In this document: piece after piece, positions 1 to 32,088 of the stretch | Numbering within the stretch: the first letter of the stretch is position 1 | How the letters are laid out: the number at the start of each line of letters is the position of its first letter | Virus record (IMG/VR): IMGVR_UViG_3300025687_003854 | Coordinates: 1 to 32,088 of that record | DNA from: a virus | Direction: 5' to 3' (one strand) | DNA: 32,088 nt | Notes under the pieces: model-generated | What the model was told of the DNA's origin: nothing | The model's input: only the letters and a program-made list of their open reading frames with translations | The model's database searches: none | Translations under genes and position numbers: made by a program

Positions 1-48
1 ATAGCGTAACATACTTACACTTGCTTATCAATTAGGGGAGATCTGCAA

Positions 49-228
49 ATGGCCGAGTCACGTGACTACATTGTACTCACAGGTACAAAAGAACTTCTAG
101 ATTACATCGATTGGAAGGATAATCTACACACACCGTGGACTAATGATGAATGGGCTGTCAATAAGCCCATTATTCGTGAGTACTTGAATTTCGTACATGA
201 ACGTGCAAAAGCCAAAACCGCTGCTTAA
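49..228 (+). CDS. Hypothetical small protein, 59 aa
   Basis: Complete reading frame starting at ATG 49 after a strong ribosome-binding site (AGGGGAG at 34-40) and ending at TAA 226-228. The product is hydrophilic, begins MAESRDYIVLTG and has a tryptophan-rich middle (DWKD, HTPWTNDEW), with no signal peptide or membrane segment. I do not recognise the family. It is followed by an early-type promoter for the next genes, so it probably ends its own transcription unit. The frame, start and ribosome-binding site make it a likely gene; its function is unknown. Confidence 0.65.
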   Translation: MAESRDYIVLTGTKELLDYIDWKDNLHTPWTNDEWAVNKPIIREYLNFVHERAKAKTAA

Positions 229-241
229 ATAAAAGAAACGG

Positions 242-269
242 TTGACTCTAGCCCTAGACGTGCTATTAT
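242..269 (+). promoter_or_regulatory. Early-type sigma70-like promoter
   Basis: TTGACT (242-247), 16-bp spacer, extended -10 TGCTATTAT (261-269). The same architecture recurs near 3483, 4586, 14725, 20830 and 22335. It predicts a start near 276, just before the AAGGAG ribosome-binding site of the gene at 294. Confidence 0.7.
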
Positions 270-293
270 ATGTGTACTTTAAGGAGCAAGGAA

Positions 294-416
294 ATGCGTA
301 AGGTTCGTAACATCAATTCCAAAGCTATGTTTGTTAAGGACAGCCCGTATAAGCCACGGACTATCCGTAACAAGAAGGCGTATTGCCGTAAACTCAAGCA
401 CAAAGGAACCTGCTAA
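294..416 (+). CDS. Hypothetical small basic protein, 40 aa
   Basis: Begins at ATG 294 after AAGGAG (281-286) and stops at TAA 414-416, overlapping the next start by one base (TAATG). The product is very basic (Lys/Arg about one third of residues) with two cysteines near the C terminus (AYCRKLKHKGTC). It is the first gene after an early-type promoter and is translationally coupled to the SprT-like gene. Basic charge suggests nucleic-acid binding, but this is only inference; no family is recognised. Confidence 0.65.
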   Translation: MRKVRNINSKAMFVKDSPYKPRTIRNKKAYCRKLKHKGTC

Positions 417-841
417 TGGCTCGTCCTAACAAGCTACAGAAGTTTGTACAGCGTAGTGACATGTTCGAAGGTAAGTTTGAGGCAACTAACGAGTTTGCGC
501 TAGAAACGTATGAGATGCTCAACCGTTATGTGTTTGATAACGGTTTAGATCCTTGCCCTATTACAGTGCGTCGCACCAGAGGCGTTTGGGGTATGTGTGA
601 CGGGCGTGTTGAAAATGACGAGTTCCGTGTACACGAGATTGTTCTTACCAAGAAGTATCCCTTCCGTGCTATGTTTGTAGCAACACTAGCACACGAAATG
701 GTACATCAGTTCCAGTGGGACGTTCTAAGCAATGAGCGTTGGCAAGAGGGTAAGGATCCTATTATGAGTCATGGTCCTAGCTTCTTTGCATGGCGACCTG
801 CGCTATCAGAATATAACATTCCTTTGACAACGAGGTTTTAA
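416..841 (+). CDS. SprT-like zinc metallopeptidase, 141 aa
   Basis: The protein contains HEMVH at residues 93-97 inside a helix-like stretch (TLAHEMVHQFQWD), the zinc-binding HExxH signature, and a later His at about residue 119 (MSHGPSFFAW) that could be the third zinc ligand. This arrangement and the small size fit the SprT family of minimal metallopeptidases, which in cells act on DNA-protein crosslinks or as related proteases. No signal peptide, so it is cytoplasmic. The start ATG overlaps the stop of the upstream basic protein, so the pair is probably co-translated from the promoter at 242. The substrate is unknown; family confidence is fairly high because of motif spacing. Confidence 0.75.
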   Translation: MARPNKLQKFVQRSDMFEGKFEATNEFALETYEMLNRYVFDNGLDPCPITVRRTRGVWGMCDGRVENDEFRVHEIVLTKKYPFRAMFVATLAHEMVHQFQWDVLSNERWQEGKDPIMSHGPSFFAWRPALSEYNIPLTTRF

Positions 842-860
842 TATCATATAATTAGACAAT

Positions 861-945
861 GCCCACGTGGTGAAATCGGTAAACACAAGGGACTTAAAAT
901 CCCTCGCTTTATGGCTTGTCAGTTCGAGTCTGACCGTGGGCACCA
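861..945 (+). tRNA. tRNA-Leu(TAA)
   Basis: Acceptor GCCCACG (861-867) pairs with CGTGGGC (935-941); discriminator A and encoded CCA (943-945). Anticodon loop CTTAAAA reads TAA. A long variable arm is consistent with a type II tRNA. First of a tight four-tRNA cluster. Confidence 0.93.
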
Positions 946-955
946 AGTTATAAAC

Positions 956-1031
956 GACCCCTTCGTCTAGTGGCCTAGGACAACGCCCTTTCACGGCGTA
1001 AACACGGGTTCGAGTCCCGTAGGGGTCACCA
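956..1031 (+). tRNA. tRNA-Glu(TTC)
   Basis: Acceptor GACCCCT (956-962) pairs with AGGGGTC (1021-1027). Anticodon stem ACGCC/GGCGT encloses CTTTCAC, anticodon TTC. T-arm GGGTTCGAGTCCC. CCA is encoded. Confidence 0.94.
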
Positions 1032-1037
1032 AGTTAA

Positions 1038-1114
1038 GGTCTCGTAGCTCAGCTGGATAGAGCAACAGCCTTCTAAGCTGTGGGTCGTAGGTTCGAATCC
1101 TACCGAGATCGCCA
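1038..1114 (+). tRNA. tRNA-Arg(TCT)
   Basis: Acceptor GGTCTCG/CGAGATC with one G-U pair. Anticodon stem ACAGC/GCTGT encloses CTTCTAA, anticodon TCT. T-loop TTCGAAT. CCA encoded at 1112-1114. Confidence 0.95.
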
Positions 1115-1117
1115 ATT

Positions 1118-1191
1118 TGGGGAATAGTTCAACGGTAGAGCGCAAGACTTTGACTCTTGAAATCCTGGTTCGAATCCAGGTTCCCCAGCCA
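1118..1191 (+). tRNA. tRNA-Gln(TTG)
   Basis: Acceptor TGGGGAA (1118-1124) pairs with TTCCCCA (1181-1187). Anticodon stem CAAGA/TCTTG encloses CTTTGAC, anticodon TTG. CCA encoded at 1189-1191. Confidence 0.94.
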
Positions 1192-1242
1192 AACTTTTTT
1201 ATAAGTATCAGTACACACACAAAGAGTCGGATTTACAATAGG

Positions 1243-1917
1243 ATGATATACATTTCACCGCCATTTGGTAATTATATTTCATTGCAAGACACAACACGCA
1301 TACGAGGCACGTTTACATATTATCGTAGGCCAGGTCTGGTATATCACACATTACGCTCATTACGTCCCATAAGAGGTGGATGGCGCAATCAGATTGGATT
1401 TCGTAACAAGGGTATTCATGCAGTTGATTTCACTGAACTGACTGACGTATACTCCATATGCGGTTTAAACGAGTATGAGTGGAATGCAATGCTCTTTCAC
1501 ATACCAAAACACACAAAACTTGAACTCAACCTGTCCTGTCCCAATGTCCCTACTATTAGCATATCTGATGACGCCATGCAAGCCTATTGCAATAGGTTTC
1601 CTGACCTGATCGCAAAGGTACGCTACGACATACCGAATACAGAGATAGATAAACTGGTGGATATGGGCGTGAAAACAATACACTGTAGCAACACCATACC
1701 AACACCCAAGGGCGGTATATCAGGTAGACAACTCAAAGAGGTTAATCTACCTAATATAGAACGAATAAGTAAACGAGTGAAAAGAGTTATCGCCGGGGGT
1801 GGCATATATACCTTCACTGATATGAAGGATTACGAACAGGCTGGTGCAAAGGATTTTTCCATCTCCACCATTCTGATATCCAAACCGTGGAACGTATCGG
1901 GACTATTGAGAACATGA
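1243..1917 (+). CDS. Dihydroorotate dehydrogenase-like protein, shortened (224 aa)
   Basis: Motifs of the FMN-dependent dihydroorotate dehydrogenase TIM barrel appear in the right order: GWRNQIGFRNKGI, then LNLSCPNV (family N-x-S-x-PN), a lysine in AKVRYD, HCSNT (orotate/FMN asparagine), KGGISGRQLK, and VIAGGGIYTFTDM followed by AGA near the C terminus. The enzyme family oxidises dihydroorotate to orotate in pyrimidine synthesis. At 224 residues the protein is about 100 shorter than cellular enzymes, with the loss mainly at the N terminus. An in-frame upstream ATG at 1117 lies at the edge of tRNA-Gln, so ATG 1243 is preferred although its ribosome-binding site is weak. The stop overlaps the next start (ATGA). 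Fold assignment is good; activity on dihydroorotate is uncertain. Confidence 0.7.
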   Translation: MIYISPPFGNYISLQDTTRIRGTFTYYRRPGLVYHTLRSLRPIRGGWRNQIGFRNKGIHAVDFTELTDVYSICGLNEYEWNAMLFHIPKHTKLELNLSCPNVPTISISDDAMQAYCNRFPDLIAKVRYDIPNTEIDKLVDMGVKTIHCSNTIPTPKGGISGRQLKEVNLPNIERISKRVKRVIAGGGIYTFTDMKDYEQAGAKDFSISTILISKPWNVSGLLRT

Positions 1918-2096
1918 ATAAAATAGACGAGTATAAGAATAAGATAAACTGGGATATATGGGAGGATATACAGAGGGTAGAGGAGAATGCGGAAGATGAT
2001 CCCTACGGCGAAACAAGCCCACAGGTTATTCTCGAGCGTGTAAAGAAGCTCAGTGGCAATACTAAGTCAGTTATTGGTAGTGCTATTAGTGCATAA
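1914..2096 (+). CDS. Hypothetical acidic protein, 60 aa
   Basis: Starts at ATG 1914, overlapping the stop of the dihydroorotate-dehydrogenase-like gene by ATGA, which suggests translational coupling. An in-frame ATG at 1887 lies well inside the upstream gene and is less likely. The product (MNKIDEYKNKINWDIWEDIQ...) is acidic, helical-looking and soluble, with no recognised motif. It ends just before tRNA-Gly(GCC). Confidence 0.6.
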   Translation: MNKIDEYKNKINWDIWEDIQRVEENAEDDPYGETSPQVILERVKKLSGNTKSVIGSAISA

Positions 2097-2102
2097 ATTA
2101 TT

Positions 2103-2176
2103 GCGGGTATGGTATAAAGGTATTACGACACGTTGCCAACGTGTAGACGACGGATCGTTCCCGTCTACCCGCTCCA
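2103..2176 (+). tRNA. tRNA-Gly(GCC)
   Basis: Acceptor GCGGGTA/TACCCGC. Anticodon stem ACACG/CGTGT encloses TTGCCAA, anticodon GCC. Encoded CCA at 2174-2176. The T-loop reads ATCGTTC rather than the usual TTCRANY, and the D-stem is only about 3 bp, so this is a divergent but foldable tRNA. Confidence 0.85.
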
Positions 2177-2181
2177 TTATA

Positions 2182-2257
2182 GGGCGATTAGCTCAGTTGG
2201 AAGAGCGTCTGGTTTACATCCAGAATGTCGGCAGTTCGAGCCTGTCATCGCCCACCA
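2182..2257 (+). tRNA. tRNA-Val(TAC)
   Basis: Acceptor GGGCGAT (2182-2188) pairs with ATCGCCC (2247-2253). Anticodon stem TCTGG/CCAGA encloses TTTACAT, anticodon TAC. Encoded CCA at 2255-2257. Confidence 0.94.
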
Positions 2258-2274
2258 TTTTTTAGGAGATAGAT

Positions 2275-2634
2275 ATGCAGAAGTTTGTAGTAGATTGCTG
2301 GAATGGTGTCATGAATCATAATCATAATCCTCTCAGACATATTCAAGATCTTCAGGTTAGACATATGGTACTTCAAGTACTAGCATGGATGTGGTGTCTA
2401 ATTTTTGCAATGAGCGTAGGTAGCTGGACAGTATGGGGTATTAGTGTAATTTCACATCTACTTCTTATTACAGGCATCGTAGTAACTGTAGGAACATTTA
2501 CAGCAGCGAAACGATCACCAAATAGTTTTGATTTTATCAAAGGTTACCATAGCGGCAGGAGCCGGAATACAGTTTGGATCAACGGCAAGCCCACAAAGCT
2601 ACCAGCTGGAGATCCAGGTGGTGAACACGAATAA
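2275..2634 (+). CDS. Small membrane protein with two predicted TM helices, 119 aa
   Basis: Starts at ATG 2275 after TAGGAG. Residues about 32-52 (LQVLAWMWCLIFAMSVGSW) and 54-75 (WGISVISHLLLITGIVVTVG) are long hydrophobic stretches separated by a short turn, giving a two-helix hairpin. The N terminus is His-rich and polar, and the C terminus is polar and Gly/Pro-rich (GDPGGEHE). It lies between tRNAs and another one-helix membrane protein, in an early-type region. A holin role is conceivable from topology alone but the gene is far from the endolysin. No family recognised. Confidence 0.65.
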   Translation: MQKFVVDCWNGVMNHNHNPLRHIQDLQVRHMVLQVLAWMWCLIFAMSVGSWTVWGISVISHLLLITGIVVTVGTFTAAKRSPNSFDFIKGYHSGRSRNTVWINGKPTKLPAGDPGGEHE

Positions 2635-2646
2635 AAGGAAATATAT

Positions 2647-2832
2647 ATGATTGACGTACTACAATATTCAAGTGTAATTCTTTTAAGTATTGCAGTTATT
2701 TGCTTGCTAGTAGTAAGTTTCTTAGATTGGCGATATGCGAAAGGTTTGGAAAAGCGTATTGCTGAACTAGAGTATAAGAACCAACATAAAGTCTTCACAG
2801 GACGAGCACCTGTTAGTCAGATAAAACCTTAG
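2647..2832 (+). CDS. Single-pass membrane protein, 61 aa
   Basis: Starts at ATG 2647 about 12 bases after the upstream gene, following an AAAGGAAA ribosome-binding site. Residues about 8-26 (SSVILLSIAVICLLVVSFL) form one transmembrane helix. The following segment (YAKGLEKRIAELEYKNQH) has a heptad-like pattern, so a short cytoplasmic coiled coil is likely. The helix-plus-coiled-coil layout resembles spanin or anchor-type phage peptides, but no lipobox or partner is adjacent. It forms a pair with the two-helix protein upstream and ends 8 bases before tRNA-Gly(TCC). Confidence 0.6.
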   Translation: MIDVLQYSSVILLSIAVICLLVVSFLDWRYAKGLEKRIAELEYKNQHKVFTGRAPVSQIKP

Positions 2833-2839
2833 TAACGTG

Positions 2840-2913
2840 GCGGGTATAGCATAGTGGTAATGCAGCAGCCTTCCAAGCCTCAGAGAGGAGTTCGATTCTC
2901 CTTACCCGCTCCA
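2840..2913 (+). tRNA. tRNA-Gly(TCC), imperfect anticodon stem
   Basis: Acceptor GCGGGTA/TACCCGC, T-arm AGGAG-TTCGATT-CTCCT, encoded CCA (2911-2913). The loop CTTCCAA gives anticodon TCC. The anticodon stem GCAGC/GCCTC has C-U and A-C mismatches in the middle, so stability may be reduced. Confidence 0.85.
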
Positions 2914-2929
2914 ACTAAATAAAATTGAC

Positions 2930-3481
2930 ATGATAGGTTTACGCACACTAGTTCTTAATGCAAACTATATGCCAGTAAGCATTTTCCCTTTACATACGAT
3001 TCCAATTGAAGATGCTATCACACGTATCTTTAATGGTAATATGCATGCAGTGTATAACTACAATCGTAAGATTGGACATCCTACACTAGACATGAACTGG
3101 CCTAGTGTAGTTGCTCGTAATCGAGGCACTAGAATCAAAGAGCGTGTTAGATTTGCACGTGATACTGTTTATTACAGAGATCATGGTATGTGTCAGTATT
3201 GCGAAACACCACTAGAGCTACAACAGACCACTTACGATCATGTTATTCCTAGAAGCAAAGGTGGCGAACATACCTGGGAAAACGTTGTTATGAGTTGTAA
3301 GAGTTGTAATAATGCAAAAGGTAACCGTATGCCTAAAGATACCTTTGTGCCCAGGCAGCGGCCATATCGGCCTACGTACTGGCAGCTTCTTGCTAATCGC
3401 CGTAAGTTTCCTATCACAGTGGATCACCCGAGTTGGGTGGATTTTTTTGGAGAGTGGGAAGCAGAAATTTATGTTAGATAG
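2930..3481 (+). CDS. HNH endonuclease, 183 aa
   Basis: The C-terminal half contains a zinc-supported HNH nuclease: CQYC (Cys 88 and 91), the catalytic DH of YDHVIPRSKGG at residues 103-104, the Asn in ENVV at 118, and CKSC (123, 126). The N-terminal 75 residues (LVLNANYMPVS...) match the extension typical of stand-alone bacterial and phage HNH proteins rather than an intron-encoded enzyme; no split gene or intron boundary is visible nearby. The family nicks or cuts DNA. No clear Shine-Dalgarno precedes ATG 2930. It sits among tRNA genes, a common place for phage homing-type nucleases, so a homing or genome-exclusion role is possible. Confidence 0.85.
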   Translation: MIGLRTLVLNANYMPVSIFPLHTIPIEDAITRIFNGNMHAVYNYNRKIGHPTLDMNWPSVVARNRGTRIKERVRFARDTVYYRDHGMCQYCETPLELQQTTYDHVIPRSKGGEHTWENVVMSCKSCNNAKGNRMPKDTFVPRQRPYRPTYWQLLANRRKFPITVDHPSWVDFFGEWEAEIYVR

Positions 3482-3482
3482 G

Positions 3483-3511
3483 TTGACACAGTATAAGTAA
3501 TATACTATTAT
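3483..3511 (+). promoter_or_regulatory. Early-type promoter before tRNA-Ala
   Basis: TTGACA (3483-3488), 17-bp spacer, TATTAT (3506-3511). Predicted start near 3518, directly before the Ala and Thr tRNAs and the exported-protein genes. Confidence 0.65.
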
Positions 3512-3524
3512 TATACTACAATAT

Positions 3525-3600
3525 GGGGATATAGCTCAGTTGGGAGAGCGATGGCTTTGCAAGCCATAGGTCAGGAGTTCGAGCCTCCTTATCTCCACCA
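3525..3600 (+). tRNA. tRNA-Ala(TGC)
   Basis: Acceptor GGGGATA (3525-3531) pairs with TATCTCC (3590-3596) with one G-U pair. Anticodon stem ATGGC/GCCAT encloses TTTGCAA, anticodon TGC. CCA encoded at 3598-3600. Confidence 0.95.
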
Positions 3601-3602
3601 TT

Positions 3603-3678
3603 GCCGGCGTGGCACAGTTGGTAGCGCAGTTGATTTGTAATCATCAGGTCGGGAGTTCGAATCTCTCCGCCGGCACCA
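3603..3678 (+). tRNA. tRNA-Thr(TGT)
   Basis: Acceptor GCCGGCG (3603-3609) pairs with CGCCGGC (3668-3674). The loop TTTGTAA gives anticodon TGT; the stem GTTGA/TCATC has one T-T mismatch. Encoded CCA at 3676-3678. Only two bases separate it from tRNA-Ala. Confidence 0.9.
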
Positions 3679-3706
3679 TTTTTTAAAGACTATGAAAGGT
3701 AGTCAA

Positions 3707-3964
3707 ATGAAAACATTAGTAGTAGTATCTACACTAGCATTATTAACAGCCTGTTCACCCGGACACATTGCCGCCAATAAAAACGGGAAGGCTGAATATG
3801 TTTGGGTAGGTTGCCATGTTGTTACTGAAAACCCAAGTTCAGATGGTTCTTATGTAATCGGACCATTAGGTGACCTTCCAGTAGGTGAAAAGTTCTATTT
3901 TAAGCAGGTTAACGACGATAGTACGGTTAGTCCTGTACTAAATGGAAAGCCCTGTGTCGACTAA
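3707..3964 (+). CDS. Predicted lipoprotein, 85 aa
   Basis: The N terminus MKTLVVVSTLALLTACS is a lipoprotein signal peptide: Lys, a hydrophobic core, then lipobox LTAC, so the mature protein would start at Cys 16 and be lipid-anchored. Two further cysteines (GCHV and KPCVD) could form a disulfide. ATG 3707 is preferred over the in-frame ATG 3692 because it follows AAGG (3697-3700) and places the charge directly before the core. It lies downstream of the early-type promoter at 3483 and overlaps the next frame by up to 23 bases. Lipoproteins of this kind in phages can act in superinfection exclusion, but nothing here proves that. Confidence 0.65.
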   Translation: MKTLVVVSTLALLTACSPGHIAANKNGKAEYVWVGCHVVTENPSSDGSYVIGPLGDLPVGEKFYFKQVNDDSTVSPVLNGKPCVD

Positions 3965-4157
3965 TGAACTAAAAGGCAGTTTAGATGATATTATGGATGA
4001 AGAGGACTGGGCTCTCATCTTTGATACGTCGGGCAGACTTAAAGGTATCTTTATACCCGAAGGCAAAAAAGAAGACGACGTCCCGCTACCAATTGTTGAA
4101 TTATTAAAACTATTTGATACGAGCTTAGACGATGCTGAAGACGCTACTATACACTAG
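3942..4157 (+). CDS. Hypothetical acidic protein, 71 aa
   Basis: The frame overlaps the end of the lipoprotein gene and the beginning of the next gene. ATG 3942 gives 71 residues; a GTG at 3954, preceded by GGAAAG, gives 67 and may be the true start. The product is strongly acidic (SLDDIMDEEDWALIFD, KKEDDVP, DTSLDDAEDATIH) with a short beta-like stretch GRLKGIFIPEG. No signal peptide, membrane segment or known domain. The tight overlaps indicate one translation-coupled unit with its neighbours. Confidence 0.55.
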   Translation: MESPVSTNELKGSLDDIMDEEDWALIFDTSGRLKGIFIPEGKKEDDVPLPIVELLKLFDTSLDDAEDATIH

Positions 4158-4581
4158 CGTAATTGCTTTTACTCTATCTAGTACCGCAGAGGCTTTTGAA
4201 GCAAATGGTAGTAGTAGAGTTCCTTTTAAGGTGCAGAGAGATCAGAACCTACGAGATCCTCAATATGCACAAGTTCCTATAGTACATATCGAGAATGTGT
4301 ATGGTTCTTCAGTTCAAATGAACAGTGGATACTACACTATCAAATGTGGGCATGAGCAGGTAAACGTCAACCCAACAGACCACAGAAATTGGTTTACACG
4401 TTTTGTTCATCCTAAACAGAACCATGTGTATGAGCATCAATACAACTGTCGTAAGGTGTATGAAGTTCAACAAGATTATAGCCCAAGTTATTGGGTATAC
4501 TACAAAATCTACGGACAGATGTATAAAATACAAATGGCTGATAGACCTGTAGGTAGATATATTACAGTACGTGTTAATTAA
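4132..4581 (+). CDS. Exported protein of unknown function, 149 aa
   Basis: The N terminus MLKTLLYTSVIAFTLSSTAEAF is a cleavable signal peptide with a likely site after AEA (about residue 21). The mature protein is aromatic- and His-rich with two cysteines (IKCGHEQ and YNCRKV) that could form a disulfide in the periplasm, and ends in a beta-like stretch YITVRVN. The gene overlaps the acidic protein by 26 bases and closes the tRNA/lipoprotein unit that begins at 3483. An envelope-acting role during infection is inferred from export plus early-type promotion. Family not recognised. Confidence 0.6.
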   Translation: MLKTLLYTSVIAFTLSSTAEAFEANGSSRVPFKVQRDQNLRDPQYAQVPIVHIENVYGSSVQMNSGYYTIKCGHEQVNVNPTDHRNWFTRFVHPKQNHVYEHQYNCRKVYEVQQDYSPSYWVYYKIYGQMYKIQMADRPVGRYITVRVN

Positions 4582-4585
4582 ATGG

Positions 4586-4613
4586 TTGACGTTGTCTGTA
4601 AAGATGTTATTAT
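4586..4613 (+). promoter_or_regulatory. Early-type promoter
   Basis: TTGACG (4586-4591), 16-bp spacer, extended -10 TGTTATTAT (4605-4613), the same layout as at 242. Predicted start near 4620, upstream of the gene at 4650. Confidence 0.7.
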
Positions 4614-4649
4614 ATATTTGTTGTTGAAACTTAACAAAGGACTAAAAGG

Positions 4650-4811
4650 ATGTCTGAAGTAGAATACGCCGCAAATGAAGCAGTCTTTGGATTGCAGTTG
4701 GATTGGGACAAGGCTGTGAGCTTTGTGGTCCGTAATGCAAAGACTGATAAGAGGACTGCACGAGCAGTCCTCAAGAAAGCAATGACTTCTTATAAACTAG
4801 ATGATAAATGA
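4650..4811 (+). CDS. Hypothetical small protein, 53 aa
   Basis: ATG 4650 directly follows AAAGGACTAAAAGG and the frame ends at TGA 4809-4811. The product MSEVEYAANEAVFGLQ... is predominantly helical, with a basic C-terminal half (KTDKRTARAVLKKA). It is the first gene behind the promoter at 4586, and the next gene starts 4 bases after its stop. No known domain. Small helical proteins in this position are typical of phage early regions. Confidence 0.6.
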   Translation: MSEVEYAANEAVFGLQLDWDKAVSFVVRNAKTDKRTARAVLKKAMTSYKLDDK

Positions 4812-4814
4812 ATA

Positions 4815-5033
4815 ATGGGCCAACTTGAAAGTAATGTAGTCGATGCTCGGGTAGAGTTTAGTGCCCGAGCATTGATAACCCGTGTAGAACGTAAGTTAGC
4901 AGAACACAACCAACTAGACATGTACGACGTATATGCCGAATGGTATCACGATGAACCAGGTAGCATTGAAATCTGGTTACGTGACCGCAGTGACGATAGT
5001 CGCATAGGTCCAGTTGATTTTCTTGCTATGTAA
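4815..5033 (+). CDS. Hypothetical protein, 72 aa
   Basis: Starts at ATG 4815 just after the upstream stop, most likely translationally coupled, and ends before tRNA-Ser. The protein is acidic with a helix (ARALITRVERKLAEHNQLD) followed by an acidic, Trp-containing segment (YDVYAEWYHDEPGSIEIWL). It has no membrane segments or catalytic motifs that I recognise. Confidence 0.55.
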   Translation: MGQLESNVVDARVEFSARALITRVERKLAEHNQLDMYDVYAEWYHDEPGSIEIWLRDRSDDSRIGPVDFLAM

Positions 5034-5041
5034 AAGGATTA

Positions 5042-5131
5042 GGTGAGGTGACTGAGAGGCCGAAAGTACACGTTTGCTAAATGTGCGAACCTTAACAGGT
5101 TCCGTGGGTTCGAATCCCACCCTCACCGCCA
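5042..5131 (+). tRNA. tRNA-Ser(GCT)
   Basis: Acceptor GGTGAGG (5042-5048) pairs with CCTCACC (5121-5127). Anticodon stem CACGT/ATGTG encloses TTGCTAA, anticodon GCT. A long variable arm (GCGAACCTTAACAGGTTC region) marks a type II tRNA. CCA encoded at 5129-5131. Confidence 0.93.
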
Positions 5132-5133
5132 TA

Positions 5134-5152
5134 ATTAGACGTGGTGTCTAAT
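5134..5152 (+). repeat. 7-bp perfect inverted repeat after tRNA-Ser
   Basis: ATTAGAC (5134-5140), loop GTGGT, GTCTAAT (5146-5152). It lies three bases after the tRNA CCA and 32 bases before the start of the helix-turn-helix gene, so it could be a processing hairpin or an operator. Confidence 0.45.
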
Positions 5153-5183
5153 AAACGACTGTATCAATGAAAGGAAATTATCA

Positions 5184-5447
5184 ATGACTACAGCAACAGC
5201 AACCAAGCAGGACCGTGTCCTTGCTGCCCTAGTAGAGGGCAATGAACTAACCGGTGCACAGATCCGTGCCCGCTTTGGCGTTGGCAATCCACGTGCCACC
5301 GTTTCAGCTCTACGTATGAAGGGCTTTCCAATCTACTGCAACGAGCGTGTAGATACAAAAGGTCGTGTTAAGATGTTCTATCGTCTAGGCACACCAAGCC
5401 GCGCAGTTATTGCTGCCGGTTACCGTGCACTAGCACAGGGCCTTTAA
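5184..5447 (+). CDS. Winged helix-turn-helix DNA-binding protein, 87 aa
   Basis: Residues about 10-60 form a winged helix: first helix QDRVLAALVEGN, then ELTGAQIRARFG and the recognition helix NPRATVSALRMKG, followed by a wing with FPIYCNERVDTKGRVKMFYRL. This pattern is common in phage transcription regulators and DNA-binding accessory proteins. ATG 5184 follows AAAGGAAA. A perfect inverted repeat lies just upstream and a strong GC-rich hairpin just downstream, so it looks like a single-gene unit that may regulate itself. Its targets are unknown. Confidence 0.75.
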   Translation: MTTATATKQDRVLAALVEGNELTGAQIRARFGVGNPRATVSALRMKGFPIYCNERVDTKGRVKMFYRLGTPSRAVIAAGYRALAQGL

Positions 5448-5453
5448 TGGTGT

Positions 5454-5472
5454 GGGGGGCTTCGTGCCCCCC
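5454..5472 (+). terminator. GC-rich hairpin, terminator-like
   Basis: GGGGGGC (5454-5460), loop TTCGT, GCCCCCC (5466-5472). Very stable stem right after the helix-turn-helix gene, but the following bases TCTACCCT are not a proper T-tract, so it may be a transcript-end stabiliser rather than a true intrinsic terminator. Confidence 0.55.
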
Positions 5473-5480
5473 TCTACCCT

Positions 5481-5488
5481 AATAAATA
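5481..5488 (+). promoter_or_regulatory. T4-type late promoter box before infA-like gene
   Basis: AATAAATA, matching the ATAAATA core found before other late-type genes here. With T4 late spacing the start would fall at about 5494, one base from the ATG at 5495. Confidence 0.55.
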
Positions 5489-5494
5489 ACACAA

Positions 5495-5725
5495 ATGGCA
5501 AAACAAGAATATCTTGAATTTGAAGGCCAAGTTGTAGAAGTATTTCCAGGCGGAAAGTTTGGTGTAGTTCTAAACTTGGAAGGAAAAAAATCAGACCAAA
5601 TACTTGCACATATCAGCGGCAAGATGAGGTTAAATAAAATAAACATACTTGTGGGCGATCGAGTTACAGTTGAAGTAAGCCCATATGATGTAACTCAAGG
5701 ACGTATTACGTACAGACACAAATGA
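5495..5725 (+). CDS. infA: Translation initiation factor IF-1 homologue, 76 aa
   Basis: The protein matches bacterial IF-1 across its length: N-terminal [20 protein letters not shown], a beta-barrel core, then the hallmark [19 protein letters not shown] and the C-terminal [20 protein letters not shown]. It is an S1/OB-fold protein of the usual size (cellular IF-1 is about 72 residues). IF-1 binds the ribosomal A site with IF-2 and IF-3 during initiation; a phage copy could replace or modulate the host factor. There is an insertion of a few residues at [10 protein letters not shown]. No Shine-Dalgarno precedes ATG 5495, and a late box lies just upstream. Its stop overlaps the next start (ATGA). 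The assignment is strong because the conserved ISGKMR and YDxxxGRI motifs are present. Confidence 0.92.
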
Positions 5726-5892
5726 CAGAATATATTTGTAAAAATGGTAGAATCTATGGATTAGAGATTTGTGAAGGCGAAGTCTATCACGATCCAGACT
5801 TTTTACCAAAATGCGATTGCGGAAAGGTCTGTAAACATGCTAGTAACAGTATCAGAATCAGCAAAGAACTACTTGAAGTCAGTTTGCCCTGA
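5722..5892 (+). CDS. Small Cys-rich protein, 56 aa
   Basis: Starts at ATG 5722, overlapping the IF-1 stop (ATGA), and stops at TGA 5890-5892, 56 bases inside the Fe-S carrier gene. The product [20 protein letters not shown]... has Cys at 6 and 17, then the cluster [10 protein letters not shown], giving five cysteines and a His in 56 residues, a likely zinc or metal site. It sits between a translation factor and a Fe-S carrier, so a metal-related role is possible. No family recognised; coupling and Cys pattern support it being real. Confidence 0.55.
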
Positions 5893-6151
5893 AGGGCATG
5901 TTACACTGAGCGTAAAGGGTGGCGGATGCTCAGGTATGCAATATGTTTGGGGTCTTACTAGCGACGAGGGTATAGAACACGTTACATGGAGTGATCCTAT
6001 TGAGGATATCCTTGTAGTTGACCCTGTAGCTGAAATGTTTTTAATTGGTAGTGAAATAGATTACGTACAAGAACTAGGCGGCAGTTTTCTTAAAGTTAAA
6101 AATCCAATGGCTACAGCACAGTGCGGTTGTGGCGAATCATTTGCTGCTTAA
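5837..6151 (+). CDS. A-type Fe-S cluster carrier (HesB/IscA-like), 104 aa
   Basis: ATG 5837, preceded by GGAAAGG, gives the canonical family start [13 protein letters not shown]. The three cluster-binding cysteines are present: Cys 31 in KGGGCSGMQY, and Cys 96 and Cys 98 in the C-terminal CGCGESF. Length matches IscA/ErpA/HesB proteins (about 105-120). These carry Fe-S clusters from the scaffold to client proteins in the cytoplasm. An in-frame ATG at 5771 would add 22 residues unlike the family, so it is rejected. A client inside this window could be the radical SAM enzyme at 19284. The gene converges with the minus-strand protease, overlapping its end by four bases. Confidence 0.9.
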   Translation: MLVTVSESAKNYLKSVCPEGHVTLSVKGGGCSGMQYVWGLTSDEGIEHVTWSDPIEDILVVDPVAEMFLIGSEIDYVQELGGSFLKVKNPMATAQCGCGESFAA

Positions 6152-7197
6152 TCAATCATCTCTCCAGTAATCAATTCCTTTAATATTATCATACCATTGC
6201 GTTCTACTATTAAGCCAATAGTAGTTCCAGCTTCAACTTTATCTAATACACTACCTATATCTGTACTAGATACGATGTCTCTTTCATTGATTTTAAGAAG
6301 AACATCGCCCTTTTCAATTCCTGCACGTTCAGCAGGGCTATCAGTCATTACCATTTCAACACGTAATACACCTTTGTCCTTGTCTACAATGTAAGCAAGG
6401 CCCATCCTACTACGTTTTACTTTTCCATATGTTAACAGACTGTCTACAATGTACTGGGCTTGATTGCCATCTACACTAAAGTTAACGCCAACACTTCCGC
6501 CGGAGCCTGGTGAGAATATGAAGGTGTTTACGCCTACTACTTCACCCTGCATATTAAATAGCGGACCGCCACTATTGCCAACATTAATAGCAACATCTGT
6601 TTGTATTACAGGCTGCCAAGTGTTTTGTAAGCGTCTACTAGGATTGCTAACAATGCCTCTACTCACACTCCATTCCATGCCAAGCGGATGTCCAATAGCG
6701 TAAACACTATCGCCACTACGTAGTTTGGAACTATTGCCCCATGGTAATGCAGGTGTTGTTTCTAACATACGTTGACCTTCGGTGTTCTCCATCTCAAGCA
6801 GTGCAAGATCTGTTAACTTATCATTAGCAACTAACTTTGCAGGATGATGTTTAATCGTTTTATAAAAGGTTACTTTGAATAACTGGGACTCTGTACTAGC
6901 AACATGTTGGTTAGTTAGTAGGTACTTTTTCCCATTTGCGTTGATAACAAAACAAGTGCCGGCGCCGCCTTGTGGACGCTCCTCTTGTTTCTTTTTTAGG
7001 TATTCGTTGAATGGACTGTTAGGAAAGTCTTCTAGCCGTTCACCTTCACTGTCTACAACTATAGTCGGTTCTCCAAAGGTTACTAAGCAAACACTCTTAA
7101 TAGTCTTTTCTACAACGTCTGCAAAATTGGCCTGTGCAGTACTATAACTTGAAAGTACCCAAAGGCTTGCCGCTACTAGCGTCAAACGCATCGACAT
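6148..7197 (-). CDS. HtrA/DegP-like periplasmic serine protease, 349 aa
   Basis: A signal peptide (MSMRLTLVAASLWVLSSYSTAQA, probable cleavage after residue 23) is followed by a trypsin-like domain with the catalytic triad His 98 (LLTNQHVA), Asp 130 (DLALLE) and Ser 209 (NVGNSGGPLFN). One PDZ domain follows from about residue 260 (RMGLAYIVDK ... DSPAERAGIEKGDVLLKIN). One PDZ and about 350 residues resemble DegS/HhoA-type members. The family degrades or senses misfolded envelope proteins. Starts at 7197 or 7191 (second ATG), with AGGAG placed upstream inside the preceding gene. In a phage it might process envelope or virion proteins at infection or lysis; that is inference. Confidence 0.9.
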   Translation of the reverse strand: MSMRLTLVAASLWVLSSYSTAQANFADVVEKTIKSVCLVTFGEPTIVVDSEGERLEDFPNSPFNEYLKKKQEERPQGGAGTCFVINANGKKYLLTNQHVASTESQLFKVTFYKTIKHHPAKLVANDKLTDLALLEMENTEGQRMLETTPALPWGNSSKLRSGDSVYAIGHPLGMEWSVSRGIVSNPSRRLQNTWQPVIQTDVAINVGNSGGPLFNMQGEVVGVNTFIFSPGSGGSVGVNFSVDGNQAQYIVDSLLTYGKVKRSRMGLAYIVDKDKGVLRVEMVMTDSPAERAGIEKGDVLLKINERDIVSSTDIGSVLDKVEAGTTIGLIVERNGMIILKELITGEMID

Positions 7198-7447
7198 ATC
7201 TGTTTATTCTCCTTGACTGAGCACTCTTTGATTGTGCTAGATTCTTAGTATAACATTCTTTACAGTAATGTGTTTGTGTGCGATGCTTGTATTGTTTGCT
7301 AGTTCTACTAAACTCAGCATCGCATTGATCGCACTTTAACCTGTAGTATGTTGCCAAGGTCCTAACAGTTTCTTTGCGACCATTACGTACTCTAGTGTGA
7401 TGCCCATATGATCTATAACTTTCTATAAGCATAAAACTATTTAGCAT
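7142..7447 (-). CDS. Zinc-ribbon-like protein, 101 aa
   Basis: Contains two Cys pairs, CDQC at about residues 39-42 and CKEC at about 62-65, separated by a basic segment (RTSKQYKHRTQTHY), a typical zinc-finger arrangement. The rest is Arg/Lys-rich, which fits nucleic-acid binding. Starts ATG 7447 or 7432. Its 3' end overlaps the protease start by 56 bases and contains the protease ribosome-binding site, so the two are one operon. No specific family recognised. Confidence 0.65.
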   Translation of the reverse strand: MLNSFMLIESYRSYGHHTRVRNGRKETVRTLATYYRLKCDQCDAEFSRTSKQYKHRTQTHYCKECYTKNLAQSKSAQSRRINRYVDAFDASSGKPLGTFKL

Positions 7448-7468
7448 GCGGCTTACTTGATATATAAA

Positions 7469-7475
7469 ATAAATA
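7469..7475 (+). promoter_or_regulatory. Late promoter box before first tail-fibre gene
   Basis: ATAAATA in an AT-rich tract, 25 bases before ATG 7500; predicted start near 7481, leaving room for the AAAGGA ribosome-binding site at 7488-7493. Confidence 0.55.
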
Positions 7476-7499
7476 AGTTATAATGTGAAAGGACACATA

Positions 7500-8327
7500 A
7501 TGGCCAAGCAAACAATTAATATCGGTAGTAGTGCAAACGACGGAACAGGTGATCCGCTACGCACTGCTTTTGATAAAGTTAACGACAACTTTAACGAGCT
7601 TTACGCCGCAACAGGTGCAGGTAGTGGACAAAACATCAGTATCAGCGGACAAAGCATTATCAGTGACAACTCAAACGGTAACATCCAACTAGATCCAAAT
7701 GGTACTGGTGAGATTGTGTTTATGGCTGATACCTCAATGGGTGACAGCTACAAGCATCAGATGGGCGATGGAGATGACTTTAAAATCTACCACGATGGTA
7801 ACCACAGTTACATTGTAGACGAAGGTACAGGTAACCTTAAGATTCAGGGTAGCCAAGTTGACATCCTCGGTGGTGCAGACGGCGCAGAAACAATGGCAAC
7901 ATTTGTAGACGATGGCGCAGTTACACTCTACTATGATAACAGTGCTAAAATTGCAACTGTTACAGCAGGTGTTGACGTAACAGGCGATGTAAAAACCAAC
8001 ACAATTAATACAGGTGGTCAGGCACTAACAATTAATGCTTCTACAACTACTGTACAAAATACACTTGCAGCAACTAACATTACCGCAAGTAGTCTTGTTA
8101 TTGATAACAACTTACAGCTTAACGGTAACAGGCTTTTTGCAACTGCTTCAAACAGCGATGTGGAAATTGATGCAGCAGGAACAGGTACAGTTCACTTCCG
8201 TGTTCCAACACAAGGAACAGTAGGTGCAGCGGGTGGTGCAAGTGCTCTACCAGCAACTCCAACAGGCTATGTAAAGTTTAGGATTAACGATACAGAATAC
8301 GTAATACCATACTACGCAGTATCATAA
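7500..8327 (+). CDS. Tail-fibre-like structural protein, 275 aa
   Basis: Begins MAKQTINIGSSANDGTGDPL, then RTAFDKVNDNFNELYA, an N-terminal module shared with the next gene and widespread in marine T4-like phage fibres. The middle has the fibre motif FKIYHDGNHSYIVDEGTGNL followed by beta-rich repeats (ETMATFVDDGAVTLYYDNSA). Likely a trimeric fibre or appendage protein of the virion. A GTG at 7485 would add five residues, but ATG 7500 follows AAAGGA and gives the standard family start. A late-type box lies upstream at 7469, as expected of a virion gene. It lacks the C-terminal IWRRAA module of its two paralogues. Confidence 0.8.
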   Translation: MAKQTINIGSSANDGTGDPLRTAFDKVNDNFNELYAATGAGSGQNISISGQSIISDNSNGNIQLDPNGTGEIVFMADTSMGDSYKHQMGDGDDFKIYHDGNHSYIVDEGTGNLKIQGSQVDILGGADGAETMATFVDDGAVTLYYDNSAKIATVTAGVDVTGDVKTNTINTGGQALTINASTTTVQNTLAATNITASSLVIDNNLQLNGNRLFATASNSDVEIDAAGTGTVHFRVPTQGTVGAAGGASALPATPTGYVKFRINDTEYVIPYYAVS

Positions 8328-8337
8328 GGAGTGACCA

Positions 8338-10290
8338 ATGGCTAAACAAACTGTAAACATTGGTACCAACCAAGATGATGGTACAGGTGATGTACTAAGA
8401 GATGCGTTCAAGAAGATTAACGAGAACTTTGATGAGATTTACACAGAGCTTGGCGGCGTAACACTCTCAGGTTTTAGTTATACTGGAACCACCATTGGTA
8501 CAGATACCAGTGGAGCAGACATTACTATCGATGTTACCTCTACTGGTAGGATTGTTCTAGCAGGTCCTGTAAGCATAAGTGAAACACTTGCAGTAACAGG
8601 TAATACCACACTAACTGGCACCTTAGACGTAGATGGAAACACAGACTTAGATGATGTTGCTATTAGTGGCAACTTAACAGTAGGTGGCACAACTACACTA
8701 ACAGGTAATTTATCAGGAGGTAATGCAGCATTTACTGGTACGCTAAGTGCTAATGGTGCAGCAAGTTTTATTGGTGATGTTGACCTAGGTGACACCACAA
8801 CAGATACGGTCACATTTGTTGGACGTGTGGACAGTAGTATTGTTCCTAGCATTACTGAAACAAGTAGCCTAGGCAGTAGCTCACTACGTTGGGCAACTGT
8901 TTACGCTAAGGATGGTGACTTTAGTGGAAACATTACACTAGGTGGTAATATTACTATTGGCGATGCTGACACAGACAGCATTACGGTTAATGCAGATCTA
9001 ACAAGTAATCTTATTCCAAATGCTGATAGTACATACAACATAGGTAGTATATCACGTAAATGGGCAACTGTGTATGCTGATACAATTAATACAGCTAGTG
9101 TTACAGGTGCAACTACCTTTGGTATTGGTAACTTGTCATTCAGCGGCAACAGTATAAGCAATACAGTCACTAATGAAAACATTACACTAGATCCACTAGG
9201 CACTGGTACAGTGGTTGTGCCTAGTTTACGTTTAGGAACATTTACAGTTAACCAAGTTCTGTTTACTGATGCGAGTGGTAATATTACAAGTAATAGTAAC
9301 CTAAAACAAAGTGGCGTTACAACAACTATAGAAAACTTAAGAATCAATGATCTTACCATTGATAATAATAATATTAGCAGTACAAGCAACATTGAATTGC
9401 AACCTACTAGTGGTATTATCGATGTTAAAAATGCAGTAATTGACAATCTAGCTAATCCAACATTAGGTGATCATGCAACTACCAAAGACTATGTTGATAC
9501 AGCAACTAATCAACCTATCTCATTAAGCGACGATACTAGTACAGTTATTCAAGCAAGACTAGGCGAAACAATTAGTATTAGTGGCGGTGATGGCATTACA
9601 ACATCAGGCAGCGGAGCCACTATTACTATTAGTAACAGTGACACATGGAACACATTCTTAACTAGAAGTACGAGAACAGTACCGGGTTCTGATGGATTAA
9701 ACCTTTCCAGGGTAGTAATTGATAACAATGTTCAACTTAATGGCAATGATATTAGAACTCTTTTAAGTAACTCTGACTTGACACTTGATGCAGCTGGTAC
9801 TGGTAGAGTAGTTGTAAGATCTAGTTTAGATGTAGATGAAACTTTGAATGTAACTGGTGCCACTACACTAAGTTCAACACTAGGTGTAACTGGAGATGCA
9901 ACATTTAGCGGCAGGGTGCGTATCAGTGAAAATATTATTAGTGGAGTTGCAAGTAACGAAGATCTAATATTATCATCAAATGGTACTGGTAATGTTTTAA
10001 TAGATGAACACCTAACATTAAATGCTCAGGGAGTAGATGCTCCTGGTAGAACTAATGCAGTTCAGTTATATGCAAAAACTTATGCTAGTACTACTAGAGC
10101 ATTTCATACAGATAGCGATGGTGATGTAGTTGCTATTGCGCCAAGAGAATATACACCTGCTAGTGCAGTAGGCGCTACTGGCGATAGGAAGGGCGATATG
10201 GCTTGGGATAGCAGTTACATCTATACATGTGTAGCAAATTATGATGGTAGTACAGCAATCTGGAGACGAGCAGCTCACGCTACTTGGTAA
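8338..10290 (+). CDS. Long repetitive tail-fibre-like protein, 650 aa
   Basis: The N terminus (MAKQTVNIGTNQDDGTGDVL, then RDAFKKINENFDEIY) matches the preceding gene. The body is a run of beta-repeats such as SETLAVTGNTTLTGTLDVDG, SGNLTVGGTTTLTGNLSGG and SSLRWATVYAKDGDFSGNIT, repeated with variation, typical of triple beta-helical fibre shafts. The C terminus (GDMAWDSSYIYTCVANYDGS, then TAIWRRAA) is a module also seen at the end of the gene at 13359. Starts after AAGGAG and lies 10 bases from the upstream gene, so both are co-transcribed. Probably a host-recognition fibre; which receptor is not visible. Confidence 0.85.
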   Translation: MAKQTVNIGTNQDDGTGDVLRDAFKKINENFDEIYTELGGVTLSGFSYTGTTIGTDTSGADITIDVTSTGRIVLAGPVSISETLAVTGNTTLTGTLDVDGNTDLDDVAISGNLTVGGTTTLTGNLSGGNAAFTGTLSANGAASFIGDVDLGDTTTDTVTFVGRVDSSIVPSITETSSLGSSSLRWATVYAKDGDFSGNITLGGNITIGDADTDSITVNADLTSNLIPNADSTYNIGSISRKWATVYADTINTASVTGATTFGIGNLSFSGNSISNTVTNENITLDPLGTGTVVVPSLRLGTFTVNQVLFTDASGNITSNSNLKQSGVTTTIENLRINDLTIDNNNISSTSNIELQPTSGIIDVKNAVIDNLANPTLGDHATTKDYVDTATNQPISLSDDTSTVIQARLGETISISGGDGITTSGSGATITISNSDTWNTFLTRSTRTVPGSDGLNLSRVVIDNNVQLNGNDIRTLLSNSDLTLDAAGTGRVVVRSSLDVDETLNVTGATTLSSTLGVTGDATFSGRVRISENIISGVASNEDLILSSNGTGNVLIDEHLTLNAQGVDAPGRTNAVQLYAKTYASTTRAFHTDSDGDVVAIAPREYTPASAVGATGDRKGDMAWDSSYIYTCVANYDGSTAIWRRAAHATW

Positions 10291-10294
10291 TAGC

Positions 10295-10302
10295 GATAAA
10301 TA
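10295..10302 (+). promoter_or_regulatory. Late promoter box
   Basis: GATAAATA, four bases after the upstream TAA stop; predicted start near 10308, followed by AGAGGAG and ATG 10324. Confidence 0.65.
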
Positions 10303-10323
10303 CTCATAAGCAGAGGAGTTGCT

Positions 10324-13300
10324 ATGGCTGCACCTTATTGGATTACACCACCCGGTGATTTGGGTACTATTGTAGAGCAAGAGTTCTATCAAGTACAGTT
10401 AAACGCAGGAAACGCTGACTATTATGAGCATATCAGTGGTAAACTGCCTAACGGTATTCGTATTACGCCGTTTGGTAAGTGCGAAGGCTACCCAAATGCA
10501 AAAGATTACATTCAGGGTGTGCCTGTAGAAGTTGCATTTAACGTAACAAGTAGATTTGTTGTACGTGCAACAAATAGCACGGAAGGCACAGTAGCAGACA
10601 GAGTTTTTGAACTTACAGTTACTGGTAACGATGCTCCAACCATTGATAGTTTACCTTCCACTGACTTAGGTGCAGCATGGGATGGTAGTTATTTTGAAAA
10701 ACAATTAACAGCTTTTGATCCAGATCCAGGCGATGTTACAACTTGGAGATTACAAAGCGGCAACTTACCACCCGGACTTAGTATTAGCACTAGCGGTTTG
10801 ATCAGCGGTTATATTCAACCAGCAGCAATACTTACAGGCACAGCCGGTTATGATAATAATAATTTTGATATCGGAACATTTGACTTTAGCACAGTCGCAG
10901 AAAGTAAAACATACGAATGGGTAGTTGAAGCTTCGGATGGTAAAGACGTTGCAATAAAAAATTACACCCTATTTGTAGCAAGTAGAAATTCTGCAACAGC
11001 AGACACTGATACTTTAACAGCAGACAGCTTTAAAGACACTGCAAGTGCTAGTACATTAGACAGTTTAGTTGATGCAGCAACAAGCACAGAACGTCCACCA
11101 GCATTGTTAACAAAGCCTACAGACTTTGGAACTATTAAACATGACAACTTCTTTGCAACCCAGTTTACAGCATATGATCCAGATGGCGATATTGTAGAGT
11201 TTACAATTAGTGTTGGAGATGCTACAGGCTTCGATGCTACTAATTTTGACGAAGATTTGTTTGATAGAGGTGACCAAGAACTGCCACCAGGACTAGTTCT
11301 AGATACAGAAACAGGTTGGCTAACCGGATACATACCAATTATTAATGTTACTACACGTGATTATAGTTTTGCTGTCCGTTGTTATAAGAAAGACAAACCT
11401 ACTATCGTAAGTGAATGGGTATTCTTTACACTAACAATAGAAGGCGATATTGACAAAGAAATCACCTGGCCTGCTGCTAACCTAGGTACAATTAGGACAG
11501 GTGATGTAAGTGAAATTGATATCCGCGCTACTGTTAGAAGTGGTAAGCCTGTGCAATATGAATTGCGTAGTGGCGCATTAGCAAATACTCCTAGTAATGA
11601 TAAACTTCCACAAGGTTTACGTATTACCAATGATGGATTTATACAAGGGCGTGTAAGTTTTGAACACATGATGTTTGACAATGGTAGGACTACATTTGAT
11701 GTAGAAATGTATAACAAAGGAGAGTTCACAGACTGGACTACCTTTGAGCACAAGTATACCTTTACAGTAAGAGCATATAGCTCAGATGGTGTCATTGATA
11801 CATATAATACTTTTAATCTTGAAATTAAACCTGAGACAACAGATCCTTATGAAACTTTATACATTCGTGCTCTGCCAAACAAAGCACAAAGAGACATTTA
11901 TACAAATCTAATTAATAATGGAGATGATATACCTGTTGAGGATATATATCGTCCTACTGATTTCTACTTTGGACTACAAAAAGACATTAGAGCGTTAATT
12001 GCAACCGGACTTGCTCCTAAGACTGCAAGCGATTATGTTCAAGCTACTGCAAAAAACCATTTTAATAACACGCTAAAGTTTGGAGACATTAAGGTTGCAA
12101 CTAGTTATGACTCTAACAATGTAGCAAAGTATGACATTGTGTATATAGAATTAGTAGACAGTGCAATGGGCGTAGATCCTTCTACAAACAACCCTGCGCC
12201 AGCAAGTAATACTATTAATCTACAATTACAAAAATCAATTACTAACATGGCAGATTTTATAAAGCCTATTACAGCAGATGCAGGTTTTCCTAAAACAAGC
12301 ACAGGAAATCAACATTCAGACCAAGCTAACGAAATTGAAATCTATCCAAACGCTATACAGAACATGCGTAATAGAATGAAAGATAGTATTGGCAGTACAA
12401 TACTAGAACGTTTTGTTTTGCCAGACTGGATGCAAGATAAACAGACCAACGGAGAAGTTTTAGGTTGGACGCTTGCAGCCCCTATTGTTTATATGAAACC
12501 TGGAACGGGTGAGCGTACAGCATTTAGGTTAAAACAACGCACCGAGTTTGATTTGAAAGCTATTAGCTTTGAAGTAGATAGATTTATTCTAGATAACAAC
12601 CTAAGTAACTTCTACGACAAACAAAATCAGAAATTCCTAGCAACTGCTGAAACAACATTTGATCGTTCGGATATTGGTAGCAGTGTAGTTGCAACAGTAG
12701 ATTATAGTGTAGATGGCGATTGTAGATTTGATAGCTTAAATAAGAAACTTGCTAGCGAAGTTGTTGCTAGTGGTTGTATTAACGGTTTAACTGATATTAC
12801 AGAACTAAACGGTAAGACTGTGATATGGTTGAGGCACGAAGGCATGACTGATCCTGACAATGATAATGATGGATGGATCGAACAGTTAGATATCTACGAC
12901 GAGATAGGTTATGACAACGAAAACAGCGGCGCTGGACGTTATGACGGCGGACAGGAAATACCCGGGTATGTAGACAAACTTGTAGGAAATGCTACTGTAA
13001 ACAAACAAGCAGGTGTATGGACAATAAGTGTAAACAGCGCAAATGTAGTAACATTTACGTTCACTAGAGAAATACTTAACGGCGATCAGGTTAAGGTAAC
13101 CTATGATAATATCATTTACTACTATGAGCGTAGCGCAGTAGGCAAATCACCTGAGTATGTTGATGTTAGAAATGTAGAACTATCAACCTCAGGCGTACAA
13201 AGTGTCTTTGACGGCAATGGTACACGATTCTTCAAAGACATCGACAAGTGGACAAATGGTCTAGATACTAATGACGTATGGATCAAATTCCCAAGAGTAA

Positions 13301-13329
13301 ATGCCTTTAGAGATAATATACAAAGATAA
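10324..13329 (+). CDS. Virion protein with He_PIG-type Ig-like repeats, 1001 aa
   Basis: Starts after AGAGGAG behind a late box. The N-terminal 500 residues contain repeated Ig-like units recognisable by the turns LPNGIRITPFGKCEGY, LPPGLSISTSGLISGYI, LPPGLVLDTETGWLTGYI and LPQGLRITNDGFIQGRV, each with a DPDPGD or DPDGD calcium-type loop, as in putative Ig (He_PIG) and cadherin-like folds. The C-terminal half (from about residue 520) is a different, mixed alpha-beta region. Length, repeats and neighbours point to a large appendage or baseplate-associated virion protein. No peptidase or hydrolase motif seen. Sits between fibre-type genes, so it probably belongs to the same adsorption apparatus. 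Confidence 0.75.
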   Translation: MAAPYWITPPGDLGTIVEQEFYQVQLNAGNADYYEHISGKLPNGIRITPFGKCEGYPNAKDYIQGVPVEVAFNVTSRFVVRATNSTEGTVADRVFELTVTGNDAPTIDSLPSTDLGAAWDGSYFEKQLTAFDPDPGDVTTWRLQSGNLPPGLSISTSGLISGYIQPAAILTGTAGYDNNNFDIGTFDFSTVAESKTYEWVVEASDGKDVAIKNYTLFVASRNSATADTDTLTADSFKDTASASTLDSLVDAATSTERPPALLTKPTDFGTIKHDNFFATQFTAYDPDGDIVEFTISVGDATGFDATNFDEDLFDRGDQELPPGLVLDTETGWLTGYIPIINVTTRDYSFAVRCYKKDKPTIVSEWVFFTLTIEGDIDKEITWPAANLGTIRTGDVSEIDIRATVRSGKPVQYELRSGALANTPSNDKLPQGLRITNDGFIQGRVSFEHMMFDNGRTTFDVEMYNKGEFTDWTTFEHKYTFTVRAYSSDGVIDTYNTFNLEIKPETTDPYETLYIRALPNKAQRDIYTNLINNGDDIPVEDIYRPTDFYFGLQKDIRALIATGLAPKTASDYVQATAKNHFNNTLKFGDIKVATSYDSNNVAKYDIVYIELVDSAMGVDPSTNNPAPASNTINLQLQKSITNMADFIKPITADAGFPKTSTGNQHSDQANEIEIYPNAIQNMRNRMKDSIGSTILERFVLPDWMQDKQTNGEVLGWTLAAPIVYMKPGTGERTAFRLKQRTEFDLKAISFEVDRFILDNNLSNFYDKQNQKFLATAETTFDRSDIGSSVVATVDYSVDGDCRFDSLNKKLASEVVASGCINGLTDITELNGKTVIWLRHEGMTDPDNDNDGWIEQLDIYDEIGYDNENSGAGRYDGGQEIPGYVDKLVGNATVNKQAGVWTISVNSANVVTFTFTREILNGDQVKVTYDNIIYYYERSAVGKSPEYVDVRNVELSTSGVQSVFDGNGTRFFKDIDKWTNGLDTNDVWIKFPRVNAFRDNIQR

Positions 13330-13332
13330 ATA
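13325..13332 (+). promoter_or_regulatory. Late promoter box overlapping a stop codon
   Basis: GATAAATA; its TAA (13327-13329) is also the stop of the Ig-repeat gene. Predicted start near 13338, before CGGAG and ATG 13359. Confidence 0.65.
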
Positions 13333-13358
13333 AGTGCGTACCACGGAGATTTATATAA

Positions 13359-14090
13359 ATGGCCAGTAATATCAATGCTAATAATATAGACGGAACCTAT
13401 CCTATTGCAGGACAAGACAACGACAGTCAAGGCTTCCGCGATAACTTTACTAACATTAAAACTAATTTTAGTAATGCAAAAACAGAAATTGAAGACCTAC
13501 AAGGTAAGGTAGTTCTTAAGAGTGCACTATCAGGCACAAGCCTAGATAACGCAGGCGCTGGTGCGCTAATGTCAGACTTTGAATTACGTGATATGAGTGA
13601 GACTCGTGTTGCTAAGGGCACAACTAGTGGTACAGTTACCCTTAACTACACTGAAGGCTCCTATGTTACAGTAACAACAAGCGGCAGTGTAACATTAGCA
13701 TTTACTAACTTTCCAGCAAGCGGTAAGCTAGGTCGTATTCGTTTAGAGATCGACGTACAGAACGTTTCGCATACACTGACACTACCAAGTGCAGTAACTA
13801 TTGGACTAGCAAGTCTAATGGGTATCAACAGCAACACTCGTGTAATTACATTTGATGAAGTTGGTACATATATCTTTGAGTTCACTACAGATGACCAAGG
13901 AACCACAGTCGCAGTTAGCGATCTAACACGTAATAGAAGTATTATGGAACAGCGTACACCAGCTAACACTGGACAGAGTGGCGATAAGGCAGGCTTGGTA
14001 GTAGTTGACGCAAGTTACATTTATGTTTGCACAGGTACATATGACGGTTCAACTGTTATTTGGAAACGTGCAGCAGTAAGTGCATATTAA
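13359..14090 (+). CDS. Tail-fibre-like protein, 243 aa
   Basis: The N terminus (MASNINANNIDGTYPIAG, then QGFRDNFTNIKTNFSNAKTE) is a variant of the fibre N-terminal module. The C terminus (YIYVCTGTYDGSTVIWKRAA) matches the end of the 650-residue fibre at 8338. The middle (GTTSGTVTLNYTEGSYVTVT, then SGSVTLAFTNFPASGKLGR) is a beta-sandwich-like region common in phage fibre tips. Starts ATG 13359 after GGAG, with a late box at 13325. The shared ends indicate module exchange among fibre genes and suggest an adsorption-related virion component. Confidence 0.75.
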   Translation: MASNINANNIDGTYPIAGQDNDSQGFRDNFTNIKTNFSNAKTEIEDLQGKVVLKSALSGTSLDNAGAGALMSDFELRDMSETRVAKGTTSGTVTLNYTEGSYVTVTTSGSVTLAFTNFPASGKLGRIRLEIDVQNVSHTLTLPSAVTIGLASLMGINSNTRVITFDEVGTYIFEFTTDDQGTTVAVSDLTRNRSIMEQRTPANTGQSGDKAGLVVVDASYIYVCTGTYDGSTVIWKRAAVSAY

Positions 14091-14100
14091 AGACTAAACA

Positions 14101-14283
14101 ATGAGAGACTTACTAGAATCTTTAGATCGTATTCATGAAGCTCCAGTAGCCGATGCTGAACAAATTGAAGCCGCAATTCAGCAGATTATCGATATGGTTT
14201 CCGAAGCAGACATCGACGAGGATGCTAAGGACAATACTATGCGTAGCCTAGAGCAAGCAATCTCAGATTTATACGACGTTTGA
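14101..14283 (+). CDS. Small acidic protein, possible internal head protein, 60 aa
   Basis: Acidic helical protein (MRDLLESLDRIHEAPVADAEQ...). The N-terminal IHE-A at residues 11-14 fits the T4 prohead-protease cleavage consensus (Ile/Leu-x-Glu before Ala/Gly), and the next gene has a similar LDILEAP. In T4, such N-terminal signals direct core and internal proteins to the prohead. This is inference from a very short motif. The gene starts 10 bases after the fibre gene, without a clear ribosome-binding site, and lies just before the related gene at 14302. Confidence 0.55.
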   Translation: MRDLLESLDRIHEAPVADAEQIEAAIQQIIDMVSEADIDEDAKDNTMRSLEQAISDLYDV

Positions 14284-14301
14284 GGAAACAAGGAAAAAAC
14301 A

Positions 14302-14718
14302 ATGACTCAATATGGACCAAACTTTTTTAGAAAATACCTAGACATTCTAGAAGCGCCACAGTTGACACCAGCACAGCAAAACCTAAGGGATGCTGGCCAA
14401 GCAGCCATGATGGTCGGCACACAGAGGTTAAACAAAACATTAGGAAGTAAAGGTGCGAAAAATTTACCTGGTGTTACTCCCAATGTTCAAGCACAAGCAA
14501 ATAAAAACGCCGCTGAACTGCAAACTGCGATGGACAAAGCAAAAGCCACTCCCGGGGCAGGTGTTGGTGCTAGCCTTAGAGGCAGGGACGTTAACAAAGA
14601 CCACGGCGGTGAAGATGGCTCCGATTTCGACAACTTAGGTGGCACGGCAGATCCTGCTAATGTAAGCGGAACGGCTGCAAATCAAAGAGAAATAGACCGG
14701 TTACGTGGGAAAAAATAA
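14302..14718 (+). CDS. Hypothetical protein, possible internal head protein, 138 aa
   Basis: Starts after AAGGA. N terminus MTQYGPNFFRKYLDILEAPQ, with LE-A near residues 16-18 resembling a prohead cleavage site, then a polar, low-complexity body rich in Ala, Gly, Gln and Asn (AGQAAMMVGTQRLNKTLG; NVQAQANKNAAELQTAMDKA) and a basic end (REIDRLRGKK). No catalytic motif, membrane segment or known domain. Disorder and composition fit a capsid-internal or scaffolding-type protein, and its position at the end of the structural block supports that, but it is not proven. Confidence 0.55.
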   Translation: MTQYGPNFFRKYLDILEAPQLTPAQQNLRDAGQAAMMVGTQRLNKTLGSKGAKNLPGVTPNVQAQANKNAAELQTAMDKAKATPGAGVGASLRGRDVNKDHGGEDGSDFDNLGGTADPANVSGTAANQREIDRLRGKK

Positions 14719-14724
14719 TATTAT

Positions 14725-14752
14725 TTGACTTTAGGAACTCCTGTAGTATAAT
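14725..14752 (+). promoter_or_regulatory. Early-type promoter for mazG
   Basis: TTGACT (14725-14730), 16-bp spacer, TATAAT (14747-14752). Predicted start near 14759, leaving a 14-base leader that contains AGGAG before ATG 14773. The -10 box lies in the loop of an inverted repeat (see 14736). Confidence 0.7.
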
Positions 14753-14771
14753 AGTGCTACAGGAGTTTTTT
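14736..14771 (+). terminator. Hairpin plus T-run overlapping the mazG promoter and ribosome-binding site
   Basis: AACTCCTGTAG (14736-14746) and CTACAGGAGTT (14757-14767) form a perfect 11-bp stem with a 10-base loop holding the -10 box, followed by six T (14766-14771, two of them in the stem). It has the form of an intrinsic terminator for upstream transcripts, and its right arm contains the AGGAG of mazG. Confidence 0.7.
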
Positions 14772-14772
14772 A

Positions 14773-15183
14773 ATGACACAAATTGATCTAAACAAGTATT
14801 CAGAATTTGTAGATGCCGTTACCAGCAAAGAAAGTAAAGAAAATAACGACTTCACCTACCGTTGGACTACGCTAGTTAACAAACGTAATGCTAACCTGCC
14901 ACGATTAGTTACAGCCGCACTAGGACTCACAGCAGAAGGCGGAGAGTTTACAGAAATTGTAAAAAAGATTGTATTCCAAGGCAAGCCATTGGATGATGAC
15001 AATATTTTTCATATGAAGCGTGAACTGGGAGACATTATGTGGTATTGGGCTAATGCTTGTATGGCATTAGATTTGGATCCAAATGAAGTTATTGCAGAGA
15101 ATGTAAATAAACTAAAAGCACGTTATCCTGGCGGTGAGTTTGATGCTTACTACAGTGAAAACAGACAAGAGAACGACCTTTGA
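14773..15183 (+). CDS. mazG: MazG-like nucleotide pyrophosphohydrolase, 136 aa
   Basis: Contains the all-alpha NTP pyrophosphohydrolase metal site: ExxE at Glu 55 and Glu 58 (TAEGGEF) and ExxD at Glu 84 and Asp 87 (MKRELGDIMWYW). The family hydrolyses (d)NTPs to monophosphates and pyrophosphate and in marine phages has been proposed to influence nucleotide pools or (p)ppGpp. Single-domain length fits phage MazG. ATG 14773 follows AGGAG, itself part of the hairpin described at 14736. The stop overlaps a TTG start of the next gene. Confidence 0.9.
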   Translation: MTQIDLNKYSEFVDAVTSKESKENNDFTYRWTTLVNKRNANLPRLVTAALGLTAEGGEFTEIVKKIVFQGKPLDDDNIFHMKRELGDIMWYWANACMALDLDPNEVIAENVNKLKARYPGGEFDAYYSENRQENDL

Positions 15184-15434
15184 ACCATCCACTAGCAGGC
15201 AATTTAAGAGATTTAGAAGATCAAGCATTAGATGATCGTATTAAGGATCTAGCTAAAAAAATGACTTTTGCGTATCGTAGCAGTCCTACAGTCATTCCGC
15301 AAATGCAGATGATGATGGAAGATCTACAACTAGAACGCAGGCGCAGAGATAAAGAAAAGATGGAAAAGATTATGCAGCAGGCTAAAGAAGCTGACGGCGG
15401 CAAATCTAACTGGGATGATATAATAGACATATGA
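15180..15434 (+). CDS. Conserved-type phage protein, TTG start, 84 aa
   Basis: The only in-frame start near the beginning is TTG 15180, overlapping the mazG stop, which suggests coupling and a non-standard start. The product (MNHPLAGNLRDLEDQALDDR...) has helical and coiled-coil character with a highly charged segment (LERRRRDKEKMEKIMQQAKE). Proteins beginning HPLAxxLxxL are familiar from marine T4-like phages, from memory, but I cannot assign a role. Its stop overlaps the next ATG (ATGA). Confidence 0.65.
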   Translation: MNHPLAGNLRDLEDQALDDRIKDLAKKMTFAYRSSPTVIPQMQMMMEDLQLERRRRDKEKMEKIMQQAKEADGGKSNWDDIIDI

Positions 15435-16078
15435 TTACACTCAAAGAAAAGTTTGGCGCTGCTCTTGTACTAGATGATAACCTAGTACTTCCTAATTTTT
15501 GGGATGTCACTGTAGCACTAGAACCTAATCCAGCATTTGTAGAGGAACAATCCAGTTATAATAAAGCAGTTGATAGAATACAGGTTTTTATTGAAAGTAT
15601 TCTGGACAACAGTGTTTTTATTGGACCTGAGCACATTCAATCCTTTATGAAAGGCGTTCCTCTCAAAGGTGTTATACACACTACACCTGATATGCCTTAT
15701 GATCATATCTTAACACTATGTCTCTACACTAAATTCTCAAACATCGTAGAAGGTCGTTGTATTGTTACAAAGGTCAAGTTAGAAAGCTATCAAGGTGCTG
15801 GCATTGAACACAGTCATGGTTTAGAGGATGGTGAACCTGAAACTCTAAGACAGATCTTTAGTGATGAAGATGAGGCATTTGCAGAGTATTGGTATGATAG
15901 CAGGATTAAGTATTTTGACTTTGATGAATCTGGAATGAAACTACAATCATTAAGTTGGGACAAGTTTGATTTAGGATTTGACAAACGACCTGGGGATATT
16001 GTATCATTAGATACATTTAGAAGTAAAATTAAGCCTACAAAGCCAAAGGATAATGATGACGGGCCAGATATCGCTTGA
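15431..16078 (+). CDS. Hypothetical protein, 215 aa
   Basis: Starts at ATG 15431 by ATGA overlap with the gene before, and its end overlaps the DnaE-like gene by 26 bases, so this is a coupled cluster. The protein is acidic, soluble and mixed alpha-beta (PNFWDVTVALEPNPAFVEEQ; HILTLCLYTKFSNIVEGRC), with a Lys/Pro/Asp-rich, probably disordered tail (KIKPTKPKDNDDGPDIA). No catalytic motif recognised. Context between MazG and replication-type genes suggests nucleic-acid metabolism or a conserved phage role, without stronger evidence. Confidence 0.6.
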   Translation: MITLKEKFGAALVLDDNLVLPNFWDVTVALEPNPAFVEEQSSYNKAVDRIQVFIESILDNSVFIGPEHIQSFMKGVPLKGVIHTTPDMPYDHILTLCLYTKFSNIVEGRCIVTKVKLESYQGAGIEHSHGLEDGEPETLRQIFSDEDEAFAEYWYDSRIKYFDFDESGMKLQSLSWDKFDLGFDKRPGDIVSLDTFRSKIKPTKPKDNDDGPDIA

Positions 16079-16580
16079 TGCTTTTAGCAGACAGATTTAC
16101 ACACAAGATGATGCAGTCCAAGCATTATATGTAAATCCTAGTATTGATTTGAGCACTTTAGATTTACAAGAAGTAGAACAGTTTAATCGTGCAAACGAAC
16201 TACTGTACACCGGTTATGCAGAACTTAAACTAGCAGGTACACCTGATTGTACACCTGAAGAATATCACAGGCAGAATCAGCAAACATGGCACATGCCAGC
16301 AGAGTATGCAGAGTTTGATATTGCTAAGTGGCTGTTGGATCAATGTGAAACAGATGAACAACGTCAGCGTGTAGGGCAAGAACTAATGATGTACTTGGAG
16401 CGCGGCTTGTTTGACCTGTTAAACTTCCTACGCTACATGGTACAAGTAATGCGTGACAATAATATTGTATGGGGTGTTGGTAGAGGATCTAGCGTAGCAA
16501 GTTATGTGCTATACTTGATTGGTGTACACAAGATTGACAGTCTGTATTATGATTTAGACGTCACAGATTTCTTACGATAA
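16053..16580 (+). CDS. DnaE (DNA polymerase III alpha)-like fragment protein, 175 aa
   Basis: The C-terminal 70 residues resemble bacterial DnaE: LFDLLNFLRYMVQVMRDNNI, then VWGVGRGSSVASYVLYLIGV and HKIDSLYYDLDVTDFLR correspond to cellular YFLIVMEFI...DNG, VGPGRGSGAGSLVAYAL and ITDLDPLEFDLLFERFL. In DnaE this Gly/Ser motif contacts the incoming nucleotide phosphates. The phage protein ends just before the position of the catalytic PDFDVDF aspartates, and the PHP domain is absent, so it cannot be a polymerase alone. It may bind nucleotides or act with another protein. ATG 16053 or 16056 may be the start. A late box follows its stop. Confidence 0.7.
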   Translation: MMTGQISLDAFSRQIYTQDDAVQALYVNPSIDLSTLDLQEVEQFNRANELLYTGYAELKLAGTPDCTPEEYHRQNQQTWHMPAEYAEFDIAKWLLDQCETDEQRQRVGQELMMYLERGLFDLLNFLRYMVQVMRDNNIVWGVGRGSSVASYVLYLIGVHKIDSLYYDLDVTDFLR

Positions 16581-16583
16581 ATA
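16576..16583 (+). promoter_or_regulatory. Late promoter box overlapping a stop codon
   Basis: GATAAATA; its TAA (16578-16580) is the stop of the DnaE-like gene. Predicted start near 16589, before AAGGAG and ATG 16609. Confidence 0.65.
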
Positions 16584-16608
16584 ATATACGCATATTAAGG
16601 AGATTGAT

Positions 16609-17100
16609 ATGGCTCAGAGAAAGTATAGAACAGCCCAGGGTAAGATGGTAGACTTTGGTGCTATGCTTACAAACAACGAACTAGTACCAGCACTAGGTAA
16701 TATGAATGTTAACGCACGTGGTGACGAAATTACTAGCGACGGCACTATTACTAAAACACGTGAACAGATTATGCGGGAGTACTATCATATGAATACTCCG
16801 GTACCAGAAGACGGTCCAATTCCTGATAGCGGCGCAGCAGTTCCAGACGAAAATATCCCTGTAGATGATTGGGCAGATTGGGAACCAGCACAGGTTGAAA
16901 GTCCTGTTGAAGAACCACAAGCAGAAGAACCAGAAAAGCCTGCAGGTACAAACATTGCACAAATGGTTGCAGAACGTTCACAAGAGCAAACAAGCACTCC
17001 TTCAGGTAGTTTAGCAAGCAGTGTTGCAGGTACAAAGACTGTTACACAGGAAGTAGATAAAACAGGTTTTGAGGAAACAACAGGACTAAAGAGGTTATAA
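16609..17100 (+). CDS. Conserved phage protein, probable virion-associated, 163 aa
   Basis: N terminus MAQRKYRTAQGKMVDFGAML and GNMNVNARGDEI form a conserved-looking block that I associate with marine T4-like phages. A long acidic Pro/Glu-rich linker follows (VESPVEEPQAEEPEKPAG) and a polar tail. Strong ribosome-binding site (AAGGAG) behind a late promoter box, so it is expected late in infection and likely a virion or assembly component. The last residues precede the GroES-like gene by two bases, and the co-chaperonin might assist this or other head proteins. Function not known. Confidence 0.65.
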   Translation: MAQRKYRTAQGKMVDFGAMLTNNELVPALGNMNVNARGDEITSDGTITKTREQIMREYYHMNTPVPEDGPIPDSGAAVPDENIPVDDWADWEPAQVESPVEEPQAEEPEKPAGTNIAQMVAERSQEQTSTPSGSLASSVAGTKTVTQEVDKTGFEETTGLKRL

Positions 17101-17102
17101 AA

Positions 17103-17474
17103 ATGCCAATTAGCAATACTAGAATCACAGGCACCTTCCGGCCACTACACGACGGTGTATTAGTTAAAGAAATGAAGTTTGATGAAGTACGTACAGCAAG
17201 TGGACTTATTATTCCAGGCGACGATGCAACACTAAGAGGTATTCATCCACGCTGGGCACAGGTGGTTGAGATTGGTCACGAACAGACTGATGTTAGTGTA
17301 GGCGAATGGGTACTAGTAGCCCATGGTCGTTGGAGCAGAGGGTTTGAACTAAACGGTGAAACACATCGTACAGTTGATCCAAAAGACATCCTAATGACCA
17401 GTGATGAACGTCCACAGGACGAAGTATTTGCACCAAGCATGGGGCACCAGACACTAGAGGCAGTAGATGGTTGA
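17103..17474 (+). CDS. GroES-like co-chaperonin (T4 gp31 analogue), 123 aa
   Basis: Starts FRPLHDGVLVKEMKFDE (family RPLxDRVLVK), then a mobile-loop-like stretch with SGLIIPGDD (family GGI-hydrophobic), then GIHPRWAQVVEIG and VGEWVLVAHGRWSRGFEL, matching the GroES beta-barrel GxVxAVG and VGDxVxF motifs. In T4, gp31 replaces host GroES so that GroEL folds the large major capsid protein; the same role is inferred. At 123 residues it is longer than GroES (about 97) and close to gp31 (111). It starts two bases after the stop of the preceding gene, with AGAGG upstream, and ends in overlap with the coiled-coil peptide gene. Confidence 0.85.
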   Translation: MPISNTRITGTFRPLHDGVLVKEMKFDEVRTASGLIIPGDDATLRGIHPRWAQVVEIGHEQTDVSVGEWVLVAHGRWSRGFELNGETHRTVDPKDILMTSDERPQDEVFAPSMGHQTLEAVDG

Positions 17475-17628
17475 TATGCCTATCGCAGCGCCGCCACATG
17501 TGAGAGAAGATATTCTTAAACGTAATGTTGGTGAACTACAAGAACAACTAAAACGAGCATACATTAGAATCAAAGAACTTACCAAAGAACTAGAAGAACT
17601 AGAACGTGAGAAATCAAAAACTAGTTAA
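17467..17628 (+). CDS. Small coiled-coil protein, 53 aa
   Basis: Frame from ATG 17467 (or 17476) to TAA 17626-17628, overlapping the GroES-like stop and the start of the FkbM gene. The product begins MVDMPIAAPPHVREDILKRN and continues as a clear coiled coil (VGELQEQLKRAYIRIKELTK, then ELEELEREKSK). A proline-rich head plus coiled coil suggests an oligomeric adaptor. I recall similar small proteins in marine T4-like phages but cannot name a function. Confidence 0.7.
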   Translation: MVDMPIAAPPHVREDILKRNVGELQEQLKRAYIRIKELTKELEELEREKSKTS

Positions 17629-18373
17629 CACTCGCTATGGTAACATGTACGTCTTTAGCGATGATCCTACCATTGGTCGGAGTTTAGATTGCTATGGAGA
17701 ATACTGTTATCCTGAAGTTGATCTACTTCTAGCACTGCTAGATAGTAATAGTTTTGTTTTAGATGTAGGCGCGAATGTTGGATCACACACACTAGGCTTT
17801 GCACCTTATGTAAGCAAAGTCGTAGCATTTGAACCTGATCCAGAATGCCACGATCTGCTAGCAAAGAACATAGGCATGCAGGACCGTGGTGTTGCACGTA
17901 AGATTAGTATTAATCCTATTGCCCTCAGCGACAGTGTGCAAGAAGTTAGTACACAGTTTGATTACGGTAAAACAAAAGTAACACCCGGCGGATCAATAGT
18001 ACAAACCAAACTAGATAATATACAGGGTTTCCCTCGCATTGATCTAATCAAGATCGATGTAGAAGGTATGGAGTATAATGTACTCAAAGGTGCTCAAAAT
18101 ACCATCACATACTTTAGACCTATCCTGTTTATTGAAATGCAGGACGCAAGCCTTAACAGTTTGGTGTTTGACTTCTTGGACAATCTAAGTTATAATATGT
18201 ATTGGGCAGCATGTGCAACGTTCAATCCAAACAATCATAAGCATAACAGCGAGGATGTGTTTGGACCGCAACATGGTGTGCTAAATTGGTTATGTACACC
18301 TACACCAATACAAACAGATCTAAAGCCAGTACAAGATCGTACAGACACTATAGAGAAAGCAGTACTTAGATGA
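17606..18373 (+). CDS. FkbM-family SAM-dependent methyltransferase, 255 aa
   Basis: Motif I VLDVGANVGS (residues 51-60), acidic motif II AFEPDPE (75-80), and the family signature LIKIDVEGMEYNVLKGA (from 148) are all present, typical of FkbM O-methyltransferases that act on sugars and small metabolites. Starts at GTG 17606, overlapping the previous gene; ATG 17645 would remove 13 residues. No SD stands out, so coupling is likely. The stop overlaps the clamp-loader start (ATGA). A target is not visible; virion or cell-surface glycans are one possibility. Confidence 0.85.
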   Translation: MRNQKLVNTRYGNMYVFSDDPTIGRSLDCYGEYCYPEVDLLLALLDSNSFVLDVGANVGSHTLGFAPYVSKVVAFEPDPECHDLLAKNIGMQDRGVARKISINPIALSDSVQEVSTQFDYGKTKVTPGGSIVQTKLDNIQGFPRIDLIKIDVEGMEYNVLKGAQNTITYFRPILFIEMQDASLNSLVFDFLDNLSYNMYWAACATFNPNNHKHNSEDVFGPQHGVLNWLCTPTPIQTDLKPVQDRTDTIEKAVLR

Positions 18374-19287
18374 AAGAACTTTGGACAGAAAAGTATAGAC
18401 CCGATACACTAGAAGGCTATGTGTTTCGTGATAACGATCAAAAGCATCAGGTAGAAAGTTGGATTACGAGTGGTGCTATTCCGCATTTGTTGTTTAGCGG
18501 TGCACCGGGTGTAGGCAAGACTACACTAGCAAAGATCCTAATCAATCAATTGGGTGTACAGGATGTTGATGTACTAGAGATCAATGCCAGTCGTGAAAAC
18601 AGTGTAGACAACGTGCGTGAACGTATCACTAACTTTGTAGCAACTATGCCCTTTGGTGAGTTTAAAGTTGTACTACTTGATGAGGCAGATTACATTTCGC
18701 CAAACGGACAGGCAGCACTACGTGGTGTAATGGAAACATATTCAAGCACCGCACGTTTTATCCTAACCTGTAACTATCCCAACAAAGTTATTCCTGCACT
18801 ACACAGTAGGTGTCAGGGCTTTCATATTGAAAAGATTGATACCACAGAGTTCACAGCACGTATTGCCACAGTATTAGTGACAGAAGGTGTTGAGATTGAT
18901 ATTGATACGCTGGACAGTTATGTAAAGGCTACATATCCTGATCTACGCAAGTGCATCAATCTAGTGCAGATGAACAGTGTGGATGGCAAACTAGTACGTC
19001 CACAGGAGTCTGATAGTGCAATGGCTGACTACAGACTAACAGTTGTTGACCTGTTTAAAGAAGGCAAACTACTAGAAGCACGTAAACTACTATGCAGTCA
19101 AGTACGTGCAGATGAAATGGACGAACTGTTCCGCTGGATGTATGACAATCTAGAACTGTGGAGTGACACACAAGAAGGTCAGGATCAAGCAGTACTAATC
19201 ATTGCTAAAGGATTGCGCAACATTCCAATGGTAGCGGATCAAGAGATCAACTTGGCAGCAACATTGGTAGAGCTTACTCAAGTATGA
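18370..19287 (+). CDS. 44: Sliding-clamp loader ATPase, T4 gp44-like, 305 aa
   Basis: RFC-type AAA+ protein: start LWTEKYRPDTLEGYV, Walker A GAPGVGKT (residues 44-51), Walker B VVLLDEAD (100-107), sensor 1 TCNYPNK, and SRC at 146-148. These match the T4 gp44 large clamp-loader subunit, which with gp62 loads the gp45 clamp onto primer-template DNA. Length is close to T4 gp44 (319). Neither gp62 nor gp45 is recognisable next to it; the neighbours are FkbM and a radical SAM gene, both joined by ATGA overlaps. Strong identification. Confidence 0.93.
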   Translation: MKELWTEKYRPDTLEGYVFRDNDQKHQVESWITSGAIPHLLFSGAPGVGKTTLAKILINQLGVQDVDVLEINASRENSVDNVRERITNFVATMPFGEFKVVLLDEADYISPNGQAALRGVMETYSSTARFILTCNYPNKVIPALHSRCQGFHIEKIDTTEFTARIATVLVTEGVEIDIDTLDSYVKATYPDLRKCINLVQMNSVDGKLVRPQESDSAMADYRLTVVDLFKEGKLLEARKLLCSQVRADEMDELFRWMYDNLELWSDTQEGQDQAVLIIAKGLRNIPMVADQEINLAATLVELTQV

Positions 19288-20243
19288 GTCTTTTTAACCG
19301 GTTAAAATTTGGCGATAGTTTCTGTGTTTTACCTTTTATACACAAGCACGTAGATTTAGGAGGTAAACAACGGTTATGCTGTAACTCTGACGAAACTGTC
19401 ACACAAGATAGGATAAATGAGGTACGCCAGCTTATGTTGGCAGGTAATCCGGTAGGTGAATGTGTAAAATGTGTAGCTTGTGAATCTACTAATAGAATAA
19501 GCGAAAGACAAAATCAGTCCAAGGATTGGTTAAAACATCTCGATATACAAAACTGGATCGAAAATTGTACTGAGGTAAGTTATGATTTAAGATATAGTAA
19601 TCTTTGTAATCTTAGATGCCAAACATGTGGGCCTTATGCTAGCAGTGCTTGGGCTAAATTTTTACAAAAAAACGACGTGTATAAAAGTTGGGAACCAGAC
19701 AGTATTGACATAAATCCAGATGCTAAACGCATCTATCTTGCAGGTGGTGAACCCTTTCTTATTAAATCTTTTAGCAAAGCTCTGAACAATGTTACCAATA
19801 CAGATTGTGAAATTGTAGTAAACACAAATGCTACTATTTTAACTGATCATATGATAGAAGCACTAGCTAGATTTTCAAATGTTTGCTTTGTCTTAAGTAT
19901 AGATGGCATAGGGCCTGTAATAGAACAAATACGTACAGGCTGTAATTGGAAAACAATACAAGATAATATAATAAAACTTAGGAATAAACTAGATCCTAAT
20001 TTTATGGTTAATACTGTTTTACAAAAAGATAACATAGACGATGTGCCAAATATTGCTAATTGGATCGATAGCCAAAATATATCGAACTGGCATGTGACTG
20101 TGTTGACTAGCCCTGAACAATATCATTACAGTCTTTACAAGGGTGTTCCAAATTGGAAAAATTTATGGATAAATCAATGTGTACAAACTAATCAGCAAGC
20201 ACAATCTGCTCTTAAAACAGTTTATAAAAGTTTGTACATGTAG
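19284..20243 (+). CDS. Radical SAM protein, 319 aa
   Basis: The radical SAM cluster motif CNLRCQTC is at Cys 108, 112 and 115. An N-terminal Cys-rich region has Cys 14 (CVLPF), Cys 32-33 and Cys 60, 63 and 66 (CVKCVAC), probably an auxiliary Fe-S site as in twitch or SPASM-like members. Downstream are GGEPFLI (SAM-binding GGE) and VNTNAT. Such enzymes use SAM and a 4Fe-4S cluster for radical chemistry; the substrate is unknown. The start overlaps the clamp-loader stop (ATGA), and the end overlaps the minus-strand oxygenase by 22 bases. The phage IscA-like carrier at 5837 could supply clusters. Confidence 0.88.
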   Translation: MSLFNRLKFGDSFCVLPFIHKHVDLGGKQRLCCNSDETVTQDRINEVRQLMLAGNPVGECVKCVACESTNRISERQNQSKDWLKHLDIQNWIENCTEVSYDLRYSNLCNLRCQTCGPYASSAWAKFLQKNDVYKSWEPDSIDINPDAKRIYLAGGEPFLIKSFSKALNNVTNTDCEIVVNTNATILTDHMIEALARFSNVCFVLSIDGIGPVIEQIRTGCNWKTIQDNIIKLRNKLDPNFMVNTVLQKDNIDDVPNIANWIDSQNISNWHVTVLTSPEQYHYSLYKGVPNWKNLWINQCVQTNQQAQSALKTVYKSLYM

Positions 20244-20836
20244 CGTGTCATAATACTCTGACGCAAGTTGCAGGGTATAGGATCACAGCGATGCCAACTG
20301 TAAGCATCCACACGCATTAACCAACTAAAGTTAGGACGGAACGGAAACCTTTTTATCTCGTTATCTTGTTCATCAGTGACGCTAGTCCCCCACTGTTCTC
20401 CACCGTCACAGAACATATAGATCTGCCAAGCAGTGTTAATAGTGTGTCCATCATAATGATTGTTTACACCATAGCCCCTATAGTCTTCCCAAAGGCTACT
20501 GGTAGTCCAGCGATCACCTTTATATTCAAGCCCATCTAAACTATATACTGCCTGTTGTACGTCTGTGTGTTGCATAATGTTATGGTAGTACTCTTTCCAA
20601 AAGTCTATACTGCCACTTTCAGGTATGTAGATTGCACGGTTTTGGTTAAATCCTTCTGGGTTGGTACGGCTCATTTCAGTAGCCATATTGGGCCAGTATT
20701 GCATACACAGTTCATACAGCTCTGGATCTAGTGTATCCTCAATAACCACATGCCAGTAAGGTTCCCATTCAACAGTGGCTTGTTGCAATTTTGCAACGGT
20801 ATATTTTCTGTATTTTTCCCAAGAAATGGCTGACAC
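20222..20836 (-). CDS. 2OG-Fe(II) oxygenase-like protein, 204 aa
   Basis: Iron-ligand pattern HxD at His 127 and Asp 129 (NNHYDGHTINTAWQIY), a distal His 182 (YSWHRCD) and Arg 192 (RQSIMTRY) for 2-oxoglutarate fits the double-stranded beta-helix oxygenase family. Such enzymes hydroxylate proteins, nucleic-acid bases or small molecules; the target is unknown. The start is GTG 20836, preceded on the minus strand by AGGA, and lies within the -35 region of the plus-strand promoter at 20830. It is convergent with the radical SAM gene. The motif spacing makes the family likely but without biochemical proof. Confidence 0.78.
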   Translation of the reverse strand: MSAISWEKYRKYTVAKLQQATVEWEPYWHVVIEDTLDPELYELCMQYWPNMATEMSRTNPEGFNQNRAIYIPESGSIDFWKEYYHNIMQHTDVQQAVYSLDGLEYKGDRWTTSSLWEDYRGYGVNNHYDGHTINTAWQIYMFCDGGEQWGTSVTDEQDNEIKRFPFRPNFSWLMRVDAYSWHRCDPIPCNLRQSIMTRYMYKLL

Positions 20837-20857
20837 AAGTGTATCCTATGCTATTAT
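20830..20857 (+). promoter_or_regulatory. Early-type promoter
   Basis: CTGACA (20830-20835), 16-bp spacer, extended -10 TGCTATTAT (20849-20857). Predicted start near 20864, giving an approximately 91-base leader before ATG 20955. The leader has CCTT-AGCGC-AAGG and GTAAG...CTTAC complementarities, so it may be structured. Confidence 0.65.
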
Positions 20858-20954
20858 ATATTTGTAAGTGAGGTAACTGACGAAATTAAGTTCCTTAGCG
20901 CAAGGCGGAAAGTGCCCCTTACACCAGTTTAACAAGGACCAAAAGGATCAGAAC

Positions 20955-21677
20955 ATGGCCCGATTTGATTATAATACTACTTATCCGCTCCGAGACGTGA
21001 TGGCTGCGAGCGTGATGGCCTACCGCCTCAACGGTGACGAATACGTTACTAATACTGTAAGCGAATACGATGAGGATGACAATCATGTCATTCGCAAGCA
21101 TGCTAACAAGCATCTCATGCTGTTCACGATCACAGATGCAACTCCGCCTCGCAATTTTAATCCTAAGGATTTTTGGTTTGAAAATGTTGCTGACGAGGAG
21201 GACTATGAGGTTGCTGATACTATCATTAGCTACTACACTGGACTCATGCTCAAGGCAATGGGTGCTACTATCAACGAGTTCGAGCAGAAGGTGTTGGGTC
21301 TTGTCAAAGCTGACAAAGTAACAGCTGGAGAATTTGGTATCGTTGCTAGCCTGCCCAAGAGCTACTTCCGTAGTGTGGAGCGTGATGCAGTCGAAGCACA
21401 ACAGCGAGCTCTGTCAGATGATAGCCAGTATGTTGGTAAGATCGGTGAGACTGTAGAGCTTGCGATTGACGTACTTCGTTGCAACTTTATCCAGAAGTTG
21501 AACTGTCACGTTGTTAACGCTCGTGCAGGCAACGATCTGATCGTTTTCTTTACCAGCAATGCCAATGACTTTAACGGTATGCGTTGTGGTAACATTAAGG
21601 GTCGTGTTAAGCGGCATCAGACCAGCAACTACCACGGCGGTAAAGAAACTGTCCTCAACTATGTGAAAAAGATTTAG
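20955..21677 (+). CDS. Conserved-looking hypothetical protein, 240 aa
   Basis: Starts at ATG 20955 after AAAAGGATCAGAAC behind an early-type promoter and a long leader. Soluble protein with helix-rich centre (SLPKSYFRSVERDAVEAQQR) and a beta-rich, basic C-terminal half (GRVKRHQTSNYHGGKETV). The C-rich stretch NVNF is absent and no catalytic motif is recognisable. Early promotion and a basic tail suggest a nucleic-acid or host-takeover role, but this is inference only. It leads a unit of small genes that ends at the hairpins around 22030-22155. Confidence 0.65.
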   Translation: MARFDYNTTYPLRDVMAASVMAYRLNGDEYVTNTVSEYDEDDNHVIRKHANKHLMLFTITDATPPRNFNPKDFWFENVADEEDYEVADTIISYYTGLMLKAMGATINEFEQKVLGLVKADKVTAGEFGIVASLPKSYFRSVERDAVEAQQRALSDDSQYVGKIGETVELAIDVLRCNFIQKLNCHVVNARAGNDLIVFFTSNANDFNGMRCGNIKGRVKRHQTSNYHGGKETVLNYVKKI

Positions 21678-21679
21678 TT

Positions 21680-21778
21680 ATGACTAAAGTTGAGATAAGT
21701 GTCGCTGCTGTGGTAGGTATTCTTGTAGCAATCTACATCACTTATATACAGCCCATGATTATGAGTATTTTCTCATGA
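21680..21778 (+). CDS. Single-pass membrane peptide, 32 aa
   Basis: Complete frame ATG 21680 to TGA 21776-21778, two bases after the upstream stop and overlapping the next ATG (ATGA). The product MTKVEISVAAVVGILVAIYI is almost entirely one transmembrane helix. Tight coupling to both neighbours supports it being translated. No further function can be read. Confidence 0.5.
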   Translation: MTKVEISVAAVVGILVAIYITYIQPMIMSIFS

Positions 21779-22020
21779 ACACCTTATACATGTTACTTTT
21801 TAGTTTTGTCTTGATTACACCGGAAGGTCCTAGAGACGAAGTTATACATGTTTATAGCAAACATTTTGAAACTGAGCAATCATGTAAGGAAACCCTTGAA
21901 AGTTGGGGTTGGTTTATCAAGGGTAGTTCTACTCAGGCACTTAATGATATGCTCAAAGAAGGACACGAAGTAAAACTGAAGCACGTAAAATGTGTGCCTC
22001 AGCCCAAGACGAGTCCGTAG
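21775..22020 (+). CDS. Small exported or membrane-anchored protein, 81 aa
   Basis: Hydrophobic N terminus MNTLYMLLFSFVLITPEGPR reads as a signal peptide or anchor. The remainder is polar with two cysteines (EQSCKETLESWGWF and HVKCVPQ) that could bridge in the periplasm. Start overlaps the TM peptide gene (ATGA). Downstream lie the tandem hairpins at 22035. No family recognised. Confidence 0.55.
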   Translation: MNTLYMLLFSFVLITPEGPRDEVIHVYSKHFETEQSCKETLESWGWFIKGSSTQALNDMLKEGHEVKLKHVKCVPQPKTSP

Positions 22021-22034
22021 GGAGTGCGGACTAG

Positions 22035-22081
22035 TGGGGTTTACGGCTACCCCATGATGAGAAGTGGGTTTACCAGCCCAC
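22035..22081 (+). ncRNA. Two tandem similar hairpins, possible structured RNA
   Basis: TGGGGT (22035-22040)/ACCCCA (22049-22054) and GTGGG (22064-22068)/CCCAC (22077-22081), both with a TTTAC-type loop start. They sit between the small exported protein and a terminator-like hairpin, suggesting a structured untranslated RNA rather than coding sequence. Confidence 0.4.
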
Positions 22082-22101
22082 AACAACAGGCTGTAGGAAG
22101 A

Positions 22102-22155
22102 GTGGCCCGTAGTGGAGCGGAAACGTATTGAAGCTGCGGGCCACATTATTTTTTT
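22102..22155 (+). terminator. Strong hairpin with T-run, probable intrinsic terminator
   Basis: GTGGCCCG (22102-22109) pairs with CGGGCCAC (22137-22144), extended inward by TAGT/GGCT-side pairs, with an apical GCG-GAAA-CGT GNRA-type tetraloop at 22117-22126, followed by ATTATTTTTTT. The shape and T-run support a terminator or a stable RNA 3' end. Confidence 0.65.
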
Positions 22156-22174
22156 AATACAAGCAGGAGATATT

Positions 22175-22348
22175 ATGAAAAGAACCACAACTGAGCAAGA
22201 AGATTACAATAAATCGATCCAAGAATATCTAGAAAATGGCGGTAAGATTACCGTGTGTGCTAAAGGCGATAGCGGACTGGAAGAGGGAGCCGGTAATCCC
22301 TGGAGTCGTAAAAAACCAGGCAGGCCAAAAGCGGTTGACAAGAAGTAG
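22175..22348 (+). CDS. Small basic protein with an AT-hook-like motif, 57 aa
   Basis: ATG 22175 follows CAGGAG; the longer frame from 22112 runs through the terminator stem and is rejected. The product MKRTTTEQEDYNKSIQEYLE has a helical start and ends in SRKKPGRPKAVDKK, where KKPGRPK is an AT-hook-like (GRP core) DNA minor-groove motif. Probably a DNA-binding peptide. The tail of its gene overlaps the -35 box of the promoter at 22335. Confidence 0.6.
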   Translation: MKRTTTEQEDYNKSIQEYLENGGKITVCAKGDSGLEEGAGNPWSRKKPGRPKAVDKK

Positions 22349-22362
22349 ATTCATGCTATTAT
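22335..22362 (+). promoter_or_regulatory. Early-type promoter, start at the HAD gene ATG
   Basis: TTGACA (22335-22340), 16-bp spacer, extended -10 TGCTATTAT (22354-22362). The -10 box ends 6 bases before ATG 22368, so the transcript should start at or near the initiation codon, with no ribosome-binding site. Confidence 0.7.
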
Positions 22363-22367
22363 AAAGT

Positions 22368-22970
22368 ATGAACAAAACAATACTTACAGACTGTGATGGT
22401 GTACTTCTTAACTGGGAGTATGCCTTTAATATTTGGATGGAAGACCATGGTTATACTATGGTTGAGAACGGTAACTTTATCTATAACGTTGCAAAGCGTT
22501 ATGGACTTACCCGAGAAGAAGGTAGTAAGCTAACACGCTTTTTCAACGAAAGTGCAGTTCAAGGTTTCCTTCCTGCGCTACGTGACAGTGAACACTATGT
22601 TAGGCTACTTGCTAACTTGGGTTACAAGTTCCACGTTATTACTAGCATGACAAAGAATGCTCATGCACAGAAGTTGCGTGTTCGTAACCTACGTAAACTG
22701 TTTGGTGAGGATACCTTTGAGAAATTCCTGTTCTTAGACACAGGTGAGGACAAGGACGCTATCCTAGCAGAGTACAAGGACAGTGGTTTGTACTGGATTG
22801 AGGATAAGCCTACTAATGCAGAACTAGGTTTGCGTATGGGACTTAAGAGCTTGGTTATGGAGCATGCGTTCAACCTACACTACGAAGGCGATGCTCCGTT
22901 TGTTAAGAACTGGAAAGAAGTTTACGAGACCGTAACAGGTAACGTACACAGTCATACACGCTGGCATTAA
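22368..22970 (+). CDS. HAD-superfamily hydrolase, 200 aa
   Basis: HAD motif I at LTDCDGVLLNW (residues 6-16, DxDGV), motif II at VITS, and motif IV at WIEDKPTNAELG. Size, the early helical cap and the 5'(3')-deoxyribonucleotidase-like ending suggest a nucleotide phosphatase, which would fit phage nucleotide metabolism; the exact substrate is unknown. ATG 22368 has no Shine-Dalgarno and lies at the predicted transcription start, so it may be translated from a leaderless message. A bidirectional hairpin follows the stop. Confidence 0.82.
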   Translation: MNKTILTDCDGVLLNWEYAFNIWMEDHGYTMVENGNFIYNVAKRYGLTREEGSKLTRFFNESAVQGFLPALRDSEHYVRLLANLGYKFHVITSMTKNAHAQKLRVRNLRKLFGEDTFEKFLFLDTGEDKDAILAEYKDSGLYWIEDKPTNAELGLRMGLKSLVMEHAFNLHYEGDAPFVKNWKEVYETVTGNVHSHTRWH

Positions 22971-22997
22971 AAAAAGGGAGCGCAAGGCTCCCTTTTT
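22971..22997. terminator. Bidirectional intrinsic terminator
   Basis: AAAAAGGGAGC (22971-22981), loop GCAAG, GCTCCCTTTTT (22987-22997): an 11-bp stem with a T-run on either strand. It separates the convergent HAD gene and the minus-strand gene ending at 23025. Confidence 0.85.
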
Positions 22998-23024
22998 GTT
23001 TTGTTATAAGGATCAAAATAAACC

Positions 23025-23666
23025 TTAGCTAACGCTAACGTCGCCTCTAGCGTATGTTACAGTCACATTGGCGCTTGTTTCCCAAATCTTAACATATCCA
23101 TTTGCTTCGGCTGAGCCACTAACATCATGCCCGTCAATTGATGTAGCAATAATATCTAGTCTATGGTCTGACCAATCAAAACTACCAAAGTCAATAGCCT
23201 TTGCAGAAAAAGTGGTTACGCCGTTTGGTCCTGCTACCATCCAGGATGGTCTAACTACTCTTACTTCACCATCTCTTGGTGTATATCCAGCTTTCGGTAC
23301 CAGATTGTTATCAGCATCCCTTTCATATGAAGGATATGGTGGGGCACTGAGTCTTGTGTAATAGTTTCCATCATCGTATCTAACTACACCGGATACACCT
23401 GTTAGTACTACATTCCTGTCATTTTCTGAATCTACATAGTATTGGTTGTTGAAAGTAACCACTACATCAGCAGTGTGACTATCTTCGTTTTGGCCTATGT
23501 CTTCCATTACTGCATCTACAACGAAACTAGTTGGACTATTAGCATCTGTAGATGTAACATCTTGTGCTGACACAACATCAGTACCATTTACGCTGATAGT
23601 AACATTTGCTGCATCGTCTCCAGCTGCCTCCTGATAAAGGTCAAATTTTAATTTGTAAGTTGCCAT
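23025..23666 (-). CDS. Beta-sandwich protein, probable virion or carbohydrate-binding, 213 aa
   Basis: Almost all beta: MATYKLKFDLYQEAAGDDAA, NVTISVNGTDVVSAQDVTS, TADVVVTFNNQYYV and C-terminal ANGYVKIWETSANVTVTYAR. The first 45 residues resemble the Ca-dependent xylan-binding type of module (VxVxGxxV), but this is weak. Late expression is indicated by the GATAAATA box on the minus strand at 23709-23702, and GGAG precedes the start (23666). An adsorption or decoration role is inferred from late expression plus fold type. A palindrome-like stretch around 23681-23700 lies in its leader. Confidence 0.65.
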   Translation of the reverse strand: MATYKLKFDLYQEAAGDDAANVTISVNGTDVVSAQDVTSTDANSPTSFVVDAVMEDIGQNEDSHTADVVVTFNNQYYVDSENDRNVVLTGVSGVVRYDDGNYYTRLSAPPYPSYERDADNNLVPKAGYTPRDGEVRVVRPSWMVAGPNGVTTFSAKAIDFGSFDWSDHRLDIIATSIDGHDVSGSAEANGYVKIWETSANVTVTYARGDVSVS

Positions 23667-23700
23667 TGGGATTTATCTCCACATATAAACGTTTATGTGT

Positions 23701-24429
23701 TTATTTATCACCATAAATGTCTAACACCTCCCGAACGGCAGGGTGTCTTTCAATATCAGCATAGTCAAATGTTACAAAGTCAATAAACTGACTGTCCTTG
23801 TAACCATTGTAAAGTCTGCTAAAGTCAAGCAGTCCGTTCTGTGCTTCCTTACGATCGGTTTGCTGTACGTCACCTGTAACTACCATACGACTGTCATCTC
23901 CGATGCGTGTAAGTAGCATTTTCATTTGGTTTGGTGTAGCATTCTGCATTTCGTCAGCAATGATAAACGCATTTTTGAAGGTACGACCACGCATAAATGC
24001 AAGTGGTGAGATTTCAATAACCATCTCATCTATCATGTGTTTGATCTCTTTAGGTGAATAATACTCCTGGAATACGTCAAAGATTGGGCGTGTCCATGGC
24101 TCCATTTTACTGTTAATATCACCTGGTAAGAAGCCATGCCTTTCGTCATCTACACCCACAGCAGGGCGTGTGATAACTATTCGATCTATGTCACGTTGTC
24201 GCAGTGCTCGTATTGCAGCTTGCACTGCCAGCATGGTTTTGCCTGTACCAGCTGGTCCTGTTGCGAATACAATAACGTTTTGTTCGTTCAATAGTGATTG
24301 GATATATGTTTCTTGATTTAGATTGCGAGGTAAAAGAACTACCTGCTTTTTTCTTTCAATAAAAGACTCGATGTTAACAACGTTGGAGTTGTTATTCTTG
24401 TATGAACGTTTTGCATTTTTGCGACTCAT
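23701..24429 (-). CDS. phoH: PhoH-like P-loop ATPase, 242 aa
   Basis: Walker A GPAGTGKT (residues 58-65), the PhoH-specific ITRPAVGVDDERHGFLPGD, Walker B/DE box FIIADEMQN (Asp-Glu 159-160), and VVTGDVQQTD. These identify PhoH, an ATPase/helicase-like family found in very many marine phages, of debated function (RNA metabolism and phosphate stress have been proposed). Starts at ATG 24429 after AGGAGG. Divergent from the PP-loop gene, with a late-type palindromic box in the intergenic region. Confidence 0.93.
   Translation of the reverse strand: MSRKNAKRSYKNNNSNVVNIESFIERKKQVVLLPRNLNQETYIQSLLNEQNVIVFATGPAGTGKTMLAVQAAIRALRQRDIDRIVITRPAVGVDDERHGFLPGDINSKMEPWTRPIFDVFQEYYSPKEIKHMIDEMVIEISPLAFMRGRTFKNAFIIADEMQNATPNQMKMLLTRIGDDSRMVVTGDVQQTDRKEAQNGLLDFSRLYNGYKDSQFIDFVTFDYADIERHPAVREVLDIYGDK
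23702..23709 (-). promoter_or_regulatory. Late promoter box on the minus strand, overlapping the phoH stop
   Basis: On the minus strand it reads GATAAATA. Its TAA is the stop codon of the PhoH gene. It directs the beta-sandwich gene starting at 23666. Confidence 0.65.
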
Positions 24430-24496
24430 TTAATGTTTCCTCCTGAGTTAGAAGAGACACAATGACCCGCAAGTCTACAAATTTTACATGAGGCAT
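24392..24496 (-). CDS. Possible 34-aa leader ORF overlapping phoH
   Basis: On the minus strand GGAGG is followed four bases later by ATG (24496-24494), then 34 codons (MPHVKFVDLRVIVSLLTQEE...) to TAA at 24394-24392, overlapping phoH in another frame and covering its ribosome-binding site. It lies downstream of the minus-strand late box at about 24515-24521. The good ribosome-binding site is the main support; it may be a leader peptide or chance. Confidence 0.3.
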   Translation of the reverse strand: MPHVKFVDLRVIVSLLTQEETLNESQKCKTFIQE

Positions 24497-24509
24497 TGTG
24501 CCTCCTTTC

Positions 24510-24521
24510 ATAAATATTTAT
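24510..24521. promoter_or_regulatory. Palindromic late box, possibly bidirectional
   Basis: ATAAATATTTAT is its own reverse complement, so it contains an ATAAATA late core on both strands (plus 24510-24516; minus 24521-24515), between the divergent phoH and PP-loop genes. Confidence 0.6.
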
Positions 24522-24549
24522 TGACAAGACCATGGAGTTATAGTATAGT
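24521..24549 (+). promoter_or_regulatory. Sigma70-like promoter before the PP-loop gene
   Basis: TTGACA (24521-24526), 17-bp spacer, TATAGT (24544-24549). The start would be at about 24556, at the ATG of 24557. Confidence 0.6.
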
Positions 24550-24556
24550 ATATATT

Positions 24557-25669
24557 ATGGATTATTTCAATGCTAGGCCAACATATTGTGCAGACAATGG
24601 TTACACAAGCAATCGCTTGTTGGATTTTGCATCTCACGGCTATGAACTTAAACAAGAGTATGTACAATATGTACAAGCTATTGCCGAAACGAGGCAAATA
24701 CATAGAGATCATGTCCCAGATCCGATTTTAAAATCTCCTATAAATGGTGTTGAACTGTTGCACGATGATATTAAATTAAACAAAGCTCAGCCAATTACAG
24801 ATTTTGATACACTTACAGAATCGTTAGAGGCTAAACTTAGACGTAATATTCGTACATTAGAAGATAAAAACTGCCTGTTAATGTTAAGTGGAGGCATTGA
24901 TAGTCAACTTTTGCTAGCTTTATTGGAAGATGAAGACATTAGATTTGATTGCATGCACATTATAATGGATGATACGGAACAACAGACTGCAAAAACTCTA
25001 GTAAGCAAATACGGTAAGAAATGTTATTTTGTACAAGATTTAGACATGTCGCGACAAGAGCTGATAGATTCGATAAAAATTTACAATCCGCCTACACAAG
25101 TTATTGGCGCCGCTCTTGATTATCAATGGGCAAAAATATTAAAGTCACTAGACTTGAGCGAATATGATTGTATTGTAAATGGTTTTGAATCAGCAGCAAT
25201 GCTTGGTCAGAAGGTATGGCCATTGTACGCACAAGATACAACAGATTTTAGCCACCTAAACAGCCAGTTCGAATACAAAGACTGGAAATTTGATCAAAAA
25301 CAAAAGAACTATCTATTGTACAATTATAGGTTAGACCACAAAGCACTGTTAAAAGCAAAAGGAAAGTCGGGACGAAATTATCATGTTTTGGAATCTGCAG
25401 GTCTGCCAATTTATAGTCCTTATGCATCTCAAGACATACTTGAATCAGCACTTGCACTGTCAGATGATATTGCTATCAGAAACGTATATAAAGACCCACA
25501 AATTGCTATATTAAAACGTATGAACATACAACCTATACTTACTGGTGGACGATTTGTACTTTATCCTGCAACTAAGATATACAAATTAAAATGTAATTTA
25601 TCAGATATACATATCATATGGTCTAGCCATTATAATGCTAACCTAAATGGCTTCAGCAAAGGGCAATAA
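24557..25669 (+). CDS. PP-loop ATPase, asparagine-synthase-like, 370 aa
   Basis: The PP-loop SGGIDS at residues 111-116 (MLSGGIDSQLLLALLED) binds ATP and adenylates a carboxylate, as in the C-terminal domain of class B asparagine synthetase. The N-terminal glutaminase domain (Cys 2) is missing, so nitrogen would come from elsewhere or the product may not be asparagine. Motif NGFESAAMLG fits the fold. The in-frame ATG at 24488 is rejected because it precedes the promoter. No ribosome-binding site; see the leaderless finding. The end overlaps the minus-strand SGNH gene by 27 bases. Genes of this type in phages may modify surface glycans or small molecules. Confidence 0.75.
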   Translation: MDYFNARPTYCADNGYTSNRLLDFASHGYELKQEYVQYVQAIAETRQIHRDHVPDPILKSPINGVELLHDDIKLNKAQPITDFDTLTESLEAKLRRNIRTLEDKNCLLMLSGGIDSQLLLALLEDEDIRFDCMHIIMDDTEQQTAKTLVSKYGKKCYFVQDLDMSRQELIDSIKIYNPPTQVIGAALDYQWAKILKSLDLSEYDCIVNGFESAAMLGQKVWPLYAQDTTDFSHLNSQFEYKDWKFDQKQKNYLLYNYRLDHKALLKAKGKSGRNYHVLESAGLPIYSPYASQDILESALALSDDIAIRNVYKDPQIAILKRMNIQPILTGGRFVLYPATKIYKLKCNLSDIHIIWSSHYNANLNGFSKGQ

Positions 25670-26419
25670 CTTACATGCAAAATTTTCGTGTGCAGGTTCT
25701 AGAGGATGGGTAGCACCAAAAGGATATCCTCCCTCTTGTGCCCATTTAAAGAAACCACAAAACTTGCCAGGATTATATATTTTGGTTAGGTCTAGGCTGT
25801 CATAAAGTGTTTTTAGATAACTGTCCATTGGTGTGTTATGGTCAAATATACAATCATCTACGTAGGTATACACGTATTTGATGTTACGCTGTTTAAGCCA
25901 GTCCTGTAAAAACACCATCTCTTTTACAGTAGTATACAGTTCATAATATTCGCTGTCACCTACATCCTTAAAGAAGTGTTCGCTAAAGTCTGCTAGTCCT
26001 GTGGATTGCGCTGTAAGTTGATTGCGTTTATAGTGATCAAATACAGTTTCTTTGAAGTTTTTAAACGCATCTAGTATAACACTTTGATCACGTTCATGCG
26101 TCCAAGGTGTAATAGTGTACCATGGTGCGTCACGTTCGTGTGTATCATAAGTGAATCTAAATTCATAGCGACTAGGAAAACTCCACATGACAGTAACAAA
26201 TATGTTGTGTCCTTGCTCTATATGCTTTTGGCATGCTGTCATAGTCCTACGTGCTATAGCACTGTTACCATGTCCTCCCCAGGCAGTACAATCGTAGCTC
26301 ATTTCCATATGATCTGCTAAATTGCTTGCCCAAGTTCTTATACTAAACCTATTAGGTGTGGCGTCGTCGAGTTCATTACCATATGTAAAACTGTCACCGC
26401 CTGAGATTAATATTGTCAT
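25643..26419 (-). CDS. SGNH/GDSL-like hydrolase-fold protein, 258 aa
   Basis: Block I GGDSFTYG puts the nucleophile Ser at residue 10; block II-like WGGHGNSA is at 47-54 (Gly and Asn); the C terminus has HPLEPAH (residues 238-244), which resembles the block V His. This is the SGNH fold of esterases and lipases, but the catalytic Asp is not evident, so it may be a non-hydrolytic or acyl-transfer member. ATG 26419 has no obvious ribosome-binding site; the late-type palindrome at 26449 lies upstream. Convergent with the PP-loop gene and divergent from the methyltransferase. Confidence 0.7.
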   Translation of the reverse strand: MTILISGGDSFTYGNELDDATPNRFSIRTWASNLADHMEMSYDCTAWGGHGNSAIARRTMTACQKHIEQGHNIFVTVMWSFPSRYEFRFTYDTHERDAPWYTITPWTHERDQSVILDAFKNFKETVFDHYKRNQLTAQSTGLADFSEHFFKDVGDSEYYELYTTVKEMVFLQDWLKQRNIKYVYTYVDDCIFDHNTPMDSYLKTLYDSLDLTKIYNPGKFCGFFKWAQEGGYPFGATHPLEPAHENFACKLLPFAEAI

Positions 26420-26448
26420 TGATTATGTAACCATTATATGCTACTATT

Positions 26449-26460
26449 ATAAATATTTAT
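26449..26460. promoter_or_regulatory. Palindromic late box between divergent genes
   Basis: ATAAATATTTAT, with TATAAATA on the plus strand at 26448-26455. As at 24510, both strands have the late core, between the SGNH-like (-) and methyltransferase (+) genes. The plus start would be near 26461, next to GGAG before ATG 26471. Confidence 0.65.
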
Positions 26461-26470
26461 TGGAGTTGAA

Positions 26471-27148
26471 ATGAACCTTAAAATTCTTAATGAAGTAGAA
26501 CACATGCTTCAAACAAGCCCACAGGCTGTTCGGAATTGTAGCAAACTAAAACAACTTGTGCGTGGTATATTTGACGTTGAGTTAAGGAGTACAACCTTTA
26601 CTTCAGTGTACGATCTCACAGAAGAAATTGACAGCCTTGTGTTGGACAAATACTTTAGAAATGTGTGGCAACCTGAAACTAAAAAGTTTAAGTACAGCGG
26701 GCTCAAAGTTATTGAAGAAGTTAATGCATTAAACCCTAGAGCAGTGTTAGATATTGGCTGCGGTTATAATGAGTTTAAAGGTAAGATTCCAAATCTCATG
26801 GGTATTGATCCCTATAACAGTTGTGCTGATATTGAGGTAGGGCTACTCGACTATCATACTGATACCAAGTTCGATGTAGTAATAGCACTGGGCAGTATTA
26901 ACTTTGGTAGTACAGATAAGATATTTGCAGAACTAGAGAAAGCAGTTGGTTTGTGTGCACCAGGTGCTGTGATGTTCTTTAGAGTAAATCCTGGACATCA
27001 GCACGACAAACCCGAAGCACGTTGGATTACATTCTATCCATGGAACTCAAACTTTATTATTAACTGTGCAGATCATTTTAACGTAGATGTACTAGACCTA
27101 CGTAACGATTCAAATAATCGTATGTACTTTGTTTGGCGTACTAAATAA
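26471..27148 (+). CDS. SAM-dependent methyltransferase, 225 aa
   Basis: Class I methyltransferase motif I AVLDIGCGYNEF (residues 91-102), followed by LMGIDPYN (the acidic residue of motif II) and DVVIALGSINFGS. The N-terminal 85 residues are helical. Starts after GGAG. The substrate is unknown; its position among PP-loop, SGNH and sulfotransferase-like genes suggests that a small-molecule or surface modification is involved. Late-type promoter upstream. Confidence 0.78.
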   Translation: MNLKILNEVEHMLQTSPQAVRNCSKLKQLVRGIFDVELRSTTFTSVYDLTEEIDSLVLDKYFRNVWQPETKKFKYSGLKVIEEVNALNPRAVLDIGCGYNEFKGKIPNLMGIDPYNSCADIEVGLLDYHTDTKFDVVIALGSINFGSTDKIFAELEKAVGLCAPGAVMFFRVNPGHQHDKPEARWITFYPWNSNFIINCADHFNVDVLDLRNDSNNRMYFVWRTK

Positions 27149-27149
27149 A

Positions 27150-27183
27150 GTTGGTAACGCAGACTGCGGTCTAGTTCACCAAC
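27150..27183 (+). repeat. Symmetric hairpin with a 5x5 internal loop
   Basis: GTTGGT (27150-27155) pairs with ACCAAC (27178-27183); inside, AGAC-TGCG-GTCT forms a second stem. Left loop AACGC and right loop AGTTC are five bases each. Not followed by a T-run, so a structured leader is more likely than a terminator. Confidence 0.5.
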
Positions 27184-27202
27184 AATCCTAAAAGGAATAA
27201 CC

Positions 27203-27730
27203 ATGTTACCCGTAAGACATTTCTTCACGGGTGCGCCTGGTAGTCGTTGGAGTGGCGTTGCCCAAGACATAGAAGCAAGTGGCTTCTACGACACATCAGA
27301 TCGTACCCCAGAACGCACATATAAACATAACGAATTCTCAGGACATGTTGGTGCTTACTTTGGCACTGGTATGGAGTTTCCTGCGAGTTTGGAACCTGAG
27401 GTGCTGGATGCACCTTATAAAGGAATAGGCACGCGACTGCACAAGAGTCATGAGTGGGCGTATATGCTTGACGATATTGTTGAGCAGTATCCTAATTGTT
27501 GGATTACATTATTATACAGAGAAGATTACAAGTGTTTGAATTGGTGGTTACAAGCAGGTGGCTTTGATATAACATATCCTAACTACGACATGTATCAAAA
27601 CGAATCAGTAATGTTAAGCATGATAGGCGCACAAAATCATCACATACTTGAGTTTGCACACAAGCACAGGCTAACATGGCATCATATTGACAGTCATGCA
27701 GACGTATTGAAAGCAACATGGAAACAGTAG
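27203..27730 (+). CDS. Sulfotransferase-like protein, 175 aa
   Basis: N terminus HFFTGAPGSRWSGVA resembles the PAPS-binding 5'-phosphosulfate loop (TGxPRSGTT) with Gly replacing one residue; the later KSHEWAYMLDDI and PNCWITLLYRED (a Ser/Arg pair region) fit the fold loosely. Such enzymes move sulfate from PAPS to hydroxyls of sugars or small molecules. AAAAGGAATAACC precedes ATG 27203; a hairpin lies in the leader. Its end overlaps the TctA start by 13 bases. Family call is tentative because the usual 3'-PB motif is not clear. Confidence 0.5.
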   Translation: MLPVRHFFTGAPGSRWSGVAQDIEASGFYDTSDRTPERTYKHNEFSGHVGAYFGTGMEFPASLEPEVLDAPYKGIGTRLHKSHEWAYMLDDIVEQYPNCWITLLYREDYKCLNWWLQAGGFDITYPNYDMYQNESVMLSMIGAQNHHILEFAHKHRLTWHHIDSHADVLKATWKQ

Positions 27731-29142
27731 CAGCACTAGTAGCCGGAACTCTTTACGGACTTGTAATTGGTATAATACCCAGTGCAGGTGCTACTACTGG
27801 TTTGGTTGCACTTTTTGGTGTGATACATTACTTTGTTAATGAACCTTACCTAGGTGTAATATTTTTAATGGCAGTGGTTGCGGCAAGCACAACAGGTGAT
27901 AGTTTTACAGGTATTCTACTGGGCATACCAGGTGCTAACAGTGCAGCCGCTACCATGGTAGATGGCTTTCCATTCGCACAACAGGGCAGAGCAAGTTATG
28001 CAATCAGTGCCGCAGTAACAACAAGCACCGTAAATGGGTTGCTCTGGGGATGTCTAGTATTCCTACTATTGCCCTGGTATACCAACTTACTAATAATATT
28101 AGGCATACCTGAACTGTGGGCGTTTATAGTTCTTGCACTTGCTACAGTAGGTTTTGTAAGTAACAGTTATTGGATTAGAAGTTTAGTTGCTATTTGTGCA
28201 GGAATATTCCTAGGACTAGTAGGTGTTAATCCAGAAACAAATGCACCACGTTTTACATTAGGCTGGTTCTATTTGCAGGATGGCATACAGTTAATGCCTG
28301 TAGTTGCCGGTTTGTTTGCAGTACCAGAACTCATAGCTGGTTTACAACGTACAAGTACAGCACGTATTGCTCACAATGAACTTTGGCAAGGTGTTAGAGC
28401 AACATGGGAACATCGTTGGCTAGCATTACGCGGCGGCTTTATAGGTGCATTCATTGGCCTATTACCAGGACTAGGCGGCGCAATGGCAGACTGGATGGCA
28501 TACGGCAGTGCAGTAGCAGCAAACCCTAAAGAAAAGTTTGGCAATGGCAACATCAAAGGCGTGATAGGACCAGAGGGTGCTAACAATGCACAAAAGGCTA
28601 CTAGCATGATACCAACAGTGCTATTTGGTATACCTGGTGCTCCGTTTGCTGCGGTGTTAATGGCATTGTTCATGTACCTAAACTTTGAATTAGGCACACC
28701 AGACATTGCAGCAGACACAGAGTTTTTTACAAGTATGAGCTTTGGCTTTTTAGCAGCAACAGTGTTAGTTGCGCTACTTTGCCTAGTATTCATCAAACCA
28801 ATTACACAAATTTGTACAGTACCTTACAAGTATTATTTTCCGTTCCTGTTATTTGTTATCATATGGGCATGTATGCAGTACACAGGAGGATGGCAAGATC
28901 TAGCAGTATTAGCAGCATTTAGCGTGTTGGGCATGATATGCAAACACTATAAGTTTAGCAGACCAGCACTACTAATGGCGTTTATACTAGCAGACAAGAT
29001 TGAGAGTTTTACCCTACAGCTCGCAAGTCTTTATTCAGTAGGGGATTTAATAACGAGACCTATCTTTATGGCAGTGATGCTGTTTACTGTAGGTATCTTC
29101 ATATATAGTTTAAAAAGGAAAGGATCCATCGATTATGCGTAA
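27718..29142 (+). CDS. tctA: TctA-like permease subunit of the tripartite tricarboxylate transporter, 474 aa
   Basis: Highly hydrophobic protein with many TM helices and the TctA signatures GIPSAGATTGLVALFG near the start, GIPGANSAAATMVDGFPFA and GLVGVNPETNAPRFTLGWFY followed by LQDGIQLMPVVAGLFAVPEL, and a second GLLPGLGGAMADWMAYG plus GPEGANNAQKATSMIPTVLF repeat half. Length fits TctA (about 490-505). With a periplasmic binding protein it imports carboxylates such as citrate, coupled to ion gradients. ATG 27718 overlaps the upstream stop and its end overlaps the binding-protein gene by 8 bases, so the module is one operon. Strong identification. Confidence 0.92.
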   Translation: METVAALVAGTLYGLVIGIIPSAGATTGLVALFGVIHYFVNEPYLGVIFLMAVVAASTTGDSFTGILLGIPGANSAAATMVDGFPFAQQGRASYAISAAVTTSTVNGLLWGCLVFLLLPWYTNLLIILGIPELWAFIVLALATVGFVSNSYWIRSLVAICAGIFLGLVGVNPETNAPRFTLGWFYLQDGIQLMPVVAGLFAVPELIAGLQRTSTARIAHNELWQGVRATWEHRWLALRGGFIGAFIGLLPGLGGAMADWMAYGSAVAANPKEKFGNGNIKGVIGPEGANNAQKATSMIPTVLFGIPGAPFAAVLMALFMYLNFELGTPDIAADTEFFTSMSFGFLAATVLVALLCLVFIKPITQICTVPYKYYFPFLLFVIIWACMQYTGGWQDLAVLAAFSVLGMICKHYKFSRPALLMAFILADKIESFTLQLASLYSVGDLITRPIFMAVMLFTVGIFIYSLKRKGSIDYA

Positions 29143-30178
29143 ATTATTATTAGCACTAACCGTAATGCTATTTGCAACACCAGCACTAGCAGACTACACA
29201 CTTATTGTACCACAAAAGCCAGGTGGCGGTACAAGCGTCTGGGCACAGATTGTTGCTGCAGAATGGGAAAAGCACCTAGGCGAAAAGATTGTCATCAAGC
29301 ACATTCCAGGTGCTCGTGACATTCCAGGCTTTAATGAGTACCACAATAACTTACAGAACGACCCAAAGACAATTATGGTATCACATGGTGGTAACGGTGT
29401 AAGTTTCCTACAGGAACAAGTAGATTACAACTACGCTGACTATGACAGTGTAGGACTTATGAACTTGAATATTATCTCAGGTATCCGCAAGGACTACAAG
29501 GCGGGAGACAAGATCAAGTTCGCAGCAGGATCAGGCATGGTACCAGAAGGACTTGCTATCGCACAGTTACTATGCGGTAACCTAGCTAGTATTGATGCAT
29601 ATACAGCATGCTTTAAAGATAAGGTCATATGGGTACCAGGTATGAGCGGTGGTCAGCGTAGACTAGCGTTCAAACGTGGCGAGCTCAATGGTACTAGAGA
29701 AAATCCAGCAGCATACAAGAAGCACGTAGAATCAAATGCAGATGCAAAGTTGTGGTTCACACACGGCATTCTACAAAAGGATGGCTCACATGCTGACGAT
29801 CCAAACTACCCAGGCTATCAGTTCGAGATCCTATTTGAAAAGCGTTGGGGAGAAAAGCCCGACAATGTTCTCTACCCTGCTTACAAGCTAGTTAAGAGTT
29901 TCCGTGACGGCTTACAAAAAGCACTATGGGTAGGCAAGGGTAATCCAAACCTAGATCATTTGCGTAAGACACTTACAGCAATGACACGTGATCCAGCTAG
30001 TGTAAAGGCTATTCAAGCAAAAGTTGGTGACTATGAATGGCTAGTGGGTTATGCTGGCAATCAGCAGCGTGACACACTAATGACATTTGTTACAGCAGAT
30101 GCCCTAAAGACACTTGTTGAATTTAACACAAGTGCTTTTGGACTCAAGAGTGTTTATAAACCTGAACTTGTCAAGTAA
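29135..30178 (+). CDS. tctC: TctC/Bug-family periplasmic binding protein, 347 aa
   Basis: Signal peptide MRKLLLALTVMLFATPALA (19 residues), then the Bug/TctC ligand-binding core IVPQKPGGGTSVWAQIVAAE with EKIVIKHIPGARDIPGF (family GGxxDxxAR... and NxxGAGG region). Length fits Bug proteins (about 320). These catch the carboxylate substrate in the periplasm and hand it to the TctA/TctB membrane complex. The divergent insert IAQLLCGNLASIDAYTACFK has two cysteines. AAAGGA is just upstream; the gene overlaps the permease end by 8 bases and its stop TAA is followed at once by the next ATG. Substrate cannot be read from sequence. Confidence 0.88.
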   Translation: MRKLLLALTVMLFATPALADYTLIVPQKPGGGTSVWAQIVAAEWEKHLGEKIVIKHIPGARDIPGFNEYHNNLQNDPKTIMVSHGGNGVSFLQEQVDYNYADYDSVGLMNLNIISGIRKDYKAGDKIKFAAGSGMVPEGLAIAQLLCGNLASIDAYTACFKDKVIWVPGMSGGQRRLAFKRGELNGTRENPAAYKKHVESNADAKLWFTHGILQKDGSHADDPNYPGYQFEILFEKRWGEKPDNVLYPAYKLVKSFRDGLQKALWVGKGNPNLDHLRKTLTAMTRDPASVKAIQAKVGDYEWLVGYAGNQQRDTLMTFVTADALKTLVEFNTSAFGLKSVYKPELVK

Positions 30179-30396
30179 TGGTAGTATATGTAAAGTATGC
30201 AAGTGCAGTGATCATTCTTTGTGCGATGGTCCTGCACGTTGCAGGCATTACGCCTTGGAACAGCATACTACAGCTTTTAGGTATTGCAGGCTGGACTTAT
30301 GTAGGCTTTAAGTGGAATGAAAAGGCTATTTTACTTAACTTTATGCCACAGGTACTGATAATCGTACCTATGCTCATATACCTTTATTTGTTATAA
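30178..30396 (+). CDS. Small membrane protein of the transporter module, 72 aa
   Basis: Starts at the base after the overlapping TctC stop. Two to three hydrophobic helices: VKYASAVIILCAMVLHVAG, SILQLLGIAGWTYVGFKWN and LLNFMPQVLIIVPMLIYLYL. In TTT systems the small subunit TctB is about 150 residues with four helices; this protein is half that length, so it is either a reduced TctB equivalent or a separate small component. The stop codon TAA lies inside the late box at 30392. Its placement as third gene directly after tctA-tctC argues that it is part of the transporter. Confidence 0.65.
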   Translation: MVVYVKYASAVIILCAMVLHVAGITPWNSILQLLGIAGWTYVGFKWNEKAILLNFMPQVLIIVPMLIYLYLL

Positions 30397-30399
30397 ATA
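30392..30399 (+). promoter_or_regulatory. Late promoter box overlapping a stop codon
   Basis: TATAAATA, the full T4 late consensus; its TAA (30394-30396) is the stop of the small membrane protein. Predicted start near 30405, before ATG 30418. Confidence 0.7.
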
Positions 30400-30417
30400 C
30401 AATATAAGGGTATTAAT

Positions 30418-30960
30418 ATGGATATCAAAGACATCGTTGAAAACAGCAAGAAGATTTATATGAGCGAAAGTGCTCTAGAAACTCTCATGGACTTTGAGCG
30501 TGTACTAGACGAGCTTGATCTTTATGCATTTAAGAATTGGAAAAAGGGCGAACTTATTGAAGGTCCTATTAAACACAGACATTGGGTAGAAGCTACATTT
30601 ATGTGGCCACACAAGCTAATGCCTGATCCAGACGGTGCTAAGAGACTGTTAGAGTATCGCTCTAAAGTTGAGTATAAAAAGGACAAACTTAGTACACCAG
30701 TAAAAGTCGAGTCACCCAGTGATTTCCGTCCAGGCACTAAAAAGCCCAAACTAAAAGAAGATCCTGTTTGGACAGTTCGTATCCAAATGCCCCTCGAAGT
30801 TATGACAGATATTAGAGAAGGCTTTATTGAACTTGAAGGTCAGGAAATTGATCTCAAGGATCTAGATGATGCTTATGATCAAAACATGCAAGACACAACA
30901 GCAATGACAGCACAACAGGGTGCTATGCCAGGAGATCCAAATGCCCTCCCAACAGCTTAA
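30418..30960 (+). CDS. Hypothetical late phage protein, 180 aa
   Basis: Late-type promoter box at 30392 and AAGGG in the leader. N terminus MDIKDIVENSKKIYMSESAL, then ETLMDFERVLDELDLY and WKKGELIEGPIKHRHWVEAT, an alpha-beta fold with no active-site motif that I recognise. The C terminus is Gln/Ala/Pro-rich and probably disordered. It overlaps the next gene's start by 20 bases, so the two are coupled. Late promotion and the endolysin context suggest a structural or assembly protein; I cannot name it. Confidence 0.6.
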   Translation: MDIKDIVENSKKIYMSESALETLMDFERVLDELDLYAFKNWKKGELIEGPIKHRHWVEATFMWPHKLMPDPDGAKRLLEYRSKVEYKKDKLSTPVKVESPSDFRPGTKKPKLKEDPVWTVRIQMPLEVMTDIREGFIELEGQEIDLKDLDDAYDQNMQDTTAMTAQQGAMPGDPNALPTA

Positions 30961-31492
30961 TGAAGCACTAGAAGCACAGGATCTCGCAGGAAGAGTTAGT
31001 AAGAAAATACACATTGACGAGTTCTCAAGTAAGATGGGCGACGACAGTGATGTAATTGTTACTACATTTAAAGTATTTGGAAAACAACCTGCAAACGACC
31101 TAGAACGTTTCCTAGAGCGTGGTTACAGTTGGATACTTGATGCAGAAACATCACCTGGTGAAATTGCCAAAGATGAATATCTAGTGTTTGTAGAGTGCGA
31201 ACGTCGTAGCTGGTATCCTCAAAAACTAATGAGCTTGATTGGCGATTTAACCAATCTCACTGAGCATGAACAAGATGCTTGGCAGGTTATGTACTTCCAA
31301 GACAAGCGTAACCCCACCTACAAACTAAACACCAAGAGTTTAAATCAAATTGTACCTCTTAGCCCACGCAACTATCGTGAAGCAAAGGGTGCAAAGAACG
31401 TACTAGAAAGTATGTTAAATTCAGCACGTATATCAAGAAAACAAGGAGACATCGATGGATTTACAGCGTTTGAGAGAAGACCTCGAGACTGA
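30941..31492 (+). CDS. Hypothetical late phage protein, 183 aa
   Basis: ATG 30941 follows CAGGAGATCCAA; an upstream in-frame ATG at 30920 is inside the previous gene without a ribosome-binding site. The product begins MPSQQLNEALEAQDLAGRVS and contains IVTTFKVFGKQPANDLERFL and YLVFVECERRSWYPQKLMSL, a beta-alpha pattern conserved-looking but not assigned. Ends in a basic tail (RISRKQGDIDGF) and overlaps the lysozyme by 38 bases. Part of the late unit from 30392. Confidence 0.6.
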   Translation: MPSQQLNEALEAQDLAGRVSKKIHIDEFSSKMGDDSDVIVTTFKVFGKQPANDLERFLERGYSWILDAETSPGEIAKDEYLVFVECERRSWYPQKLMSLIGDLTNLTEHEQDAWQVMYFQDKRNPTYKLNTKSLNQIVPLSPRNYREAKGAKNVLESMLNSARISRKQGDIDGFTAFERRPRD

Positions 31493-31898
31493 CGAGGGTG
31501 TTAAATACGAAATTTACCTTGACCATCTTGGCTATCCTACTTTTGGGATTGGCCATCTTATCCGCGAAGATGACCCCGAACATGGCGAAGCCACAGGCAC
31601 AGAAGTATCAGAGTCTAGAGTCGCTGAAGCCTTCGAGCAAGATGTCCAAACAGTATTGTCTGACTGCGCCAAACTTTATTCGGACTTCGAGGAGTTGCCA
31701 GAAGAAGCTCAACTCGTTATAGCAAACATGATGTTTAACCTAGGTTATCCACGTTTAAGTGCTTTTAAAGGCATGAAAGCGGGTGTTGATGCACGTGATT
31801 GGAATCGTGCAGCAGATGAAATGATCGACAGTCGTTGGTATAAGCAGGTTACTAATAGAGCACAAAGGCTTGTAGATCGTATCCGTGCACTAGCATAA
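31455..31898 (+). CDS. T4-type lysozyme endolysin (GH24), 147 aa
   Basis: Clear T4 lysozyme catalytic core: LETDEGVKYEIYLDHLGYPT, then FGIGHLI, with Glu 14, Asp 23 and Thr 29 matching T4 lysozyme Glu 11, Asp 20 and Thr 26. The second domain has NMMFNLGYPRLSAFKGM and SRWYKQVTNRAQRLV, as in the family. It cleaves the glycan strands of peptidoglycan. No signal peptide, so a holin is needed for export; none is adjacent, though 2275 encodes a two-helix candidate. AAGGAGA precedes ATG 31455. Free-standing size fits an endolysin rather than a baseplate fusion. Confidence 0.92.
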   Translation: MDLQRLREDLETDEGVKYEIYLDHLGYPTFGIGHLIREDDPEHGEATGTEVSESRVAEAFEQDVQTVLSDCAKLYSDFEELPEEAQLVIANMMFNLGYPRLSAFKGMKAGVDARDWNRAADEMIDSRWYKQVTNRAQRLVDRIRALA

Positions 31899-31901
31899 TC
31901 C

Positions 31902-31909
31902 TATAAATA
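31902..31909 (+). promoter_or_regulatory. Late promoter box
   Basis: TATAAATA, full consensus, three bases after the endolysin stop. Predicted start near 31915, before AGGAGG and ATG 31932. Confidence 0.7.
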
Positions 31910-31931
31910 CTGTTAACTTAGGAGGATTGCT

Positions 31932-32088
31932 ATGGCAACTTGGACAAAAGGACACGGCATCGACCCAGTCGGAGCAGTATCAGAAGCAGATATTGATACT
32001 TGGTATGCAAGTAAGGATCGCACAGTGGAACAAGGTTGGGACGATGCACAAGGATATGTTATGCAGCACATTGCACAGGGTATTCCTG
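31932..32088 (+). CDS. Late phage protein, truncated by the window end (first 52 aa)
   Basis: ATG 31932 after AGGAGG behind a late box. The visible part (MATWTKGHGIDPVGAVSEAD...DTWYASKDRTVEQGWDDAQG) has no stop before 32088. Soluble, acidic, no motif recognised. Late promotion suggests a structural or assembly gene. Confidence 0.6.
   Translation, partial: MATWTKGHGIDPVGAVSEADIDTWYASKDRTVEQGWDDAQGYVMQHIAQGIP

Follow-up and report, generated by a model that had tools for sequence, protein, structure and literature searches.

A phage-encoded tctA-tctC pair as a probable two-gene importer of the TTT type

Do some phages carry an importer for organic acids, and how many of the subunits of a tripartite tricarboxylate transporter (TTT) does it comprise? 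TctB is poorly conserved and its role in TTT systems is unknown, and whether TctA and TctC can function without it is debated, while the similar-looking TRAP transporters require their small subunit (PMC5812351). The question is raised by a viral stretch of 32,088 nt (IMG/VR record IMGVR_UViG_3300025687_003854, positions 1 to 32,088), here called the window, in which an initial annotation had recognized a three-gene TTT module. The phage-borne TctA-TctC cassette of that reading stands, the 72-residue gene as a member of the module does not, and the locus is probably a phage-encoded two-gene importer of the TTT type without TctB.

The locus and its two transporter-type products

The genes of the locus and its flanks are arranged as follows.

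23701 to 24429, minus strand: phoH-like gene, left flank of the cargo island
24430 to 30417, no strand assigned: cargo island between the phoH-like gene and the virion protein gene
27203 to 27730, plus strand: sulfotransferase-like gene (175 aa; motifs by inspection only)
27718 to 29142, plus strand: tctA-like permease gene (474 aa), stopping right after the TctA domain without a TctB-like extension
29135 to 30178, plus strand: tctC-like (Bug-type) solute-binding protein gene (347 aa) with a signal-peptide-like N-terminus
30178 to 30396, plus strand: gene of a 72-aa three-helix DUF6552 membrane protein (PF20189), adjoining tctC and judged not to be part of the transporter
30418 to 30960, plus strand: first virion protein gene, right flank of the island
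30418 to 31492, plus strand: two virion structural protein genes of the phage flank (phrog_12928, E 2.2e-31; phrog_13138, E 9.1e-20)

The three reading frames lie in the overlapping order described earlier, tctA and tctC sharing 8 nt and tctC and the 72-aa gene 1 nt, and the sulfotransferase-like gene overlaps tctA by 13 nt. Comparison with six relatives gives dN/dS ratios of 0.07-0.11 (tctA) and 0.06-0.10 (tctC); for the 72-aa gene, dS was computable in three of these comparisons, which yield 0.16-0.19. With these ratios none of the three genes is a chance ORF. Frame disruption was looked for, and none of the relatives examined has a broken frame. The sulfotransferase-like gene has no match in Pfam and PHROG searches; it often adjoins tctA, and in other phages it often adjoins the DUF6552 gene.

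The annotation of the first product as a TctA-like permease is borne out by a full-length match to PF01970 (E 1.6e-94, 317 bits, profile positions 2-422 of 423). The TctA family is marked by a duplicated motif, G-Hy3-G-Hy3-G-Hy2-P-G-Hy-G (PMC5812351), and both copies are found in the phage protein, as G10-G14-G18-P21-S-A-G24 and G239-G243-G247-P250-G251-G253. The second copy (239-253) is complete, and the first (10-24) has S in place of G after P. A search of PDB by sequence gave no relevant template for TctA. By profile match and motif, the first ORF is a genuine TctA permease.

The second product begins with an N-terminus (MRKLLLALTVMLFATPALA, followed by DY) that resembles a signal peptide by inspection, and it has no match in Pfam, PHROG or NCBIfam. 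The Pfam family for TctC, PF03401, leaves the window protein unmatched and reaches one of its 30 homologues at E 0.045. Its AlphaFold model (pLDDT 91) nevertheless retrieves TctC/Bug-type proteins in Foldseek as all of the best 17 PDB matches (E 4e-12 to 1e-8), and a profile of the phage TctC matches cellular TctC at up to 92 bits (E 4.7e-28). Identified by predicted fold and profile, the second ORF is a genuine TctC/Bug binding protein that is too diverged for Pfam, as the initial annotation had proposed. The two cysteines mentioned there are C147 and C159, each of which is present in 28 of the 30 homologues, with both absent in L048 and L049; they likely form a putative structural disulfide. 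The carboxylate-pincer motif PFxAGGxxD, which holds one carboxylate, is almost ubiquitous in TctC proteins (PMC5812351). In the phage TctC it reads PQKPGGGTS, so that P and both G are kept and F, A and D are changed. With the motif altered in this way, the phage TctC may bind a different ligand or coordinate it differently, and its predicted ligand may not be a classical carboxylate.

Cellular relatives and the search for TctB

In a TctA tree made by a quick method and containing long branches, 26 of 26 phage representatives and three bacterial-MAG contigs (L142, L143 and L144, with neighbour genes read for L143 only) fall into one clade with an SH-aLRT of 100 and a stem of 1.87 changes per site. 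As placed by this tree, the pair forms one phage-specific clade. The best TctA match outside the clade is at most 36% identical among 117 Pelagibacterales and 398 Pseudomonadota genomes. The top cellular matches, at 33-36% identity, are permeases of 650-680 aa with a TctB-like C-terminal part, which PF07331 matches at E 1.4e-6 in L145 and more weakly in the others. The best cellular TctC matches of the phage profile (65-92 bits) adjoin those same TctA-TctB fusions. The phage TctA and TctC, scored separately, therefore indicate the same cellular subfamily. Since the nearest kin are systems of TctC with a TctA-TctB fusion, the phage permease ends where their TctB domain begins; the phage line may either have shed the TctB part or have diverged before the fusion arose. 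Pelagibacterales are among the nearest cellular relatives, which does not prove them to be the host. The cellular TctC of one Pelagibacterales locus (L213), like that of the phage, has no Pfam TctC match.

Near the phage pair, the Pfam TctB family matched none of 45 tctA-bearing viral records. Because this family is weak even on the fused cellular TctB, a TctB profile was built from 19 fused C-terminal parts. As a positive control, it found many stand-alone bacterial TctB genes, with E down to 2.5e-28; on the viral loci its best match was at E 0.008, and those weak matches are ORFs where no tctA was found. An ORF of 90-260 aa with at least three hydrophobic helices occurs within 1.5 kb of the pair in only one of 56 non-identical tctA-tctC loci. 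Several ORFs were considered as TctB and rejected. A 117-aa three-helix ORF near tctC (L022-L026, L036) has no Pfam match and is missing from most loci, and short ORFs with one helix, located between the two transporter genes (46 aa in L022/L023; 70 aa in L302/L303, with a TctB-profile E of 0.34), occur in few loci only. By these searches, a TctB subunit, separate or fused, is lacking near the pair, and it is to this neighbourhood that the absence applies, most viral records being fragments. As TctB evolves fast, a very diverged TctB, or one encoded far from the pair, could still exist.

A missing subunit might also be supplied by the host, such that the phage TctA and TctC recruit TctB from a host TTT system into a phage-host hybrid transporter. 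TTT systems are common in cells, with TctA relatives in 39 of the 117 Pelagibacterales and 132 of the 398 Pseudomonadota genomes, and the poor conservation of TctB could permit loose partnering (PMC5812351). However, the low identity of the phage TctA to any cellular TctA argues against such a partnership, and in the nearest cellular systems TctB is fused to TctA, so that these offer no free TctB to borrow. The hybrid is thus considered unlikely.

In the preferred reading, that of a two-gene importer, periplasmic TctC would capture an extracellular carboxylate and pass it to the TctA permease, which would bring it into the infected cell by ion-coupled symport. The phage line would do so without TctB, its permease stopping short of the domain that is fused in its cellular relatives, and the pair would be a cassette of a single phage-specific clade that moves among phages within variable cargo islands. 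Transport competence, direction, ion coupling, substrate and use during infection are properties that we infer for the pair by analogy. The stronger claim, that TctA and TctC form a working minimal two-protein TTT transporter needing no TctB from phage or host, is put forward tentatively.

The 72-residue neighbour

The 72-residue product is a membrane protein as first annotated, its model (pLDDT 94) consisting of three hydrophobic helices (2-22, 27-45 and 49-71). It matches DUF6552 (PF20189) at E 3.2e-11 and 43.8 bits, against a cut-off of 27, and so do 42 of its 42 homologues. Pfam scans of the protein and these 42 homologues gave no match to TctB, and the protein is absent from the viral matches of the profile made from the fused TctB parts. 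Moreover, it has three helices versus the 4-5 membrane helices expected of TctB. Two of the 42 homologues weakly match MtN3_slv (SemiSWEET / MtN3; E 0.016). SemiSWEET chains recur among the non-significant Foldseek matches of the model with Z values of 5-6, below those of MIT-domain matches, and the fold matches generic three-helix bundles as well as or better than SemiSWEET. A tryptophan and an asparagine of the protein are placed as in SemiSWEET helices 2-3. The protein may be a SemiSWEET-like transporter, although these signals are too weak to place it in that family.

The distribution of the gene bears on whether the transporter has three genes, with the DUF6552 protein as a reduced TctB-like small membrane subunit. 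This arrangement is suggested by the position of the gene directly after tctC with a 1-nt overlap in the window, by 37 tctC/DUF6552 pairs at 60 nt or less among the relatives (a redundant set), by the small three-helix membrane character of the protein and by the purifying selection on its gene. Against it stands the separability of the gene from the pair. A DUF6552 gene is present in just 18 of 56 non-identical tctA-tctC loci with at least 1.5 kb on both sides and in 16 of 40 whole tctA records, and its position relative to the pair varies from adjacent to one gene off to missing. Conversely, the viral collection contains 175 stretches with a gene for a relative of the 72-aa protein, and tctA is nearby in only 28 of 77 loci found through it; when 36 DUF6552 records without an intact tctA nearby were searched whole, four matched TctA, three of them above the cut-off. 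In phages lacking TTT genes, the DUF6552 gene often comes directly after the sulfotransferase-like gene, overlapping it by 4 nt (L080, L083, L093), and it is also found in a marine single-cell phage record that encodes psbA, with no tctA near it there. Cellular homologues adjoin unrelated genes: DUF6552 occurs in four of 24 bacterial genomes examined, and the four main contexts hold no TTT genes. One of the bacterial contexts, in a Pelagibacter MAG, has an adjoining aquaporin gene.

The 72-aa protein was rejected as TctB on its separability and on its assignment to DUF6552, and a three-gene transporter is judged improbable. The idea of an unusually small third component is accordingly not supported by these tests, as the gene separates from tctA-tctC in both directions. 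Because it does so and occurs outside TTT loci, the conserved module comprises two genes and not three, and the 72-aa gene is most likely a separate cargo gene and an unrelated neighbour of the pair.

Phage setting, spread and known systems

The viral loci were gathered through TctA and DUF6552. They contain 149 tctA/tctC pairs (a redundant set), of which 124 have tctC after tctA at no more than 60 nt, the overlap being exactly 8 nt in 78 of them and the spacing different in the other 46; another 18 are spaced by up to 2.5 kb and seven are reversed. The gene order sought in marine viral genomes is thus conserved for tctA and tctC. The neighbours of the pair vary, with methyltransferase-like and sulfotransferase-like genes before or after it. 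One locus, L066, shares its flanks with L006 but carries a divergent pair in which tctC precedes tctA. In a comparison of the window with L006, the synonymous sites of tctC have diverged by 0.29, those of tctA by 0.50 and those of the flanking virion gene by 2.08. The reversed pair and the lower divergence of the pair than of the virion gene suggest that tctA-tctC is exchanged among phages as a cassette. A TctA alignment scan of IMG/VR found 560 viral stretches encoding a relative; among the matches listed (80 of the 560), identity to the window protein is at least 63%, and the other 480 may include bacterial contamination. In the cultured phages searched, TctA gave only matches of 26-29% identity, none of this clade, and the phage TctC gave no match.

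The contig that carries the pair also encodes baseplate, DNA polymerase, clamp-loader and virion genes. Gene by gene, the nearest cultured relatives are jumbo phages: the clamp loader is 56% identical to those of PA5oct-like phages and 48% to that of Phosso, and a virion protein has homologues in PA5oct, Phosso, Atu_ph07 and 121Q. The window and PA5oct have in common the order DnaE-like, GroES, clamp loader, a conserved unknown, PhoH and two virion proteins, and synteny with PA5oct and Phosso extends to both sides of the cargo. Pseudomonas phage PA5oct has its PhoH and virion homologues directly adjoining; in the window the two genes are separated by about 6 kb of cargo, to which tctA-tctC belongs. 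By gene content and synteny, the contig is a PA5oct-like jumbo phage. Since tctA and tctC belong to cellular metabolic families, as judged by their cellular homologues, and lie on a genuine phage genome, they are candidate auxiliary metabolic genes.

Phages often carry cargo genes that alter the cell surface, and the pair could accordingly modify the envelope instead of feeding the cell, for example by receptor masking or exclusion of other phages. This is very unlikely, as TctA and TctC, two subunits of one transporter, stay associated in divergent phages, with family motifs and with strong purifying selection on each. A bacterial contig or assembly artefact miscalled viral, as might be suspected from the bacterial families of TctA and TctC and from the three similar loci in bacterial MAGs, is excluded for practical purposes by the baseplate, clamp-loader and virion genes on the same contig, by the PA5oct and Phosso synteny on both sides, by dozens of independent viral contigs with the locus and by the MAG contig L143, in which the neighbour genes match those of the phage loci.

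A two-gene importer, as preferred here, would give the pair a wider meaning. Selection maintains a TctA-TctC pair without a nearby TctB in hundreds of viral contigs, and this offers a natural experiment on the role of TctB. If the two-protein transporter is real, TctB would be dispensable for binding-protein-dependent transport, and organic-acid import would be a common trait of marine jumbo-type phages. The putative importer family is common in marine viral sequence and absent from the cultured phages searched; being so common, it may allow phages to widen the organic-acid diet of infected cells.

In the open-access literature, passing mentions only were found, and no description of a conserved phage tctA-tctC pair without TctB, which thus appears to be new; tctA on marine viral contigs is already known. 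TctA genes were reported on SUP05 viral contigs by domain match only (PMC4164917), and tricarboxylate-transport genes lie around norB/nirK on a myovirus scaffold from an oxygen-minimum zone (PMC8115048). Both cases resemble the present one in having TTT-type genes on marine viral contigs, and the passages concerned do not describe the conserved pair, the clade or the missing TctB.

Among other known families, DUF6552 (PF20189) includes the 72-aa protein and has no TTT linkage in the bacteria examined. Stand-alone archaeal TctA homologues (arCOG04469) provide a case of TctA without TctB (PMC5898192); these are mostly also without TctC, whereas the phage pair retains it. Salmonella tctCBA and Bordetella bctCBA (TC 2.A.80) have the TctA domain and motif and the TctC/Bug fold in common with the phage pair. 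In contrast to them, the phage pair has no TctB gene, is reversed in order, has a TctC beyond the reach of PF03401 and carries PQKPGGGTS in place of PFxAGGxxD. The best-scoring cellular relatives of both phage proteins are the systems of a fused TctA-TctB and a separate TctC, such as tctC - tctAB - prpF of the Pelagibacterales locus L213. In systems of this type tctC comes first and the permease of 650-690 aa includes the TctB-like part, whereas in the phage tctA comes first and the permease of 474 aa is without it.

Cargo beside the transporter genes

The island that harbors tctA and tctC in the window also carries the following genes (24488-27730):

24488-25669, QueC/asparagine-synthase-like protein
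25643-26419, minus strand, DUF6071-like protein
26471-27148, methyltransferase-like gene
27203-27730, sulfotransferase-like gene (motifs by inspection)

Methyltransferase-like and sulfotransferase-like genes again adjoin tctA in many phages. In the compared locus L020 (7478-8315), tctC is immediately followed by a gene resembling APS kinase (PF01583, E = 2.8e-7) along with a nucleotidyltransferase-like ORF. Together with the sulfotransferase-like neighbor, these hint at sulfur chemistry close to some phage TTT pairs. Elsewhere, the first 5 kb of the window contains 10 tRNA genes (861-5131), comprising Leu, Glu, Arg, Gln, two Gly, Val, Ala, Thr, and Ser.

Gene order and small membrane proteins

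A divergent phage TctA-TctC subclade, with TctA about 45% identical, is present in L066 (976-3630), L076, L090, and L095. Its gene order is reversed, with tctC first, and the reversed pair in L066 occupies the same slot as the tctA-tctC form in locus L006. Short additional genes were also found near the pair:

L022:4225-4365 and L023:6433-6573, 46-aa ORFs between tctA and tctC
L302:4524-4736 and L303:2860-3072, 70-aa ORFs between tctA and tctC
L023:7964-8317, L025:10190-10543, and L036:8237-8590, 117-aa three-helix membrane protein

The 46-aa and 70-aa ORFs, confined to a few loci, contain a single hydrophobic stretch (LTPFLFLGLVLFYIIIGIP-like) and represent a possible micro-subunit. In one phage group, the gene for the 117-aa protein lies either 3' of tctC or at a distance of a few genes, and its L023 copy gave no match in a Pfam search.

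Homologues in Pelagibacter MAGs

L143 (CAJQJC010000036.1), a 7.9-kb contig of a public Pelagibacter MAG, has a phage-clade tctA-tctC pair with the same neighbor genes as the viral loci, and its placement in that MAG is therefore probably a binning error. The 72-aa phage protein has a cellular homologue, the DUF6552 gene of another locus from a Pelagibacter MAG (L207:740-964), whose neighbors are an aquaporin-like gene and one for a GcrA-like regulator.
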